Shown in pieces: positions 1 through 64,000 of a stretch of DNA of 64,000 bases. Below the pieces are notes generated by a model. The model had not been told where the DNA came from. It worked only from the letters and a program-made list of their open reading frames with translations, and did not search any database. A program made the position numbers and the translations under genes. Source of the DNA: Erysipelothrix sp. HDW6C (lineage in GTDB: Bacteria; Bacillota_I; Bacilli_A; Erysipelotrichales; Erysipelotrichaceae); the NCBI RefSeq assembly GCF_011299615.1, contig NZ_CP049861.1:248001-312000 (forward strand), read 5' to 3'. Every line of letters begins with the position of its first letter. Position 1 is the stretch's first letter.

Positions 1-935
1 TCAACATACTTGGGATCAGCATACAGCATCTCATTCCCACCCAATCGGTTACCAACAATAAGACGATCGGCCATTTCTTGTTTCCACGTTAGGGAAGACT
101 TTGATCCACTAACAACAATCTCTAAACCATTTTTGTAACCACCTGTTACTTGGGATAAGACAATACTTACCTGAGCTCCATTATCCAAGCGAGCAATAAT
201 CATTGCCGCATCTTCATTGACAACATCAACGGCCTTTGCCTCACCCACATATTCTTGACTGAATGTCTCGCCACGTTGTTCACGCTGGAATCGCTGTGGA
301 TAAACCGTAACCAAGTTCGCAAATACTTCTTTTATTTTGGAGTTTGTCACAAATTGAACGATATCAAATACATGGGTTCCGATATCGGCAACAGTCCGTG
401 AAGGACCAACCATTTTCGGTAAGAAATGCCAATCATAATCCGTATCAAACATAAGCCAATCTTGAATATACTCACTTTGAATCATCAAAACGTTACCAAT
501 TTGCTCGTTTTGGATACGATGACGCATTTCACGCACCATCACATTGCTTCGATAATTGAGATTCACTGCATGATGAACCTGTTTGTCTTTCGCAATTCGA
601 ACCAAATCTTCAGACTCGTGTGCTGTCAGTGACAGTGGTTTTTCACAGAATACGTTGACACCACGCTCAAGGGCTAATTTCGCCATTGGATAGTGCAAGA
701 AGTTTGGTGTGCAGATGTGGACAACATCAATTTCTAAATTGTCCAACAGCTCCTCCATTGAAGTAAAAGCATGCTCAATACCATACTCTTGCGCAAACGC
801 AGCAATTTTAGTTGCATCGGCATCCACCACAGCCACAACGCCTGTATTAGGCAGACGACGAATCGCCTCATAGTGCTGTTTACCAATAAAACCCGTTCCA
901 ACGATGGCTGCTTTCATTGTTTTATGCTGTTTCAT
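1..935 (-). CDS. Gfo/Idh/MocA-family NAD(P)-dependent oxidoreductase (3' end outside window)
   Basis: The first 311 codons are present and the 3' end runs off the window. An N-terminal Rossmann fold starts right after the start (AAIVGTGFIGKQH, a GxGxxG nucleotide-binding loop), followed by the family signature CEKPLS near residue 100 that supplies the catalytic Lys. Members oxidise or reduce sugars, inositols or their derivatives with NAD(P). The start is the ATG at 935, 9 nt after a good AAAGGAGA ribosome-binding site; the second Met at 917 is less well placed. The gene is divergent from a LacI regulator and a TIM-barrel isomerase gene, so a role in catabolism of a sugar or polyol is likely. 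The substrate cannot be read from the sequence. Confidence 0.9.
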   Translation of the reverse strand, partial: MKQHKTMKAAIVGTGFIGKQHYEAIRRLPNTGVVAVVDADATKIAAFAQEYGIEHAFTSMEELLDNLEIDVVHICTPNFLHYPMAKLALERGVNVFCEKPLSLTAHESEDLVRIAKDKQVHHAVNLNYRSNVMVREMRHRIQNEQIGNVLMIQSEYIQDWLMFDTDYDWHFLPKMVGPSRTVADIGTHVFDIVQFVTNSKIKEVFANLVTVYPQRFQREQRGETFSQEYVGEAKAVDVVNEDAAMIIARLDNGAQVSIVLSQVTGGYKNGLEIVVSGSKSSLTWKQEMADRLIVGNRLGGNEMLYADPKYV

Positions 936-952
936 GTTGTGTCAATCTCCTT

Positions 953-978
953 TTTACAGTAAATATAGACTTATTTAC
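953..978. promoter_or_regulatory. Candidate LacI-type operator (nested inverted repeats)
   Basis: GTAAATA (959-965) and TATTTAC (972-978) form a perfect 7-bp inverted repeat with a 6-nt spacer. TTTAC-A-GTAAA at 953-963 overlaps it as a second dyad. The site lies just upstream of the oxidoreductase start, in the divergent region shared with the LacI-family gene. Binding by that regulator is inference. Confidence 0.45.
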
Positions 979-1091
979 ACTTTGCATTTAAATAGTAACC
1001 CCTTTCATAACAAAAAGTCAATAAATTTCTGCATTATTTATGTAATTTGATAATTATTTATCACAATTGTAATGTTTTCTTACGTAAAAAA

Positions 1092-1119
1092 TTGATTTTG
1101 AACTTTCTCATGATATAAT
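1092..1119 (+). promoter_or_regulatory. Promoter of the lacI-family gene
   Basis: TTGATT (-35, 1092-1097), a 16-bp spacer and TATAAT (-10, 1114-1119). The -10 is preceded by TGA, giving an extended -10. The start codon of the LacI gene follows about 30 nt downstream. Confidence 0.65.
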
Positions 1120-1151
1120 TCACATATCCTAGAACGGATTTGGAGGACATC

Positions 1152-2189
1152 ATGGATATTGACAAAACACTAAAACCAACCATAGAAGATGTCGCGATGC
1201 GCGCTGGCGTATCCATTGCGACCGTCTCTCGTGTAATTAACGGGAAAGATCGCGTGAAGCCAGAAACAAAGCAGCGTGTCCACGATGCCATCAAAGAATT
1301 AGGCTTTGAAATACGCAAAGGTGAACTGCTTTCTGATAACGAAAGCAAAACAATCTTAGTTTGTGTTACGGAAATGAGTAACCCATTTAATGTCCCTGTT
1401 CTTGATGGTATTCAAGAAACAGCAGCAAACAATGGCTATGACATCTTATTTCTACAAACAAAGAATCAATATACAACATATGCAGACTACGAGGCATTTC
1501 TGAAGTCACAAAACTATGCCGGGATTATCTTTTTGTCCTCAATCACTCAAGAAAGATACACCCCGATTGTGGATGTTTTGCGTCACAAATCGCCGCTCGT
1601 TTTTTGTTCAGAGTATATCGGTGATGAAAGCGTAAGTTATGTATGTATCGATGATGAGGAAGCCATGCGCAAGTCAGCGTCATACATGCTTTCTTTAGGT
1701 CGCAAAAACATCGCATTCATCAACTCAAGCCTTAAACTCAACTACGCACGACTTCGTGAAAAAGGATTTCGAGCTGTTATGAGCGAGCACAACGTGCCCG
1801 TTAACGAACAACTCGTCACCCATTTATCAGCTGTCGATTTTCAACTTGCCTACTCAAATATTCTCCATATCCTGAATCAGAAGGATAAACCCGATGGCAT
1901 TATTTGCGTCTCAGACGTTTACGCTATCGCAGCATTAAAAGCATGTCGCAAAAAAGGATTACGTGTTCCTGAAGATTGCGCCATCATCGGTTTCGATAAC
2001 ATTGAGATATCAACAATGGTCGATCCACCCCTAACAACAATCGAACAACCTAATTATCAACTGGGAAGCCAGGCGTGTGAGCTCTTAATCGAGCGTATTA
2101 TTACACCCGGTATTCCTGCGAAACAAATTTATTTAGAAACTGAGTTGATTGTGAGAGAATCGACTCCCATGACCATTAAGGAGAACTAG
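1152..2189 (+). CDS. LacI/GalR-family transcriptional regulator
   Basis: 345 aa. The N-terminal LacI helix-turn-helix reads TIEDVAMRAGVSIATVSRVI and is followed by the hinge helix region. The rest is a periplasmic-binding-protein-like effector domain ending in the usual LL-x-RI-x(n)-ETELIVREST pattern. It normally represses nearby sugar genes and is released by a sugar or sugar phosphate. I chose ATG 1152 because TGGAGG at 1141-1146 sits 5 nt upstream; a TTG at 1140 in the same frame overlaps that site. It is 3 nt from the downstream isomerase gene and divergent from the oxidoreductase, so it probably controls both. Confidence 0.92.
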   Translation: MDIDKTLKPTIEDVAMRAGVSIATVSRVINGKDRVKPETKQRVHDAIKELGFEIRKGELLSDNESKTILVCVTEMSNPFNVPVLDGIQETAANNGYDILFLQTKNQYTTYADYEAFLKSQNYAGIIFLSSITQERYTPIVDVLRHKSPLVFCSEYIGDESVSYVCIDDEEAMRKSASYMLSLGRKNIAFINSSLKLNYARLREKGFRAVMSEHNVPVNEQLVTHLSAVDFQLAYSNILHILNQKDKPDGIICVSDVYAIAALKACRKKGLRVPEDCAIIGFDNIEISTMVDPPLTTIEQPNYQLGSQACELLIERIITPGIPAKQIYLETELIVRESTPMTIKEN

Positions 2190-2192
2190 ATT

Positions 2193-3107
2193 ATGAAATT
2201 TGGCATTAACAGTGCAATATTGGGTCATTACGAATTTGAACCCATGATTGATTTTGCACAAGAAGTCGGCTATGAATGTGTCGAAGTCTGTTGCTGGCCT
2301 CGTGGCAAAGCAGAACGTCGTTATGCAGGTGTATCACACATTGATGTCGCTACATTGACTCACGAATCTGCAAAAACAATTTTAGCTTATTGTGCAGCGC
2401 GAAATATTGATATTTCTGCTCTTGCGTATTATCCGAATGTTCTCGATGCCGACGTCACTGTTCGTGAAACAAGCATCAATCATTTAAAGAAAGTAATCGA
2501 TGCAGCTGTCTTACTCGATGTTGCAACGGTAACATCATTTATTGGACGCAATCATCATGAATCATTAAGCGCAAACTTGGATTCGTTTGTCCCTGTTTGG
2601 AATGACATCATGACTTACGCAGAAGAGAGAAACATTAAAATCGCGATTGAGAACTGTCCCATGTTATTCACAGAAGACGAATGGCCTGGGGGAAAGAATT
2701 TGTTTACAAGTCCTGCCGTTTGGCGAGAGGTCTTCAAACGTGTCCCCAGCCCAAACCTTGGTATCAATTACGACCCCTCACATTTTGTTTGGCAACATAT
2801 TGACTATATTAAACCAATCTACGAGTTCAAGGACAAAATATTCCACGTTCACTTCAAAGATATCACTATTCATCAAGACAAACTCAATGATGTTGGTATT
2901 ATGGCAACACCCCTTGAATACATGAGTCCTAAATTACCAGGATTGGGAGACATTAAGTGGGATGATTTCGCATCCGCATTGTATGGTATTGGATATGATG
3001 GATATGCTTGTGTTGAAGTTGAAGATAAAGCATTTGAACACAACAACGAAGCAATTGACAAGTCTGTTATCCTGTCTTACAAATATTTACGACAATTCAT
3101 TATTTAG
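2193..3107 (+). CDS. Sugar phosphate isomerase/epimerase (xylose isomerase-like TIM barrel, AP endonuclease 2 superfamily)
   Basis: 304 aa. The pattern of a xylose-isomerase-like TIM barrel is clear: KIAIENCPM, GINYDPSHFVWQ, FHVHFKD and YACVEVEDKAF carry the Glu, Asp, His and Glu residues that bind the divalent metal in this superfamily. Enzymes of this type isomerise or epimerise keto-sugars and inositol derivatives. An AAGGAG site lies inside the end of the lacI gene and the intergenic gap is only 3 nt, so the two are co-transcribed and translationally close. A strong terminator follows. Together with the divergent oxidoreductase it suggests a short pathway for one sugar or polyol; the exact substrate is unknown. 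Confidence 0.88.
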   Translation: MKFGINSAILGHYEFEPMIDFAQEVGYECVEVCCWPRGKAERRYAGVSHIDVATLTHESAKTILAYCAARNIDISALAYYPNVLDADVTVRETSINHLKKVIDAAVLLDVATVTSFIGRNHHESLSANLDSFVPVWNDIMTYAEERNIKIAIENCPMLFTEDEWPGGKNLFTSPAVWREVFKRVPSPNLGINYDPSHFVWQHIDYIKPIYEFKDKIFHVHFKDITIHQDKLNDVGIMATPLEYMSPKLPGLGDIKWDDFASALYGIGYDGYACVEVEDKAFEHNNEAIDKSVILSYKYLRQFII

Positions 3108-3111
3108 ACCC

Positions 3112-3148
3112 AAAAAGGAAGCACTCTTTCGAGCACTTCCTTTTTTTT
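3112..3148 (+). terminator. Intrinsic terminator after the isomerase gene
   Basis: AAAGGAAG pairs with CTTCCTTT around an inner CTC/GAG helix, and the hairpin is followed by a run of eight T. Confidence 0.85.
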
Positions 3149-3178
3149 ACATATTTTCGTAATAATCTACTTTGCGAA

Positions 3179-4441
3179 CTAAACTTCTTCGCGCCAGAAC
3201 TTAGCACCAAGAGCGGTTAGTTTGTTATCAATATCATCATAACCACGATCGATATGATACACTTCATGAATTTCAGTAACACCATCTGCCATTAAGCCGG
3301 CAACAACAAGTGATGCCCCACAACGAAGATCTGTTGCAACAACCTTACTTCCAAACAATGGTGTTGGACCGGTAATGGTTGCTTGCGCAGGATGAACACC
3401 AATATTGGCACCCATACGTTGCAATTCAGCACAATGCTTGAAGCGTTCTGCATAAATTGTTTCTTTTACATTGGATGGTCCTTCTGCTTGTGTTAAGAGT
3501 GAGGTCATCGGTTGTTGAAGATCCGTCGCAAAACCAGGGTATGTCTGTGTCGTAATATCTACAGCTTTGAGACTGGCTGATTTTTGTATGCGAATCGAAT
3601 CAATCCCAATTTCAAGATTTACGCCCATCTCAATCAATTTTGATGTGAGTGCCTCAACGTGTTGCGGAATAATATTTTCGATCGTTACATCATCTGCCAT
3701 TGCTGCAGCCATAATGATATACGTTCCCGCTTCAATTCGATCTGGAATAATTTCATGAGGTTTTCCATCAAGTTTTTCGACGCCATCGATTGTAACCATG
3801 TTTGTACCAGCACCACGAATGTTAGCACCCATCTTGTTTAAGAAGTTTGCAACATCAATAATTTCAGGTTCTTTCGCAGCATTTTCAATGATAGTACGAC
3901 CTTCCGCAAGCACTGCAGCTAACATAATGTTAATTGTTGCTCCGACTGATGCAAAATCAAGATAGATTTTTGCACCTTCGAGTTTTTCAGCTTTAATCGT
4001 ATAATATCCTTGAGCATACTCGACCGTAGCACCCAGTGCTTCAAAGCCTTTAAGGTGTAAGTCAAAGGGACGGGGTCCTAAGTAACAGCCGCCAGGCATA
4101 ATCATTCTGACATACTTATACTTTCCAAGAAGTGCTCCCATAAAATAATATGACGCACGTAATTTGGTTACGGCATCACTGTCGAGATCAATGTTTTTCA
4201 TATTTGATGTATTGATTTGAAAGTGTTCAGGTGTCGGCGATGTCACCGATACATTTAATTCACTTAGTAATTGTGAGAGTGATTCAACATCGGAAATATC
4301 AGGTACTCCATAAATATTTACATCACTATTGTCCGCTAGGATTGCTGCAGGAATCAATGCAACAGTTGCATTTTTTGCGCCACCAATTCTAACTTTTCCA
4401 TTAAGGCGTTTTCCACCTTCAATTTTTATAACTTCTACCAT
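3179..4441 (-). CDS. murA: UDP-N-acetylglucosamine 1-carboxyvinyltransferase
   Basis: 420 aa, the normal family length. It transfers enolpyruvate from PEP to UDP-GlcNAc, the first committed cytoplasmic step of peptidoglycan synthesis. Lys23-Asn24 (GGAKN) and the catalytic Cys119 in [11 protein letters not shown] are present; this Cys is the target of fosfomycin, so the enzyme looks sensitive rather than Asp-substituted. ATG 4441 is 8 nt from AGGAG; a GTG at 4447 is too close to that site to be the start. Gram-positives often carry two paralogues (murA/murZ), and only one is visible here. The position near fba and pyrG resembles the Bacillus fbaA-murZ neighbourhood. Confidence 0.95.
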
Positions 4442-4614
4442 CCACACAACTCCTTTTATCCATGATTATTATAACTCAAATCATGCGTGAATTATAGTGA
4501 AAACCAACTTCTCATAGATATGAATTAGGTTAGCCTCATAGTTTCGTCAATACAACAAACACATTTCACATTTTACACACAGAGCTTAATTTTTCTTAGG
4601 CTTTTTCGGTGTGG

Positions 4615-5502
4615 TTATTCGATAAGGCCTTTTGACCTTAAGAATGATTCGGCCACAGTTTGCGGATCGCGAACCTCGACATCAACTTGATATGTTAAAT
4701 CACGCACAATTTCGTCGGTTAGATGTCCTGACAAAGTATTGAGAACCGCTTCAACTCCGGGATATTTTTCCTCAATATCCTGATTAACCATAAATGCACT
4801 GTAGTATTCTGGAAAGAAGTGCAAATCATCTTCTAACATGACGACATCATATTTATTCATCATGCCATCAGCACTCGTAATAAGTGTGACGTCCATGTTT
4901 TGACTTTCTAACCCCGCATATTTAAGGCCGATATCAATCGAGTTTGCTGACTTAAAGTTCAACCCATAATGATTGATTAAGGGTTTGAATCGCACGGATC
5001 CAACTTCATCAAAAAATGAGTGTTCCGCTGCAAAAACAAGTTCTGGAGCCAGTGGAATAAGATCAGAAACCGTTGTGAGGCTATGCTCACGTGCTAAGTC
5101 CCCCGATACTGCTACCACATACGAGTTTTGGTTCCCCAGTTTATTGAGAAGTTTTACATGACTCTCTTGTGCTGCTTTTTGATTTGTAAAGTCATAAAGC
5201 GGAACACCGTTAGGGATCGTTGATGGGTCTGTTTGTAAGAATGTTGCTAAAAGTGTGCCATCCCAACTGAGTGTCATATCCATACTCCCATTATTAATTT
5301 GATCAAAGGCGAGGTTGTATGCCATCGATGGTTGAATGTATACGGAATAATTTGTGTTTGCTTCGATCATCGCCTTAGCCATGTATGTTGCAATATTCAT
5401 TTCCGCAATGTCGCCATCAATAATCACAAGATCATTCTCACCACGTGTACTACACCCGGTGAGGATGACCATTATTAAAAGCATAATTCCTATTTTCTTC
5501 AT
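4615..5502 (-). CDS. Osmoprotectant (glycine betaine/choline/carnitine) ABC transporter, substrate-binding lipoprotein
   Basis: 295 aa with a lipoprotein signal peptide (hydrophobic core, lipobox LTGC). The mature part matches the OpuAC/OpuCC class of type II binding proteins (IDGDIAEMNIATYMAKAM at the start, SADGMMNKYDVVMLEDD later). It captures quaternary ammonium osmolytes outside the membrane and hands them to the two permeases encoded upstream. The start at 5502 is 1 nt after the permease stop, with GGAG 10 nt upstream; the ORF open further upstream overlaps the permease and is not needed. It is the last gene of the operon ATPase-permease-permease-binding protein. No convincing terminator follows. 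Confidence 0.88.
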   Translation of the reverse strand: MKKIGIMLLIMVILTGCSTRGENDLVIIDGDIAEMNIATYMAKAMIEANTNYSVYIQPSMAYNLAFDQINNGSMDMTLSWDGTLLATFLQTDPSTIPNGVPLYDFTNQKAAQESHVKLLNKLGNQNSYVVAVSGDLAREHSLTTVSDLIPLAPELVFAAEHSFFDEVGSVRFKPLINHYGLNFKSANSIDIGLKYAGLESQNMDVTLITSADGMMNKYDVVMLEDDLHFFPEYYSAFMVNQDIEEKYPGVEAVLNTLSGHLTDEIVRDLTYQVDVEVRDPQTVAESFLRSKGLIE

Positions 5503-5503
5503 A

Positions 5504-6091
5504 TTAACGACGCTCCAATCTTTTCTCATAAAGTCCCATCAGGCCATCGATAACAACTGACATCACCACAAGTGCAAGTGTTCCGTAGGCAAGCAATTTC
5601 ATATTTTGTGTACGGACACCACGATAAAGTATCGCACCAAGTCCTCCACCTCCTACAAATGTCGCAAATACCGCAACCCCAATAGAGGTTACGATTGCAA
5701 TGCGCATACCAGAGAATATTAAGGGGAACGCGAGCGGTAATTCAACCTTAAGCAAGCGTTGCAGGGGTGTCATCCCCATCCCAATCGCAGCTTCTTTAAT
5801 GCCGCCATCAATGCCATCCAATCCCGTAACTGTATTGAGCACTACGGGAAGCAATGAGTATAAAACCAAACTGATGATGACCGTTAGGGTAGTTGGGCCA
5901 AAGAACACCATGAGTAGCCCAAGCATCGCCAGGGTTGGAATCGTTTGCAAGACATCGACCGCAAATAAGATAGGCTTTTTCACTTTGGGAAACATGTATG
6001 CAACAATACCAATAATCAATCCCAAGATTAACAAAAAGAATCCTGAAACAATCACCAGAAAGAGATGTTCGAGTATCATATTAAGCTTCAT
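5504..6091 (-). CDS. Osmoprotectant ABC transporter permease (OpuCB/OpuCD type), second subunit
   Basis: 195 aa, about five membrane segments, with the binding-protein-dependent permease loop (EAAIGMGMTPLQRLLKVELP) that docks on the ATPase. ATG 6091 has a perfect AAGGAGG site 6 nt upstream and overlaps the end of the upstream permease by 11 bp, so translation is coupled. It probably pairs with the other permease as a heterodimer forming the osmolyte channel. Confidence 0.88.
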   Translation of the reverse strand: MKLNMILEHLFLVIVSGFFLLILGLIIGIVAYMFPKVKKPILFAVDVLQTIPTLAMLGLLMVFFGPTTLTVIISLVLYSLLPVVLNTVTGLDGIDGGIKEAAIGMGMTPLQRLLKVELPLAFPLIFSGMRIAIVTSIGVAVFATFVGGGGLGAILYRGVRTQNMKLLAYGTLALVVMSVVIDGLMGLYEKRLERR

Positions 6092-6734
6092 GTTGACCTC
6101 CTTGACGCATTGTTCGAGCAGTAACAACACTTTTTAAAGTATCGACGATAAATCCCATAACGATGGCTAGCAGCGCCGCAGGAATTGCTCCCATTAGTAT
6201 ATAGGCTTGTACATTGGTATCAATCCCAACATAAATAAATTCACCCAATCCTCCTTGACCAATCATGGCCGCAAGAACTGCCCAGCTCACAGTATAAACT
6301 GTTGCCATGCGTATCCCTGTGAATATTGCCGAGGTTGCCATTGGTAATTCCACCTTGAACAACGACTGCCATTTTGTCATACCGATTCCTTTGGCCGCTT
6401 CAACCAAGCCATCATCTACTTCAAGAATTCCAGCATAGGTATTCTTGAGGACAGGAAAGATGGCATAGACCGTTAATGCGATATACACAGTAATCGGACG
6501 CATACCTGTGTAAACAAAGAGCACTCCAATAAATACAATCCCAGGTATTGTCTGAAAAATACCAATTATGGGTAGAATGTACTTTGACAATCTCTTGTAT
6601 CGTGACAATACTGATGCAATGATAATTGCGATAATGCTACCTAGAGTAACGGAAATAATGACATATTTAACATGAACCAATGTTGCCATAAGAATTTTTG
6701 GTAAATTACTGATGAATAAATCAAGCACGTTCAT
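6081..6734 (-). CDS. Osmoprotectant ABC transporter permease (OpuCB type), first subunit
   Basis: 217 aa. It has an N-terminal membrane segment and the conserved EAA loop (EAAKGIGMTKWQSLFKVELP), closely resembling the next permease. The start at 6734 lies inside the last codons of the ATPase gene (14-bp overlap), with a GGGG stretch just upstream as a weak ribosome-binding site, so coupling to ATPase translation is likely. A longer reading frame to 6809 lies entirely within the ATPase gene and was not used. Confidence 0.88.
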   Translation of the reverse strand: MNVLDLFISNLPKILMATLVHVKYVIISVTLGSIIAIIIASVLSRYKRLSKYILPIIGIFQTIPGIVFIGVLFVYTGMRPITVYIALTVYAIFPVLKNTYAGILEVDDGLVEAAKGIGMTKWQSLFKVELPMATSAIFTGIRMATVYTVSWAVLAAMIGQGGLGEFIYVGIDTNVQAYILMGAIPAALLAIVMGFIVDTLKSVVTARTMRQGGQHEA

Positions 6735-7848
6735 CACCCCAAACAACTGATGTGAGCGCCCTTGCAATTGAACCACGGGTAATAATTCCAACAACTTCTT
6801 CTTGCCCATTCATCACAACCACGTAATCACGCTTGTTTTCGGTGATTTCTGCAATTGCGAGTTTGGCATCGTCTGTTGTATAAAAAGCCGGCACCGACGC
6901 CTCAGTGACCTCTCCAACAACTTGGAGCTCATTTCGTTTTGCAATTAATTCTTCAATCCATGCAACACCCATGTATTTACGAGCCTCATCAATGACAACT
7001 ACTGAGTTTAAATCCCGAGTACGCATCAGACCAAGACATTCCAAAATAGGACGACGACTGTAGACTTTGAAAACATTGGGTTTCATGAGGTCTGAACACA
7101 GAAGATCAACAGGTTCACCATCATCTTGCATCTGTTTCCCCATAAATTGTTTAACAATATCTGCTTCTGGATTGCGAAGCATTTCTTCTGGAGACGCTTG
7201 TTGTACAATCTTTCCACCCTCCATAAAGACAATGACATCCGCCATTTTTATTGCTTCATCCATATCATGGGTGACAAACACAATTGTGATTCCCAATTTT
7301 TCTTGCAATGACTTCACTTCATCTTGAAGTACATCACGTGTAACAGGATCAAGCGCACCAAACGGTTCATCCATTAAGATTACGGGTGGATTGGCTGCCA
7401 ACGCACGAAGTACGCCAATACGTTGTTGTTGTCCCCCACTTAATTCATTAGGGTATCGATGTGCATAGTCTTCAAACGGCATATCAACAAGCGGCATCAA
7501 TTCGCGAACGCGCGCGTCAATATCCTCTTTTGACCATTTCAAAAGATTTGGTACAACAGCAATGTTGTCATACAAACTCATATTTGGAAACAACCCAATT
7601 TGCTGAATTACATAACCAATACTGCGACGCAAGTCCGTGATATTCATTTTATTGATATCCTGACCATCGACAAATATTTGCCCACCGTCATTATTAATGA
7701 GACGATTTAGCATCTTGAGTGTTGTCGTTTTTCCACACCCCGAAGGTCCGATGAGACACACAAATTCACCCTTCTTAATCGAGAGATTCAAATCCTCGAT
7801 TACAGTTTTACCATTATAGGTTTTACTAGCATTACGATATTCTATCAT
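6721..7848 (-). CDS. Osmoprotectant ABC transporter ATPase with tandem CBS domains (OpuCA/ProV-like)
   Basis: 375 aa. Walker A (GPSGCGKTT), Q-loop (YVIQQIGLFPNMS), signature LSGGQQQR and Walker B (VILMDEPFGALD) are all intact in the first 240 residues. The last 120 residues form two CBS repeats, which in OpuA/OpuC transporters sense ionic strength or nucleotides such as c-di-AMP. Note that darA, a c-di-AMP receptor gene, lies 16 kb away. GAGGAGG precedes ATG 7848. First gene of the operon. Confidence 0.93.
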   Translation of the reverse strand: MIEYRNASKTYNGKTVIEDLNLSIKKGEFVCLIGPSGCGKTTTLKMLNRLINNDGGQIFVDGQDINKMNITDLRRSIGYVIQQIGLFPNMSLYDNIAVVPNLLKWSKEDIDARVRELMPLVDMPFEDYAHRYPNELSGGQQQRIGVLRALAANPPVILMDEPFGALDPVTRDVLQDEVKSLQEKLGITIVFVTHDMDEAIKMADVIVFMEGGKIVQQASPEEMLRNPEADIVKQFMGKQMQDDGEPVDLLCSDLMKPNVFKVYSRRPILECLGLMRTRDLNSVVVIDEARKYMGVAWIEELIAKRNELQVVGEVTEASVPAFYTTDDAKLAIAEITENKRDYVVVMNGQEEVVGIITRGSIARALTSVVWGDERA

Positions 7849-7888
7849 CGTTATCCTCCTCTACTATGATGCAGATACATAATAAAAA

Positions 7889-7905
7889 GAATGTTCTGCA
7901 CATTC
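7889..7905. repeat. Inverted repeat upstream of the osmoprotectant operon
   Basis: GAATGT and ACATTC flank TCTGC, a perfect 6-bp dyad about 40 nt upstream of the ATPase start codon. It could be an operator. I do not recognise a matching regulator. Confidence 0.3.
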
Positions 7906-8023
7906 CCTTAAAGATTCACGCTGAATATATAAAAACAACTTCTAAAAGAGTTTAATGTAGTCAATTTAAACCACATCATACCCTTATACTATAACGCACT
8001 TTTCGCTTTCAAACAAATCACCA

Positions 8024-8054
8024 CAAAAAAAGAGGTCCCGAATTGGACCTCTTT
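8024..8054 (-). terminator. Intrinsic terminator of the formate/nitrite transporter gene
   Basis: AGAGGTCC/GGACCTCT hairpin with a 6-nt loop, followed on the minus strand by a run of T. It lies 2 nt past the stop codon and separates this gene from the osmoprotectant operon. Confidence 0.88.
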
Positions 8055-8056
8055 GA

Positions 8057-8806
8057 CTATTTTGCTTTCTTAATTGCTAGGGTGTAAAACAAGCCTACAA
8101 ATACAGCACCACCGATAATATTACCAATGAAAGCAAAGGTAAAATTCGTGATAAACTGCATAAATGTTACACCACCATATGCCATACTTGCCGATAACAA
8201 GAAGACATTCGCAACACTATGTTGGTAGCCTAAAATAACAAACACCATAATAGGGAACCAAATCCCAATGATTTTCGCAACGGGATCTTTAAAGCTCATG
8301 CACAACCATACAGCAAGACCCACGACCCAGTTACAAGCAATGCCTGATACAACGGTACGCAATGCATCATAGTGTACTTTCCCCGTTGCCAATTTATTTA
8401 CCAATTCAACATGCGGGTTTAATGTCCCAAGATAGACACCCAATACAAGACTGACAAACAACGCGCCTATAATATTTGCGACGGATATAACAACCCAGTT
8501 TGCAACCAATTCTTTAGCACTTACTTTCTTATTGAAAAGTGCCGTCGCAACGACGGTCATATTTCCAGTAATCAATTCACCACCTGCCAACAGAATGATG
8601 ATCAAACCTACTGGGAAAATACTCGCACCCAAGAAGACCCCTAATCCCCCTGGAATTGTTGATGCAACAATAATATATGCGGTATACCCAAGCGCAACCA
8701 TGGCGCCTCCAATAAAACCTAAAATAAATTTAGCTGTTAAACTCTTTTTAACTTTCGCTTCTCCCAGTTCACTAACCAGTGCAACTGTTTCGTTTAATGA
8801 ATTCAT
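8057..8806 (-). CDS. Formate/nitrite transporter (FNT/FocA family)
   Basis: 249 aa with six hydrophobic segments. Family features include GGAMVALGYTAYI near the N-terminus, GGELITGNM, and the internal repeat ending in ACNWVVGLAVWLC. FNT proteins are pentameric channels for formate, nitrite or related monovalent anions. In a fermentative organism formate or lactate export would fit, but specificity is inference. ATG 8806 has GGAGG 6 nt upstream; the ORF open to 8824 has no site. The gene is alone between two terminators and has its own promoter. Confidence 0.88.
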   Translation of the reverse strand: MNSLNETVALVSELGEAKVKKSLTAKFILGFIGGAMVALGYTAYIIVASTIPGGLGVFLGASIFPVGLIIILLAGGELITGNMTVVATALFNKKVSAKELVANWVVISVANIIGALFVSLVLGVYLGTLNPHVELVNKLATGKVHYDALRTVVSGIACNWVVGLAVWLCMSFKDPVAKIIGIWFPIMVFVILGYQHSVANVFLLSASMAYGGVTFMQFITNFTFAFIGNIIGGAVFVGLFYTLAIKKAK

Positions 8807-8829
8807 AATTTCCTCCGAGTCCATAGGTT

Positions 8830-8858
8830 ATCTTACATCTTTACGGTCTCGTGTTCAA
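8830..8858 (-). promoter_or_regulatory. Promoter of the formate/nitrite transporter gene
   Basis: On the minus strand: TTGAAC, 17-bp spacer, TAAGAT. The start codon at 8806 lies about 24 nt downstream of the -10. Confidence 0.55.
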
Positions 8859-8956
8859 GATATTTTTGCACACTTGATGGCTTAATGGTGTACTCTCAGG
8901 GGGTTCTAAGCAATTTTACACTGAGATTTGCACATTTCTTAATATTACGCACAAAT

Positions 8957-8986
8957 AAAAAAGAGACCCACGTGGAGTCTCTCTAT
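8957..8986 (-). terminator. Intrinsic terminator after fba
   Basis: On the minus strand GAGAC-T-CC-ACGT-GG-GTCTC folds into a hairpin followed by TTTTTT. It ends the pyrG-fba transcript. Confidence 0.82.
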
Positions 8987-9000
8987 TGAAGTTGTTTAAA

Positions 9001-9867
9001 TTAAGCCTTGTTTGCTGAACCGAAAACTTCGATTTTTTCTTTAACAGTTGCAACCATTGCATCGTATCCTGGTGCTAATAATTTACGAGGGTCATAGTTT
9101 TTACCTTCTAAATCTTTACCAGCAATGATGAAATCGCGTGTTGCTGCTGCAAACACTAATTGTAATTCTGTATTAACGTTGATTTTTGAAACACCCAATG
9201 AGATTGCTTTTTTGATTTGTGCTTCGTCAATTCCTGAACCACCGTGTAATACTAATGGGATGTTTCCTGTTGCAGCTTTGATTGCTTCTAATGTTTCGAA
9301 GCTTAATCCTGCCCAGTTTTCTGGATATTTACCGTGGATATTACCAATACCTGCAGCTAAGAAATCAATGCCTGTATCTGCCATTGTTTTACATTCTGCT
9401 GGGTCTGCTAATTCACCTGAACCGATAATTCCATCTTCTTCTCCACCGATTGAACCAACTTCGGCTTCAACAGATGCACCTTGCGCATGTGCAATTGCAA
9501 CAATGTCACGAGTTTGTGCTAAGTTTGCTTCAAGATCTAAGTGTGATCCATCATACATAACTGAAGTAAATCCAGCTGCAAGCGCTGCTTTTGCGCCTTC
9601 GTAGCTACCGTGGTCTAAGTGTAGTGCCACAGGAACTGTGATGTTCAATTCTTCGATCATACCTTTAACCATACCGACGATTGTTTTGTAACCTGTCATG
9701 TATTTTCCAGCACCTTCTGAAACTGCAACCATGATTGGTGAGTTCATTGCTTGTGCTGTTGAGAGAACTGCCTTTGTCCACTCGAGATTGTTAATGTTGA
9801 TTGCAGGGACAGCGTAGTGGCCATCACGTGCATTTTCTAACATTTCTTTTGCTGAAACTAATGCCAT
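9001..9867 (-). CDS. fba: Fructose-bisphosphate aldolase, class II
   Basis: 288 aa. It cleaves fructose 1,6-bisphosphate to glyceraldehyde 3-phosphate and dihydroxyacetone phosphate in glycolysis. The Zn-binding HLDHGS motif, the Glu-rich loop EAEVGSIGGEEDG, and the phosphate-binding LHGGSGI and SKINVNTELQ segments are all present. The gene begins 28 nt after pyrG, has AGGAGGA upstream, and no terminator or clear promoter intervenes, so it appears to be read from pyrG as in Bacillus-type rpoE-pyrG-(spo0F)-fbaA clusters. Confidence 0.96.
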   Translation of the reverse strand: MALVSAKEMLENARDGHYAVPAININNLEWTKAVLSTAQAMNSPIMVAVSEGAGKYMTGYKTIVGMVKGMIEELNITVPVALHLDHGSYEGAKAALAAGFTSVMYDGSHLDLEANLAQTRDIVAIAHAQGASVEAEVGSIGGEEDGIIGSGELADPAECKTMADTGIDFLAAGIGNIHGKYPENWAGLSFETLEAIKAATGNIPLVLHGGSGIDEAQIKKAISLGVSKINVNTELQLVFAAATRDFIIAGKDLEGKNYDPRKLLAPGYDAMVATVKEKIEVFGSANKA

Positions 9868-9895
9868 AATTTAAACTTCCTCCTAATTTCTATCT

Positions 9896-11527
<1,632 letters not shown>

Positions 11528-11540
11528 CTAAACAAAATAA

Positions 11541-11570
11541 AAGCTCCCATCAAATGGAAGCCTACTGCCC
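11541..11570 (-). promoter_or_regulatory. pyrG leader: initial GGGC plus intrinsic terminator (candidate CTP-sensing attenuator)
   Basis: The predicted +1 is the G at 11570 and the transcript starts GGGCA. AGGCTTCC (11563-11556) pairs with GGGAGCTT (11548-11541), with two G-U pairs and a 7-nt loop, and is followed by TTATTTT. In B. subtilis pyrG, low CTP makes polymerase stutter at the initial GGG, and the extra Gs pair with a pyrimidine-rich 5' terminator arm. Here the arm CUUCC could pair with added Gs. The architecture is seen in the sequence; the mechanism is inferred. Confidence 0.7.
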
Positions 11571-11576
11571 TTTCTT

Positions 11577-11605
11577 ATTTTAGCAAACTAAAATACTTAC
11601 TTCAA
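11577..11605 (-). promoter_or_regulatory. pyrG promoter
   Basis: Minus strand: TTGAAG (-35), 17-bp spacer, TAAAAT (-10) preceded by TGC (extended -10). Exactly six bases separate the -10 from the GGG start. It lies between the rpoE stop and the leader. Confidence 0.75.
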
Positions 11606-11618
11606 CTGAAATCTATAA

Positions 11619-11939
11619 TTATTCGTCTTCGACGCTTATTTCGATTTCATAATCCTCAAATTCATCTTCATAGTCATCATAACTTTCAAGAAGATCTGGA
11701 TCAATTTGCAAGCTTTCTAGGGTATGTCTGTCGCGTAAATCCCATTTATTACCTTCAAGAGCAATAAAACGTGAATCTAACATCAACGCGTTATAAAATG
11801 ATGCGACTTTTCGTTTCGCAACTTCTTCGGTCAAGTTTACCTCGTCCGATACTTCTTTCCAAAGTTTTTGGAACAATACTTCTTTTTTCTTTTTTTGTAA
11901 TTTTTCAAATGCAATATCACTAAATGATTTCGATGCCAT
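11619..11939 (-). CDS. rpoE: RNA polymerase delta subunit
   Basis: 106 aa. The first 75 residues match the HARE-HTH fold of the delta subunit (KSFSDIAFEKLQ, FYNALMLDSRFIALEGNKWDLR), followed by an acidic tail (DDYEDEFEDYEIEISVEDE). Delta helps recycle polymerase and lowers non-specific DNA binding in Gram-positives. The acidic tail is only about 30 residues, much shorter than in the roughly 170-residue Bacillus protein. GGAGG precedes the ATG, 3 nt after the upstream gene. Transcription from here would pass through the pyrG promoter into the pyrG leader terminator. Confidence 0.92.
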   Translation of the reverse strand: MASKSFSDIAFEKLQKKKKEVLFQKLWKEVSDEVNLTEEVAKRKVASFYNALMLDSRFIALEGNKWDLRDRHTLESLQIDPDLLESYDDYEDEFEDYEIEISVEDE

Positions 11940-11942
11940 AGA

Positions 11943-12317
11943 TTATACCTCCGGTTCCCACCTACACTCAAACTCAAGGGTATCGATACGTTCGTTACCT
12001 TGGCTCAAATGATACCTAATATAAAGCAAGTTCTCTTCAATCTGCATTTCTTCTACATTAACATCAAATATTACGGTTCCATGCTCATTCGATACAAGCA
12101 TTTCAGTTTTATCAAATCTATGAAACAAGCCTTGAGTTAACCATGTGTCTTGACGTTTGAGCGAAATTTCATCACTTAAGATGTCTATCACGACAATGGC
12201 GCCATTCTCTTCGGCGTAAGTCATGCGGCGATACGAGCCATAATCATCCATCGTAGCAGCGTTATCGACTACCTTCGAACGATTATCTCGCGAGTTTTGT
12301 GTAATTGTAATTTTCAA
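11943..12317 (-). CDS. DUF1934 (YwiB-like) beta-barrel protein
   Basis: 124 aa. The opening KITITQ, the middle EISLKRQ segment and RFDKTEM, and the mostly beta-strand composition look like the DUF1934/YwiB family, a calycin-like barrel of unknown function. The start is probably TTG 12317: no ATG or GTG is available in frame, a stop lies shortly upstream, and an AAGGGGG site is 13 nt away. It is co-transcribed with rpoE (3-nt gap) from a consensus promoter. Confidence 0.72.
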   Translation of the reverse strand: MKITITQNSRDNRSKVVDNAATMDDYGSYRRMTYAEENGAIVVIDILSDEISLKRQDTWLTQGLFHRFDKTEMLVSNEHGTVIFDVNVEEMQIEENLLYIRYHLSQGNERIDTLEFECRWEPEV

Positions 12318-12353
12318 CTTTGATTGAGTGCCCCCTTACATATTTACCTATGC

Positions 12354-12381
12354 ATTATATGAAAATTGACTGTAATGTCAA
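12354..12381 (-). promoter_or_regulatory. Consensus promoter of the DUF1934-rpoE operon
   Basis: Minus strand: TTGACA, 16-bp spacer, TATAAT. Both hexamers match the sigma-A consensus exactly. Confidence 0.85.
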
Positions 12382-12395
12382 TACATTTTGCTCAA

Positions 12396-12432
12396 AAAAA
12401 GAAAAAGTGACGGTATTGACCGCCACTTTCAT
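12396..12432 (-). terminator. Intrinsic terminator after the aminopeptidase P gene
   Basis: Minus strand GTGGCGGT-caat-ACCGTCAC hairpin (one G-U pair) followed by TTTTTC and TTTTTTT. Ends the gltX-HD-pepP unit. Confidence 0.85.
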
Positions 12433-12445
12433 ATTATATTCACAT

Positions 12446-13666
12446 TTATTTCGCTAAATATGCTTCAATTTCATCAATTTCTCGAATTATTTGCGGACCC
12501 AAATCTTCATTGCTTTCCTCTGTTACCAATACATCGGTTTCAATACGAATTCCAATGCCTTCTTCTGCAATGTAGAGTCCAGGTTCATTCGTGATAACGT
12601 TGCCTTGTACAAGCGGTGCATCTCGGTCCAACCATACATCATGTGTATCGAGTCCTAGCGAATGACCAATTGAGTGGTAATAGTAACGTGACACATCTTT
12701 GGGATCATCAATCAATCCCAAACGAATACAGCCTTCAGCAAGGTATTCTTTAGCAAGATCATTCAGTGTGACGATGCTAATGCCTGGGCGTATGGCTTCA
12801 TTTACTGCGTGGAACGTATCCAACACAACTTGGTACACTTCGCGTTGACGCTCAGTGAACTTCCCATTAATCGGGAATGTTCTTGAGATATCAGCACCAT
12901 ATCCATTTACTTTAATCCCTAAATCAAAAAGTAAGAGATCACCATCATGGAGTTCATTGTTATTCTCAACATAGTGAAGTACGGTCGCATTCTTACCACC
13001 AGCAAGAATGGTATCAAACATCAATTCACCATGTGCCTTGTTTCCCTCATAGAGGAAACGTGCAGCAACATCATTTTCATTGTTACCCGGTTTCATCATC
13101 TCAAGGGATGACAAGATTGCTTGATTGGTAACTTCAATCGCTTCTTTGATTGCTTCAACTTCTTCAGGAAGTTTTACCATACGGCATGACACAATGTCTT
13201 CAAAGATATTGATGACACGCTCTTCCCCCACATAGTCAGCAAAAGATATACCCGATCCGTGAATTGCTTCTGTTAATGTATCATGGTCAAAATCCAATCC
13301 GATTTGAACATCGCGCGCGAGTACAGATTCAACATAGGCATCAAATTCACTAAAATAGCGAATGTCTTCGATGCCGGAAATAACTTGCGCTTCGATATCC
13401 TTCATAAAATACCCAACCCATTTTTCCATGTTGGGATCGATATCTCTTAGGAATAAAATTGTTTGATCGTTATCCTTATCAAAAACCAGTACCGCCTCAG
13501 GCTCTTCAATCCCTGTAGCATAATAGAAGTTTCGATTGGCATAGAATGGGTATTCTGAATCAGCTGATTTTCGAACCCCCATGCCACTGAACAAGAATGT
13601 TACGGTATTCTTTGGTAAAGCAGTCATTATATTCTTGCGTATTGCACTGTATGTATCTTTATTCAT
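12446..13666 (-). CDS. pepP: Xaa-Pro aminopeptidase (aminopeptidase P family, M24)
   Basis: 406 aa. An N-terminal creatinase-like domain (NRNFYYATGIEEPEAVLV) is followed by a pita-bread metallopeptidase domain. All five metal ligands are visible: Asp in LLLFDLGI, Asp in YGADISRTFP, His in HSIGHSLGLD, Glu in TNEPGLYI and Glu in IRIETDVLV. It removes N-terminal residues before proline using two Mn2+ or Co2+ ions. ATG 13666 overlaps the HD gene by 8 bp and has AAGGAG upstream. Confidence 0.92.
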   Translation of the reverse strand: MNKDTYSAIRKNIMTALPKNTVTFLFSGMGVRKSADSEYPFYANRNFYYATGIEEPEAVLVFDKDNDQTILFLRDIDPNMEKWVGYFMKDIEAQVISGIEDIRYFSEFDAYVESVLARDVQIGLDFDHDTLTEAIHGSGISFADYVGEERVINIFEDIVSCRMVKLPEEVEAIKEAIEVTNQAILSSLEMMKPGNNENDVAARFLYEGNKAHGELMFDTILAGGKNATVLHYVENNNELHDGDLLLFDLGIKVNGYGADISRTFPINGKFTERQREVYQVVLDTFHAVNEAIRPGISIVTLNDLAKEYLAEGCIRLGLIDDPKDVSRYYYHSIGHSLGLDTHDVWLDRDAPLVQGNVITNEPGLYIAEEGIGIRIETDVLVTEESNEDLGPQIIREIDEIEAYLAK

Positions 13667-14894
13667 ATCTTATCTCCTTAGGATAAAAGACCTTGCGATC
13701 TTCTTTGGCTTCTCCCATGACAAAACCGCGGACAATGGACGATGCTTGCGATAACTCCACAAGTTTTCCATCGATGGAAACATAAATTTCCGAATCAACA
13801 TTTTGCTCATACGGTGTTTGATAAAGTGTTTGTGTTGTAAAATCCTTCACAACATAATAGTTTGTATCATAACCCGCCGTATTTACAGCATTCTCTATTT
13901 TTTGTAATTGTTCATCCGACTCAAAATCAACATATTGGAATAAGACACGATTCAATAAGCGTGATGCAAGATCACGAAGAATCGCATCATCGCTTTTGGT
14001 TAATGTCATAAACCCACTTATACACGTTGATTCATCCAATTCGTAATGCGATTGCAATGAGATACTCCCCTCACGCACAAATGGTTTAAAGAAGGATACG
14101 CAATCCATCGCGTCGGAATCCTCAAGTGTTAAATCCTTCATTCTGTTAAAAATTGAAAGAAGAATCCCTTCAAAACTCCGTGATGTTGGATGTAAGTAAA
14201 CTTGCCAATACATTTGATAGCGTGCCATGATGTAATCTTCAACAGCATGAATCCCGCTTTCCTTCATCACAATGCGATCATCAACCACAATCATTGTTCG
14301 CAAGATACGTTGCAAATCAAACTCCCCATAACTGACTCCTGTGAAATACGAATCGCGCAGGAGGTAGTCCATACGATCTGCATCCAATTGGCTGGAGATA
14401 ATTTGGGTAAGCAATGCGCGTTCATGACGATGCGCGATAATATCACTCACCACTTGCGGCAATTGAGCATCTACAGCTGTGAGTATGCGATTAATGTGCG
14501 TATCTTCTAAGATGATACGATCCGTAAAGGTTTCGTGATTCACATCCGTTACGGCCTCAAAAGCATGCGAATAGGGCCCATGACCAATATCATGCAACAA
14601 ACCCGCACATAACAAAGATACCCGCTCATATTCCGATAAAACATCACCGAGACCGGAGACCTTTTCAATCATTTGTCGTACAACCTCATACACTCCCAAA
14701 GAGTGTGAAAAGCGCGAATGTTCAGCCGTATGGTAAACCATACTCGTTCCACCCAACTGATGAATACGGCGTAATCTTTGGAATTCCGGTGCGTTAATCA
14801 AATCCCAAATAAGTTGGTAATTAACGTGAATGTATCCATGGACCGTATCACGCATTACCTTATGTTCAAAACACTCCTTAAAGTGAATTGACAT
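13659..14894 (-). CDS. HD-domain phosphohydrolase (YwfO/dGTPase-like)
   Basis: 411 aa. The HD metal site is intact: H in HTAEHSRFSHSLGVYE, HD in LLCAGLLHDIGHGPYSH, and a later ITQIISSQLDADRMDYLLRD segment. Related YwfO proteins hydrolyse dNTPs. The start is chosen at 14894 (MSIHFKECF) because the N-terminus then has the same length as Bacillus YwfO; this overlaps gltX by 17 bp. ATG 14855 is an alternative, with AAGGAG rather far upstream. It sits between gltX and pepP in one unit. Confidence 0.85.
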   Translation of the reverse strand: MSIHFKECFEHKVMRDTVHGYIHVNYQLIWDLINAPEFQRLRRIHQLGGTSMVYHTAEHSRFSHSLGVYEVVRQMIEKVSGLGDVLSEYERVSLLCAGLLHDIGHGPYSHAFEAVTDVNHETFTDRIILEDTHINRILTAVDAQLPQVVSDIIAHRHERALLTQIISSQLDADRMDYLLRDSYFTGVSYGEFDLQRILRTMIVVDDRIVMKESGIHAVEDYIMARYQMYWQVYLHPTSRSFEGILLSIFNRMKDLTLEDSDAMDCVSFFKPFVREGSISLQSHYELDESTCISGFMTLTKSDDAILRDLASRLLNRVLFQYVDFESDEQLQKIENAVNTAGYDTNYYVVKDFTTQTLYQTPYEQNVDSEIYVSIDGKLVELSQASSIVRGFVMGEAKEDRKVFYPKEIRYE

Positions 14895-16323
14895 ACGTCT
14901 CAAGACGATTTCGGATGACATCTTCACCGGTTAAGTATAACGCACTCATTAAATCTGGACCGTGTGATTGATGTGTTGCGCTCACACGCAACCCCATAAA
15001 TAATGGTTTTCCTTTTAGACCTGTCTCTGTTTTCGTTGTATTGAACGCTTCTTTTAGATTTTCAACAGTCCAGTCAGTTGGTAAGCTTGCCAAGAATGCT
15101 TTCGCAACAGCTCCTGTAGTTTCCCAACTCAAGACATCTGTTTCAGCCTCACCCAATACCGGTTCATTGAAGAAACCATCAATCAGCGTACCAATTTCAG
15201 CACCGTATTGGCATTGTTCTTTATAAAGCAATAACATCGTATTAACCCATGCTTCATCTTTATTGCTTAAATCATGAGCCGCTTCTGCGAATGGGCGTAC
15301 AAATGCCAACCAGGCTGCATCATCTTTCGCTTTTAAATATTGGTGGTTCATCCATGTTAATTTTGTAACATCAAACATTGATGGCGCTTTGGATAAACGT
15401 TGTTCACTAAATTCCGCAACCAATTCATCATGTGTAAAGAGTTCTTGTTCACCCTTTGGTGACCACCCTAGCAGTGACATGAAATTAAACATTGCTTCGG
15501 GTAAATAGCCTTGATCTTTGTATTGGCTAATATATTGCATAATTGAATTATCACGTTTCGAGAGTTTTTTCCCCGTTTCATTGACGATGAGTGTCATATG
15601 ACCGTAACGCGGAATGTCCCATCCAAACATTTCGAAAATCATCATTTGTTTCGGTGTGTTCGAAATATGTTCTTCACCACGGAATACATGTGAGATTTCC
15701 ATTAGATGATCATCAATAACAACAGCAAAATTATATGTCGGAATTCCATTTGATTTTACGATGACCCAGTCACCGATATCTTTGGATTCGAATGTAATCT
15801 CACCACGAACCATATCGTCGAATGTGTATGTTGCATTTTCTGGAACATGCAAACGCACAGAGAAGGGTTTCCCTTCCGCTTCATTTGCTGCCTTTTCTTC
15901 ATCACTAAGATGGAAGCATTTTTGGTTGTAACGTGTTGAAGCATAACCGGCTTCTTTTTGACGATTGTAGTCTGCATCCAACTCTTCAGATGTACAGTAA
16001 CACTTATAAGCATCACCTTGAACAATCAATTTATCAACATATTCTTTATAGATATCCAAACGCTCCATTTGGCGATACGGCGCATATTTAGGATTTGGTT
16101 TTTCTGGTGATTCATCAGGAACAATTCCCAACCAATCAAGATAGAATGATTGTGAGTCTTCTCCACCCTCAACATTCCGTTCAATATCGGTATCCTCAAT
16201 ACGCAAAACAAAATCTCCCCCATAGTGTTTTGCAATTAAATAATCAAACAAAGCTGTACGCGCATTCCCAATGTGTAAAAAACCCGTTGGACTTGGTGCA
16301 TATCTTACTCGAACTCTTTCCAT
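14878..16323 (-). CDS. gltX: Glutamate-tRNA ligase
   Basis: 481 aa. Class I synthetase charging tRNA-Glu in the cytoplasm. The HIGH-type motif is HIGN (residues 17-20) after VRVRYAPSPTGF, and the KMSKS-type motif is KKLSKRDNS near residue 255. AGAGG stands 8 nt before ATG 16323. An extended -10 (TGATATAAT) without a clear -35 lies 40 nt upstream. First gene of a unit with the HD hydrolase and pepP. Confidence 0.96.
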   Translation of the reverse strand: MERVRVRYAPSPTGFLHIGNARTALFDYLIAKHYGGDFVLRIEDTDIERNVEGGEDSQSFYLDWLGIVPDESPEKPNPKYAPYRQMERLDIYKEYVDKLIVQGDAYKCYCTSEELDADYNRQKEAGYASTRYNQKCFHLSDEEKAANEAEGKPFSVRLHVPENATYTFDDMVRGEITFESKDIGDWVIVKSNGIPTYNFAVVIDDHLMEISHVFRGEEHISNTPKQMMIFEMFGWDIPRYGHMTLIVNETGKKLSKRDNSIMQYISQYKDQGYLPEAMFNFMSLLGWSPKGEQELFTHDELVAEFSEQRLSKAPSMFDVTKLTWMNHQYLKAKDDAAWLAFVRPFAEAAHDLSNKDEAWVNTMLLLYKEQCQYGAEIGTLIDGFFNEPVLGEAETDVLSWETTGAVAKAFLASLPTDWTVENLKEAFNTTKTETGLKGKPLFMGLRVSATHQSHGPDLMSALYLTGEDVIRNRLETYVNSL

Positions 16324-16408
16324 TTTATATTACCTCTTTTCAAAAACATCAAGTTTATTATATCACGGTTTATGCTCACGCACACTAGCGCACACTAAAA
16401 AAGCCGAT

Positions 16409-18883
16409 TTAAGAAATCGACTCTAATTTGATGATTCCCAACGCAACGCCTTTTTGAACTGCTTGAACGCGCGAACTCACCTCTAATTTACGATAGAGAT
16501 TGATGAGATGTGTTTTTACGGTTGCTAATGAAATAAACAAACGCTCGGCGATTTCCCGATTTGTTTTTCCTTGTGCTAAGGCCTTCAGCACTTCAACTTC
16601 ACGCTCGGTAAGTTGTTCTTGATTCACGTTTAAATGTGCGCAAATTTGTTGATGAAAATGCAGTTCTGCTTGACTCACATCTGTAAGAAGATGATTCCCG
16701 TGGGTTTGAATTATCGAAAGGGTTGCCTGACGATCTTCCATAAACGGTTCCATAATGCAATCCTGATGAGCATAATAAAGCGCCTCTTTATACAAAGCAA
16801 TTTGTATGCGCGCATCATTGACGATGGATGCTTTAATCAGTGATGCTTCAACCACCTTCAAGTGTATGCGTTCACGCCGTGCGTGTACAAGAATGCGATC
16901 TACCAATTCAATGGCAATATCCCGTTTTTGCTCCATCAACAACAAACGCACGTAAACCAATTGGCTGTTTAACGTGTGAAAATCTGCTTTTGCATAACTG
17001 TCTTTGAATTGATTTCGCAGGGTCAACGAAAGTTGTTGATGAATAATTGGATGTTTCAAGATGCTTGAGTAGGCAAGCAAGCCATCCTTCAATCCATGCT
17101 GGACAACATTTTCAAATTCTCTGTATGCCACTTCGATGTTTCCTCTAAGATACAGATACTCTACATAATTATACTGATACGCAGTTTGCATATTGGTGAA
17201 GTCTATCAAATAGCGTGCACCAATGGATTCCAACGCGACTTCAACATCCCCCAATCGATATTGTTTCAAGAGAATCCCAATTTCACTGATGGTGTGACTT
17301 ACACGAATAAAATCGAGCATTGCCATTGTACGGATGTAATCCTGCAGCCGCTTGGATGCATTCAGTGCTTGCTTTAGATACCCCAGTTCCTCATAAACTT
17401 GCGCCGTTATATTTAGCACATAAAAACGCAAGTATGGGTTTTCGCTTTCAACTGTAGAGACATCGATTGCTTGCAGAACCATCAGAGCATCGTGGAATCG
17501 ATCTCTATAATAATGCATCGCAGCATTTCGAACTCCTACTAAGGCTTGGGTCAGTTCTGAAGCACGTGGTGTTTCGACGGTGTCATGCTGATACCCCACA
17601 TTCGCAGGTTCAATCAGGATTTCAAGTCCTTTGAACGCTTGGAATTGCGGGTCCAAATTTTCAGTCGTACTGATTACTCGAAAGATCTCTGTGCACGCAC
17701 TGAATTCCATATTGGCATAGTGATAAAAGAGTTTTTGGTAGGCGAACTCAAAATTATCGACGATTGCCATTATTGGAACACGACCCAAGAATGCGAACGT
17801 CGTTGCTGATTGTGCCAATGTTACGACACGCGCCATGATTGCAACATAGTCCTTGAGTTCAAAGAGATGTTCAATCGCTTCATACGCATCCCCTTGATCG
17901 GTATAGATTGCAACAATACGCCGTCGGATTGCCTCATGATCCGGAAGACTTTGAAATTTACGACGTAGAAAATCCTGCCACATATGATGATATCGCACAT
18001 CCGAACCAACATACTGCACCATAATATGACGTTTCGTAAACGACGCTAACAACGCTTTGAGATCTGAACCTGGCTGATACGCATCAATGAGCGGCTGATT
18101 AAAATAGGTAAGAATTGATGTTTCTACCATAAAACGCTGTTCGTCTTGTGTGCAGGCATTAAATATTTCTCGTTCAAGATAGGTATCAATGAGATTATCA
18201 TCCAAACGTTGTTCCCAAATTGTTGCAGCGACCCCAAGATGCAAACCACCGACCCAACCTTCAGCAAAATTCGCAATCGTTAATGACGCATCACCCGTGT
18301 ATTCAAGCACATTTTGAAGGTAGTCCAAGGATTCCTCATGAGTGAGTCGCAAATCTTCATCACGAATCAAAAGCATCTTATGCTTCATAAGATACTTTGT
18401 GTAGGTAAATTGACCATGCGGTTGGGTAATCCAAACAATGTGAATATGAGGAAGGAGGTTGGCAATCATTGAATCAACCATCGAAAGAATTGTTGCATCG
18501 TTAATGTAATGCATGTCATCAAAAACAAAGACTCGTGCTTCGCCTTCATTTAAGATATTGATAAACGTATTCAGCGCAGTTTCCAGAGCATCCATGCCCA
18601 AGGTCTCAACAGCATTTAGCGATTCAATGTTTGACATTTGCATGACATACTTCCAAAAAACATAAACATGATTGCATGTTGCGTCTAAAGATAGCCATAC
18701 TGTGTTGGGGAAAGATTGTGAGACAACCTTCGAAACCACCAATGATTTTCCGGTCCCTGAAATTCCTTCAACAAATGTTAAAGGATAATCGCCCAATTTT
18801 TTGAGTTTCGTTTCCAAATTAGGCCGCGAAATCATTGCTTTGGGTAGTTCGGGACGTTTCATTTTTGCGGAAATCAACTGCAT
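16409..18883 (-). CDS. MalT/LAL-type LuxR-family transcriptional regulator (STAND ATPase)
   Basis: 824 aa. The N-terminus carries a P-loop (VEGISGTGKS) and Walker B-like VFVFDDM, the middle is a long alpha-helical TPR-like region, and the last 65 residues are a LuxR helix-turn-helix (LTEREVEVLKALAQGKTNRE, then IAERLFISLATVKTHL). This is the layout of MalT-type STAND activators, which oligomerise on ligand and ATP binding. The gene starts 14 nt after an ABC-2 permease and is co-oriented with the whole exporter cluster, so it may regulate or be regulated with the exporter. The ligand is unknown. Confidence 0.9.
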   Translation of the reverse strand: MQLISAKMKRPELPKAMISRPNLETKLKKLGDYPLTFVEGISGTGKSLVVSKVVSQSFPNTVWLSLDATCNHVYVFWKYVMQMSNIESLNAVETLGMDALETALNTFINILNEGEARVFVFDDMHYINDATILSMVDSMIANLLPHIHIVWITQPHGQFTYTKYLMKHKMLLIRDEDLRLTHEESLDYLQNVLEYTGDASLTIANFAEGWVGGLHLGVAATIWEQRLDDNLIDTYLEREIFNACTQDEQRFMVETSILTYFNQPLIDAYQPGSDLKALLASFTKRHIMVQYVGSDVRYHHMWQDFLRRKFQSLPDHEAIRRRIVAIYTDQGDAYEAIEHLFELKDYVAIMARVVTLAQSATTFAFLGRVPIMAIVDNFEFAYQKLFYHYANMEFSACTEIFRVISTTENLDPQFQAFKGLEILIEPANVGYQHDTVETPRASELTQALVGVRNAAMHYYRDRFHDALMVLQAIDVSTVESENPYLRFYVLNITAQVYEELGYLKQALNASKRLQDYIRTMAMLDFIRVSHTISEIGILLKQYRLGDVEVALESIGARYLIDFTNMQTAYQYNYVEYLYLRGNIEVAYREFENVVQHGLKDGLLAYSSILKHPIIHQQLSLTLRNQFKDSYAKADFHTLNSQLVYVRLLLMEQKRDIAIELVDRILVHARRERIHLKVVEASLIKASIVNDARIQIALYKEALYYAHQDCIMEPFMEDRQATLSIIQTHGNHLLTDVSQAELHFHQQICAHLNVNQEQLTEREVEVLKALAQGKTNREIAERLFISLATVKTHLINLYRKLEVSSRVQAVQKGVALGIIKLESIS

Positions 18884-18897
18884 GGACTCACCTCACT

Positions 18898-19797
18898 TTA
18901 GTTATTATGCGCTCTTTGTACTAACATACTTGCGATAAACAGGAATACTCCTGACAAAATAATACCATAATAGACGCCGTAGGGTTGATAGATCGCATGT
19001 TGTGGCAATGCCGATACAACACTGTGTAAGAGACTGCTTTGGTCAACAGATGCATTTGCCAATAGTGTTGTTAGAATTAGGGCAGCTTGCGTTAACATCG
19101 TTGCACCATCTGTTTTCTTGACAATCACAAACATTAAAAAAGAAAACGCAATCCCTACAAGGGTCAGTGTCGATACGTAGAGAAAATAAGTTATGAGCGT
19201 ATACCCAAGATTTACGCCAAACAAGCGCATGGCGAGTAAAAATGCCATTGTCGTCGCGGTGATGAATACAAACATAAAACTTATGTTTCCAACTGTGTAC
19301 TGTTTTGCACGCATTGGACTGGTTAAAATACGTTGGCGCTGACCGCCTTGAAGATCATCACCAACCAAGAACATCATGTATGCGCCTTGCATTAAAAGGA
19401 ACACACTCATGTACGTCACAATGCGTTGACCAATTTCGCCGTTGGTTAACGTAATCTGAGGTTGACCTTTTCCTAATGTCATCTCAATTTGCTGCACCTT
19501 GTCCACACTCTTAAGCGACGAAACCCGCACCGACTCGCCCACAAAGGTGATTACAGCATCAAAGCGATTTGACACCAGGTCACTGTAAAGAGGTTGTGTG
19601 TCTTGGCGCGTAATATTGAACGCCTCTTCATGGGGAACTACCCCATCACCCACGACCACAAGGTTGGCTACCTTTGGTGTTACCGTGGTTGAAAATACAG
19701 CAACTAGAATTGCTATTAGGGTCAAACTCATCATCATAATTAGAACAAACTTTCGTTGTACAAACCGTTGCCAGTTTTTTATCCACAAGGCTCTCAT
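18898..19797 (-). CDS. ABC-2 type exporter permease, second subunit
   Basis: 299 aa. One N-terminal membrane segment, a roughly 140-residue extracellular part, then five more segments, the pattern of ABC-2/CcmB-like permeases. It overlaps the preceding permease gene by 4 bp (ATGA), with GGAGG upstream, so the two are translated together. Likely half of a drug, peptide or lipid exporter. Confidence 0.82.
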   Translation of the reverse strand: MRALWIKNWQRFVQRKFVLIMMMSLTLIAILVAVFSTTVTPKVANLVVVGDGVVPHEEAFNITRQDTQPLYSDLVSNRFDAVITFVGESVRVSSLKSVDKVQQIEMTLGKGQPQITLTNGEIGQRIVTYMSVFLLMQGAYMMFLVGDDLQGGQRQRILTSPMRAKQYTVGNISFMFVFITATTMAFLLAMRLFGVNLGYTLITYFLYVSTLTLVGIAFSFLMFVIVKKTDGATMLTQAALILTTLLANASVDQSSLLHSVVSALPQHAIYQPYGVYYGIILSGVFLFIASMLVQRAHNN

Positions 19798-20537
19798 AAA
19801 TAATCCTCCACTTTAAACACTTTTCGTGAGATCCACATCATCACAAGACCGAGGAGAACTAAAACCACAGTTGTTGTAACAATAAGGCTACTTCTTTGAT
19901 CGTATATGAGTTGGAACATACCGGTTTGAATCCACTTCACAAATGAAAGATTTGATAACATTACAAATACGGACCCAAACCCCTCAAGTGAATAAAATGT
20001 GCCTCCTAGAATTGCGAACAGTGCAATGAGATTGCTTACGAGCATATTCGCTGTTTCCTCTGAACGCATAAAGCAAGCTACCATAACGCCCAGGCAAGAA
20101 GCAAAGAATGAAATCGCCCCCAACGCAAGCAACCCTGGGATACCACCAAAGTTAGCGCCTGTGGTAAATCGCATAATCAACGCCATCACAACCATCAATA
20201 CCCAGATAAAGATTTGCGTCGCGAATATCTTCGTTTCAAAGATGAATTTCGGTTTAATGGGCGCATAGGCAATACGAATGTTCGCCGACTTAATCTGATT
20301 CTCTAAAAATGTATTGGAAGCCATCACTGCGCTATTCACAGCAGTATAAACAAGTAATGTCACAGCATAGTAATCAAAAGAAGAAAGTGTGTCCCCATAG
20401 TGTGAACGCGTCAAATTCCCAATTATAAAGAATAAAAGCAAAGGAAACCCCGCATTCATAAACAGCCACACTGGATTGGAAAAAAGGTTAACCAAATCCA
20501 TTCGCAGTATTCTTATAAATTGTCTCATATCAATCAC
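19794..20537 (-). CDS. ABC-2 type exporter permease, first subunit
   Basis: 247 aa with six hydrophobic segments and the ABC-2 membrane domain pattern (FASCLGVMVACFMRSEETAN). GTG 20537 has GGAAG 8 nt upstream and overlaps the ATPase end by 8 bp; ATG 20528 (MRQFIRILRM) is an equally possible start. It pairs with the next permease. Confidence 0.82.
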   Translation of the reverse strand: MIDMRQFIRILRMDLVNLFSNPVWLFMNAGFPLLLFFIIGNLTRSHYGDTLSSFDYYAVTLLVYTAVNSAVMASNTFLENQIKSANIRIAYAPIKPKFIFETKIFATQIFIWVLMVVMALIMRFTTGANFGGIPGLLALGAISFFASCLGVMVACFMRSEETANMLVSNLIALFAILGGTFYSLEGFGSVFVMLSNLSFVKWIQTGMFQLIYDQRSSLIVTTTVVLVLLGLVMMWISRKVFKVEDYL

Positions 20538-21458
20538 GCAACGTTCTTCCAGTCAAATCCAAGAATACGTGTTCTAGATTCACCATTGCCGTCTGAATAC
20601 TTTGAATCTTTATATTTTGTCCAATAAGCACCGCAATAACCTGATCCAGATTTTCAATACTTAAGAGTGATGTGACCTTAATCGATTCTCCTTGAATCTT
20701 AACTTCCTTTATTCCTTCAATACTGTAAATTGCATCGCTGTTAATCGTACGTCCATCTTCAACCGTTATTGTAAATGTTCGAATATCACCCATTTCCGCT
20801 TTCAATGATTCTTTTGTACCGCGCGCAATAATGTCACCATGGTCCATGATAATAATTCGTGTTGAAATGGCCTCAACTTCTTCCATATAGTGTGTGGTAT
20901 AAATGATTGTCTTTCCTTGGTCACGTAAATCACGGATGGTATCCAAAATGCGGTTTCGCGATTGTGGATCAATCCCAACTGTTGGTTCATCCATGATGAT
21001 GATTTCCGGCTCATGTACGATGGCACACGCGATATTGAGACGCCGCTTCATCCCCCAGAATATGTCTTGACACGATCCTTCGCCCGGTCGCCCAACCCCA
21101 CATACTCAAGCGCGCGCATGCACTTCATGTTGAGTTTTCTTTTAGGAATGTTGTAGAGCGAAGCAAAAAAGGTAATATTCTGAAGTGCTGTCAAATCTTC
21201 GTACAAAGCAATTTCTTGGGGAACTACACCTAAAACTTGTTTGTAGTCTTGAAGATTCTCTTGAATTGGTTTTCCAGCGAACAAGATTTTACCACCATTC
21301 GGGGCAAGCGTTCCTGTCAGCATGTTAATCGTCGTGCTTTTCCCCGCTCCATTGGGACCAAGGATACAAAGCACCTCTTGTGCATCAACCTTAAAGTTTA
21401 TGTTCTTTACCACTTCCTTATCACCAAACTTTTTATTTAATTCATATATTTCTAACAT
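20530..21458 (-). pseudogene. ABC-2 exporter ATPase, split by a -1 frameshift in the ABC signature motif
   Basis: The 5' part (21458-21048, 136 codons) has Walker A (GPNGAGKSTT) and Q-loop (GVVPQEIALYEDL) and ends KTYSGG followed by TGA. The 3' part (21051-20530, 173 codons) resumes MKRRLNIACAIVHEP, Walker B IIIMDEPTVGIDP and H-loop TTHYMEE. One extra G in the run of five Gs at 21056-21052 would restore YSGGMKRRLN, so the motif is cut exactly at a homopolymer. The stop overlaps an ATG (ATGA), so re-initiation or -1 slippage on G5A-TGA might still make both halves. Sequencing error, mutation or recoding cannot be separated here. AGGAGAGG precedes ATG 21458. Confidence 0.85.
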
Positions 21459-21503
21459 AGTATCACCTCTCCTAAACTATACTGGGGAAAGGCATTCCTT
21501 ACT

Positions 21504-21521
21504 ATCAACCGTTCGGTTGAT
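21504..21521. promoter_or_regulatory. 18-bp palindromic operator upstream of the ABC-2 exporter operon (TetR-like)
   Basis: ATCAACCG-TT-CGGTTGAT is perfectly self-complementary. It lies about 45 nt upstream of the exporter ATPase start and just after the thl terminator. Such short-spacer dyads with an ACCG/CGGT core are typical of TetR-family sites controlling exporters. No TetR gene lies nearby in the window. Confidence 0.6.
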
Positions 21522-21538
21522 TTCATATGGCACATTCG

Positions 21539-21574
21539 TAAAAAAAACGTCATAAGCGACGCTTACAACGTTTT
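21539..21574 (-). terminator. Intrinsic terminator after thl
   Basis: Minus strand AAACGT-TG-TAAGC-GTC-GCTTA-TG-ACGTTT hairpin followed by a T run. Confidence 0.85.
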
Positions 21575-21582
21575 GAAAAATT

Positions 21583-22749
21583 CTATTCTCGATCAACAAG
21601 CATCGCAACACCCATGCCACCACCAATACATAATGAGGCAACACCTCGTTTTGTATCTGAGTGCATCAGTTCATAAAGCAAGGTAACCATAATGCGTGCT
21701 CCTGAAGCACCAATTGGATGACCAATTGAAATGGCACCACCATTGACATTAACCTTTTCTTCACTGATTTTCAAATCACGAATAACGGCTAATGATTGCG
21801 CAGCGAACGCTTCGTTCAATTCAAAACGATCGACTGTATTGATATCTGTATTTGTTTTCTTCATTAATGTATCCACTGCAAGATACGGTGCATAACCCAT
21901 AATTGATGGATCAATCCCCACTTCAGCAAAACCATTAATGGTCGCAATAATATTTAGATTCATGGCTTCAGCTTTTTCTCGGCTCATAATGACAAGTGCT
22001 GCTGCACCATCATTAACGCCCGATGAGTTTCCTGCCGTAACAGTTCCATCTTGCTTGAAGCTTGGTTTTAGTTTTTGTAATGCTTCAATTGATGAGTTGG
22101 GACGAATGTATTCATCCGTTTCCATGATGCTCTTTCCTGTATCTACAGGTACGATTTCATCTTTGAAAATTCCTAACTCTTGAGCACGGGTTGCGCGTCT
22201 TTGCGATTCAAGTGCAAATGCATCTTGATCTTCGCGACTCACATTAAATTGTGTTGCTACATGCTCTGCAGTCATTCCCATCAGTTCTTGTGTAAATGCA
22301 TCTGTATAACCATCAACTGTTGTTGCATCGACTGTTATGAGATTTTGCATTTTTGAACCAAAGCGTCCATTCTTAACCAAATGTGGGGCTTGTGAGAGAT
22401 TCTCAAATCCTCCGACAACAACGACATCACTTTCACCCAGCATGATTGATTGCATACCTAAGTGAATGGACTTCATTCCTGAACCACACATTTCATTAAT
22501 TGTCATCGCTGGTGTTGAGTAGGGTACGCCTGCTCTAACCGCTGCTTGACGTCCTGGATTTTGTCCAAGACCAGATTGAATGACATTACCCATGACAACA
22601 TAATCGACGTCAGTGGGTTTAATTTGAGCACGATTTATTGCTTCTTCAATAACTGCAGTTCCAAGTTCTACTGCTGATGTGTTCAGAAAACTTCCTCCGA
22701 ACTTTCCAATGGCAGTACGTGCTGCACCTACGATTACTACGTCTCGCAA
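21583..22749 (-). CDS. thl: Acetyl-CoA C-acetyltransferase (thiolase)
   Basis: 388 aa. Biosynthetic thiolase: the nucleophile Cys88 is in NEMCGSGMK, and the C-terminal GGAISIGHPIGASG and SLCIGGGMG supply the His and second Cys. It condenses two acetyl-CoA to acetoacetyl-CoA, the substrate of HMG-CoA synthase encoded divergently next door. The start is TTG 22749, 8 nt after AAAGGAG; a GTG at 22758 overlaps that site. With this start the protein begins MRDVVIVGAARTAIGK like its homologues. Confidence 0.94.
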   Translation of the reverse strand: MRDVVIVGAARTAIGKFGGSFLNTSAVELGTAVIEEAINRAQIKPTDVDYVVMGNVIQSGLGQNPGRQAAVRAGVPYSTPAMTINEMCGSGMKSIHLGMQSIMLGESDVVVVGGFENLSQAPHLVKNGRFGSKMQNLITVDATTVDGYTDAFTQELMGMTAEHVATQFNVSREDQDAFALESQRRATRAQELGIFKDEIVPVDTGKSIMETDEYIRPNSSIEALQKLKPSFKQDGTVTAGNSSGVNDGAAALVIMSREKAEAMNLNIIATINGFAEVGIDPSIMGYAPYLAVDTLMKKTNTDINTVDRFELNEAFAAQSLAVIRDLKISEEKVNVNGGAISIGHPIGASGARIMVTLLYELMHSDTKRGVASLCIGGGMGVAMLVDRE

Positions 22750-22780
22750 ATAAATCACTCCTTTTTTTGTCGGCTTGTAT

Positions 22781-22809
22781 ATTATACCTTTAGTTTATCG
22801 TAAAGACAA
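22781..22809 (-). promoter_or_regulatory. thl promoter
   Basis: Minus strand: TTGTCT, 17-bp spacer, TATAAT. It is divergent from the mvaS promoter 16 bp away. Confidence 0.7.
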
Positions 22810-22824
22810 AACTTTTATTATTCT

Positions 22825-22853
22825 TTGCTAAATACAACGCTTCCTATTATAAT
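22825..22853 (+). promoter_or_regulatory. mvaS promoter with a palindrome over the -10
   Basis: TTGCTA, 17-bp spacer, TATAAT. The -10 is embedded in the perfect 14-bp palindrome CCTATTATAATAGG (22843-22856), which could be a repressor site. Confidence 0.68.
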
Positions 22854-22880
22854 AGGTGTACCATAAAAGGAGATGCATTT

Positions 22881-24029
22881 ATGAACATAGGTATTGATAA
22901 AATTGGCTTCTACGCGCCTGCTTACTACTTGGATATGACCAAGCTTGCAGAGGCTCGTGGTGTCGACGCAAACAAGTATACCATTGGTTTAGGACAAGAT
23001 AAAATGGCTGTACCTCCAATCACACAAGATACCATAACTATGGGCGCTAACGCTGCTATCAAAATACTCTCGAAAGCCGACTTAGAATCGATCGATTTGG
23101 TAATCTTGGGGACGGAGTCCGGAATCGACCAATCTAAAGCAGGAGCAACCACAATTCACCATATGCTCGGAATTAATCCGCGCGCTCGCGCTATTGAAAT
23201 GAAGCAAGCATGCTATGGGGCAACTGCAGGAATCCAACTTGCTAAAGGTCATGTCGCATTGAATCCTACAAAAAAAGCACTTGTCATTGCAAGTGATATT
23301 TCCCGATATGGGCTCAACAGTGGTGGAGAACCAACACAAGGTGCTGGTGCGGTTGCGATTTTAATCGCGGCGGATCCAAAAATTCTCATACTTGAAAATG
23401 ACACGTCCTATTTCACGGATGATATTCTCGATTTTTGGCGACCAAACTACAGTGATTTCGCTTTCGTTGATGGGAAATACTCAAACGAGCAATACCAACG
23501 ATTCTTCGAAGAAGTCTACACTGATTATATGGAAAAAACACAAAGAAGCCTTGATGACTTTGCCGCATTTACATTCCATATTCCCTACTCAAAAATGGGA
23601 TTGAAGGCTTTGCGTACAATTGCAGATGAAGAAGACCATGCAACCCTATTTAAAAACTTCAAAGACAGCACGTACTATAATAGAAGTGTTGGCAATATTT
23701 ATGCAGGTTCCCTCTATTTAAGCCTTGTTTCTTTATTGGAAAAAGGAAGTTTACATGCTGGAGACCGCATTGGTTTGTTTAGTTATGGCTCTGGCGCTGT
23801 CGGTGAATTTTTCAGCGGAATTTTACAACCAGACTATAAAAATGCTTTAGTTGCTGATCATGATGAAATGTTACAAAAACGAACAGCCTTAAACATTAAA
23901 GAATATGAAGCAATGTTCAATGCATCACTTATTAAAGACGGTTCACATCAAATCCTCGATACAAGAAATGAGTCTTCAGACTTCTACTTAAAAGAAGTGA
24001 AGCATCATCAACGAATTTATAACAAATAA
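22881..24029 (+). CDS. mvaS: Hydroxymethylglutaryl-CoA synthase
   Basis: 382 aa. It condenses acetyl-CoA with acetoacetyl-CoA to HMG-CoA, the entry to the mevalonate route to isoprenoids. The catalytic Cys111 is in MKQACYGAT, at the same position as in characterised bacterial MvaS; the glutamate region (GTESGIDQSKA) and the His segment (TFHIPYSKMG) are present. AAAGGAGA precedes the ATG. It is divergent from thl, which makes its substrate. A symmetric terminator follows. Confidence 0.95.
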   Translation: MNIGIDKIGFYAPAYYLDMTKLAEARGVDANKYTIGLGQDKMAVPPITQDTITMGANAAIKILSKADLESIDLVILGTESGIDQSKAGATTIHHMLGINPRARAIEMKQACYGATAGIQLAKGHVALNPTKKALVIASDISRYGLNSGGEPTQGAGAVAILIAADPKILILENDTSYFTDDILDFWRPNYSDFAFVDGKYSNEQYQRFFEEVYTDYMEKTQRSLDDFAAFTFHIPYSKMGLKALRTIADEEDHATLFKNFKDSTYYNRSVGNIYAGSLYLSLVSLLEKGSLHAGDRIGLFSYGSGAVGEFFSGILQPDYKNALVADHDEMLQKRTALNIKEYEAMFNASLIKDGSHQILDTRNESSDFYLKEVKHHQRIYNK

Positions 24030-24051
24030 AAAAGCGCATATGCGCTTTTTC
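24028..24051. terminator. Bidirectional terminator between mvaS and darA
   Basis: AAAAAGCGCA-TATGCGCTTTTT is a perfect 22-bp palindrome with A and T flanks, so it can terminate in both directions between these convergent genes. Confidence 0.85.
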
Positions 24052-24053
24052 TT

Positions 24054-24377
24054 TTATAACTTGTGGAACGCTTCAACGTCCATTACAAAGACCGTTGCTC
24101 CACCCACTTGAACTTCAACTGGGAATGATGCGTAACGACCAATATCATAAGATGCTGTTGATGGCACCACTTCAGTACGTTTCTTACCTTCATTACCAAT
24201 GATTTCTAAACATGCATCCACACGATCATCATCAACACCGATAATTAAAGTTGTATTTCCAGCGCGTAAGAAGCCACCTGTTGTTGCCAGTCTTGTTACT
24301 TGGAAGTTTTCTTTATTTAATGCTGCTGAGACAGATGAACTGTCATCGTTTGATACAATTGCGAGTACTAATTTCAT
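24054..24377 (-). CDS. darA: Cyclic di-AMP receptor (PII-like, DarA/PstA family)
   Basis: 107 aa. It matches the DarA family from the first residues (KLVLAIVSNDD, then VTRLATTGGFLRAGNTTLI) to the end (GGATVFVMDVEAF). These trimeric PII-like proteins bind c-di-AMP, which in Gram-positives controls potassium and osmolyte transport. A compatible target, the CBS-containing osmoprotectant ATPase, is encoded in this window. AAGGAGG precedes the ATG. An extended -10 (TGCTATAAT) lies just upstream. Confidence 0.92.
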   Translation of the reverse strand: MKLVLAIVSNDDSSSVSAALNKENFQVTRLATTGGFLRAGNTTLIIGVDDDRVDACLEIIGNEGKKRTEVVPSTASYDIGRYASFPVEVQVGGATVFVMDVEAFHKL

Positions 24378-24402
24378 AGAATATTCCTCCTTACCTATCC
24401 AT

Positions 24403-24411
24403 ATTATAGCA
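24403..24411 (-). promoter_or_regulatory. darA extended -10 promoter element
   Basis: Minus strand TGCTATAAT about 30 nt before the darA ATG. The -35 is weak. Confidence 0.5.
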
Positions 24412-24470
24412 TAAACTTTTTATTTACTATGAAATGATTGCACAAGAGTTTGAAATTTTAAACACATAAC

Positions 24471-24493
24471 AAAAAAAGGTGCAAATGCACCTT
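24471..24493 (-). terminator. Intrinsic terminator after ychF
   Basis: Minus strand AAGGTGCA-TT-TGCACCTT hairpin followed by TTTTT; its first bases are the end of the ychF stop codon. Confidence 0.82.
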
Positions 24494-25595
24494 AATTGTT
24501 GAATCTAAAGTGAACAATGTCACCATCTTGCATGATATACTCTTTACCTTCTGATCGCATTTTTCCAGCTTCTTTGATTGCTTGCTCTGATCCATGTTCC
24601 ATAAGGTCAACAACATTGTAAATTTCACCACGAATGAACCCTTTTTCAAAATCAGTATGGATCACACCCGCACATTGCGGTGCCTTCATACCATTTGTGA
24701 ATGTCCACGCATGAATTTCTTGGGGTCCAGCCGTAAAGAATGTACGTAAATTAAGAATATCGTAGCAGTTGCGAACAAGGATATCCAAACCACTTTCCTT
24801 AACACCCAACTCTTCTAAGAAAACATCACGCTCTTCATCTTCAAGGCTTGATAAGTCTTCCTCGACTTTTGCACAAACAGTTACAACGCGACTTCCGCGA
24901 GCATCTGCATACGCTTTGACTTTTTGATACATTTCGTTGGATTCAATATCCATGAGGCTGTCTTCATCAACATTTGCGACATAGATTACGGGTTTAATGG
25001 TTAAGAAATGGAATGTTTTGATAAGTGCTCGCTCGTCATCGGTGAGTTTTAGCTCTGATAAAGGCTTGTTATTGTCAAGTAATGCTTTCGCTTTATCCAA
25101 CACTGCAATTTCTGACAAGGCTTCTTTATCGTTTGATTTTGTCTTACGACCAACACGTTTGATACGATTTTCAACCGATTGAAGATCGGCAAGCATGAGT
25201 TCAATTTCAATGATTTCAATATCAGAGATTGGATCTCCCACTGTACCATGCTCGTGAACAATGTCGGCGTTTGCGAAGCAGCGCACGACATGGGCAATTG
25301 CGTCAACTTCACGAATGTTTGATAAGAACTGGTTTCCGAGTCCTTCACCTTGTGAGGCACCCTTTACAAGACCGGCGATATCGGTAAATTCGAATGTCGT
25401 TGGAATGATTTTCTTTGATTCAATTTTCGAACGGATTTGCTCAAGTCGTGGGTCATTAACCTTTACGACACCAACGTTGGGTTCGATTGTTGCAAAAGGA
25501 TAGTTTGCAGCTTCAACCTGTGATTTTGTAATTGCGTTAAATAGTGTCGATTTTCCAACGTTTGGAAGTCCAACGATACCTGCTGTTAATGCCAT
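24492..25595 (-). CDS. ychF: Redox-regulated ATPase YchF (Obg-like, ribosome-binding)
   Basis: 367 aa. TRAFAC P-loop protein: G1 GLPNVGKSTLF, G3 DIAGLVKGASQGEG, and NVDE in place of NKxD, the change that gives YchF/OLA1 proteins ATP rather than GTP preference. A C-terminal TGS domain follows (FTAGPQEIHAWTF, GFIRGEIYNVVDLM). It binds ribosomes and affects translation and stress responses. It starts 3 nt after the DUF951 gene, with GAGGAA upstream. Confidence 0.95.
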   Translation of the reverse strand: MALTAGIVGLPNVGKSTLFNAITKSQVEAANYPFATIEPNVGVVKVNDPRLEQIRSKIESKKIIPTTFEFTDIAGLVKGASQGEGLGNQFLSNIREVDAIAHVVRCFANADIVHEHGTVGDPISDIEIIEIELMLADLQSVENRIKRVGRKTKSNDKEALSEIAVLDKAKALLDNNKPLSELKLTDDERALIKTFHFLTIKPVIYVANVDEDSLMDIESNEMYQKVKAYADARGSRVVTVCAKVEEDLSSLEDEERDVFLEELGVKESGLDILVRNCYDILNLRTFFTAGPQEIHAWTFTNGMKAPQCAGVIHTDFEKGFIRGEIYNVVDLMEHGSEQAIKEAGKMRSEGKEYIMQDGDIVHFRFNN

Positions 25596-25598
25596 AAA

Positions 25599-25802
25599 TT
25601 ATAATTCCTCGTTTCTTTCAATTATTTTTTTAAGTTTCTTTTCAAAATCATGACGGGGGAGCATAATGACTGCACCACACCCCTCACATTTAATTTTTAT
25701 ATCTGCACCCATCCGTGTAATTTTAAAGTACGGGGATTTTTTACATGGATGTTCTTTCTTCATTTGAACAATATCACCAAGACCATATTCTTTTTTATTC
25801 AT
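25599..25802 (-). CDS. DUF951 small protein
   Basis: 67 aa. Conserved features of DUF951 are present: DIVQMKKEHPC, ITRMGADIKIKCEGCGAVIMLPR, with three Cys that could bind a metal ion. Function unknown. It overlaps folD by 8 bp (ATGAATAA) and precedes ychF by 3 nt, a neighbourhood common in Bacillota. AGAGGAG precedes the start. Confidence 0.88.
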   Translation of the reverse strand: MNKKEYGLGDIVQMKKEHPCKKSPYFKITRMGADIKIKCEGCGAVIMLPRHDFEKKLKKIIERNEEL

Positions 25803-26646
25803 GATGATCTCCTCTTAAGTATGCTTCCATTGTATTTTCAAGAAGGCTTGCTATTGTCATGGGACCAACGCCTTTGGGAACCGGGGTCGCAAAGGCAGCT
25901 TTCTCATAGGCTGCGTGTTCAACATCGCCGATGATTTTACCATCACCGCGATGAATTCCCACATCAACCAATACTTGATTCGCTTTAATGTGCTCCGCTT
26001 TAATAAACTCCGGACGTCCCATGGCTACAACAATGATTTCTGCTTCTGCGAGCAGTGCATTCAAGTCCGTGGTTTTCGAATGCGCAACTGTTACAGTTGC
26101 ATTTCGTGCCATGAGTAAGGCAGCAATTGGTTTTCCTACCAATCGACTCCGTCCAATGACCAACGCACGTTTCCCTTCAAGATTGATATTATACCAATCC
26201 AACAAGCGGATAATCCCTTTTGGTGTACAAGGTATGAATGTTGGTTCTCCAAGATTTAGATAACCAACATTGAGTGGGTGAAGCCCATCCACATCTTTTT
26301 CTGGTGCGATTGCATTGATTAATGCATCTTCATCAATATGTTGTGGTAAAGGCAATTGAACAAGAATCCCATCCACATTATTATCGTGGTTGAGTTTTTC
26401 AACTGCACTGATTAAATCTTCCTGTGTTGTTTGCGTTGGCAAAGCAATCGTTTGTGATGTGTATCCAACATCTTTGGATTGCTTTGCTTTTGAATTTACA
26501 TAGGTCTGAGATGCGGGATCTTCACCAACAATAATAACAGCAAGACACGGCACCCGTTTTCCATTGCTGATTAATTTTGCAACGCGGTCTTTAAGCTCAC
26601 TGCGTATCGCCTTTGATACCATGAAACCATCGAGTAATGTTCCCAT
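25795..26646 (-). CDS. folD: Bifunctional methylenetetrahydrofolate dehydrogenase/methenyltetrahydrofolate cyclohydrolase
   Basis: 283 aa. It interconverts 5,10-methylene- and 10-formyl-THF. The catalytic Tyr and Lys are in QTYVNSKAKQSKDVG, the signature GILVQLPLPQH is intact, and the Rossmann domain has VIGRSRLVGKPIA. AAAGGAGG precedes the ATG. First gene of folD-DUF951-ychF; an extended -10-like TGGTATTAT lies in the short gap after dtd. Confidence 0.95.
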   Translation of the reverse strand: MGTLLDGFMVSKAIRSELKDRVAKLISNGKRVPCLAVIIVGEDPASQTYVNSKAKQSKDVGYTSQTIALPTQTTQEDLISAVEKLNHDNNVDGILVQLPLPQHIDEDALINAIAPEKDVDGLHPLNVGYLNLGEPTFIPCTPKGIIRLLDWYNINLEGKRALVIGRSRLVGKPIAALLMARNATVTVAHSKTTDLNALLAEAEIIVVAMGRPEFIKAEHIKANQVLVDVGIHRGDGKIIGDVEHAAYEKAAFATPVPKGVGPMTIASLLENTMEAYLRGDHHE

Positions 26647-26694
26647 TCAAACGCCTCCTTTCCACAACATTTCCATCAATTATAATACCACACC

Positions 26695-27150
26695 TTACTG
26701 GACCTTACCATCTTTGACTTCAAGAATCAGTGTTGTCGGTCCGTCATTGTCCAAGATTACATTCATATGCGTTTGAAAAATACCCGTTTCCACATGCAAT
26801 CCATGATTACGCAAGTGCGCATTGAATCGTTCAAATGCTTCATTTGCTGCCTCTGGGCGCATTGCATTTATGAAACTGGGTCTGTTTCCTTTGCGAACAT
26901 TTCCAGCCAATGTAAATTGAGAAACGGATAGAATTGCGCCACCAACATCTTTGATGCTCAAATTGATTTTGTCATCCTCATCGTTAAACAAACGCATTTC
27001 AGCAATTTTATCGGCTGCCTTGCGAATATCTTGATCGCCATCGCCATCTTCAATCCCCACCAACAGCATATAACCTTGTTGAATCGCCCCTACGGTTTTA
27101 TCATCTACAATTACTTTTGCTTCACGCACTCTTTGAATTACAACTTTCAT
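26695..27150 (-). CDS. dtd: D-aminoacyl-tRNA deacylase
   Basis: 151 aa. It removes D-amino acids (and glycine from tRNA-Ala) from mischarged tRNA. The two family motifs are visible: SVSQFTL, and NDGPTT near the C-terminus, where NxGPxT is expected. ATG 27150 gives the normal start MKVVIQRV; the GTG at 27159 is too close to the AGAGGTG site. Divergent from rarA. Confidence 0.94.
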   Translation of the reverse strand: MKVVIQRVREAKVIVDDKTVGAIQQGYMLLVGIEDGDGDQDIRKAADKIAEMRLFNDEDDKINLSIKDVGGAILSVSQFTLAGNVRKGNRPSFINAMRPEAANEAFERFNAHLRNHGLHVETGIFQTHMNVILDNDGPTTLILEVKDGKVQ

Positions 27151-27213
27151 ACCATTCACCTCTTCACTCTATTTTACATGATTCATGGTACAATATAAAC
27201 AGGAGAATATACG

Positions 27214-28473
27214 ATGAACAAACCCTTAGCATACAAAGTACGACCCGAAACAATCGACGATATTATTGGCCAAGACCATTTATTGGGACCCAATCATATT
27301 CTGAGAAATTTGGTTGAAAATAAAGAATTACCTTCGATGATTTTCTTTGGTCCACCTGGAACAGGAAAGACAACTACAGCGATGGCAATCGCCAACTCTC
27401 TCGGACGTCCTTTCCGTCTTTTTAATGCGGTTACGGATAACAAGAAAAAATTGGATCAATTGTTTGTGGAAGCTGAAATGAGTCGTGGACTTGTTGTAAT
27501 TATTGATGAGGTTCATCGTCTCAACAAAGACAAACAAGACATTCTTTTACCCCACGTGGAAAGTGGTTTGATTACGATGATTGGGGCGACAACAGCAAAT
27601 CCTTATTTCTCAATCAACCCAGCGATTCGATCGCGGGTTCATCTCTTTGAATTCCAACCCTTGACGGAAGATAATCTCATCGCAGTCCTTAATCGCGCCA
27701 TTGATTCTTACGAGTCTGCTTATATTATTGATACTGATATTGTTGAAACCATTGCGCGTTCCGCCAACGGTGATGCGCGTTATGCATTGAATGCCTTGGA
27801 TTTATTGACCAAGTCAACCCATGACAAGCACCTCACCATGGACCACTTAAGCGTACTATCCCTATCAATGAACATCACCATGGATAAAGACAGCGACAAC
27901 TATTACGACGCCTTGAGTGCTTTTCAAAAGTCCATTCGTGGCAGTGATGTAAACGCAGCCCTTTACTATCTTGCAAAACTTATTACTGTCGGTGACTTTG
28001 ACTCAATTGAGCGAAGACTCATTGCCACAGTTTATGAAGATATTGGACTGGCCAACCCCTCACTTTGTGCACGCGTTGTAACAGCCCTTGAAGGAGCGCG
28101 TAAAATTGGGTTCCCTGAAGCACGACTTCCCATTAGTAGTGTTGTGATTGAGTGTGCATTGTCACCAAAGTCTAAAAGTGCTGAGGCGGGAATCGATGCG
28201 GCATTGCAAACCGTCACAAAAACTGCGCACCAAGTCCCAAAGTACCTTCGCCTCAACGCAGTTGGGGTTGAAGATGAAGACATGTATGACTATGGTCGCA
28301 GCGATTTGTGGCATAAGATTCAATATCTTCCCGATGAACTTCGCAATGAAGTCTTCTATCAACCTCAGAATTTGAACTCAGCTGAAAAGACATATGCAGG
28401 CAACGATGAAGCCTTGAAAAAGTACAAGCGCTCCAATAATTTACGCGCTCTCAAGAAGAACAGCTCACGTTAA
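27214..28473 (+). CDS. rarA: Replication-associated recombination protein A (clamp-loader-like AAA+ ATPase)
   Basis: 419 aa. AAA+ core: Walker A FFGPPGTGKTTTA, Walker B VVIIDEVHRLN, sensor 1 MIGATTANP, then the RarA C-terminal tetramerisation region (SIRGSDVNAALYYLAKL, GVEDEDMYDYGRSDLWHK). It acts at stalled replication forks. AGGAG lies 8 nt before ATG. An extended -10 TGGTACAAT is just upstream. Confidence 0.95.
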   Translation: MNKPLAYKVRPETIDDIIGQDHLLGPNHILRNLVENKELPSMIFFGPPGTGKTTTAMAIANSLGRPFRLFNAVTDNKKKLDQLFVEAEMSRGLVVIIDEVHRLNKDKQDILLPHVESGLITMIGATTANPYFSINPAIRSRVHLFEFQPLTEDNLIAVLNRAIDSYESAYIIDTDIVETIARSANGDARYALNALDLLTKSTHDKHLTMDHLSVLSLSMNITMDKDSDNYYDALSAFQKSIRGSDVNAALYYLAKLITVGDFDSIERRLIATVYEDIGLANPSLCARVVTALEGARKIGFPEARLPISSVVIECALSPKSKSAEAGIDAALQTVTKTAHQVPKYLRLNAVGVEDEDMYDYGRSDLWHKIQYLPDELRNEVFYQPQNLNSAEKTYAGNDEALKKYKRSNNLRALKKNSSR

Positions 28474-28494
28474 CAATGAGTGAGTTCATGCATA

Positions 28495-28523
28495 TTGACA
28501 TCATGTGCCCAAAGTTTTAAACT
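28495..28523 (+). promoter_or_regulatory. Promoter of the ABC-F gene
   Basis: TTGACA, 17-bp spacer, TAAACT, about 95 nt upstream of the ABC-F start codon. This gives a leader of about 88 nt. Confidence 0.62.
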
Positions 28524-28554
28524 GTATTTGCATAGAAAGGTAGCATTCGCTAGA

Positions 28555-28617
28555 CCGGTGACGCAATTGGGAAAACTTCCTCATTAAAAAATAATATTAA
28601 ATAGGAGGAGTTTTACT
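28555..28617 (+). promoter_or_regulatory. ABC-F leader with possible ribosome-binding-site sequestration and short ORF
   Basis: AAAACTTCCTC in the leader can pair (one bulged T) with GAGGAGTTTT, which contains the ABC-F ribosome-binding site, hiding it. A 9-codon frame starting GTG at 28558 (GTG ACG CAA TTG..., ending CAT TAA) runs straight through the anti-site. The resistance ABC-F class is often controlled by such ribosome-stalling leaders. The pairing is visible; function is inferred. Confidence 0.45.
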
Positions 28618-30105
28618 ATGTTTACTTTTAGTCTGAATGTTACGACAAAAGCAGGACGTGAGCTCATCACGTCTTTTTCTTTGTCTGTAAATACCTACGA
28701 TAAAATCGCCCTCATTGGCGAAGAAGGAAATGGCAAGAGTCTATTTCTTAAAGCATTAACCAATAATATTGATGAGACAAACCTGAACGTATCAAAGAAT
28801 CTTAGTAATACAACATTGCTTTTCGGTTACATGAAACAGGAACTGTCCACAACAGCGTTACAACAAACACTTTATGACTTTGCCCTGGATTATCAATGGG
28901 AGAAGTACCACAAGTTTCTATCCCTTATGCATCAATTGCTTCCTCACCTTACGGAATCCGACTATCATCGAAAGTTATCGTCATTCAGTGGTGGTGAATG
29001 TGTTCGTATACAATTATTGAAAGTTGCCCTCATGCGTGCTGATGTCTATATTTTTGACGAACCCACCAACAATCTTGATTTAGAGACGATCGTATGGTTT
29101 GAATCATGGCTTCTTTCACTTACAGAGCCCGTACTTTTCGTTTCCCATGATACACATCTTATAAGGAATACTGCTAACCGCATCCTTCATTTCGAGCAAT
29201 TAAGTCGTAAAAGCAAATCACGCATCACCCTATTTGAAGGCTCCTACGATGATTTCCACACAACGCGATCGCGCATGATTTCACATCACAATAATGTAGC
29301 CGATAACCAAATGCGTGAGCGTGAGAAACAACAACAACGTTGGCAACAACAGTATAATAAGGTAAGTCACCAATTAAGACATGTCGCCAGGAACGATCCC
29401 GGTCTTCAAAAGAAAATGAAGAACCTCAAAGCACAAAAACGAAGATTTGAACGCTGTTCCGATTTATCCCATATTGAAACAGAGAGTCCTGTAATTATCA
29501 ATCCGCAGGGTATTCAAACCATTACCACACGTCACCTGTTTAAATTCGATCTACCTGAACTATTGATCGAATCGAAACGCTTGGCCACTGCTTTGACACT
29601 GTCCATGACTACAACTGATCGAATTGCATGTATTGGTAATAATGGTTCTGGTAAAACAACATTTATCCATTACCTTAATACTTTTACGAAAACTCTGCCC
29701 TTTCGTACCGCAATTTTGCACCAAGATATACACCAATGCATCAATCTCAACGAATCTCCACTTGATAATTGTGTCATTGACGGCTCAAAGGAGGAACGTG
29801 AATCCATTGCAGCTGCACTTGGTGGGCTTCGATTCACCAGTGAAGAAATGACAACGCCGCTAAATCAACTTTCTGGTGGACAACGAACCAAAACCGCCCT
29901 TCTTAAAATCCTTCGTCAAGACCCCGATTTACTTATTCTTGATGAACCAACACGTAACCTTAGCCCCGATTCTGTTGCTGAAGTCGTTCGTGTTCTTAAA
30001 GCATTTCCAAAAGCAATCTTTTGTGTTACCCACGACCGTGCATTTATATCTGAATTATTTCCAACATGCATAACCCTAACGCCGATGGGTTTTAAACTTA
30101 TGTAA
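28618..30105 (+). CDS. ABC-F family ATPase (possible antibiotic-resistance/translation factor)
   Basis: 495 aa with two ATPase domains and no membrane segment, the ABC-F layout. Domain 1: Walker A GEEGNGKS, signature FSGGECVRIQL, Walker B VYIFDEPTNNLD. Charged linker about residues 220-290 (QMREREKQQQRWQQQYNKV). Domain 2: GNNGSGKTT, LSGGQRTKTALL, LLILDEPTRNL. ABC-F proteins act on the ribosome, and the Vga/Lsa/Msr group displaces antibiotics. The short length, lack of a C-terminal extension and leader fit that group, but I cannot assign a drug class. A MerR/GyrI regulator follows. Confidence 0.85.
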   Translation: MFTFSLNVTTKAGRELITSFSLSVNTYDKIALIGEEGNGKSLFLKALTNNIDETNLNVSKNLSNTTLLFGYMKQELSTTALQQTLYDFALDYQWEKYHKFLSLMHQLLPHLTESDYHRKLSSFSGGECVRIQLLKVALMRADVYIFDEPTNNLDLETIVWFESWLLSLTEPVLFVSHDTHLIRNTANRILHFEQLSRKSKSRITLFEGSYDDFHTTRSRMISHHNNVADNQMREREKQQQRWQQQYNKVSHQLRHVARNDPGLQKKMKNLKAQKRRFERCSDLSHIETESPVIINPQGIQTITTRHLFKFDLPELLIESKRLATALTLSMTTTDRIACIGNNGSGKTTFIHYLNTFTKTLPFRTAILHQDIHQCINLNESPLDNCVIDGSKEERESIAAALGGLRFTSEEMTTPLNQLSGGQRTKTALLKILRQDPDLLILDEPTRNLSPDSVAEVVRVLKAFPKAIFCVTHDRAFISELFPTCITLTPMGFKLM

Positions 30106-30112
30106 GTTGTTC

Positions 30113-30143
30113 TTGACTCTAACACTGTGTTAGAGTCTATACT
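30113..30143 (+). promoter_or_regulatory. MerR-type promoter/operator
   Basis: TTGACT (-35) and TATACT (-10) are separated by 19 bp, the long spacer typical of MerR-activated promoters. The spacer is filled by the perfect dyad GACTCTAACAC-T-GTGTTAGAGTC (30115-30137). It directly precedes the merR-like gene, so autoregulation is likely. Confidence 0.88.
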
Positions 30144-30175
30144 AAAGATGAGCTCAAGAGAAAGGATCCTTTTCT

Positions 30176-30994
30176 ATGATTAAAATTGGAGATTTTTCCA
30201 AACTATCGCGACTCAGCATTCGTGTGTTGCGCCATTATGATGATATCGATCTACTAAAACCCGTCTTTATTGACCCTGACAGCAGCTATCGTTTTTATGA
30301 TGCATCGCAATTAAAAACCAGTCATCAAATCCAAGCACTCAAAGACCTTGGTCTGAGTCTATCAGCAATTCGTGAAATTCTAAATAGCGATGACACGGGT
30401 AATACTTTGCACATGTATCTCAGAGTCCAACGACAAATTTTAGCAGATGATCAAACCATCATTAATCAGCGTATTGCACATCTCGATAGTATGGTACAAC
30501 AACTAAAAGGAGATGCAAATAGCATGAAATATACCGTCAATACAAAAGAAATTCCCGCTCGATCTGTCATGAGCCTACGTCAAATTCTACCAAACTTTCA
30601 AAGCGAAGGAGAGTCATGGGGAATGATGGCACAAGAAATTGGTTCGCAGTCTATAAAATACGCCAATCCAAGTTATGCCCTTGCCAAGTTTCACGACAAA
30701 GAATACAAAGAAACAATGGTTGATGTCGAAATTCAAATAGCCGTCCTACAAAAAGGGGAAGATACAAAACATGTTAAGTTTTTCGATGCTCCTGCAGAAT
30801 TTGTAGCGTCTGTTCTCATGGAAGGCAGTTATGAAAATATGGCTGCTGTTACGGAAAGTATTGCAACATGGATTAGTGAAAGCAATTACGACTTTAGTGG
30901 TCCCATGTTCAACATTTATCTTGTAGGTCCTTCTGATGACCCAAATCCTGAAAATTGGATTACCGAGGTTTGTTTTCCAATCGCACTCAACTAG
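30176..30994 (+). CDS. MerR-family regulator with GyrI-like effector domain
   Basis: 272 aa. The N-terminal MerR winged helix (KIGDFSKLSRLSIRVLRHYD, then YRFYDASQL) is followed by a coiled dimerisation helix and, from about residue 117, a GyrI-like/SOUL-type ligand pocket (YTVNTKEIPARSVMSLRQ). This is the BltR/BmrR type of multidrug-sensing activator. The AAAGGA site before ATG lies in a near-palindrome AGAAAGGATCCTTTTCT. It sits between the ABC-F gene and a lipoprotein gene. Its own promoter carries the matching operator, so at least itself is a target. Confidence 0.9.
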   Translation: MIKIGDFSKLSRLSIRVLRHYDDIDLLKPVFIDPDSSYRFYDASQLKTSHQIQALKDLGLSLSAIREILNSDDTGNTLHMYLRVQRQILADDQTIINQRIAHLDSMVQQLKGDANSMKYTVNTKEIPARSVMSLRQILPNFQSEGESWGMMAQEIGSQSIKYANPSYALAKFHDKEYKETMVDVEIQIAVLQKGEDTKHVKFFDAPAEFVASVLMEGSYENMAAVTESIATWISESNYDFSGPMFNIYLVGPSDDPNPENWITEVCFPIALN

Positions 30995-30999
30995 TTCGG

Positions 31000-31027
31000 T
31001 TGCATGTGGTCGAGACAATGGTATAAT
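31000..31027 (+). promoter_or_regulatory. Promoter of the cyclophilin lipoprotein gene
   Basis: TTGCAT, 16-bp spacer, TATAAT with an extended TGG. The start codon is 25 nt downstream. Confidence 0.68.
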
Positions 31028-31051
31028 TAGAGATATTATTGAGGAGAACAT

Positions 31052-31708
31052 ATGAAAAAAATATTGAAGACTTTCACTTTCGCATTACTATTATCGCTTG
31101 TTCTGGTGGGATGTACACAAAAGGCAGAAACGCCAAAGGAACCAACACCACCCGAAACTACAGAGAATGACCCAATAGTGTCAAACCCATCAAATCCAGT
31201 TGCAACGATTACGATGGAAAATGGAAAGACTATTGAAATCGAACTCTTTCCAGAAGTTGCTCCAAATACAGTGAATAACTTTATCACACTCGCAAACAGC
31301 GGTTTCTATGATGGGGTTATCTTCCATCGTGTCATCCCTGGATTTATGATCCAAGGCGGCGATCCTGAAGGATCTGGCATGGGTGGACCTGGATACAGCA
31401 TAAAAGGGGAATTCACAAACAACGGTTTCGAGAATAACCTTGTTCATGATCGCGGTGTCCTTTCAATGGCCCGAAGCCAAGATAAGAATTCTGGTGGTTC
31501 ACAGTTCTTCATTATGACTGCAGACTCTCCACACCTTGATGGTGACTATGCATCATTTGGTCGGGTAACACAAGGAATGGATACAGTAGATGAAATTGTT
31601 ACTGCACCACGTGGCGCGAATGACCGTCCGGACGAGGACCAAGTTATTCAATCTATTCACGTCGATACAAAAGGAACAACATATTCCGAACCTACAAAAG
31701 TTAACTAG
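31052..31708 (+). CDS. Cyclophilin-type peptidyl-prolyl cis-trans isomerase lipoprotein
   Basis: 218 aa. Lipoprotein signal peptide with lipobox LVGC, a Pro/Glu/Thr-rich linker, then a cyclophilin domain (FHRVIPGFMIQGGDPEGSG, MARSQDKNSGGSQFFI). The catalytic Arg in HRVIPGF and the QFF segment are intact. It probably helps fold exported proteins at the outer face of the membrane. GAGGAG is 6 nt from ATG. It has its own promoter and terminator. Confidence 0.93.
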   Translation: MKKILKTFTFALLLSLVLVGCTQKAETPKEPTPPETTENDPIVSNPSNPVATITMENGKTIEIELFPEVAPNTVNNFITLANSGFYDGVIFHRVIPGFMIQGGDPEGSGMGGPGYSIKGEFTNNGFENNLVHDRGVLSMARSQDKNSGGSQFFIMTADSPHLDGDYASFGRVTQGMDTVDEIVTAPRGANDRPDEDQVIQSIHVDTKGTTYSEPTKVN

Positions 31709-31710
31709 TT

Positions 31711-31742
31711 AAGAGGCATTCTAATGAATGCCTCTTTTTTTT
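31711..31742 (+). terminator. Intrinsic terminator after the cyclophilin gene
   Basis: AAGAGGCATTC-TAAT-GAATGCCTCTT hairpin followed by a T run. Confidence 0.9.
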
Positions 31743-31744
31743 TG

Positions 31745-31775
31745 CCACAAAAAAAGCTAACCGAAGTTAGCTTTT
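31745..31775 (-). terminator. Intrinsic terminator after the duplicated-domain lipoprotein gene
   Basis: Minus strand AAAAGCTAAC-TTCG-GTTAGCTTTT with a UUCG tetraloop and T tail. Confidence 0.92.
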
Positions 31776-31785
31776 GGGTTCTCAA

Positions 31786-32766
31786 TTATTGACCAATTGT
31801 TTTTGCTGAAGCTTTTGTTGCTTCAACTGCTGATTTTAAACCACCAGCATAGAATGAAACCATTGATGTGATATCTGCATCTGAAGCTTGTCCAACTTCT
31901 TCTGCTGTCTTACCAATTGCCCAAGCGCGTAATTCTGCAACTTGTTCGTACCATTCTTTACCTAATTTACTTGCTTCTTTCATTCCGTACTCTTCTTTTA
32001 ATTCAGTTTTTGTACGTAAGTCAGTAGCTGGAGTAATTGTTGTTCCGTCGATTGTTGCTGTTACTTTAGCGTCATCGATGAATGAGTAAACAATTTTTCC
32101 TTCTGGATCAAATGCTGATACAGCAACTGTTGTGTTAAGGTCTAATTTGTCTTCTGCACCTGTTGTTGATGCTGACATACCAACACTTGCAACATTTTTA
32201 ACATCTGTTGCGTTTGTTACAGCTAATGCAATAACATCTAAGTAATCTTGAACTGAAATTGTTACGGATGATGTTAAGTCAGCATCTGTAGGTACTGCAG
32301 GGTGAGCATCATCTTTTTTCTCTGTTGCTAAACCAGCAACTTCAGCAGGTGTTTTTCCAACAGCCCATGCTTCTAATGCTTCAATTTGTTCGAACCATTC
32401 TTTTTTAATGCCACTGTTTCCAGCCATTCCGTAATCTTTACCTTGTGTTTTCTTAGTTCCTTTGAACTCAAATTTAACAATTGTACCGTCTGCTTTAACT
32501 GCTTGTTGATTTTGTGCTACGTCGATTTGGACTTGAGCAATTTTATCACCATCAAGAACTACAGTTGCAAAGTATACGTTTGTTTCGAAGCTTCCGTCTT
32601 TTCCGTCAGCTGCTTCTTTTGATTTTGCTGAAACTTTGATTCCGGTACCGATTTTGTAATCTTTACCTGTTGCTGGAGTTTCTCCGCTTGGCTTATCTTC
32701 GCCTTTTGATCCACATCCTGTTAGCACAAGAAGTGAAACGAGTAATACTGCTAATAACTTTTTCAT
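31786..32766 (-). CDS. Lipoprotein with two copies of an FMN-binding/PplA-like domain (putative)
   Basis: 326 aa. Signal peptide with lipobox LTGC. The mature part holds two repeats, each with a DYGM or EYGM segment, then KEWFEQIEALEAWAVGKT in repeat 1 and KEWYEQVAELRAWAIGKT in repeat 2, then a D-A-D-[LI]-T-S-[SM]-V segment. This resembles lipoproteins such as Listeria PplA and the enterococcal cAD1 precursor, some of which carry flavin in extracellular electron transfer; I recall this resemblance and cannot test it. No FMN-attachment motif is obvious. A strong promoter and a Rex-like site lie upstream. The residues before the lipobox Cys (VSLLVLTG) resemble pheromone octapeptides. Confidence 0.72.
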   Translation of the reverse strand: MKKLLAVLLVSLLVLTGCGSKGEDKPSGETPATGKDYKIGTGIKVSAKSKEAADGKDGSFETNVYFATVVLDGDKIAQVQIDVAQNQQAVKADGTIVKFEFKGTKKTQGKDYGMAGNSGIKKEWFEQIEALEAWAVGKTPAEVAGLATEKKDDAHPAVPTDADLTSSVTISVQDYLDVIALAVTNATDVKNVASVGMSASTTGAEDKLDLNTTVAVSAFDPEGKIVYSFIDDAKVTATIDGTTITPATDLRTKTELKEEYGMKEASKLGKEWYEQVAELRAWAIGKTAEEVGQASDADITSMVSFYAGGLKSAVEATKASAKTIGQ

Positions 32767-32791
32767 TCAAATTCCTCCTATTTGCTCTTTC

Positions 32792-32821
32792 ATTGTACTT
32801 ATATTATCCAACCTTGGTCAA
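32792..32821 (-). promoter_or_regulatory. Promoter of the duplicated-domain lipoprotein gene
   Basis: Minus strand: TTGACC, 18-bp spacer, TACAAT. The start codon is about 25 nt downstream. Confidence 0.6.
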
Positions 32822-32846
32822 TAAATAACAAGCAGTTTGTTAAGAT

Positions 32847-32865
32847 TTGTCACAACTTTTCACAA
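32847..32865. promoter_or_regulatory. Rex-like site upstream of the lipoprotein gene
   Basis: TTGTCACAACTTTTCACAA matches the Rex consensus TTGTGAAATAATTTCACAA at 14 of 19 positions. It overlaps a longer dyad, TTTCACAAGT (32858-32867) and ACTTGTGAAA (32887-32896). It lies about 25 bp upstream of the -35. Binding is inferred only. Confidence 0.35.
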
Positions 32866-32921
32866 GTGAGGTGCTATTATTTAAGAACTTGTGAAATTTT
32901 GCGCTATTTTTGCTATTACAT

Positions 32922-32952
32922 AAAAAAAGAGGAAGATAATTATCTTCCTCTA
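32922..32952 (-). terminator. Intrinsic terminator overlapping the cshA stop codon
   Basis: Minus strand AGAGGAAGATAA-TTATCTTCCTCT palindrome followed by TTTTT. Its left arm encodes the last codons and the TAA stop of the helicase gene. Confidence 0.85.
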
Positions 32953-34703
32953 TCACGACGTTGTCCTGACCCTTTTCGATCGGAACGTGGTTTATCATCA
33001 CGTTGACGACTCCCACTATCACGACGACGGCTATCACGGGAGCGTGTGTCTCCACCGCGAGAGCGATCATTGCGTCCACGATTGTGTCCACCTCCGCCTT
33101 CACGGCGACGACGTGGTTCACTAATGGAAATTTCTTCAAGCATTTCTACTGATACGTTATTTCCTTTAATGTCAGTTTTCTCAATCTTTGGCATAATTTC
33201 TTTTGCCAATTCACGAGGAATCTCCACGGTACTTCCATTATCATTGATGACAATGCGACCAATGTCTTTTCCACGAATTCCTGTAGCAGTAGCAATTGCA
33301 CTGACCAAGTGAGCAGCACTAATTCCTTGTCTTGCTCCGATTGATAAACCAATCTTTGAGAATTCACCTTGATTACGAACACGTTTTGAAGGTGCATCAC
33401 CTTTAATTGCTTCTAAGTTATTTTCTGCGATTGATTTGTTAATAAATGCAGTCACAATTTCTTCTTGTGTAAACCCTTCAGCAGCAAGCCCTTCATAAGC
33501 AATGGAGAATAATTTTCCTTGCTCTGATGATGACCATTGACGGATGTCACGTGCCAATGTATTGACAAGGACTTGGTTCAATTGATCTTTTGTTGGTAAA
33601 GGTGTTTCCTTGATTTCTGAATTTGAAAGACGTTCAATTTGTTTGATTGCGTAGCGTTGGCGACGTGTAACCAATGTAATTGCAAGTCCTTCTTTACCAG
33701 CACGACCCGTACGGCCGATACGGTGAACATAATATTCTAGTTCTTGAGGGATGTCATAGTTAATAACAACATCCATACTATCAACATCAATTCCACGAGC
33801 AGCAACATCCGTCGCGATTAAGACTTTAACCATTCCACGTTTAAAGCGATTCATAACCATGGTGCGCATTTCTTGTTTCATGTCACCATGAAGTCCAAGA
33901 GCTGGATATCCTGCTTTATTTAATTCCGTAGCGAGTTCATCAACCATTTTCTTTGTATTACAGAAAATCATTGTACCCTTTGTTTCGTTGATTTGTAGTA
34001 ATTGGATTACCAAGTTTACTTTGTTGTTTGATTCAACATTATAGTAAATTTGTTCAATACGTGAGACCGTCAAATTATTGCGTGACAGCGCAATCTTTTG
34101 TGGTTCCACCAAGAAATCATCGCTAAGTTTGATAATTTCTTTAGGCATTGTTGCTGAGAAGAAGGCCATTTGGCGCTCTTCAGGAAGGTGAGTGAATATC
34201 TCACGGATATCATCCACAAATCCCATGTTCAACATTTCATCGGCTTCGTCAAGAACAACTTTGTGACAGTTGTTCAAACGTATTGTGCGACGACGGATGT
34301 GGTCCATGAGACGTCCTGGAGTCGCAACGACGATATCAACGCCACGTTTGATATCTCTAATTTGTTTGTCAATAGGTGCTCCACCGTAGACACTTACAAC
34401 CTCTAAATCGTCTTTATAACGAGCAAAGCTTCTAAGTTCTTCGGCAACCTGCATACATAATTCACGTGTTGGACAAAGGATTAACGCTTGGGTTATTTTT
34501 TTGTCTTCACGTTCTAATGAACTCACGATAGGCAATCCAAACGCTGCAGTTTTACCTGTTCCTGTTTGTGATTGTGCCAATAAGTCGTGATTGTTCAATA
34601 AAATTGGAACCGCTTGTTGTTGGATATCTGTTGGCGCTTCATAGCCTTTTTCAGTTATCGCACGAACGACTTCCGGGGATAAATCTAATTCTTTAAATGT
34701 CAT
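32940..34703 (-). CDS. cshA: DEAD-box ATP-dependent RNA helicase (CshA/DeaD type)
   Basis: 587 aa. Q motif (GYEAPTDIQQQAVP), motif I AQSQTGTGKT, motif II DEAD, motif III SAT, motif VI HRIGRTGRAGK. After the helicase core comes a DbpA-like RNA-binding domain (LSIGARQGISAAHLVSAIA), then a basic Arg/Gly/Asp-rich tail of about 60 residues. Such helicases act in cold adaptation, ribosome assembly and RNA decay. The leader is about 130 nt with an extended -10 (TGGTATACT). The ribosome-binding site (GTAGGA) is modest. Confidence 0.94.
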   Translation of the reverse strand: MTFKELDLSPEVVRAITEKGYEAPTDIQQQAVPILLNNHDLLAQSQTGTGKTAAFGLPIVSSLEREDKKITQALILCPTRELCMQVAEELRSFARYKDDLEVVSVYGGAPIDKQIRDIKRGVDIVVATPGRLMDHIRRRTIRLNNCHKVVLDEADEMLNMGFVDDIREIFTHLPEERQMAFFSATMPKEIIKLSDDFLVEPQKIALSRNNLTVSRIEQIYYNVESNNKVNLVIQLLQINETKGTMIFCNTKKMVDELATELNKAGYPALGLHGDMKQEMRTMVMNRFKRGMVKVLIATDVAARGIDVDSMDVVINYDIPQELEYYVHRIGRTGRAGKEGLAITLVTRRQRYAIKQIERLSNSEIKETPLPTKDQLNQVLVNTLARDIRQWSSSEQGKLFSIAYEGLAAEGFTQEEIVTAFINKSIAENNLEAIKGDAPSKRVRNQGEFSKIGLSIGARQGISAAHLVSAIATATGIRGKDIGRIVINDNGSTVEIPRELAKEIMPKIEKTDIKGNNVSVEMLEEISISEPRRRREGGGGHNRGRNDRSRGGDTRSRDSRRRDSGSRQRDDKPRSDRKGSGQRRDRGR

Positions 34704-34866
34704 TTATATTCCTACTTCTTTTCTAGCACACGAGATAAAGTATACCATACATGAGCCTAAAATGTCGGTTTTATGCAAGATTGCGTGTAACTATTTTTTA
34801 TGTAAGCGCATATATGAATCGATTTAAGGTGCTGCACACGAAAAGAACACCTCTGATTGACTTAAA

Positions 34867-34896
34867 TACAAAAAACCTCAGATTTCTCCAAGGTTA
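34867..34896 (-). terminator. Intrinsic terminator after the small lipoprotein gene
   Basis: Minus strand: AACCT pairs with AGGTT around an inner GGA/TCT helix, followed by TTTTTT. It begins in the stop codon. Confidence 0.7.
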
Positions 34897-35328
34897 TTCA
34901 TAACGCGTAAGTGTTCCTTCACCGCTAACATAATCAATGATCGTTTCGCCTTCTTCGCTGTAGTGGAATGCAACCAGAACAATATGACCTTCCGTTACTG
35001 AATCATTGGCAATGACCCATTCTTTACTTCCATCAGCTTGGTCTTCAACTTGTTGCGTCAAAATATAATTATGATCGTCAATTAGTGTCTCTGTATACTT
35101 TACAACCTCATCATACGAGAGATCATTTTTCCCATACGTCAAAATCGTTGTACGGACACCGTTTTCTATTTTGCTGTTTGTTCCCGTTATTTTTTTCTCA
35201 CCAATTATCGCATAAACGGATGGAACCTTATCATCATTAATATCAATGGTTTCTGCTGTTTTTGATGCACATCCTAGCAATGCAAACAATGCAATGAACA
35301 TTACACTTATTTTTCTTATTTTTTTCAT
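34894..35328 (-). CDS. Small lipoprotein of unknown function
   Basis: 144 aa. Signal peptide with lipobox LLGC, then about 125 residues of mixed alpha/beta character (SVYAIIGEKKITGTNSKIEN, VLVAFHYSEEGETIIDYVSG). I do not recognise the family. It lies between the MutS-like gene and cshA, all on the minus strand, with its own terminator. Extracellular, membrane-anchored. Confidence 0.75.
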   Translation of the reverse strand: MKKIRKISVMFIALFALLGCASKTAETIDINDDKVPSVYAIIGEKKITGTNSKIENGVRTTILTYGKNDLSYDEVVKYTETLIDDHNYILTQQVEDQADGSKEWVIANDSVTEGHIVLVAFHYSEEGETIIDYVSGEGTLTRYE

Positions 35329-35402
35329 AATTTTACCTCGCAGTTATCCTATCATATGCTGCGATAGTATTTGCTGTGATGTCATAATTGAATGTTTAAA
35401 TG

Positions 35403-37079
35403 TTATGAATCAAGAGTATTCCATGTCCGTTTGATTGTAAAGTCCTCTGCAAGCTCACGCGCAATTGCTACAAGTTTCGCATCATATCCCATAAATTCGA
35501 GTAACTGAATCGCATTACGCGTATTCGATGGCCCTTCATAGATTGTGTAATCAAAATTGATCGCTGAGTCTTCAATTGTCTCACGGAAGTGATAATTATG
35601 ATAACTGTTTGCCATCATTTCGGTTAACTCAATATCATGGGTTGCTGCACAAACGAAACATGGTTTTGACTGTAATGCATTTAAGATTGACGCCGATGCT
35701 GCAATACGTTCAATTGTATTTGTTCCTTTGAGTATTTCATCAATCACAACAAATGAGTATTCGTGTGAATTAACTTCATCAATTATCCGCTTGATCGATT
35801 TGGTTTCACTTACAAAATAGCTGTCTCCTGATTCAATATCATCGCGAATTGCCATTGAAGTTACGATAAAAGATTGTCGCATCTCAAAGGATGTTGCAAG
35901 ACATGTATTGAAGATTTGTCCCAAGTGAGTGTTCAATGCGATTGCCTTCACGAATGTTGATTTTCCACTTGCATTGGAACCGGTAATGATATTTCGTTGA
36001 TGGAGCGTGACTGTATTTCCAATCGCCCCCTTCTCAATAAGTGGATGGATCACGCCTGCGACTACAGGAGCCAGGACATCGCTTTGGGTAAGTTGACAGT
36101 AGTTATCAAGGCTTTCCCGATAGGAAGCAACGCTAATCATGGTTTCAATATAGCCCAGTGTTGTATACAAGTCCATTGCTGCATCCGAATGATTGTTGAA
36201 ACGTTTCACTAATATGTCAAAAGATAGGGGTGTTAGTAGAAAGTATGCTCCCAAGATCTCTCCAATCGGACTGCTTGCAAGATTGAATGTACTCGCAGAT
36301 ATAATGGCAAACCCCGAAAGCATGTTAATGCCTTGGAATACACGATTACTTTCAGTAAGTGTTTTTGTTTGCTGCTCGAACCCAGTAAGGTTCAGTTTCG
36401 CAATCGCTCTGCTCGCATTCACTGCTGCAACAAGCATCCCCATCGCAATGGCCTCAGATTGAATCTTGCGACTGTACGACTCATTAATTGCGAAATTTAT
36501 GATCGCCGTCAATGAAATAAGAGCAATCGCAAGCTCCCAACGAATGAAAATCATCGCAATCCCAAGAACCGCAAGAATCCGCATGATTGTGTAGATGATA
36601 TTCAAGTGTTCATTATAGGTACGTGGGTTGTGGATAAAATCCAAACACCCATTATAGGTGATTTTACCAATACGACGCAATTCCGTTTGGATTTCCAATC
36701 GTTCACTGGGATGTTGTGAAAAATAGGATACATGTTCTTCTACTTGATTGAGATTTCGTGCACTCTGGTCACGCATGGTAGCATAAAGGTATGAATCACC
36801 GATGCTGGATTGTGTATTATTGATTCGTTTGTACACACTATCCATATCCAAATCATTCCATGTAATATCATCCATCACATCTTTTGAGGGAAACATACGA
36901 TAGTAGTCTTTCACACTTTCAAAATCTCGAGAATCGCCCTCGAATTCGGGAACCATCCCATATTCACTACGAATGCGTTGAACAACCATCGCATTTTTCG
37001 AGCGAATCCATATCATTGAAATAAGAAAGACAACCGCTAGCACACCGACAATAACACCCGCAAAAATTAAATATCCCAT
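35403..37079 (-). CDS. Membrane-anchored MutS-like ATPase
   Basis: 558 aa. The C-terminal third is a MutS-type ATPase: Walker A ITGSNASGKSTF (about 365-376), Walker B FVVIDEILKGTNTIER and a following ATHDIEL. There is no mismatch-recognition or Smr domain. Instead there is an N-terminal membrane helix (4-24) and hydrophobic stretches at about 164-198 and 255-290, so the protein is predicted to be in the membrane. The role is unknown; mismatch repair is unlikely. GGAGGTAG precedes the ATG. Not obviously in an operon. Confidence 0.85.
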   Translation of the reverse strand: MGYLIFAGVIVGVLAVVFLISMIWIRSKNAMVVQRIRSEYGMVPEFEGDSRDFESVKDYYRMFPSKDVMDDITWNDLDMDSVYKRINNTQSSIGDSYLYATMRDQSARNLNQVEEHVSYFSQHPSERLEIQTELRRIGKITYNGCLDFIHNPRTYNEHLNIIYTIMRILAVLGIAMIFIRWELAIALISLTAIINFAINESYSRKIQSEAIAMGMLVAAVNASRAIAKLNLTGFEQQTKTLTESNRVFQGINMLSGFAIISASTFNLASSPIGEILGAYFLLTPLSFDILVKRFNNHSDAAMDLYTTLGYIETMISVASYRESLDNYCQLTQSDVLAPVVAGVIHPLIEKGAIGNTVTLHQRNIITGSNASGKSTFVKAIALNTHLGQIFNTCLATSFEMRQSFIVTSMAIRDDIESGDSYFVSETKSIKRIIDEVNSHEYSFVVIDEILKGTNTIERIAASASILNALQSKPCFVCAATHDIELTEMMANSYHNYHFRETIEDSAINFDYTIYEGPSNTRNAIQLLEFMGYDAKLVAIARELAEDFTIKRTWNTLDS

Positions 37080-37375
37080 GCAACTACCTCCACTGTATTA
37101 TCAACATAATACTCTACATTTCATCAAATAACTACCACAGATTGCTAATTTGAAAGTGAGATGGTTTTCAAATTAGTCATTTTTGTGGTTCTGGTGTGTT
37201 TTCTGGGGGCGAATTCGTTTGTTTTTGAGACAAATTGTGAAGTTTCGACACATTAGTTTAATCTTTGTGGCGAGTCTTTGTTGTTTATATTCATATATTA
37301 TCACTTTATCAATTTCTTTTAGAAATGCAAACGAAAACCGTGTTCGGAAATTTCAACACGGTTTTCATTTGATAT
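37080..37375. other. Intergenic region between nox and the MutS-like gene
   Basis: About 296 bp, AT-rich. It holds a hairpin for nox termination (37333-37366) and a perfect 11-bp inverted repeat, CTAATTTGAAA (37145-37155) and TTTCAAATTAG (37166-37176), about 65 bp upstream of the MutS-like gene. I see no ORF, RNA motif or strong promoter in the rest. Confidence 0.5.
37333..37366 (-). terminator. Hairpin terminator after nox
   Basis: GAAAACCGTGTT and AACACGGTTTTC form a 12-bp stem with a 10-nt loop, 10 nt past the nox stop. The T tract is short on either strand. Confidence 0.65.
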
Positions 37376-38710
37376 CTAAGCTGTTGCTGAGAGTGCAGCC
37401 ATTGTAATGTAATTATACGGTTGATTGAAGTGAGGTAAGAAGAAGATATCAACAAGTTGAATTTCTTCGAGTGTCACATCCTTCATGATTGCGAGTGAGA
37501 ACATGTGAATCGCCATTGAGATATCCGTATAGGATGCAATTTGGGATCCGATGATACGGCGTGATTCGCGTTCATAGATGATACGAATTTTGACATTGTT
37601 GTTTTCATCCATGAATCCTGGTTTTTGTAAGTCTTCAAATTCAGTATACACAGCATCGAATCCCGCTTTCTTTGCTGCTTCCATATTTAGACCTGTTGAG
37701 ACCATGTTGTAACCATAAATTGAAATTCCGTTTGAACCTTGGACACCCAGTGATTTTAGAGGTGTTCCGCCAATATTATGACCTGCTACAATACCCGAAC
37801 GAACCGCGTTGGTTGCCAGCGCAATGTAGGTTGTCTTCTTGAGTGCATTGGAGTAAAGTGTTGCACAGTCTCCAACTGCATAGACATCTTTAATACTTGT
37901 TTGTTGGTGAAGATCCACAAGGTAAGCACCATTATCAAAAAGTTCCAGTGCATCTTTCCCCAATTCGTTATTAGGTTTAAATCCGATAGCAAGAATAACA
38001 AGTTCTGCTTCGTATTCGCCTTTATTGGTGACGACTTTCGATACGGCGCCATCTCCTTTTAACTCAGTTACCATCTCACCGTAGTTGAGCTCGATGCCTT
38101 GATCACTTAACACTTTGTCCATATCCTCGGAGAACCACTTATCGTAGTAGCTGCTCAAGCATGTATCAGCTGCTTCAACAATTCGAACATGTTTTCCACG
38201 ACGTTGTGCTGCTTCTGCCATTTCGACACCGATATATCCAGCCCCGACAACGACAACATTCTTTACATGATCTTGTGCTAGCAATGCATCGACTTTTTGT
38301 GAGTCTTGGAACAGTTTAACAAAGTGAACGCCTTCTAAATCCATTCCCGGAAGTTTTGGAGCAATTGGCGTTGAACCTGTTGCCAAAATCAACTTATCGT
38401 AGTCTACGACAGACTCTTGATGATTTGCATCTTCGTAATAAACTTTTTTATTGTCAAAGTCTACGCGTTTTACATCAGTTTGCATGTGAATATCGGCACC
38501 CTTAGCTGCAAAAGCTTCTTTGTTTGTATAAAACAATTGATCAGAAGAATCAATCTGGTGCCCTACCCACAATGCTGTACCGCATCCAAGATAACTCAAG
38601 TTTGTATTGCGATCCAATATTGTTACCTGATTCTCAGGATAATTATCCAACAATGTATTTGCTGCAGCAATCCCTGCATGGTTTGCACCAATTAAAACAA
38701 CTTTACTCAT
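37376..38710 (-). CDS. nox: FAD-dependent NADH oxidase (H2O-forming type; CoA-disulfide reductase family)
   Basis: 444 aa. GxGxxG-like FAD loop (VVLIGANHAGIAAA) with the family His11, the redox-active Cys43 in SYLGCGTALW, the NADH loop VVVGAGYIGVEMAEA and the FAD segment DVYAVGDCA. A single active Cys with this context is typical of water-forming NADH oxidases that regenerate NAD+ and remove oxygen in fermentative bacteria. AAGGAGG precedes the ATG. A Fur-like box lies upstream of a weak promoter. Confidence 0.93.
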   Translation of the reverse strand: MSKVVLIGANHAGIAAANTLLDNYPENQVTILDRNTNLSYLGCGTALWVGHQIDSSDQLFYTNKEAFAAKGADIHMQTDVKRVDFDNKKVYYEDANHQESVVDYDKLILATGSTPIAPKLPGMDLEGVHFVKLFQDSQKVDALLAQDHVKNVVVVGAGYIGVEMAEAAQRRGKHVRIVEAADTCLSSYYDKWFSEDMDKVLSDQGIELNYGEMVTELKGDGAVSKVVTNKGEYEAELVILAIGFKPNNELGKDALELFDNGAYLVDLHQQTSIKDVYAVGDCATLYSNALKKTTYIALATNAVRSGIVAGHNIGGTPLKSLGVQGSNGISIYGYNMVSTGLNMEAAKKAGFDAVYTEFEDLQKPGFMDENNNVKIRIIYERESRRIIGSQIASYTDISMAIHMFSLAIMKDVTLEEIQLVDIFFLPHFNQPYNYITMAALSATA

Positions 38711-38839
38711 AACATAGCCTCCTTGTGATTCGGTATCACTCTTTTCATCATACCGTTGAGAATTTAATGCATGTGTAATTTGTGTGATGTATGAAGTCTA
38801 TTTTAACATAACTGCTATTCAAAACTTTAATATGGCAAT

Positions 38840-38854
38840 TGATAGTGATAATCA
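38840..38854. promoter_or_regulatory. Fur-like box upstream of nox
   Basis: TGATAGTGATAATCA matches the 7-1-7 Fur box TGATAATNATTATCA at 12 of 14 fixed positions. It sits inside the perfect 8-bp dyad CAATTGAT/ATCAATTG (38836-38858), about 18 bp upstream of a candidate -35 (TTGAAT, 16 bp, TAGACT). A Fur/PerR/Zur-family protein could bind. Confidence 0.5.
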
Positions 38855-38868
38855 ATTGTAAATTCACA

Positions 38869-38892
38869 AAAAAGAATAGGTTTCCCTATTCT
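38869..38892 (-). terminator. Intrinsic terminator after the exonuclease III gene
   Basis: Minus strand AGAATAGG-GAAA-CCTATTCT with a GAAA loop and TTTT tail; it starts at the stop codon. Confidence 0.88.
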
Positions 38893-39646
38893 AAACATCA
38901 ATCTCGACCATAACTGGACAATGATCACTTCCAATAACATGATCATAGATTTCAGCATCTTTAATCTTATCCTTTAACTTCTCAGAAACTACAAAGTAGT
39001 CAATACGCCACCCAGCATTGCGACTGCGCGCATTGAATCGGTAGCTCCACCATGAGTATCGATCGGTGACGTCACCATGAATGAAACGGAACGAATCCAC
39101 AAATCCATCATTCAAGAGATTGTTAAACTGCGCACGTTCTTGATCTGAAAATCCTGGATTCTTACGATTTGCTGATGGATTCTTTAAGTCAATTTCATTG
39201 TGAGCAACATTCAAGTCCCCACAGAGAACAACAGGTTTTACGCTATCGAGAGCCGAAAGGTAGGCGCGGAAGTCATCTTCCCATGTCATTCGATAATCGA
39301 TGCGTTTTAAATCCTGTTGCGAATTTGGTGTATAAACACAAACCAAATAGAATGATTCATATTCACAGGTGATGACGCGACCTTCTTGATCGTGATCATC
39401 AATGCCAATGCCATAGGATACATTGATAGGTTCCGTACGACTGAACACTGCGGTTCCAGAATAACCCTTTTTTACTGCGTAGTTATAATAGGCATGATAC
39501 CCCTCTGGCTCATAATCGAGTTGTCCTGCTTGCATTTTTGTTTCTTGTAAGCAAAGCACATCTGTATCCAAGTCCTTAAATATACCCACAAAGTCCTTAT
39601 TCATAACGGCACGTAGCCCATTAACATTCCATGATACTAATTTCAT
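38891..39646 (-). CDS. exoA: Exodeoxyribonuclease III / AP endonuclease
   Basis: 251 aa. Endonuclease-exonuclease-phosphatase fold: SWNVNGLRA, the metal-binding Glu in CLQETKM, GDLNVAH, the RIDYF segment and the catalytic GSDHCPV near the end. It incises DNA at abasic sites in base excision repair. ATG 39646 follows GGAGG by 8 nt and starts 2 nt after the upstream gene; a longer frame to 39661 overlaps that gene. Confidence 0.95.
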   Translation of the reverse strand: MKLVSWNVNGLRAVMNKDFVGIFKDLDTDVLCLQETKMQAGQLDYEPEGYHAYYNYAVKKGYSGTAVFSRTEPINVSYGIGIDDHDQEGRVITCEYESFYLVCVYTPNSQQDLKRIDYRMTWEDDFRAYLSALDSVKPVVLCGDLNVAHNEIDLKNPSANRKNPGFSDQERAQFNNLLNDGFVDSFRFIHGDVTDRYSWWSYRFNARSRNAGWRIDYFVVSEKLKDKIKDAEIYDHVIGSDHCPVMVEIDV

Positions 39647-39648
39647 TT

Positions 39649-40440
39649 TTACTGCCTCCACATTTCACTAAAGGGAATAAACTCAACCCTTGAACTTAAC
39701 TCCTTCGCCTTTTGTCGTTGAACTTTGATATCCCCGCCACTTGCTGTGTTTAAGGATTCTCGGTCGAGCATGGTATGGACATAGACCATTTTCTTAATCA
39801 AGTACCACGACGCAATCGCTTCATGAATGCGCGTTGCTCGGCCTGACGGCTCTATTTCAAAGCTTTCGCGTAATGTCTCCACTCGCTCACGACTTGTGGC
39901 TACCGCTACTTCGCCAAGATTTTCGATTGAGCCAATACGGCGTCTGTCTTGTTCTCTTTGAAGTACAGGAGCGATGTTTCCTTTTTCCAACATGAGTCGG
40001 TATAACTCCACAACTGTAGTTTCGTCATCAAATGTTAAGACGAGTACATTGTTGCGATAACGTTCTAATAGTGCGCCTTGCTCAGTAAGACAATAGAAGA
40101 TTCCCTTTGCTTCAAGATAATTACGATCCACAAGTAGAATTGCAAACTCATGATCATCACCTTGAGAATAAAGAATGACGGGTGCCTTAATGTACCACTT
40201 TGGTATTTTAAAGATATCTTTATAGCTGATAATTTTATTCGCTATTAAATCTTTATTGATAAACACACTAAAGTTAATCATAATTCGACACGAATCATCC
40301 ATCGCTGCAATGCTTTGATACAATGCATCATGAGGGTGATTCTCTACATTCAAATAATCCTCGAGATATCCGTTAAATTCACATTCTTTTGCGCCGGCGC
40401 GAAAGTCTTTAACGTCCTTTAAAACGCTTACTAAGCTCAT
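39649..40440 (-). CDS. Protein of unknown function, co-transcribed with exoA
   Basis: 263 aa, soluble, no signal peptide or membrane segment. An N-terminal alpha/beta part (YLEDYLNVENHPHDALYQSI) precedes a middle beta-rich region and a charged helical C-terminus (RERVETLRESFEIEPSGRAT). I recognise no catalytic motif or family. It has a G-rich ribosome-binding site (GGGGGGA) and ends 2 nt before exoA, so a link to DNA repair is possible but unproven. Divergent from addB. Confidence 0.7.
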   Translation of the reverse strand: MSLVSVLKDVKDFRAGAKECEFNGYLEDYLNVENHPHDALYQSIAAMDDSCRIMINFSVFINKDLIANKIISYKDIFKIPKWYIKAPVILYSQGDDHEFAILLVDRNYLEAKGIFYCLTEQGALLERYRNNVLVLTFDDETTVVELYRLMLEKGNIAPVLQREQDRRRIGSIENLGEVAVATSRERVETLRESFEIEPSGRATRIHEAIASWYLIKKMVYVHTMLDRESLNTASGGDIKVQRQKAKELSSRVEFIPFSEMWRQ

Positions 40441-40551
40441 ACTAGTCCCCCCTATATGTTTCTTCTATTTTGACATATTTTACAAACTTTTGAAAGTAGT
40501 CCACACTCGAGTTGCAATATGTTCTATAATTATAGAATAGGGGGACATACT

Positions 40552-42966
40552 ATGCGAAAAACTTACATAACCACCTCATCACTCATCGATGAATTTAAAC
40601 AAACATTACTCCAGGGAAATTCATATGTCATGGGAACTTCAGTTCGCAATTTTGATTTCACTTTTAATGAAGCAATTCTGGACCAGAACGCGTTGGAAGT
40701 AACCTGTTTTAATATGTTACAAACCTTACAATTCGATAAAATTGCAGCTGTTTTAAAGTTCCCTAAAACCATTCAATCTTTGATTGCGTTAATCAAAGAA
40801 TTAGACTGCTATGGTATTTCCTTGTCAGCACTTCCTCAAAAGACACCATTACAACAAGAAATTGCTTTAGCCTTGGAAAGTATACGTCCACTTATTCCTG
40901 CTCCTCAACTAAAGCGTTCCGTACAGTATCAAGCAGTCGCCGCTGGCCTTTCTTATCATCATACTTTTTTCTTAAAGCGTCACGATGTACCCTTTATAAT
41001 CCAACACACATCAAAACCATCTTCCATACGGTTCAAGGTTGCTTTGAACATCCGTTCTGAGATTGAAGCCGTTGCACAAGATTTGCTCACCCATAAGATT
41101 ACAGACGCTGTAATCGCGGTCCCCAATTTAACAGCACGAAAACCACTTATCGAATCTGTCTTTGCACGGTATGATTTGAATTTAGTGTTGCAAGACCGCA
41201 CAACAACAATGGTAAAATCACAATACTTAAGTATTATCAATGTTGCGCAAAAGCGTTCGATCAGCGCCATCATTACATTGATTGAAGCCAATCCACTTGG
41301 GTTACGTTACATTGACGATCTGGTTTACTATATTCGTCATTTTGAGATTGATAACACAACTATTCTTGAGCCCTTTTATTACGCTCATGAAATTCAAGGT
41401 TACGAGGAGATATATCGCGTTCGAGAACGCATTGCAGATGATGTCGCCGTCTTGCAAGCGTTCCTGGAAAATCTCCTTTCCCTTTCATACCAAGACGTTA
41501 TTGCTTTTGCCTACGATACGCTTTATGAAAACAGCACCAATGATTTATCAAAAATTAAGGCTTTCCTTGAAAGCAACTACCATCTCTATGCAGAGTCTAC
41601 ACACGAATTTTTCTTAGCACATTTTGATACAATTGGAACTGACATTAAAAGTAACGGAACGATTCGCGTGGTCGACATCAAAAACCTCCCGCTCACCCCT
41701 CCAGATCATTTGTATGTTCTTGACCTCAGTGCAAAAAATTTCCCCGCAATTCCTTCACGAACAGGCATTTTGGATGAGTCGTATGTTGGTGCTATCGCAG
41801 GATTTCCTAGTTTGGATGTGCGTACGCAACACGACTTGGACAACCAAGCACGTATCTTTAATCATGCAACACATCTCACACTCTCTTATAACGCCGCAAC
41901 CTACGAAGGAAAAAGCCATGAAGTATCGTATCCTGTAGCGCAGTTTTGTGATGAAAACAACATCTCCCTTTCTTCTTGGAATTTGATTCAAGTTCATGAT
42001 CGGGAAATCAGTACTCGCCATCTCGATCCAAAGATTGCATCTCAAGTATACCTGCGTGACGGTGCTATAGTAGGATCGATTTCATCCTTTCAAATGTACC
42101 TTCAAGACCCTTATAACTTCTTCATTGAACGTGCTTTGGGGCTACGCGAACCAGAGAAGTTCACTTTTGATGCCCGTATCATTGGAACCATCAATCATGC
42201 GTTAATGGAAGCGACACACAACATCACAAACCAAGATCCATGGACCAATATTGCCGCTGTTTTCCCAAAAGACTCCAATCGCATTGCGATGATTAAAAGA
42301 CGCAATGATGCCTTAATGGAACTAAACATCCCCTTAATTCTCGAATCCATTGCGAATACTGATTTTCAAGTCCATGCTCTCGAGGAGCGTTTCTCAACAC
42401 ACGACCTTTTTGAAGCGGTTCATTTGCGCGGCATTATAGACCGTATTGACATGAACGATTCGCATCTATTAGTGGTTGACTACAAATCATCCGCATTAAG
42501 CCTCAGTCAGCCGGCAGTCAAAGCAGGTGAACAATTGCAATTGCTCACGTATGCAATGATTGCGGAACGACGCTACAACAAACCTGTACTCGGAGTCTTT
42601 TACTTTGGATTCCGAAATCGCAATATTAATACAAACTATGCAAAGTATAGCTTTGCACAGGGAATTGTGGTGGATGACAGTGATTATGAAGTTCTGTGGA
42701 TGAAAGACAAGAAATACAGTGGTTGGATGTTTGATCGTCCTGGCGATCATTTTGACACTGATACATTCTACGGTGGTCTGAGAATGACAAAAGCAGGAAT
42801 GTCATTATGGAAGCGCGAATTTGATATGAATAAAGTGCGACCATTGCTTACCTCAATATATAAAGACTTAAGTACCAATATTCTAAATGGTATTCTCGAT
42901 AAAGATGCCATCATTATTAACAGCGATCCAACACTTGATTTACGGAAGGAGGACGAGGATAAATGA
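40552..42966 (+). CDS. addB: ATP-dependent helicase/nuclease subunit B (AddB/RexB-like)
   Basis: 804 aa. It partners AddA in processing double-strand breaks and forming recombination substrates. The C-terminal RecB-like nuclease has GIIDRIDMND, VVDYKSS and the QLQLLTY motif. No Walker A is visible at the N-terminus and the protein is shorter than Bacillus AddB, as in RexB. The Cys residues that hold the 4Fe-4S cluster in AddB are missing: YLQDPYNFF where a Cys-Pro is expected, and no Cys cluster at the C-terminus. ATG 40552 follows GGGGGA; it overlaps addA by 4 bp. Confidence 0.88.
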   Translation: MRKTYITTSSLIDEFKQTLLQGNSYVMGTSVRNFDFTFNEAILDQNALEVTCFNMLQTLQFDKIAAVLKFPKTIQSLIALIKELDCYGISLSALPQKTPLQQEIALALESIRPLIPAPQLKRSVQYQAVAAGLSYHHTFFLKRHDVPFIIQHTSKPSSIRFKVALNIRSEIEAVAQDLLTHKITDAVIAVPNLTARKPLIESVFARYDLNLVLQDRTTTMVKSQYLSIINVAQKRSISAIITLIEANPLGLRYIDDLVYYIRHFEIDNTTILEPFYYAHEIQGYEEIYRVRERIADDVAVLQAFLENLLSLSYQDVIAFAYDTLYENSTNDLSKIKAFLESNYHLYAESTHEFFLAHFDTIGTDIKSNGTIRVVDIKNLPLTPPDHLYVLDLSAKNFPAIPSRTGILDESYVGAIAGFPSLDVRTQHDLDNQARIFNHATHLTLSYNAATYEGKSHEVSYPVAQFCDENNISLSSWNLIQVHDREISTRHLDPKIASQVYLRDGAIVGSISSFQMYLQDPYNFFIERALGLREPEKFTFDARIIGTINHALMEATHNITNQDPWTNIAAVFPKDSNRIAMIKRRNDALMELNIPLILESIANTDFQVHALEERFSTHDLFEAVHLRGIIDRIDMNDSHLLVVDYKSSALSLSQPAVKAGEQLQLLTYAMIAERRYNKPVLGVFYFGFRNRNINTNYAKYSFAQGIVVDDSDYEVLWMKDKKYSGWMFDRPGDHFDTDTFYGGLRMTKAGMSLWKREFDMNKVRPLLTSIYKDLSTNILNGILDKDAIIINSDPTLDLRKEDEDK

Positions 42967-45900
42967 CAACGTTTAATCCCCAACAACAGCTCGCAATTGA
43001 TGCACTAAACCAAAATGTCGTTGTTTCCGCTTCAGCTGGAGCTGGTAAGACTACAGTTTTAATAGCCCGACTTATGAAGCGAATCATCACCGATGGTGTA
43101 CGCATTGATCAGATTTGTGCCATGACCTTTACAGAGGCTGCTGCTTCTGAGATGAAGACACGGCTGCTTGCCGCGCTAAACGACGAGTACAATGCACGCC
43201 ATGATGCATTTATTGCGGAGCAAATTGCCTTGGTTGAGACCGCTCAAATTTCAACAATCCATTCCTTTTGCCTTACCATCATAAAGAATTATGGGTATAT
43301 CTTGGGTATTAACCCCAGTCGGACCGAAAACATTATGGATAACGCGGCTGTAACGCTACTTCAAAACGAAGCTTTAGAGTCCACATTGACGCAATGGTTA
43401 GCAATCAAACCACGGCAGACACAGCGCTTGCTTGATATTTTTTCGACCAACCCAATCGATTTTGCTTCGTTGAACAATGCGATTAAAACCTGTGCAAATT
43501 GGCTTCTTAGCAAGAAACACCCACATCTTGAGATGAAATCCGTGACCCAAACTTACAATGTACAATCCTTCGAGCAACTTCCAAGTCTTTACAAGGATGC
43601 GTTTTTTCACCGCTATGCGCTTGCAATTATGGATATCAAGAGTGCCATTCAAGCGATTATTGCTGTTTCCGATTCAAGTTATGATGCCAACGACAAAAAA
43701 CAAGCCAAATACTTTGAACAGTCCGCGCATTTGAATCAAGTTTTTGGAAGACTTCTTGAGATTGAACATCTTGTCTTAAATAAAGACATTGCTTTTTATG
43801 ATGAATTTTCACCTTTGTTCGACTTCAAAATTGCCGCTGATTCAAAAAACGATGATTATACAACAGCCCGAAACCAGCTTGCAGACGCCATCAATGCCAT
43901 CATTGTAGAGCATGCACCCATGGACCAACGCATCCATTTACTTAACAAACAACTCCCCGATATTCTTGATCTTCTTGAAATAACGGATGATTATATTGTG
44001 GAATATCGACGGTTGAAGGTTGAACAAAACTGTCTTGATTTTAGTGACTTTGAATCCTTGGCTCTTGAAATACTGAGTGTCAACCACGGTGAAATTGCGC
44101 AACTCATTCAACCTCACTATCTTGAAATCATGGTCGATGAATTTCAAGATACCAATGAGTACCAAGATGAAATTATTCGCCTTGTCTCAAATGGAAAGAA
44201 TATTTTCCGCGTTGGTGATATCAAGCAGTCCATTTATCGCTTCCGTGGTGCCATGCCAGGCATTATGCAAGCACTGATGCATGATCAAGAAACGATGAAT
44301 TTGTATCTCTCTTTCAATTATCGTTCAAAAAAAGACATTGTCGACTACAACAACTATGTCTTCGATAAACTCATGAATATTACGCAAGGAATCACCTATA
44401 CCGAGCACGACCATGTCAATGTTGGTATTCCAGCACAGTCGGAAGACTCACACCCTGTTGAGTTTCTCATCGCCGAACGTGGCGATACGTATCACGAGAA
44501 TGATAGCAATCAACAGCGCGCTGCCCTTATTGCCCAGGAAATAATTGCCTACTCAAAAAAAGGCTATGCATTTCGCGATATGGTCATCCTCGTTCGATCA
44601 CACGCGAGTAAAGCATTCCTTAAGGAAGCGTTTGTTGCCGCCAACATTCCACACTATATTGATGATCAAAGCGGTTTCTATCAATCAGAAGTTATTGCCG
44701 ATATCCTGCACATCTTAAACTACGCGTTGAATCAACATGACTTTTATCTTGTTCATGTTTTAAAATCTGTATTTATCGGATATTCCGATGACCAAATCGC
44801 TTTATTGAAACTCAGTGATGAACCATCCATTCGTGAGGCTTTAAAAGTTCATGATCCACAAACGTACGCCTTGATATTCGATACTATCAAACGTTGGCGA
44901 AGCGAAGATATTGTGACTATCATTAAGGATATTATCCTTATGAATAATACCTATAATCGGGCATTGTCCTTACAAGATAAAACAAACGTCGACTTTCTTC
45001 TTGATAAAGCATCCCATTATCAAGATACTGCGACCCCAACCTTGCTTGGGTTTATACGGTTTGTGCGTGAGTTCAAAGATGAGACGAGCAGTGAGGCATC
45101 ACCGCTTAATAACGAAGCCGATGTCGTGACTTCGATGACCATCCATCAATCCAAAGGACTTCAATTTCCGATTGTCTTCTTATGGGGGATGGGAGGGCAT
45201 ACGGTTCGTGATCATGCTTCTACACTCCTAACCGACGACCGTCTTGGAATTGCTTTGAACCATATTGAAATGCCATATCGCATTCAACAAAAGAACATAT
45301 TGCGTTCAATTGTGGAATACAAACAAGACCATGAAGAATTGGAAGAAAGTTTACGTTTGCTTTATGTTGCCTTAACGCGGCCTCAAAAACACCTCATTAT
45401 GGTCGATGTTGTCAAAGAGTTTCGTCGTGAAACACTCACACCAACCTATCTCTTTAACCATCGCAGAAAGGCTGAGCTTCTCTATGCAGCCAGTCCCAAC
45501 ACAACAAACCTCACCATTATTAATGCCGAAGATATTCCAAATGAATCGCTAGACGCGAAAATATCCACACTGTCAAACGAAATGTTTGCGTTAAAATTCG
45601 ACACTACCGAAACCACATACAGTGCGGTTTCCAATAAGCCACTACAGTTGCATCAGTTTTCTCAAGAAGGAATGGCCTTCGGAACCATCTTGCACGAGGC
45701 CGTTGAAACACTGCCACACCGCGTGTGGACTGATGAAGACCTTTCAGATTTTGCCCCTGTATTTAGAAAACGATTGCTTGCATACAACCAAAATCCATTT
45801 ACACAGAGTCTCTACGCATTCCCAACTATTGAACATGAAATGCCATTTATTGATAGTGCAGGTGAGGGAATCATTGACTTTTATGCACTCAATTCAAGCG

Positions 45901-46076
45901 AAGTGGTGATTGTCGACTTTAAAAGCGACAACGCTACAGCTGAAGAATTAGTCAGTCGCTACCGCGATCAGATTGAAGGATATGTCGCTGTGATGACTAA
46001 ACAATATCCAAATCTGAAAACACGTTCCTACATTTATAGTTTCAACAGCAATTCTTACATTCAAATTACATCGTAA
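42963..46076 (+). CDS. addA: ATP-dependent helicase/nuclease subunit A (AddA/RexA)
   Basis: 1037 aa. UvrD/Rep-type superfamily 1 helicase: Walker A SASAGAGKTT, motif Ia AMTFTEAAASEM, motif II VDEFQDTN, motif III GDIKQSIYRFRGA, motif V-VI TIHQSKGLQFPIVF and LLYVALTRPQK. The C-terminal nuclease has GIIDFYAL, VIVDFKSD and a Gln-Tyr pair (RYRDQIEGY). It starts at the ATGA overlap with addB, so the subunits are translationally coupled. Confidence 0.95.
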   Translation: MTTFNPQQQLAIDALNQNVVVSASAGAGKTTVLIARLMKRIITDGVRIDQICAMTFTEAAASEMKTRLLAALNDEYNARHDAFIAEQIALVETAQISTIHSFCLTIIKNYGYILGINPSRTENIMDNAAVTLLQNEALESTLTQWLAIKPRQTQRLLDIFSTNPIDFASLNNAIKTCANWLLSKKHPHLEMKSVTQTYNVQSFEQLPSLYKDAFFHRYALAIMDIKSAIQAIIAVSDSSYDANDKKQAKYFEQSAHLNQVFGRLLEIEHLVLNKDIAFYDEFSPLFDFKIAADSKNDDYTTARNQLADAINAIIVEHAPMDQRIHLLNKQLPDILDLLEITDDYIVEYRRLKVEQNCLDFSDFESLALEILSVNHGEIAQLIQPHYLEIMVDEFQDTNEYQDEIIRLVSNGKNIFRVGDIKQSIYRFRGAMPGIMQALMHDQETMNLYLSFNYRSKKDIVDYNNYVFDKLMNITQGITYTEHDHVNVGIPAQSEDSHPVEFLIAERGDTYHENDSNQQRAALIAQEIIAYSKKGYAFRDMVILVRSHASKAFLKEAFVAANIPHYIDDQSGFYQSEVIADILHILNYALNQHDFYLVHVLKSVFIGYSDDQIALLKLSDEPSIREALKVHDPQTYALIFDTIKRWRSEDIVTIIKDIILMNNTYNRALSLQDKTNVDFLLDKASHYQDTATPTLLGFIRFVREFKDETSSEASPLNNEADVVTSMTIHQSKGLQFPIVFLWGMGGHTVRDHASTLLTDDRLGIALNHIEMPYRIQQKNILRSIVEYKQDHEELEESLRLLYVALTRPQKHLIMVDVVKEFRRETLTPTYLFNHRRKAELLYAASPNTTNLTIINAEDIPNESLDAKISTLSNEMFALKFDTTETTYSAVSNKPLQLHQFSQEGMAFGTILHEAVETLPHRVWTDEDLSDFAPVFRKRLLAYNQNPFTQSLYAFPTIEHEMPFIDSAGEGIIDFYALNSSEVVIVDFKSDNATAEELVSRYRDQIEGYVAVMTKQYPNLKTRSYIYSFNSNSYIQITS

Positions 46077-46109
46077 AAAGAACAAGCCTCTCATAGAAGC
46101 TTGTTCTTT
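46077..46109. terminator. Bidirectional terminator between addA and the Nudix gene
   Basis: AAAGAACAAGC and GCTTGTTCTTT form an 11-bp stem with an 11-nt loop, with T-rich flanks on both strands, between convergent genes. Confidence 0.85.
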
Positions 46110-46110
46110 C

Positions 46111-46539
46111 TTATAATCCTTTGCCTTGTTGTGAATTCACAAGCATTTCGACCATATGCTTGATGTTTCCTTGTCCTGCAAACTTTGTATTATCGGCAAA
46201 GTCTTGATCCGCTATTGTTATCCAATGAAGCGGATGTTTTTCAGGAACCAAGTCTACTGCATGTTTCAGTGTTCCAAAGAAAACTTGAAGTTCAATACCA
46301 TCACGGTGATATTGTGTTGTAAATAACGCTGTAAGTTCGATGTCTGCCGATGAAATTCCCGACTCTTCAAAAAGCTCACGGTAGGCAGACTCTGTATTGC
46401 TCTCATTGTTTTCTTTTTTTCCACCAAGAAAATTGTACAAACCTTTATAAGGGTCTTTAGTACGGTAGCACATAAGTACTTCTGTTTCCGAGGGATTGAA
46501 AACAATAACGATATTAACAACTTTCAATGAATTAGTCAT
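46111..46539 (-). CDS. Nudix hydrolase (MutT-like)
   Basis: 142 aa. A full Nudix box, Gx5Ex7REUxEExGU, spans residues of GGKKENNESNTESAYRELFE and the following ESGI. It likely hydrolyses a (d)NTP such as 8-oxo-dGTP; the substrate cannot be told. It overlaps the prs stop by 8 bp (ATGACTAA), so it is coupled to prs. Confidence 0.92.
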   Translation of the reverse strand: MTNSLKVVNIVIVFNPSETEVLMCYRTKDPYKGLYNFLGGKKENNESNTESAYRELFEESGISSADIELTALFTTQYHRDGIELQVFFGTLKHAVDLVPEKHPLHWITIADQDFADNTKFAGQGNIKHMVEMLVNSQQGKGL

Positions 46540-47497
46540 TAAAGAGATCGAAAAGTGTACTTACAGGCGTATGATTTTGAATGGCCTCTATCGCCTTCGC
46601 TAACATATAACCAACTGATATTTGTTTGATTTTTTCAACACTACGCGCTGCATCATGAAGGGGAATTGTGTTTGTAGTCAATAATTCTTTAATTTGTGAC
46701 TTCGCAATACGTTCAACAGCGGGTCCTGAAAGAATACCATGCGTACATGCTGCATAGACTTCTTTGGCACCTCGAGCGTAAAGCATATCTATACCACCCA
46801 TTAGTGATCCAGCAGTATCGACCATGTCATCAATAACAATGGCGATTTTTCCATCAACATCACCAATTAAGTTCATTGCTTCTGCAACGTTTGGTTTTGT
46901 ACGACGTTTATCGATAATTGCGATTGTCGAGTTGGGAATTGTATCCGATAATTTACGAGCACGTGTTGCACCACCATGGTCTGGTGAAACAATGACGATT
47001 TCGTCTTTGAAATCTTTAGCACGATAATATTGTCCAATCATGGCAACGGCAGTCAAGTCATCCGTTGGGATGTCGAAGAATCCTTGAATTTGCGGTGCAT
47101 GAAGGTCAATTGTGACCACTCGGTTTGCTCCCGCAGTTGTAAGTAAATTGGCCATCAATTTCGAAGAAATTGGTTGGCGCGCACGTGCTTTTCGATCTTG
47201 GCGTGCATAGCCATAATATGGCATAACAACTGTGATCTCATCTGCAGATGCACGACGACATGCATCCAATGCAATTAAGACTTCCATGTAGCGCTCGCTT
47301 ACTGGAAAACATGTTGATTGAATAATATAAACATGTTTTCCACGCACTGATTCAAGTGGCTCAATCAAAATTTCACCATCGGCGAAGTGACGTACATCAA
47401 TTCGGCCGCGTGGCATGTTTAAATGTCCACAAATTTCGTCTGCTAACTCAACGTTTGACGACAACGCAAATATCACTGTATTTTCTTGACTCATCAT
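46532..47497 (-). CDS. prs: Ribose-phosphate pyrophosphokinase
   Basis: 321 aa. It makes PRPP for nucleotides, His and Trp. Signatures: YYGYARQDRKARARQPI, VTIDLHAPQIQGFF, VSPDHGGATRAR and the PRPP-binding loop IAIVIDDMVDTAGSL. It follows glmU by 3 nt, the same order as in Bacillus (glmU-prs). Confidence 0.96.
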   Translation of the reverse strand: MMSQENTVIFALSSNVELADEICGHLNMPRGRIDVRHFADGEILIEPLESVRGKHVYIIQSTCFPVSERYMEVLIALDACRRASADEITVVMPYYGYARQDRKARARQPISSKLMANLLTTAGANRVVTIDLHAPQIQGFFDIPTDDLTAVAMIGQYYRAKDFKDEIVIVSPDHGGATRARKLSDTIPNSTIAIIDKRRTKPNVAEAMNLIGDVDGKIAIVIDDMVDTAGSLMGGIDMLYARGAKEVYAACTHGILSGPAVERIAKSQIKELLTTNTIPLHDAARSVEKIKQISVGYMLAKAIEAIQNHTPVSTLFDLFND

Positions 47498-47500
47498 AAT

Positions 47501-48865
47501 CTACTGTCCCTCTTTGTTCTTAAACTTCTCTCCATAGCCAGATTTCACCACTTGTCGTGAACGTGCAATTGCTAATGCTCCGTCTTCGACGTCATCAACG
47601 AGTGCTGAACCTGCGGCTACAACCACATTATCCCCTATTTTTACAGGTGCAATCAGTGTGGAATGACTTCCAATGAATGCCCCATCACCGATTTCCGTTC
47701 GGTGTTTATGCTTGCCATCGTAATTTGCGGTGACAACGCTACAACCTATATTAACATCTTTCCCAACATTTGCATCCCCTAGATACGTTAAATGTGCACT
47801 TCTTGATAATTCTCCGAACTTTGTGTTCTTAAATTCAACAAAATTACCAATTCGCACCTTATCTTCAACAATTGTCTTCATGCGCATGTGTGAATTTGGT
47901 CCAATGGTTGTTTCGTTACCAATGGTACTGTCCGTAATGCGGGAGCTGTCGATGGCAGTATTCCTACCAACGGTTGCATTTTCAATCCATGAATTCGGAT
48001 AAACAATGGTTCCTTCGCCAATTGTTGTTTTTCCGTAGATGTGATTGTTTGGGAATATCGTGACATCTTGGCCGATAACCACATCGGGTCCAATGTATGT
48101 CGATTCTGGGTTAATGATCGTGACACCATTTTGCATATGAACTGTATTGATACGATCTTGCAACCACTTGTTGGATGTATTCAATTGGAAACGATCATTA
48201 ACTCCTAAGAATTCTTGATAATCTTCAGCACGCAGTGATTGAATCGAATGACCATTCTTCTTCATAATCTCGACCAGTTTAATGATATTGAGTTCGTATG
48301 TGTTTTCATCGTCTTCAATTTCCGGCAAATATTTAAATAACAATTCGTTATCAACACAATAGACACCAACACTGATTTCATTTATGTTGCGTTCAATATC
48401 TGTGAGGTCACGGTTTCCGACAATACGCTCAATCTGTCCTTGATTATCGCGGATAATCCGACGGTATGAACCCGGGTCTTTGAGTTGTGCAGTCATGACG
48501 GTTAAGTCATGCCCTTCGTGACTTGCAAATATTTCGGTCAGTGTTTCGGGTTGAATTAAGGCACAGTCGCCAAGTAAGATCAACGTTGATCCTTTAACAC
48601 CATGCAACTGTGTAGCACGGGAAACCGCATCTCCCGTTCCTTTTTGTTCATCTTGAACGGCATATTCGACGCTGTCGCCAAGATAGGTTTCAATTTGTTC
48701 GCGTTGGTGACCTGTTACCACAATGATTTTGTCGACATCGACCTTTTTTAAATTATCTACCAAAAGACCGATCATGGGTTTGTGTAAGATATGATGCATC
48801 ACTTTGTTTGTACTTGATTGCATGCGCGTACCTTTACCCGCTGCTAAAACGATTGCATTTTTCAT
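47501..48865 (-). CDS. glmU: Bifunctional N-acetylglucosamine-1-phosphate uridyltransferase/glucosamine-1-phosphate acetyltransferase
   Basis: 454 aa. The N-terminal nucleotidyltransferase starts IVLAAGKGTRM, and the C-terminal half is a left-handed beta helix of hexapeptide repeats (IGPDVVIGQDVTIFPN) ending with GDNVVVAAGSALVDDV. It makes UDP-GlcNAc, the substrate of MurA, also encoded here. ATG 48865 has GAGGAGGA upstream; the frame open further upstream lacks support. An extended -10 (TGATAAAAT) in the 42-bp gap after ispE may be an internal promoter. Confidence 0.96.
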   Translation of the reverse strand: MKNAIVLAAGKGTRMQSSTNKVMHHILHKPMIGLLVDNLKKVDVDKIIVVTGHQREQIETYLGDSVEYAVQDEQKGTGDAVSRATQLHGVKGSTLILLGDCALIQPETLTEIFASHEGHDLTVMTAQLKDPGSYRRIIRDNQGQIERIVGNRDLTDIERNINEISVGVYCVDNELLFKYLPEIEDDENTYELNIIKLVEIMKKNGHSIQSLRAEDYQEFLGVNDRFQLNTSNKWLQDRINTVHMQNGVTIINPESTYIGPDVVIGQDVTIFPNNHIYGKTTIGEGTIVYPNSWIENATVGRNTAIDSSRITDSTIGNETTIGPNSHMRMKTIVEDKVRIGNFVEFKNTKFGELSRSAHLTYLGDANVGKDVNIGCSVVTANYDGKHKHRTEIGDGAFIGSHSTLIAPVKIGDNVVVAAGSALVDDVEDGALAIARSRQVVKSGYGEKFKNKEGQ

Positions 48866-48907
48866 AGTTGATTTCCTCCTCTTTAATTTTATCACATTTC
48901 TGTCTGG

Positions 48908-49741
48908 TTACTTGCCAATCCGGCCATATTTCACAAATGGATAGTCAAAGACAATCTTATTATAGAGTGTCATTGCAGTATCTAAATCCTGGGTTAATCC
49001 ATAAATCGTTGTACCACTTCCACTCATGCAAACCCCATCCAATCCACCTTCACGCAGTGTGCGTACGACTTTGCGCAGGCGACCATTTCGTTTGATAACC
49101 GGCTTTTGAAAATCGTTGTGGGTATTGTCTACAATTTGTTGATAATCATTTTTTTCGATACCCTCAAGACATAATTCCAGGCTTTTCTCTTCTTGGAAGT
49201 CTTTGAACCTACGCAAAAAGGACTTGGTACTTACACCAAAGCCGGGTTTAACTAGCAGGTAATACATATCCGTTTCGAGTTCGATAGGGGTTAATTTATC
49301 CCCAATTCCCTCTACAATCATGGGACGATTGAAAAGACAGAAGGGGGTATCTTCATCAATTTGTGAGGCAACTTCGATAAGCTCTTGATCACTAAGATTT
49401 AAGTGGTACATATCATTAATCATGGTGATCACAGTTGCTGCATCCGCGCTTCCGCCACCAAGACCTGCTTGGGCTGGGATATTTTTAACGATGCGTACTT
49501 TAAAGTTGTCCGTAATGTCGTAACGATCCTTCATAATCATCAACGTCTTATAGACGGTGTTTCGTTTATCGTTGGGTAGGTATGTTTTATCCGTCTCAAT
49601 ATGCATCGTTTCGTGCTTGTCCAAATAAATCATATCAAAAAGATCAATGGGTACGATGATATTCTTAAAATGAAGCATACCATCAATACGCTCCTTCGCA
49701 TGTAAGTATAATGTCAGTTTTGCGAAAGCCTTTCTACGCAT
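48908..49741 (-). CDS. ispE: 4-diphosphocytidyl-2-C-methyl-D-erythritol kinase (IspE)
   Basis: 277 aa. GHMP kinase with the glycine-rich loop PAQAGLGGGSADAAT and a C-terminal CMSGSGTTIYG. The N-terminal AFAKLTLYLHAKERID matches IspE. IspE belongs to the MEP isoprenoid route, yet this organism has mvaS of the mevalonate route, so the gene may be an orphan with another role. The start at 49741 overlaps ksgA by 8 bp (ATGCGTAG); the longer frame to 49813 lies in ksgA. Confidence 0.88.
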   Translation of the reverse strand: MRRKAFAKLTLYLHAKERIDGMLHFKNIIVPIDLFDMIYLDKHETMHIETDKTYLPNDKRNTVYKTLMIMKDRYDITDNFKVRIVKNIPAQAGLGGGSADAATVITMINDMYHLNLSDQELIEVASQIDEDTPFCLFNRPMIVEGIGDKLTPIELETDMYYLLVKPGFGVSTKSFLRRFKDFQEEKSLELCLEGIEKNDYQQIVDNTHNDFQKPVIKRNGRLRKVVRTLREGGLDGVCMSGSGTTIYGLTQDLDTAMTLYNKIVFDYPFVKYGRIGK

Positions 49742-50546
49742 ACAATGCTCCATAAAGACGCACATAGTCATCCAATGTGAGATAGTCAGCGCGAATGCTT
49801 GGATCAAGTCCAAGTGATTCTAAAATTTCAGCGTAGTTTACTTCTTTATCAATTGTTTTGAGATTATTTACAAGTGTCTTACGACGGAATTGAAAGCATT
49901 TTTTTACGAATGTAAAGAATGTTTGTTCATCATAAGGCAAACTGTGTTCGCGGGGAACAAACTTGATGACACTTGATTCTACATTTGGACGGGGATGGAA
50001 GCTTTCTTTAGAAACTTTCATTACAGTCTTGATATCAAAGTAGTATTGCATTTGAATGCTCAGCGCCGAGTATTCCTTGGTTTGAGGATGCGCAGTTAAA
50101 CGATCTGATATCTCTTTTTGAACAAGAATTGTCATTGCAATGATATCCAATTCCATAAGCTTAAAGAGAATTGGGGTTGTTATATAATAAGGTAAATTCG
50201 CACAGATTGTGATGGGTTCTTTGAACGCACTCAAATCAGCCTTCAAAAAATCTTGATAAATGATTTCAACATTATCATAGTCTTCGAGTGTTTCCTTGAG
50301 AATTTCAACCATGTGTGGGTCAATCTCATAAGCAATCACGCGATCATAGCGTTCCGCCAATTGTTGCGTGAGCGCTCCCAATCCAGGACCAATTTCCAAA
50401 ACGGTTCCGCCTTCGCCACTGTAGGTTGCAATGTTACGGACTACAGAAGGATCAATCATAAAGTTTTGACCAAAGTGTTTCTTGGCTCTGCGTTCGTATC
50501 GCTTGAGTATCTCCATACTTACAGAATAATTTGCTATTGTTTTCAT
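49734..50546 (-). CDS. ksgA: 16S rRNA dimethyladenosine transferase
   Basis: 270 aa. It dimethylates two adjacent adenines near the 3' end of 16S rRNA during 30S assembly. SAM-binding motif VLEIGPGLGALTQ, catalytic ICANLPYYITTP, and the family start KKHFGQNFMID are present. ATG 50546 overlaps the rnmV stop (ATGA), so the two are coupled, as in Bacillus. Confidence 0.95.
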   Translation of the reverse strand: MKTIANYSVSMEILKRYERRAKKHFGQNFMIDPSVVRNIATYSGEGGTVLEIGPGLGALTQQLAERYDRVIAYEIDPHMVEILKETLEDYDNVEIIYQDFLKADLSAFKEPITICANLPYYITTPILFKLMELDIIAMTILVQKEISDRLTAHPQTKEYSALSIQMQYYFDIKTVMKVSKESFHPRPNVESSVIKFVPREHSLPYDEQTFFTFVKKCFQFRRKTLVNNLKTIDKEVNYAEILESLGLDPSIRADYLTLDDYVRLYGALYA

Positions 50547-51088
50547 AAGGTACTCTCTTTCAGTGCTGCTTGGCAATCTGCAACAGTTTTATTCATCATA
50601 TTCAAATATTTAAAGGTCGTCTTTGCGTTAGATTTCGGGAACTTAAACGATTCGGATAACCAATCCCTACGCATTTGCGCATTAGACCCACCTGTGAGCC
50701 CCAAATCAACGAATTCGTGCCAAGACAAAGATTCTGTAGCAACATCAAACGTCGCCGCTTCTTGTAACGCTGACACGATATCTTCGCAATCTGCATGTTC
50801 AATTCCAACCTTTTGCTTCTTTTTTGTCTGTAGGACGTGCAATGAAGCATGTTTTGTTGTTCCCACTTCTTCGATAATACGGCGACGAATCATTTCACCG
50901 GGTCCATCGGGATCTGTAAACACAATTAAACCACGTTCCTTATGGAATTGGCGGCATAATGCCAAAAATTCTTGCGACATGTGTGTTCCTGACGAGGTAA
51001 TAATATCGGCATCGATACATTGTAAGAGTTTCTCGCGATCGTGTTTTCCTTCTACCACGATCACCTCTTGAATTTTCTGTTTCTTCAT
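50543..51088 (-). CDS. rnmV: Ribonuclease M5 (5S rRNA maturation)
   Basis: 181 aa. Toprim domain: EVIVVEGKHD with the catalytic Glu, and IVFTDPDGPGE with the DxD metal site. It cuts the 5S rRNA precursor. The ATG at 51088 has no ribosome-binding site; instead an extended -10 (TGATATAAT) ends 6 nt before the A of ATG, so the mRNA is predicted to start at the start codon (leaderless). In-frame GTGs further down would remove the conserved start. Confidence 0.93.
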   Translation of the reverse strand: MKKQKIQEVIVVEGKHDREKLLQCIDADIITSSGTHMSQEFLALCRQFHKERGLIVFTDPDGPGEMIRRRIIEEVGTTKHASLHVLQTKKKQKVGIEHADCEDIVSALQEAATFDVATESLSWHEFVDLGLTGGSNAQMRRDWLSESFKFPKSNAKTTFKYLNMMNKTVADCQAALKESTL

Positions 51089-51094
51089 GCGTTT

Positions 51095-51103
51095 ATTATA
51101 TCA
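51095..51103 (-). promoter_or_regulatory. rnmV extended -10, predicted leaderless start
   Basis: Minus strand TGATATAAT with the hexamer at 51100-51095, then AAACGC, then ATG at 51088. The usual 6-nt discriminator puts +1 at or within 1 nt of the A of ATG. The -35 is weak. Confidence 0.5.
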
Positions 51104-51116
51104 TGTTTAAAATATG

Positions 51117-51143
51117 AAAAAAACTGGGGCTATCCCCAGTTTA
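51117..51143 (-). terminator. Intrinsic terminator after the G5/3D lipoprotein gene
   Basis: Minus strand AAACTGGGG-ATAG-CCCCAGTTT with a T tail; it abuts the stop codon. Confidence 0.92.
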
Positions 51144-51977
51144 GACACCACAGTTCCAAAGTCCATCGCTTTGGTAACGTGAATTTAGACTGATAATTTC
51201 TACACTCGCATCTTGAGCATGACCTTGTGACATGGATAATGCAGACTCTGAACCTGCATAAAGATCAATCTTTGATCCTTGAATTGCGCCACCACGATCA
51301 AGAACAATCGCTCTAAATGGAACACCGGGTTGAATCCCAGCACCGCTCACTGTATGGTTGCTTACTTCCACAACTGTACATAGAGGGAGGGCTGAAGATG
51401 TCGCAATGACATAATAACCTTCATAGGTCATCCCTGGTAACCATGTACCATCTTTTTGTCGAACTGAGTCCAATCCGACACCAACACCGGATGCAGTACC
51501 ACCACGTCCATCGGCACCCATGTTACAGCCGACGCAGTCAACGCCATAGCGTGTAATACGACTTGCTTCATAGTATGCTCCTGGTTGAGCTACCTGACCG
51601 CCTTCATAGACAGTTGGTGTTGAGTCATAGACTTCAGTTGAATTCGGTATTTCGACACGTGATAGTAATTCGTCTTTTTTGTTATATGTTAATTTATACT
51701 TTGTTTCTTTGTAACCACGTTCTCCATCTTGAGTTTTGGCAAAAATCCAGCTTGCACCACCGTCTACGACGTACGATGCTTCTCGTTCTTCAACACCAAG
51801 CTCCTCAAGCGGTTCTTGTACTGTTTCAATTTCGAACCGATACGGTTCCTCTGTTTGACTCGTTAAATCATTTAATTTTGGGTAAGTTATTTCAGGTGTG
51901 GCATCCGCATTTACGGCACAACCACTCATAATTGCTACCATGACTAGCATAACTATAGTCATTATGGATTTCTTCAT
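51141..51977 (-). CDS. G5/3D-domain lipoprotein (YabE-like, cell-wall)
   Basis: 278 aa. Lipoprotein signal peptide with lipobox MSGC. A G5-like beta region (residues about 50-130: VVDGGASWIFAKTQDGERGY) is followed by a 3D domain (FRAIVLDRGGAIQGSKIDLY) whose Asp residues are typical of lytic, MltA-like cell-wall enzymes and YabE/Rpf-type proteins. Position just upstream of rnmV-ksgA matches Bacillus yabE-rnmV-ksgA. Start 51977 has AAAGGAG; the longer frame to 52037 was rejected. A strong promoter lies upstream, and a terminator separates it from rnmV. Confidence 0.85.
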   Translation of the reverse strand: MKKSIMTIVMLVMVAIMSGCAVNADATPEITYPKLNDLTSQTEEPYRFEIETVQEPLEELGVEEREASYVVDGGASWIFAKTQDGERGYKETKYKLTYNKKDELLSRVEIPNSTEVYDSTPTVYEGGQVAQPGAYYEASRITRYGVDCVGCNMGADGRGGTASGVGVGLDSVRQKDGTWLPGMTYEGYYVIATSSALPLCTVVEVSNHTVSGAGIQPGVPFRAIVLDRGGAIQGSKIDLYAGSESALSMSQGHAQDASVEIISLNSRYQSDGLWNCGV

Positions 51978-52008
51978 TACGTTGTCTCCTTTCAAAAAAG
52001 ACCACGAA

Positions 52009-52037
52009 AATATAGCATAACGACTAAATACGGTCAA
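52009..52037 (-). promoter_or_regulatory. Promoter of the G5/3D lipoprotein gene
   Basis: Minus strand: TTGACC, 17-bp spacer, TATATT with an extended TGC. Confidence 0.72.
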
Positions 52038-52270
52038 ATTTAGAGGCAGTTTTTCGATTTTTCGTATTTTTGAACACTCTTGATACCCTAAGGCGAGTAC
52101 CTCTCATCATCATCAAAAAGATTGTGTGAAATTGTGTGATTAGAGAGCTTTTCAGACTTTCCAGACTGTTTATATCCTTGGTTTTTTTCCTCTAAAACTT
52201 CATTATAAGGCTTAAGTAAGCCACTTATGAAAACACATACATAATAGAAATAACACACAACACTCACGAT

Positions 52271-52300
52271 AAAAAAGACCGTACTTTCGTACAGTCTTTT
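52271..52300 (-). terminator. Intrinsic terminator after queT
   Basis: Minus strand AAAAGACTGTAC-GAAA-GTACGGTCTTTT (one mismatch-type G-U pair), then TTA; it directly follows the stop codon. Confidence 0.88.
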
Positions 52301-52771
52301 CTAACCAAAATAATTCTGGATTGTTGCATTGTTTTTTAACTTGTCTTTCAAGATCATTCCAGGAATAAATACCGCCGCAATTTCACCCGCGAATACGTAG
52401 AAGGCGTTGAAGAAAAAGGGTAAATCTTGAAAAATGAACGTTAATTCAGCCCCAACGATCAGACCGTTGATAATAGCGGGCCACAGTAGTTTTAAAACAT
52501 CATTTTTTGTTACGACCATTGCGTAACATGTGATTGCTGTCGCAAGTGTTCCAAACACAACATCTGCCATCCCTAAGGGACTGAAGAGATTGGTAATAAA
52601 ACAACCCAGAATGATTCCGACCATGTGTTTCTTGTTCACCAAGAGTAATAAGAGGGTACATTCTGCCAAGCGGACTTGGATTGGTCCAAAGCTCAATGGC
52701 TGTAGTGCAAGCGATACAGCCACATAAACAGCCGCAAGCAATGCCTGTATTGTTAAGTCTTTTGTTTTCAT
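52301..52771 (-). CDS. queT: QueT-type ECF transporter S component (queuosine precursor uptake)
   Basis: 156 aa, five to six hydrophobic segments. The LALQPLSFGPIQVRLAECT signature of the QueT family is clear. It binds a queuosine precursor and works with a shared energising ECF module encoded elsewhere. Many queT genes have a preQ1 riboswitch; I saw none here. GGAG precedes the ATG. Its promoter lies within the end of the preceding gene. Confidence 0.88.
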   Translation of the reverse strand: MKTKDLTIQALLAAVYVAVSLALQPLSFGPIQVRLAECTLLLLLVNKKHMVGIILGCFITNLFSPLGMADVVFGTLATAITCYAMVVTKNDVLKLLWPAIINGLIVGAELTFIFQDLPFFFNAFYVFAGEIAAVFIPGMILKDKLKNNATIQNYFG

Positions 52772-52791
52772 TGTTATTTCTCCACGTACTT

Positions 52792-52820
52792 ATAGTACAC
52801 GTTGCACGCTTCTAGAGCAA
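52792..52820 (-). promoter_or_regulatory. queT promoter
   Basis: Minus strand: TTGCTC, 17-bp spacer, TACTAT. The -35 lies in the last codons of the upstream membrane-protein gene. Confidence 0.5.
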
Positions 52821-53732
52821 GCGTGTGTTACGACGACGTACGCGTTTGTTGGATGTTGGTGTAAAGTTGAGAAGATTGTTGACCAATCCCCAACTTGACC
52901 ATAATGATAAACCAATACCAATGGCAACGTTCAAGAGAAACTCTCGCAAAATCCCACCGTCTCCGACAATAAATTTCCAAGTGATTTGATACGCTTCAAT
53001 CAATGTAATTCTACCCATGTTCATTATACTCAATGCGATGCTGGTAAATTCAGCGAAGAAAATCATGAAGAGTGCGAGTCCAAGAAGAATGTAGACATCT
53101 TTCTTGTAAATTTGTCCACCCATTTTTTGAAACCCTTTGATTGCGAAACTTAGGATAAAGTAACCCGCAATTCCGGAAATGAATCCAATACGGCCAATAA
53201 GTATCCATAATGCGACACCTAACAACATCCCACCGATTGCAACAATATAAGGAATCAATGGTGAATCTGATTTCTTTTTATATTGTTCTGACATTGATTC
53301 GGTCGTTTCTTCAAAACCCGCACCATCAAGGATTACCATCTTGGTGCCAATTCTAAAGATTCCAATGTCACCTGTCTTCCCATCATCAGAGCTGATGTTC
53401 TGACTGCGATTGCGTACAATCACCGCAGTAACTGCATCCACAATATCTGTAAAATCTTTAGCCTCATCAATATTGACCAGGTTGAGTTCTACATTCAAGG
53501 TATAACCATCCATATAGACGCCACCCAATGGAATTGCGTCATATTTCTCTCGAAGTGCTTCAATTTTTTCGACCAACTCAGCACCACGTTCCACCGAAAA
53601 TGTGAGACAAATCATATTTTTACGATCCAGACCCGAAGCAACAAATAGGATATCATTCTCGCGGCCGTAAATACCCTCAATATCTGAAAGGTAGTTGTAT
53701 CCATTCTTAAGCTCTTTGATGTGATTGATCAT
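52812..53732 (-). CDS. Membrane protein of unknown family, paralogue 3 of a tandem set
   Basis: 306 aa. About 155 soluble N-terminal residues, then four membrane segments (about 160-180, 184-202, 212-235, 268-290) and a basic tail (NKRVRRRNTRLL). It shares with its two neighbours the motif G-[FY]-[EQ]-[KR]-[FM]-G-G (here GFQKMGG) between segments 2 and 3, and the GxxxGVALW helix. Soluble part likely cytoplasmic. GGAGGA before ATG; 20 nt after paralogue 2. No family recognised. Confidence 0.78.
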   Translation of the reverse strand: MINHIKELKNGYNYLSDIEGIYGRENDILFVASGLDRKNMICLTFSVERGAELVEKIEALREKYDAIPLGGVYMDGYTLNVELNLVNIDEAKDFTDIVDAVTAVIVRNRSQNISSDDGKTGDIGIFRIGTKMVILDGAGFEETTESMSEQYKKKSDSPLIPYIVAIGGMLLGVALWILIGRIGFISGIAGYFILSFAIKGFQKMGGQIYKKDVYILLGLALFMIFFAEFTSIALSIMNMGRITLIEAYQITWKFIVGDGGILREFLLNVAIGIGLSLWSSWGLVNNLLNFTPTSNKRVRRRNTRLL

Positions 53733-53752
53733 AATATCTCCTCCGTTAATAA

Positions 53753-54673
53753 TTATTCAAACGTTGCGTCTTGACGAAATACTTGGTATGCCAAGAAATC
53801 ACGCTTTGTTTCTTGGAATGATTGTCGTGCCACTCCAAATCCTGCTAATACTGTAAATAATAACCCAAAACCAATATTCTTGTATACCTCAACTGCAATT
53901 TCTGAATCACTCATTGCGAATGGGAATAATTCAGTCAATGATTCCCAGAATGTGATTGAGTATCCTAATTCGTTGAAAACATTACCCAATGCGATTGTTG
54001 TCGAAACAACTTCAGCAATAATAACACCAGCAATTGATAGCAAGAAGATCATAATAACTGCAGTTCGTGTCAAACGACCTCCAAACTTCTCATAACCTTT
54101 GTAACCAAGGAAAACCATTAGAAGACCAATAAGTCCGACAATATAGTTGAAGTTAACGCTAATGACGACCCATGCAATTACCCCAATGGCGATCCCACCG
54201 ATTGCACCCAAGTAACCTAAAATAGGATTTCCTTTGTTGTTGTAGAAGCTTTCTTCTTTTTGCGATTGCTCACTGAATTCTGAACTTGACATGATTTCAA
54301 CATTATCATTGATTCGATAAACATCCAAATCGTGCTCTTGTCCCGATATTGCCGAGACCTGAACTGCACCTTTTTCGTTTAAAAATTCCGTAATACTATC
54401 AATAATCACTGGGAATTCAAGATCCATATCGATTTCTTTCAAGTGAATTGGAATCAAAATTGATGTTTTCGGTGCCGTATAGCGACGACCAATTCCTTTG
54501 TGTTCTTTGTAGAGATCTTTTAAGAAATCTTTGAGCCCCCACGATACATTGTCCTTAATATTAATTTGCAACGTACTCGTGTTTTGTTGAGGGTTTGGTT
54601 TAATAATAAAGTAGTACCCATTTGATATTCCTGCAATGACATTAATGTCACGCATGTATTCTAATTTTTCCAT
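53753..54673 (-). CDS. Membrane protein of unknown family, paralogue 2 of a tandem set
   Basis: 306 aa with the same layout as its neighbours: soluble N-terminus (MEKLEYMRDINVIAGISNGY), a D-x-Y-R-I segment at about residue 118, then four membrane segments with GYEKFGGRLTR between the second and third. Sequence is clearly related to paralogue 1 from end to end. Own AAGGAG and a possible promoter (TATAAT at 54703-54698) preceded by a dyad. Function unknown. Confidence 0.78.
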   Translation of the reverse strand: MEKLEYMRDINVIAGISNGYYFIIKPNPQQNTSTLQINIKDNVSWGLKDFLKDLYKEHKGIGRRYTAPKTSILIPIHLKEIDMDLEFPVIIDSITEFLNEKGAVQVSAISGQEHDLDVYRINDNVEIMSSSEFSEQSQKEESFYNNKGNPILGYLGAIGGIAIGVIAWVVISVNFNYIVGLIGLLMVFLGYKGYEKFGGRLTRTAVIMIFLLSIAGVIIAEVVSTTIALGNVFNELGYSITFWESLTELFPFAMSDSEIAVEVYKNIGFGLLFTVLAGFGVARQSFQETKRDFLAYQVFRQDATFE

Positions 54674-54705
54674 ATTTTCTCCTTAAATAGCAAAATAATT
54701 ATACG

Positions 54706-54725
54706 CATATTTTTATCAAAATATG
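54706..54725. promoter_or_regulatory. Inverted repeat next to the promoter of paralogue 2
   Basis: CATATTTT and AAAATATG, 4-nt spacer, perfect 8-bp dyad lying where the -35 would be, 2 bp from a TATAAT. Possible operator. Confidence 0.35.
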
Positions 54726-54775
54726 GCGAAATGTCACTAAAGTCTCTTCATATGTACTCGAGAGCCTACTTTTAT

Positions 54776-55711
54776 TTAAGAATCTTCACAAATCGGTTCA
54801 TTTATAGGATTTGCTTCGAGAATGGGGTAAGTTACCAATGGTTTATTAACTTCATTCATTTTTTCTTTAATCCGACCCCATGAAGAGAGAACGGTTAACC
54901 CAATTCCAATGGCGATATTTCCAGCCATTGCACGCGCCATGGTCCCTTCTTGGATGTATGCTGGAAGAACATCCGTAAGCACAGTGAAGAAACCATAAGC
55001 ACCTCCAAATGCACGGTATACATCAATTGCTCTTGATACATACTCTGCAACAAATATCATGAGCACAGAACCAACTAAAATGGTTAACATCGACTTGCGC
55101 GCTAATTTACCACCAAAACGCTCATAGCCTTGAAACCCGAATGTAATAATTAAAAAACCAATGAATCCCGCCATAATACGAAGTTGCATGACACCAACCC
55201 AAATCGCAACACCCAGAAGCATTCCAATAAATGCACCACCGTATGCCTTGATTGAGCTCTTTTCTTCATTATTATATGTGTTTTCGCGATCCAAGAGTTC
55301 CAAACGATAAATATCACGGTTTAGAATATCAACCGTCTTTCCGATTCTATAGATGCCCAGGTCTTGAGTATTCCCAGAAATTGAGCATCGTTGCACATAA
55401 CCACGATCCATAAGTTCAAAGGAAATCGCTTCAACGATCATCGGAAATTCATGTTCCATATCTATTTTTTTAAGACTCACAGGAATTAGAAATTGTGGCT
55501 TAATTCGATTGAATTCGACCAATGATCCTATCCCTGGGTGATCTTCACGATAGTCATCGATGAAATCAAGGATGCCACCATCCGTTTCATCACCAACATT
55601 GAACTGTAAGACAGCGACTTGTTTGCGACGGCTGTATTGCAAAATGAAATAGAAGCCATTTGCCTCACCTGTGATAATGCCTAAATCTTTAATGTATTGA
55701 AAATTGTTCAT
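54776..55711 (-). CDS. Membrane protein of unknown family, paralogue 1 of a tandem set
   Basis: 311 aa. Soluble part to about residue 155 (DLGIITGEANGFYFILQYSR), the YRIGKTVDI segment, then four membrane segments (GGAFIGMLLGVAIWVGVM first) with GYERFGGKLARK between the second and third. The N-terminal domain resembles a small sensor or secretion-chaperone-like alpha/beta fold, but no family can be named. AGAGGTG before ATG. It follows the aldehyde dehydrogenase gene with no visible terminator. Confidence 0.78.
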   Translation of the reverse strand: MNNFQYIKDLGIITGEANGFYFILQYSRRKQVAVLQFNVGDETDGGILDFIDDYREDHPGIGSLVEFNRIKPQFLIPVSLKKIDMEHEFPMIVEAISFELMDRGYVQRCSISGNTQDLGIYRIGKTVDILNRDIYRLELLDRENTYNNEEKSSIKAYGGAFIGMLLGVAIWVGVMQLRIMAGFIGFLIITFGFQGYERFGGKLARKSMLTILVGSVLMIFVAEYVSRAIDVYRAFGGAYGFFTVLTDVLPAYIQEGTMARAMAGNIAIGIGLTVLSSWGRIKEKMNEVNKPLVTYPILEANPINEPICEDS

Positions 55712-55772
55712 GAAAACACCTCTTATTCTTTATTATAACGTGTCGAATTGAAATCTATATGAGAAATTACAT

Positions 55773-57113
55773 TTAGAATACTTTTCGAATGATTTTCAAC
55801 CGTTTGTACCATGACGTGTAAGGGGGATACATGACGGGCAATGAGCGCGATGTTGAATGCATAATACCTTGAACATGACTGAAAGCATCGAAACTGTGCT
55901 CACCATGGTAATGTCCAATACCCGACGTTCGAACACCACCAAAAGGGAGTCGATCGTTAACCAGGTGAAGCACTGTATCATTCACAATCCCGCCGCCAAA
56001 GCGCACCTCATTTAAAAGCGGATGATCCTCTGTCTCTGTAAACAAATAGAGGGCGAGGGGATTGGGATGTTTTGCGATGGTTTCTTTGACTTCATGTATT
56101 TCTTTGAATGTCTGGATTGGTAGTATCGGTCCAAATATCTCATCATCAAGGATTGTATCACGCAGGAGTGTTGGAGCAACGTACCGTCCTTCGCTATCAC
56201 CACCATAAATGATGTTTTCTTTATTGTCTGAAATGATGAGGCGCAGTCTTTTTGCATGCGTTTCATTTACAATGCGCCCATAGTCACGGTTGTTTTTAAT
56301 GTCTTGGCCATAGAAGGATTCAATCGCTTTTTTCATCGCTTCAACAAGGTCATCATAACGACTTTCATGCACTAAAACATAGTCTGGAGCAACACAGGTC
56401 TGTCCAGTATTGATGAGTTTGCCCCAGATTATCTTTTGCGCTGCCGCTTTAATCTTGGCATCATCTAAAACAATGGCCGGACTCTTTCCACCCAACTCCA
56501 AAATCACTGGAGTCAAATGCTCCGATGCTGCACGCATGACAATTTTTCCAACATGGGGACTTCCGGTAAAAAATATAAAATCAAACGACGCATCGAGTAA
56601 TTTTGTATTGACGGAAACATCGCCATCCATTGCATAAATATAATGATCATCAAACGTTACATTCAACATATTAATGAGTACTTGATTAATGCTGGGTGTG
56701 AATTCCGATAATTTTACAATTGCCGTATTTCCTGCCGCAATGGCACCAACCAGCGGCACTAGCGATAATTGAACCGGGTAGTTAAAGGGGCTCATAATGA
56801 GAACATTACCACGCGGTTGCTTACGAATCTCACTTCGCTTCCCCATCAAAACCCACGGTGTTCGGACACGCTTCGCTAAGGATAAGCGATCCAAGTTCTG
56901 AAGCATGTATTTTATCTCGCGGTATACAATCGCAATTTCGGTTGTGTATGCTTCAAATTGCGATTTCCCCAAATCATGTTTGAATGCCTCATACAATGCG
57001 GATTCATTTGTTTTAATTGCTTGTTGCAACTCGCGCAAGCGCGCTTTACGCCAGTAAATATCATGTGTACCCTGTGACTCAAAAAAATCACGTTGTTTTT
57101 GTATTTGTTCCAT
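55773..57113 (-). CDS. Aldehyde dehydrogenase (ALDH3-like)
   Basis: 446 aa. It oxidises aldehydes with NAD(P)+. The catalytic Cys is in NTGQTCVAPDY, the general-base Glu in LELGGKSPAIV, and the cofactor region is FFTGSPHVGK. The short N-terminus and hydrophobic, basic C-terminal end (YKRLKIIRKVF) are typical of class 3 enzymes, some of which sit at membranes and detoxify lipid aldehydes. GAGAGGTG precedes the ATG. Divergent from the lysine-riboswitch operon. Confidence 0.92.
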   Translation of the reverse strand: MEQIQKQRDFFESQGTHDIYWRKARLRELQQAIKTNESALYEAFKHDLGKSQFEAYTTEIAIVYREIKYMLQNLDRLSLAKRVRTPWVLMGKRSEIRKQPRGNVLIMSPFNYPVQLSLVPLVGAIAAGNTAIVKLSEFTPSINQVLINMLNVTFDDHYIYAMDGDVSVNTKLLDASFDFIFFTGSPHVGKIVMRAASEHLTPVILELGGKSPAIVLDDAKIKAAAQKIIWGKLINTGQTCVAPDYVLVHESRYDDLVEAMKKAIESFYGQDIKNNRDYGRIVNETHAKRLRLIISDNKENIIYGGDSEGRYVAPTLLRDTILDDEIFGPILPIQTFKEIHEVKETIAKHPNPLALYLFTETEDHPLLNEVRFGGGIVNDTVLHLVNDRLPFGGVRTSGIGHYHGEHSFDAFSHVQGIMHSTSRSLPVMYPPYTSWYKRLKIIRKVF

Positions 57114-57153
57114 AGGTCACCTCTCCCCATCATTATACTCCCAATCGTTTGAG

Positions 57154-57182
57154 TTGACACAAACAACGTTCCATTGTAAAGT
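57154..57182 (+). promoter_or_regulatory. Promoter of the lysine riboswitch operon
   Basis: TTGACA, 17-bp spacer, TAAAGT. The aptamer starts about 10 nt downstream. Confidence 0.72.
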
Positions 57183-57189
57183 ATAGAAA

Positions 57190-57350
57190 ATTGAATAGAG
57201 GTAGCGGTGCATCAGAGTATGAAGTCGAGTAGGTATACAAAGACGCTTCAAAAAGGTAATCATCGCCGAACATTGTGTTTAGACATAAACACCGTGTGGG
57301 GATAGTGAGAACATCACTATCACTCGATCCATCCGGATTGGCGCTATAAA
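57190..57350 (+). ncRNA. Lysine riboswitch (L box) aptamer
   Basis: Conserved L-box blocks appear in order: AGAGGTAGCGGTGC, AGAGTATG, GACGCTTCAAAAAGG, CATCGCCGAA and GGGGATAGTGAG. P1 can form from TAGCG (57202-57206) and CGCTA (57342-57346); GATAGTGA/TCACTATC makes a further helix. It is followed by a terminator and an amino-acid ABC transporter, a common target of this riboswitch. High lysine would favour termination. Confidence 0.85.
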
Positions 57351-57356
57351 CTGCAG

Positions 57357-57390
57357 AGACTTTAGCCAAATCCAAGCTAAAGTCTTTTTT
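57357..57390 (+). terminator. Terminator of the lysine riboswitch expression platform
   Basis: AGACTTTAGC and GCTAAAGTCT form a 10-bp stem with a 9-nt loop, then TTTTT. Confidence 0.92.
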
Positions 57391-57431
57391 ATACCCTCAA
57401 GAGTTCAATTTTATAAGACGGAGGAATTACA

Positions 57432-58985
57432 ATGAAGAAATTATGGATGCTTCTTTCGGTTTTATTGCTCATCGTTACAGGATGTGCAACAACAACCGAT
57501 GGTTCGAATACGTTTACCGTTGGAATGGAGTGTGGTTATGCACCGTATAACTGGACTCAGCCCAACAAAACTGATTCTGCGGTTGCCATAGATGGCGGTC
57601 AATACTGTGACGGCTACGATGTTCAAATTGCCAAACGTGTTGCAGAATCAATGGGGAAAGAACTCGTTATTAAAAAAATTACATGGGAAGGTCTTATTCT
57701 ATCCCTGCAATCGGGTCAAATTGATGCCGTCATTGCTGGTATGTCACCAACCGATGAGCGCAAGCAAGAAATTGCTTTCTCCAATGTTTACTTTATGGAT
57801 GATACAACAGCCTTTGGTGTTGTTGTCAAACGTGATGGTCCATTCAAAGATGTGAAGACCATCCACGATATGAGTAATGCTTTGGTTTCAGCTCAGATTG
57901 GAACATTCCATGTAAAATTACTCTCACAATTAACCGATGTACGAAAAGTGGAAAATCTCAAAGACTTCCCAACCATGACTGTTGCATTACAATCGGGTGA
58001 ATTGGATGGTTTCGTCGCTGATAATGGTACGGGACAAATGATTAATGCTTCAAACCCTGATCTGCTTTACATTCAATTGGATGGTGAACAAGGATTTACC
58101 GTTACAGAGGAAATGGCTGGGGTTGCGATTGGAATTAATAAGAACAATACTGAATTATTAGATGAAGTGAATGCTGCTCTTGCAACCATTCCCCGTGAAG
58201 TCCAACAAGAATTAATGGACACGGCGATTAATTCAGGAACGTTCTCAACAGGAAATTTCTTTGATCAGGTGATGACTATCCTTGCCAACAACTATCAATC
58301 CTTTATTCGCGGAACACTCACAACTCTGGGTATCTCTCTTGTCGCCACATTATTGGGATTCTTGATTGCCTTGTTTGTGGCCATTACACGTGGTACTAAA
58401 GTTACCAATGTCATTGCCAATATCTACATCACGATATTCCGCGGTACTCCAATGATGGTACAAGCGATGATTCTCTACTATGGTGTTTCAATGCTCATCC
58501 CAGGTTTCCGTTGGTCAAACCTTCCTTTTGGAAACATTCTCGCCGGTATCATTATTGTAAGTATCAACACCGGTTCCTATATGTCCGAAACAATGCGAAG
58601 TGGTATTCAAGCCATTGATCCTGGCCAATTCGAAGCTGCGAAGAGTCTTGGATTCACGCGTTGGCAAACAATGAAGAATATCATCCTTCCCCAAGCAATT
58701 AAAAATGCAATCCCTGCCTTGGGTAATGAATTAATCGTTAATGTTAAAGATACTTCTGTTCTTAATATTATTGCAGTTACTGAGCTCTTCTTCGTATCCA
58801 ACGGAATTGCCTCAACGACCTATCAAATATTCCAAACATTTACGATTACCAGTGCAATCTACCTGACACTTACAACTATCTTGACCTTTATCTTGCGCTT
58901 TGTGGAACTGCGATTGGATAAAACAAAAAAAGTTGCGAGCAGCTATCCAACCTCTGTGACTGATTTTAAGTCAAACAATATATAG
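57432..58985 (+). CDS. Lysine/basic amino-acid ABC transporter, fused binding protein and permease
   Basis: 517 aa. Signal peptide with lipobox VTGC, then a type 3 solute-binding domain (residues about 30-275: MECGYAPYNWTQ, AGMSPTDERKQEIAFS), then a HisM-type permease domain with about five segments (GTLTTLGISLVATLLGF, EAAKSLGFTRWQTMKNIILP). Fusion of receptor and permease is known in Bacillota. The lysine riboswitch upstream points to lysine; the binding pocket alone does not prove it. Confidence 0.93.
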   Translation: MKKLWMLLSVLLLIVTGCATTTDGSNTFTVGMECGYAPYNWTQPNKTDSAVAIDGGQYCDGYDVQIAKRVAESMGKELVIKKITWEGLILSLQSGQIDAVIAGMSPTDERKQEIAFSNVYFMDDTTAFGVVVKRDGPFKDVKTIHDMSNALVSAQIGTFHVKLLSQLTDVRKVENLKDFPTMTVALQSGELDGFVADNGTGQMINASNPDLLYIQLDGEQGFTVTEEMAGVAIGINKNNTELLDEVNAALATIPREVQQELMDTAINSGTFSTGNFFDQVMTILANNYQSFIRGTLTTLGISLVATLLGFLIALFVAITRGTKVTNVIANIYITIFRGTPMMVQAMILYYGVSMLIPGFRWSNLPFGNILAGIIIVSINTGSYMSETMRSGIQAIDPGQFEAAKSLGFTRWQTMKNIILPQAIKNAIPALGNELIVNVKDTSVLNIIAVTELFFVSNGIASTTYQIFQTFTITSAIYLTLTTILTFILRFVELRLDKTKKVASSYPTSVTDFKSNNI

Positions 58986-59000
58986 AAAGTGAGCACCCCT

Positions 59001-59735
59001 ATGTCAAATGACGTTATTGTCTCGATTCGAGACCTACATAAAAAATTTGGAGACCTTCAAGTCCTCAAGGGAATCAACCTCGATGTTCATCGTGGTGATG
59101 TAATTTCAATTATTGGATCCTCAGGATCAGGAAAATCTACGCTGCTTCGTTGCCTGAATGATCTTGAGCAGTTTGATCAAGGCGATGTCTTACTTAATAA
59201 TGAATCCATTAAAACAGTCGGTGCAAAAACATTGCACACGAACATTGGTATCGTTTTTCAAAATTTCAATCTCTTTAACAATCTCAGTGTCTTGGAAAAT
59301 TGTGTACGCCCTCAGGTTGTGGTTCTTGGTCGCAGTCAAGGCGAAGCAGAAATCATCGCACTCGAACTTTTGGATAAAGTTGGTATGAAGCAATTCGCTA
59401 ATAAAAATGCAGTGCAATTGTCCGGTGGGCAAAAACAACGTGTTGCCATTGCACGCGCATTGGCCATGAATCCCAAAGTACTCCTCTTTGATGAACCTAC
59501 CAGCTCACTGGATCCAGAAATGGTCGGAGAAGTACTAAGTGTCATGAAAGACTTAGCCAATGAAGACCTTACCATGGTTGTGGTAACCCATGAAATGGGG
59601 TTTGCCCACGATGTCTCCAATAAGGTTGTTTTCATGGATGATGGTGTTGTCTTGGAACAAGGAACACCCGACGATATCTTCAACAACCCACAATTTGATC
59701 GAACAAAAGCATTCCTCAAGAGATTTAGAGGATAG
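59001..59735 (+). CDS. Amino-acid ABC transporter ATPase (likely lysine)
   Basis: 244 aa. Walker [11 protein letters not shown]-loop [10 protein letters not shown], signature [16 protein letters not shown], Walker [14 protein letters not shown] and H-loop VTHEM, all intact, typical of GlnQ/HisP-type polar amino acid transporters. ATG 59001 follows AAGTGAG; a GTG at 58989 overlaps that site. It energises the fused receptor-permease upstream. Confidence 0.94.
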
Positions 59736-59746
59736 AAGGACAACAC

Positions 59747-61003
59747 ATGAAAGAAACAATTCAACAACTTGCAAAACAATATTTACCAGAGATGGTTGCG
59801 GCACGGCGCCATTTCCATCAGAATCCCGAACTTGCGAATGAGGAGTTTGAAACACAACGCTATGTTCAAGCGTTTCTAACAAACCTGGGCATTGAAAACT
59901 TCCCCCTCGCCGGAACAGGTGTCGTCGGACTCATCCACGGAGGGCACCCAGGCAAGACTGTGCTGCTTCGCGCTGACATGGATGCATTACCAGTCCTTGA
60001 AGCTGTAGACATCCCTTATCGCTCCTCTGTCGAAGGATTGATGCACGCGTGCGGACACGACGGTCATACAGCAGGCCTTATGGGAGCCGCCATGATTCTT
60101 AACGATGTCAAAGAACATCTTCATGGCACTGTAAAATTAATGTTTCAACCAGCAGAAGAAACAACAGGAGGGGCTCAACCCATGATCGATGCCGGTCTCC
60201 TTGAAAATCCCCACGTTGATGCCGCTTTTGGACTCCACCTTGGCGGACATCTGGAACACGGTAAAGTACAAGTACGATACGGTGCAATGTTTGGAGCGCC
60301 TGATGAATTTGAAGTCACGATTACGGGACGAGGTGGGCATGCAGCCAGCCCGGAACAAACAATCGACCCTATCAGCGTCGCTGTACAATTCATTCAAAAC
60401 GCACAGTTCATCCTGACACGCCGCATTGACCCTGTGAAACCAGCACTCGTTTCATTTACAACCATCCACGCAGGTGAGGGACTCAATGTTATTCCTCAAA
60501 CGTGTACTGTTGGTGGTACAATTCGTACCCTTTACCCAGAAACTCGCAAAACTGTTTCAGCGCTTCTTGAAGCAACTTTGGAATCGCTGTGTACCGTGAA
60601 TGGTGCAACGTACGACTTCAACTACATGCCTTCCTACCCACCATTGATTAACGATGACGCAATGACTCGTCTTGCACATCAAAGTTTGATCAACTACTTT
60701 GGAGAGGATACCGTATTGGAACAAGAATTCCCAAGTCTCGGTGCTGAAGACTTTGCATATCTCGCCCTCGCAGTACCTTCATCGTATTACTATGTTGGTA
60801 TTTATGAGAATGGAAAACCTGAGCCCATCCATCATCATCCTGAGTTTGCTTGGAATGATGATGTTCTTGAGACAACCAGCGCATCGCTGGCAACGATTGC
60901 GATTGACTATCTTAATCAGCAAGACAACTTTGGTTGTCTTTTTTATTGGTTTGATGTGTCTATGATTCGAGGAGTGGAACATCATGGTATAATTTATCTA
61001 TAA
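59747..61003 (+). CDS. M20-family amidohydrolase (N-acyl amino acid / N-acetyl-diaminopimelate deacetylase-like)
   Basis: 418 aa. Metal ligands of the M20D family: MHACGHDGHTA, the PAEE pair, GLHLGG, and a late HHHPEF. In a lysine-controlled operon, release of lysine or a precursor from an N-acyl form is a fair guess. The last 25 codons are odd: the usual end is near IDYLNQQ, after which the frame runs through an intrinsic terminator (60921-60944) and the next gene's -10 element. A lost stop (CAG CAA from TAG or TAA) would explain this. GAAGGA precedes ATG. Confidence 0.88.
   Translation: MKETIQQLAKQYLPEMVAARRHFHQNPELANEEFETQRYVQAFLTNLGIENFPLAGTGVVGLIHGGHPGKTVLLRADMDALPVLEAVDIPYRSSVEGLMHACGHDGHTAGLMGAAMILNDVKEHLHGTVKLMFQPAEETTGGAQPMIDAGLLENPHVDAAFGLHLGGHLEHGKVQVRYGAMFGAPDEFEVTITGRGGHAASPEQTIDPISVAVQFIQNAQFILTRRIDPVKPALVSFTTIHAGEGLNVIPQTCTVGGTIRTLYPETRKTVSALLEATLESLCTVNGATYDFNYMPSYPPLINDDAMTRLAHQSLINYFGEDTVLEQEFPSLGAEDFAYLALAVPSSYYYVGIYENGKPEPIHHHPEFAWNDDVLETTSASLATIAIDYLNQQDNFGCLFYWFDVSMIRGVEHHGIIYL
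60921..60944 (+). terminator. Intrinsic terminator lying inside the 3' end of the M20 ORF
   Basis: AAGACAAC-TTTG-GTTGTCTT followed by TTTT. It would end the lysine operon, but lies upstream of the present stop codon. Confidence 0.85.
60987..60995 (+). promoter_or_regulatory. Extended -10 promoter of the small unknown gene
   Basis: TGGTATAAT inside the last codons of the M20 ORF; a weak TTCGAG lies 16 bp upstream of the hexamer as a -35. Confidence 0.5.
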
Positions 61004-61018
61004 AAGGAGGAAGCAAGA

Positions 61019-61273
61019 ATGACGTATATTAAACCAGAAGATGTTGTCGGTACGGCAACAAATGTTCGTGTCTTATTTGATGGTGGTGACGAGAGTTATG
61101 CTGTAGCCCTCGTAAACTGGAAAGGAAAAGAAATGTATGCAATTCGTTGGAATGGTGACGACCGCAAACCGGGCGGATTCCCACTTTTCGGTAAAACACC
61201 CCTATGGATGGTTTTACCCGAAGAGATAGCTGTGGACGGTATTGCTGGAATTATTGGAAAAGCATACCAATAA
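61019..61273 (+). CDS. Small protein of unknown function
   Basis: 84 aa, soluble. AAAGGAGGA stands at good distance from the ATG, so translation is likely. Composition includes several aromatic residues (VNWKGKEMYAIRWNGDD, GKTPLWMVLPEE). I recognise no family. It has its own promoter element and sits between the lysine operon and the aquaporin gene. Confidence 0.72.
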   Translation: MTYIKPEDVVGTATNVRVLFDGGDESYAVALVNWKGKEMYAIRWNGDDRKPGGFPLFGKTPLWMVLPEEIAVDGIAGIIGKAYQ

Positions 61274-61289
61274 GTCGGAATCAAACGAA

Positions 61290-61318
61290 TTGTAATCCCT
61301 TTATGAAGACTATAAAAT
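61290..61318 (+). promoter_or_regulatory. Promoter of the aquaporin gene
   Basis: TTGTAA, 17-bp spacer, TAAAAT, 23 bp before the start codon. Confidence 0.6.
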
Positions 61319-61341
61319 AGGACTGTCCAGGAGGGGATGTT

Positions 61342-61995
61342 ATGAAAAAATATTTATCTGAGTTTTTAGGCACGTTTTTTCTCGTGTTTCTAGGATGTGC
61401 TTCAGCAGTGTTCCTTGGTTCTGATCCACTGATCGTTGCTTTCGTGTTTGGGTTTACAGTGTTGTTTTCTGCGTCAAGTCTGATCGGAAAGATTTCCGGA
61501 GCGCATTTGAATCCCGCCGTGACCCTTGCTTTTCTTATGAACAAGAAAATTACCAGCAAAGATGCTGTTGGTTATATTATTGCTCAATTTATTGGTGGTA
61601 TCGTCGCCGCATTTGCTTTGAATTTTTTGGTTGGGCAAACCAACCTGAATGGTTTGGGAGCGAATGGTTACGATTCCTTATCAGCAAGTGGTGCAACATT
61701 AACTGCAGCTTTGTTTATTGAAATTTTGGCAACAGCAATCTTTACTTTTGTGATCATGCATGCAGCCACATCTTCATCTGCAGGATTCGTCATTGGACTA
61801 ACACTCACCGCACTGATTCTTGTGTTGTTTAACGTTACCGGTGCATCGCTTAATCCAGCACGAAGCTTTGGTCCTGCACTCTTAACAGGAGGCACTGCCT
61901 TGAGCCAAGTATGGGTATTCATTATCGCACCAACACTTGGGGGTCTCTTGGGTGGACTTGGTTATAAATTTCTCAATGAAATACGTGAAGACTAA
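61342..61995 (+). CDS. Aquaporin-type channel (MIP family)
   Basis: 217 aa with six membrane segments and two NPA half-helices: GAHLNPAVT and GASLNPARSFG, the Arg being the selectivity-filter residue. The short loops resemble AqpZ-like water channels more than glycerol facilitators, but I cannot fix the selectivity. AGGAGGGG precedes the ATG. A terminator overlaps the stop. Confidence 0.92.
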   Translation: MKKYLSEFLGTFFLVFLGCASAVFLGSDPLIVAFVFGFTVLFSASSLIGKISGAHLNPAVTLAFLMNKKITSKDAVGYIIAQFIGGIVAAFALNFLVGQTNLNGLGANGYDSLSASGATLTAALFIEILATAIFTFVIMHAATSSSAGFVIGLTLTALILVLFNVTGASLNPARSFGPALLTGGTALSQVWVFIIAPTLGGLLGGLGYKFLNEIRED

Positions 61996-62020
61996 AAGGG
62001 ATGCGAAAGCATTCCTTTTC
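61994..62020 (+). terminator. Intrinsic terminator after the aquaporin gene
   Basis: AAAGGGATGC-GAAA-GCATTCCTTT hairpin followed by T-rich sequence; it overlaps the stop codon. Confidence 0.85.
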
Positions 62021-62033
62021 TTCAATCATACAA

Positions 62034-62062
62034 TTGACAAAACAGCCTTTTTACATGATAAT
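62034..62062 (+). promoter_or_regulatory. Promoter of the metN-metI T-box leader
   Basis: TTGACA, 17-bp spacer, GATAAT. Confidence 0.7.
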
Positions 62063-62067
62063 GAGTA

Positions 62068-62311
62068 AAAAGCAATGAAAGATTAAGTAGTAGGAATCGT
62101 TTGCCAAGAGAGTCGGTAGTGGTGTGATCCGATCAAATAGAACCTGCGAATATGGATCTGGAGCTGTATGGTTGAGGGATTCCTAAAATCATACCGATTT
62201 ACACCCGTTATTGTGTAAAGTAATTTTACTTACAAAGATCAAATACTGTGAAGTTTTGGTAAATTAAGGTGGTAACATGAGCATGCTCATCCTTAGGGAC
62301 GGGCTTTTTTT
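62068..62311 (+). ncRNA. T-box leader, probably tRNA-Met specific
   Basis: Stem I blocks include AGAGAGTCGG with a distal GGTG, and CGAATATGGATCTGGAG, where ATG (62152-62154) is the likely specifier for Met. The antiterminator pairs AAGG (62266-62269) with CCTT (62291-62294) and ATGAG with CTCAT around the bulge TGGTAAC. TGGT matches an ACCA tRNA end, and the usual CCGCG part is absent. The competing terminator is GCTCATCC-TTAG-GGACGGGC with seven T. Uncharged tRNA would permit metN-metI transcription. Confidence 0.85.
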
Positions 62312-62332
62312 ATGTTTAGAGAGGACACGCAT

Positions 62333-63352
62333 ATGATCGAGTTTAGAAACGTATCAAAAGAATTCACAACCAATCACGGCAATCTCTACGCTGTACGTGA
62401 TGTGTCATTTAAGGTTGAAGCTGGAGAGATTTTTGGTGTTATTGGCTACAGTGGTGCCGGAAAGAGCACACTTGTCCGCTGTATCAATTTGCTTGAAAAA
62501 CCCAGTTCTGGGGACGTCGTGATTGATGGTGTTGTCATGAACGATTTAAGTGAGCGCGATCTGCGCGATCATCGTCGCAAAATTGGAATGATTTTCCAAC
62601 AATTCAATCTTATGGCATCACGAACTGTTTTCGACAATGTTGCCCTGTCACTCGTAAACTCAAAAATGACAAAGCACGAAATCCACGATAAAGTGACCCT
62701 ACTCTTAGACCTTGTCGGTATCCAAGATAAAGCACACGCTTATCCATCACAACTTTCCGGTGGTCAGAAGCAACGTGTCGCGATTGCACGCGCACTTGCA
62801 AATGATCCAAAGATTCTTTTATGTGATGAAGCGACCAGTGCCCTTGACCCACAAACGACAACCACCATTCTTAAATTGCTCAAAGAAGTTAATGAGAAAC
62901 TTGGAATCACCATTGTCATCATTACACACGAGATGAGCGTCATCAAAGATATCTGTGATCGCGTTGCCGTCATGGAAGCAGGTCAAGTTAAAGAGTTGAC
63001 CGATGTTGTTTCAATCTTCTCCAAACCTCAGGCACAAATTTCAAAGGATTTCGTAAATAATACCACGAATATGAATGAACTCAGTGAGACCCTTACTACA
63101 AACCCTGGTATTTTAAACCTCAAAGAAGGGCAGGTACTCCTTCGCATTGATTTCTATGGTGAAAGTACAAAGGATTCCGTGATTTCTTATATCAGTCGTA
63201 CATTTGAAGTTAATGCATCCATTGTATTTGCAAATATCGAAGTCGTAAAAGAAGATATTATCGGTTCAATGGTTATCATCCTTTCTGGCGAGCGCAAGGC
63301 AGAAGCCTTGGCTTATCTGAACACCATCGATGTGAAAGTAGAGGTGTATTAA
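62333..63352 (+). CDS. metN: Methionine ABC transporter ATPase with NIL domain
   Basis: 339 aa. Walker A GYSGAGKSTLVRC, signature [16 protein letters not shown], Walker B ILLCDEATSALDPQ, H-loop ITHEMSV, then a C-terminal NIL/ACT-like domain (last 75 residues) that in MetN binds methionine and inhibits transport. The T-box upstream supports methionine. ATG 62333 has AGAGAGGA; the frame open to 62312 starts in the T-box terminator. Confidence 0.95.
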   Translation: MIEFRNVSKEFTTNHGNLYAVRDVSFKVEAGEIFGVIGYSGAGKSTLVRCINLLEKPSSGDVVIDGVVMNDLSERDLRDHRRKIGMIFQQFNLMASRTVFDNVALSLVNSKMTKHEIHDKVTLLLDLVGIQDKAHAYPSQLSGGQKQRVAIARALANDPKILLCDEATSALDPQTTTTILKLLKEVNEKLGITIVIITHEMSVIKDICDRVAVMEAGQVKELTDVVSIFSKPQAQISKDFVNNTTNMNELSETLTTNPGILNLKEGQVLLRIDFYGESTKDSVISYISRTFEVNASIVFANIEVVKEDIIGSMVIILSGERKAEALAYLNTIDVKVEVY

Positions 63353-63353
63353 T

Positions 63354-64000
63354 ATGTTTGAATTTCTCGGTTTTTATGCACCTAACCTCATTACCTATTG
63401 GGATGAATTTATTCTTGGTATTATTGAGACCTTGTATATGCTTGCAGTCTCGGGATTTTTCTCAATCGTTTTCGGAATTATTCTGGGGTGATTCTTGTTG
63501 TCACCCGTAAAGGAAATATTCTCGAAAATCGTTTGGTCTACAATACGATTGATGCACTCACAAATTTCTTCAGAGCCATTCCGTTTGTTATCTTGATAGC
63601 GATGCTTCTGAATGTAACACGCTTTATTTCCGGAGTCCCCTATGGCGTCGAAGGCGTTATCTTTCCACTCATCGTTGGTTGTACACCCTTCTTCATTCGT
63701 CAAGTCGATCTGGCGCTTTCTGAACTGGATAGTGGACTTATCGAAGCTGCACAAGCCATTGGTCTTTCACCCCTTCAGATTATTTTTAAGGTCTATTTGA
63801 AAGAAAGTGTTCCTTCAATTGTGCGATCCATCGCAATTACTTTAATAAGCCTTCTTGGTCTTACTGCATCTGGTGCTGTTGTCGGTGGTGGTGGCTTGGC
63901 ATCGTTTGTCATTCGTTACGGCCACGGTCGTTCAATGACCGATATTACCGTTGCCAGTGTCATTGTCATCTTACTCATCGTTTTGGTTATTCAACTGGTC
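63354..64000 (+). pseudogene. metI: Methionine ABC transporter permease, frameshifted and cut by the window end
   Basis: The frame from ATG 63354 reads 45 codons (YWDEFILGIIETLYMLAVSG) and stops at TGA 63489-63491. In the -1 frame the permease continues from GTG 63488 (VILVVTRKG, then EAAQAIGLSPLQIIFKVYL, the ATPase-docking loop) to the window end. One more G in the run of four at 63485-63488 would restore a single frame. CTG GGG TGA also lets the Gly tRNA slip back onto GGG. Sequencing error, mutation or recoding are open. It starts 1 nt after metN. Confidence 0.85.

Follow-up and report, generated by a model that had tools for sequence, protein, structure and literature searches.

A compact pyrG leader in Erysipelothrix with the parts of a CTP-sensing reiterative-transcription attenuator, and a candidate GAGC sister form in other Bacilli

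A CTP-sensitive attenuator that works by reiterative transcription was reportedly described for B. subtilis pyrG by Meng, Turnbough and Switzer in 2004. The accessible part of PMC6431027 reports G addition at the S. pyogenes pyrG start, as in B. subtilis and S. agalactiae, and, together with the accessible part of PMC4448216, a similar start with a terminator for S. agalactiae pyrG. For comparison, we inspected nine pyrG leaders from Bacillales and Lactobacillales, marking targets by eye, and used the seven that have a -10-N7-GGGC arrangement (L060 lacks it and L044 has six bases). These seven, comprising five named plasmid-collection records and two Pseudogracilibacillus assemblies, include B. 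velezensis, a near relative from which we took the figures for the B. subtilis comparison, and S. agalactiae, whose leader of 221 nt has its target at +27 and a seven-base discriminator. In all seven the discriminator has seven bases, and the targets lie at +27 to +50.

Direct reading of the minus strand of the window (the whole 64,000-nucleotide stretch of Erysipelothrix sp. HDW6C DNA analyzed here) confirmed the promoter, discriminator, GGGC start and terminator that an earlier note had placed before pyrG. A -35 element, TTGAAG (11600..11605, also found by promoter scan), and a 17-base spacer ending in TGC lead to an extended -10 element, TGC-TAAAAT (11577..11585, with TAAAAT at 11582-11577), the six-base discriminator AAGAAA (11571..11576) and the predicted transcript start GGGC (11567..11570), which, judged by sequence and conservation, would provide a GGG slippage tract and a CTP-dependent C at +4. 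An intrinsic terminator hairpin follows (11541..11563), identified by scan, reading and folding, the 5' arm of which carries GCTTCC (11556..11561), the predicted partner of a (G)nC 5' end according to folding and its occurrence in 13 of 13 genomes of the genus. Behind the hairpin are a T-rich tail, TTATTTTGTT (11540-11531), the pyrG Shine-Dalgarno sequence, AGAAGGAG (11522..11529), and pyrG itself, encoding CTP synthase (9896..11518, ATG at 11518), whose product, the only PyrG match in the genome, scores above the TIGR00337 cut-off. A mechanical scan recovered both the promoter (9/12, with TG before the -10 element) and the terminator. The finer points of the note were also borne out: the CUUCC target contains two U, the leader, put at about 50 nt, measures 52 nt, and the terminator, said to begin within 8 nt of the start, has a stem from +8.

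Like the B. subtilis system, this locus combines pyrG with a GGGC start and, before the gene, a terminator whose 5' arm can pair with G. It is, however, considerably more compact than its counterpart in B. velezensis: (i) the discriminator has six bases and is A-rich, rather than seven and T-rich; (ii) the target lies at +10 instead of +39; (iii) the leader has 52 nt as opposed to 182 nt; and (iv) the small hairpin ahead of the terminator in the B. subtilis type is, by eye, absent here. By sequence and conservation, the predicted start has C directly after GGG and is suitably spaced from the -10 element; a predicted intrinsic terminator separates start and gene; and pairing of the 5' arm with extra 5' Gs is predicted for the time before the 3' arm exists, and not at equilibrium.

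We consider it highly probable that this leader is a compact, Bacillus-type CTP-sensing reiterative-transcription attenuator of pyrG. In the proposed mechanism, transcription would begin at 11570 with GGGC. When CTP is ample, C would be added at +4, the transcript 5'-GGGCAGUAGGCUUCC... would fold into the hairpin at 11563-11541, and most transcription would end before pyrG. Under CTP shortage, the polymerase would pause at +4, and GGG would slip backwards along the CCC template and be extended by further Gs; the resulting (G)nC 5' end would pair with GCUUCC as it leaves the polymerase, ahead of the 3' arm, and, with GCUUCC sequestered, pyrG and then fba would be transcribed. The parts of the leader, their conservation and the predicted pairings are established directly, and we infer from them the start site, the slippage, its CTP dependence and the kinetic capture. 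As such, the attenuator is very likely not new in kind, being a compact version of a known switch. It would place slippage-based CTP control of pyrG in the Erysipelothrix order, in a minimal form in which start and target are ten bases apart; such a form should lend itself to reconstitution, and as few as two extra Gs are predicted to bring saturation. A literature search in one library, combining Erysipelothrix and pyrG, found nothing.

The predicted saturation is evident in the folding of this leader's 5' half, which has an energy of -1.6 kcal/mol unextended, -4.0 kcal/mol with one extra G and -8.2 kcal/mol with two, beyond which further Gs add no stability. With two extra Gs the helix GGGGGC/GCUUCC, to which the C at +4 itself belongs, is complete and closes a five-base loop, although the target offers only 5-6 bases and two of the pairs are G-U. 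Across 56 leaders of the order (one of 57, G021, was omitted), eight extra Gs yielded a median gain of 6.6 kcal/mol in the 5' half, compared with 0.7 for A, 0.4 for U and 1.25 for C, and the gain with Gs was at least 4 kcal/mol in 50 of the 56. Among 47 unique leaders the mean gain was 6.49, while shuffled sequences gave 3.91 ± 0.32, the top of 200 shuffles reaching 4.64; for the window leader alone, 51 of 2000 shuffles did at least as well. In a larger set of 100 GGGC leaders, eight Gs lowered the mean from -2.8 to -10.4.

At equilibrium, the anti-hairpin (-7.9) is less stable than the terminator (-11.6), whatever the number of added Gs. Equilibrium folding alone was rejected as a predictor of antitermination on this ground, and the attenuator model consequently needs kinetic capture, with the anti-hairpin acting before the 3' arm is made. 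In six of the seven Bacillales and Lactobacillales leaders the terminator is likewise lower in energy than the 5' half with four Gs, S. agalactiae being the exception, in a comparison of energies that is not like for like. The equilibrium advantage of the hairpin also fits a simpler account, in which a plain terminator ends rpoE transcripts and damps pyrG constitutively, while GGGC is merely a good start with no effective slippage. This account, which we regard as distinctly unlikely, further draws on the scan of the rpoE-pyrG interval, where no other rpoE terminator was detected, and on the frequency of the GGGC pattern, which on its own is not enriched in the genome: TANNNT-N6-GGGC occurs at 97 sites genome-wide, against 204 for a reversed control, and TTG-N20-TANNNT-N6-GGG at 11, against 16.

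Only at pyrG is the latter pattern followed by a clear terminator by eye within 55 bases, the other 10 of the 11 sites lacking one. A terminator finder applied to 32 of the 97 GGGC sites returned a hairpin of -8 kcal/mol or lower at three: pyrG (-10.5), L127 (-9.7), where GGGC itself is part of the stem, and L137 (-14.4), where the hairpin begins 42 bases downstream. By a loose duplex score, CTTCC in the terminator arm is nothing special; the score for a G10 duplex placed the pyrG arm only 16th among 75 window hairpins, or 20th when the loop was included, and was dropped because many of the 75 hairpins lie inside genes and bulges were allowed. Since the single-sequence pattern is common by chance, its significance rests on conservation.

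The closest named relatives by PyrG (84-87% identity) are E. anatis, E. aquatica, E. tonsillarum and Erysipelothrix sp. HDW6A, and the source genome groups with the genus, to which 12 further genomes are assigned. The earlier note had made its reading depend on the joint conservation of the GGGC start and the terminator in relatives, and both are kept in 13 of 13 Erysipelothrix genomes. In every one of the 13, GGGC lies six bases past the -10 element, TG is retained before that element, and GCTTCC occurs at +9 or +10. This block is identical throughout, whereas its 3' partner arm shows four variants, a pattern that would be unexpected for a plain terminator. As a control, the fba terminator (8960..8984, minus strand, in the window) was compared in 12 of these genomes: it comprises 12 different hairpins with no common block, which resemble each other only partly and only within groups of near relatives.

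At the level of the order, we compared one pyrG leader from each of 102 genomes (G035, whose frame is off by one base, was retained because the analysis drew on upstream DNA alone). In 57 of the 102, TANNNT-N6-GGGC lies no more than 200 bases from the start. These 57 comprise 13 of 13 leaders in Erysipelothrix, 7 of 49 in the rest of its family and 37 of 40 in a second family of the order. Neither GGGC nor GAGC, the alternative start described below, was found in 3 of 40 leaders of the second family and in 42 of 49 of the family outside Erysipelothrix, and the latter figure counts against generality. To avoid presupposing the start, a start-blind promoter scan was applied to 186 leaders and returned a promoter reaching the chosen score in 138. 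Six bases past the -10 element, GGGC occurred in 90 of these and GAGC in 21 (one or the other in 111 of 138), while every other tetranucleotide occurred at most twice. When any GRGN at a distance of 4-8 bases was allowed, C came next in 153 of 165 leaders, the free choice falling on GGGC in 104, on GAGC in 49 and on all others together in 12.

The position of the start relative to the promoter is equally constant. With discriminators of 4-8 bases allowed and ties resolved in favor of six, the length is six in 97 of 105 GGGC leaders (five in the other 8) and in 48 of 49 GAGC leaders. This constancy speaks against start-site switching of the kind known from E. coli pyrC and codBA, where initiation depends on NTP levels. 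Applied to these leaders, a change in NTP levels would displace the start site by one or two positions, and pairing with the target would be confined to the longer of the 5' ends. Unslipped (A)GAGC could indeed pair over 4-5 bases with either GUUCU or GCUCU, so that a one-base shift could matter in GAGC leaders; on the other hand, the unslipped 5' half of the window leader reaches only the -1.6 kcal/mol given above, and G addition is what the accessible parts of the streptococcal pyrG reports describe. Taken together, we hold start-site switching to be very improbable.

A PyrR-binding RNA element is among the families present in Rfam, and yet no Rfam family matched the locus at its gathering threshold, neither this element nor any other. 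A leader of 52 nt with a single hairpin leaves little room for an aptamer, and the conserved letters are those of promoter, start and target. A ligand- or protein-binding leader, whether a riboswitch or of PyrR type, is in our view hardly credible, even though the accessible part of PMC11109978 names a 'pyrG motif' beside a former riboswitch candidate. Comparison of leaders supports the attenuator reading proposed in the note, with slippage inferred, and makes the slippage model testable by evolution, in that start and target should change together.

Start and target do covary across the leaders read, which is difficult to reconcile with a plain terminator. A class-level search of 149 genomes provided 84 leaders from outside the order, in 23 of which GAGC stands in the exact place of GGGC. 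These 84 represent the same number of genomes among 100 above the cut-off, and one of the 16 omitted, G231, was added later. A later set of genomes was picked by family after the GAGC form was known, with pattern matches of family f12 placed first; 39 of the 40 above the cut-off were included, G472, which starts inside the protein, being omitted, and L393, a second G358 copy on a cut contig, was dropped. In all, 226 pyrG leaders comprise 105 with GGGC, 49 with GAGC at the same place and 72 with neither. The GAGC leaders of other Bacilli share with the window leader the promoter spacing, the C at +4 (a selection criterion) and a short terminator before pyrG, but differ in having an (A)GAGC start and a UCUC target; the window leader, with GGGC and CUUCC, is a sister of this form and not a member of it.

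UCUC is present in the 5' half or loop of the terminator in 48 of 49 GAGC leaders, compared with 29 of 105 GGGC leaders (Fisher p 4e-18, uncorrected for kinship). The contrast is found both in the 186 leaders that predate the choice by family (22 of 23 versus 24 of 97) and in the 40 later ones (26 of 26 versus 5 of 8). An A at -1 precedes the start in 49 of 49 GAGC leaders and in 96 of 105 GGGC leaders; our first GAGC count had demanded this A and so yielded 49 of 49 by construction, and a recount without any required base also gave 49. Because a slipped two-base hybrid needs that A, its presence counts as support. In a swap test requiring an ungapped helix of -5 kcal/mol or lower, (AG)4C found a partner in 43 of 49 GAGC leaders and 25 of 100 GGGC leaders, while G8C did so in 34 of 49 and 86 of 100, respectively (5 of the 105 GGGC leaders, without a terminator by the criterion used, were omitted). 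Another measure, the energy gain with G compared with AG, was discarded: AG equaled or exceeded G in 5 of 23 GAGC and 4 of 93 GGGC leaders, since poly-G binds more strongly in both forms, and it is the ungapped swap test that separates them. Three AG units gave GAGC leaders a modest gain (2.79, against 2.06 ± 0.25 for shuffled sequences, 1 of 300 being as high).

Among the GAGC leaders of two families, the 5' target does not vary at all (16 of 16 and 11 of 11 leaders), compared with six and four variants, respectively, of the 3' arm. In a comparison of arms over eight groups and 53 sites, the side with more states was the 3' side at 14 sites and the 5' side at 3 sites (sign test p 0.013, for windows chosen by motif and sites that are non-independent); choosing the window of the best motif favors the 5' side where variants exist, although in the three groups quoted here the target is exact in every row. 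In some f12 leaders the target sits in the loop, on stems that are otherwise unlike one another, and a third AG (AGAGAGC) is present in four of twelve leaders of this family. The pattern TATAAT-N5-AGAGC..UCUC..UUUU was detected in 51 of 395 genomes of the class, against 4 with a reversed control; among 30 pattern loci kept, 26 precede a PyrG match by 51-112 bases, whereas 4 are without one. On a PyrG tree built by a quick method from 110 of 131 labelled rows (alternate order-level GGGC rows were left out), start type needs 7 changes, 5 of which are forced by starred branches. Over 5 independent pairs, too few for significance, the score for an AG-compatible target is 2.8 in favor of an association with GAGC and 0.0 against it, and the corresponding values for UCUC are 2.7 and 0.5. 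One exception, G133, has a CTCTCTC target and a start that is neither GGGC nor GAGC.

On this evidence, we see an even chance that the pyrG attenuator exists in two interchangeable forms within the class, one adding G at GGGC and the other adding AG units at (A)GAGC with a UCUC target. CTP would be sensed in both; in the GAGC form, the polymerase would slip back by two bases and add AG units, and the terminator target would have shifted from C-rich to UCUC, matching the start. If so, pyrG would be controlled by dinucleotide reiterative transcription, and a polymerase error usually discussed for single-base tracts would have become a two-base regulatory device. The GAGC form would be the part likely to surprise specialists. 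Dinucleotide slippage as a means of pyrG control was not found in the titles and abstract openings of one library. The accessible part of PMC4448216 does report di- and trinucleotide reiteration at S. agalactiae starts (15% AU). In three GAGC leaders of family f12 (L373, L387, L389), the 3' arm of the hairpin seems to hold the Shine-Dalgarno sequence, with the start codon right after the T-run; in these, the switch might also act on translation.

The gene downstream of pyrG (9001..9867, minus strand), which, following the earlier note, we take to be fba, for fructose-bisphosphate aldolase, begins 28 nt after pyrG with no terminator between. The note had described it as lacking a separate promoter. 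A weak promoter-like pair, TTGCAA-N16-TAAAAT (9/12; 9898-9926, minus strand), lies across the end of pyrG, which makes the claim uncertain, as fba may have its own supply. The suggestion that CTP level might affect fba is reasonable in that pyrG and fba are co-directional, with a gap of 26-36 nt, at 12 of 12 readable Erysipelothrix loci, and is weakened by the same promoter-like element. The promoter-like letters recur at several Erysipelothrix loci, yet they also encode the PyrG C-terminus. One further genus has a pyrG-fba gap of 25, and in one more another gene lies in between; a search reaching 1,500 bases to each side at 14 second-family loci, and 600 bases to each side in the five named records, found no fba. 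In Erysipelothrix, the attenuator would also tie a glycolytic gene to CTP.

Upstream of the pyrG promoter lies a gene (11619..11939, minus strand) that, by its position, is presumably rpoE, encoding RNA polymerase delta. Its stop codon is 48 bases from the predicted pyrG transcript start and, as the terminator scan of this interval found no other terminator, the attenuator probably also ends rpoE transcripts. In Listeria, Priestia, S. agalactiae and S. aureus, too, rpoE is annotated as the gene directly before pyrG.

Other pyrG leaders have a different appearance. In eight genomes of the Erysipelothrix family (L184, L196, L191, L216, L210, L208, L220, L215; L194 is similar), the 5' side of the terminator hairpin has a run of at least eight A followed by C and the 3' side a mostly YUUGGUUU-like sequence, with GAGG-like and CCUC-like arms; no Rfam match up to E 1 was found for these leaders, in which the A run and C might be another CTP-dependent slippage site. 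Four more of that family (L185, L186, L182, L204) have an early GGCCG palindrome, then GGTTTTRAAACCC, and a terminator GACATC..GATGTT before pyrG; the Rfam search of these four returned one match, on L204, far below gathering score. Two related leaders (L212, L198) read AAAGGG ... ATTCCGCAAGGAT ... with ACCCCTTTT-like ends. Elsewhere in the window, on the plus strand, a lysine riboswitch (RF00168, 57188-57354) and a T-box leader (RF00230, 62066-62297) were identified.
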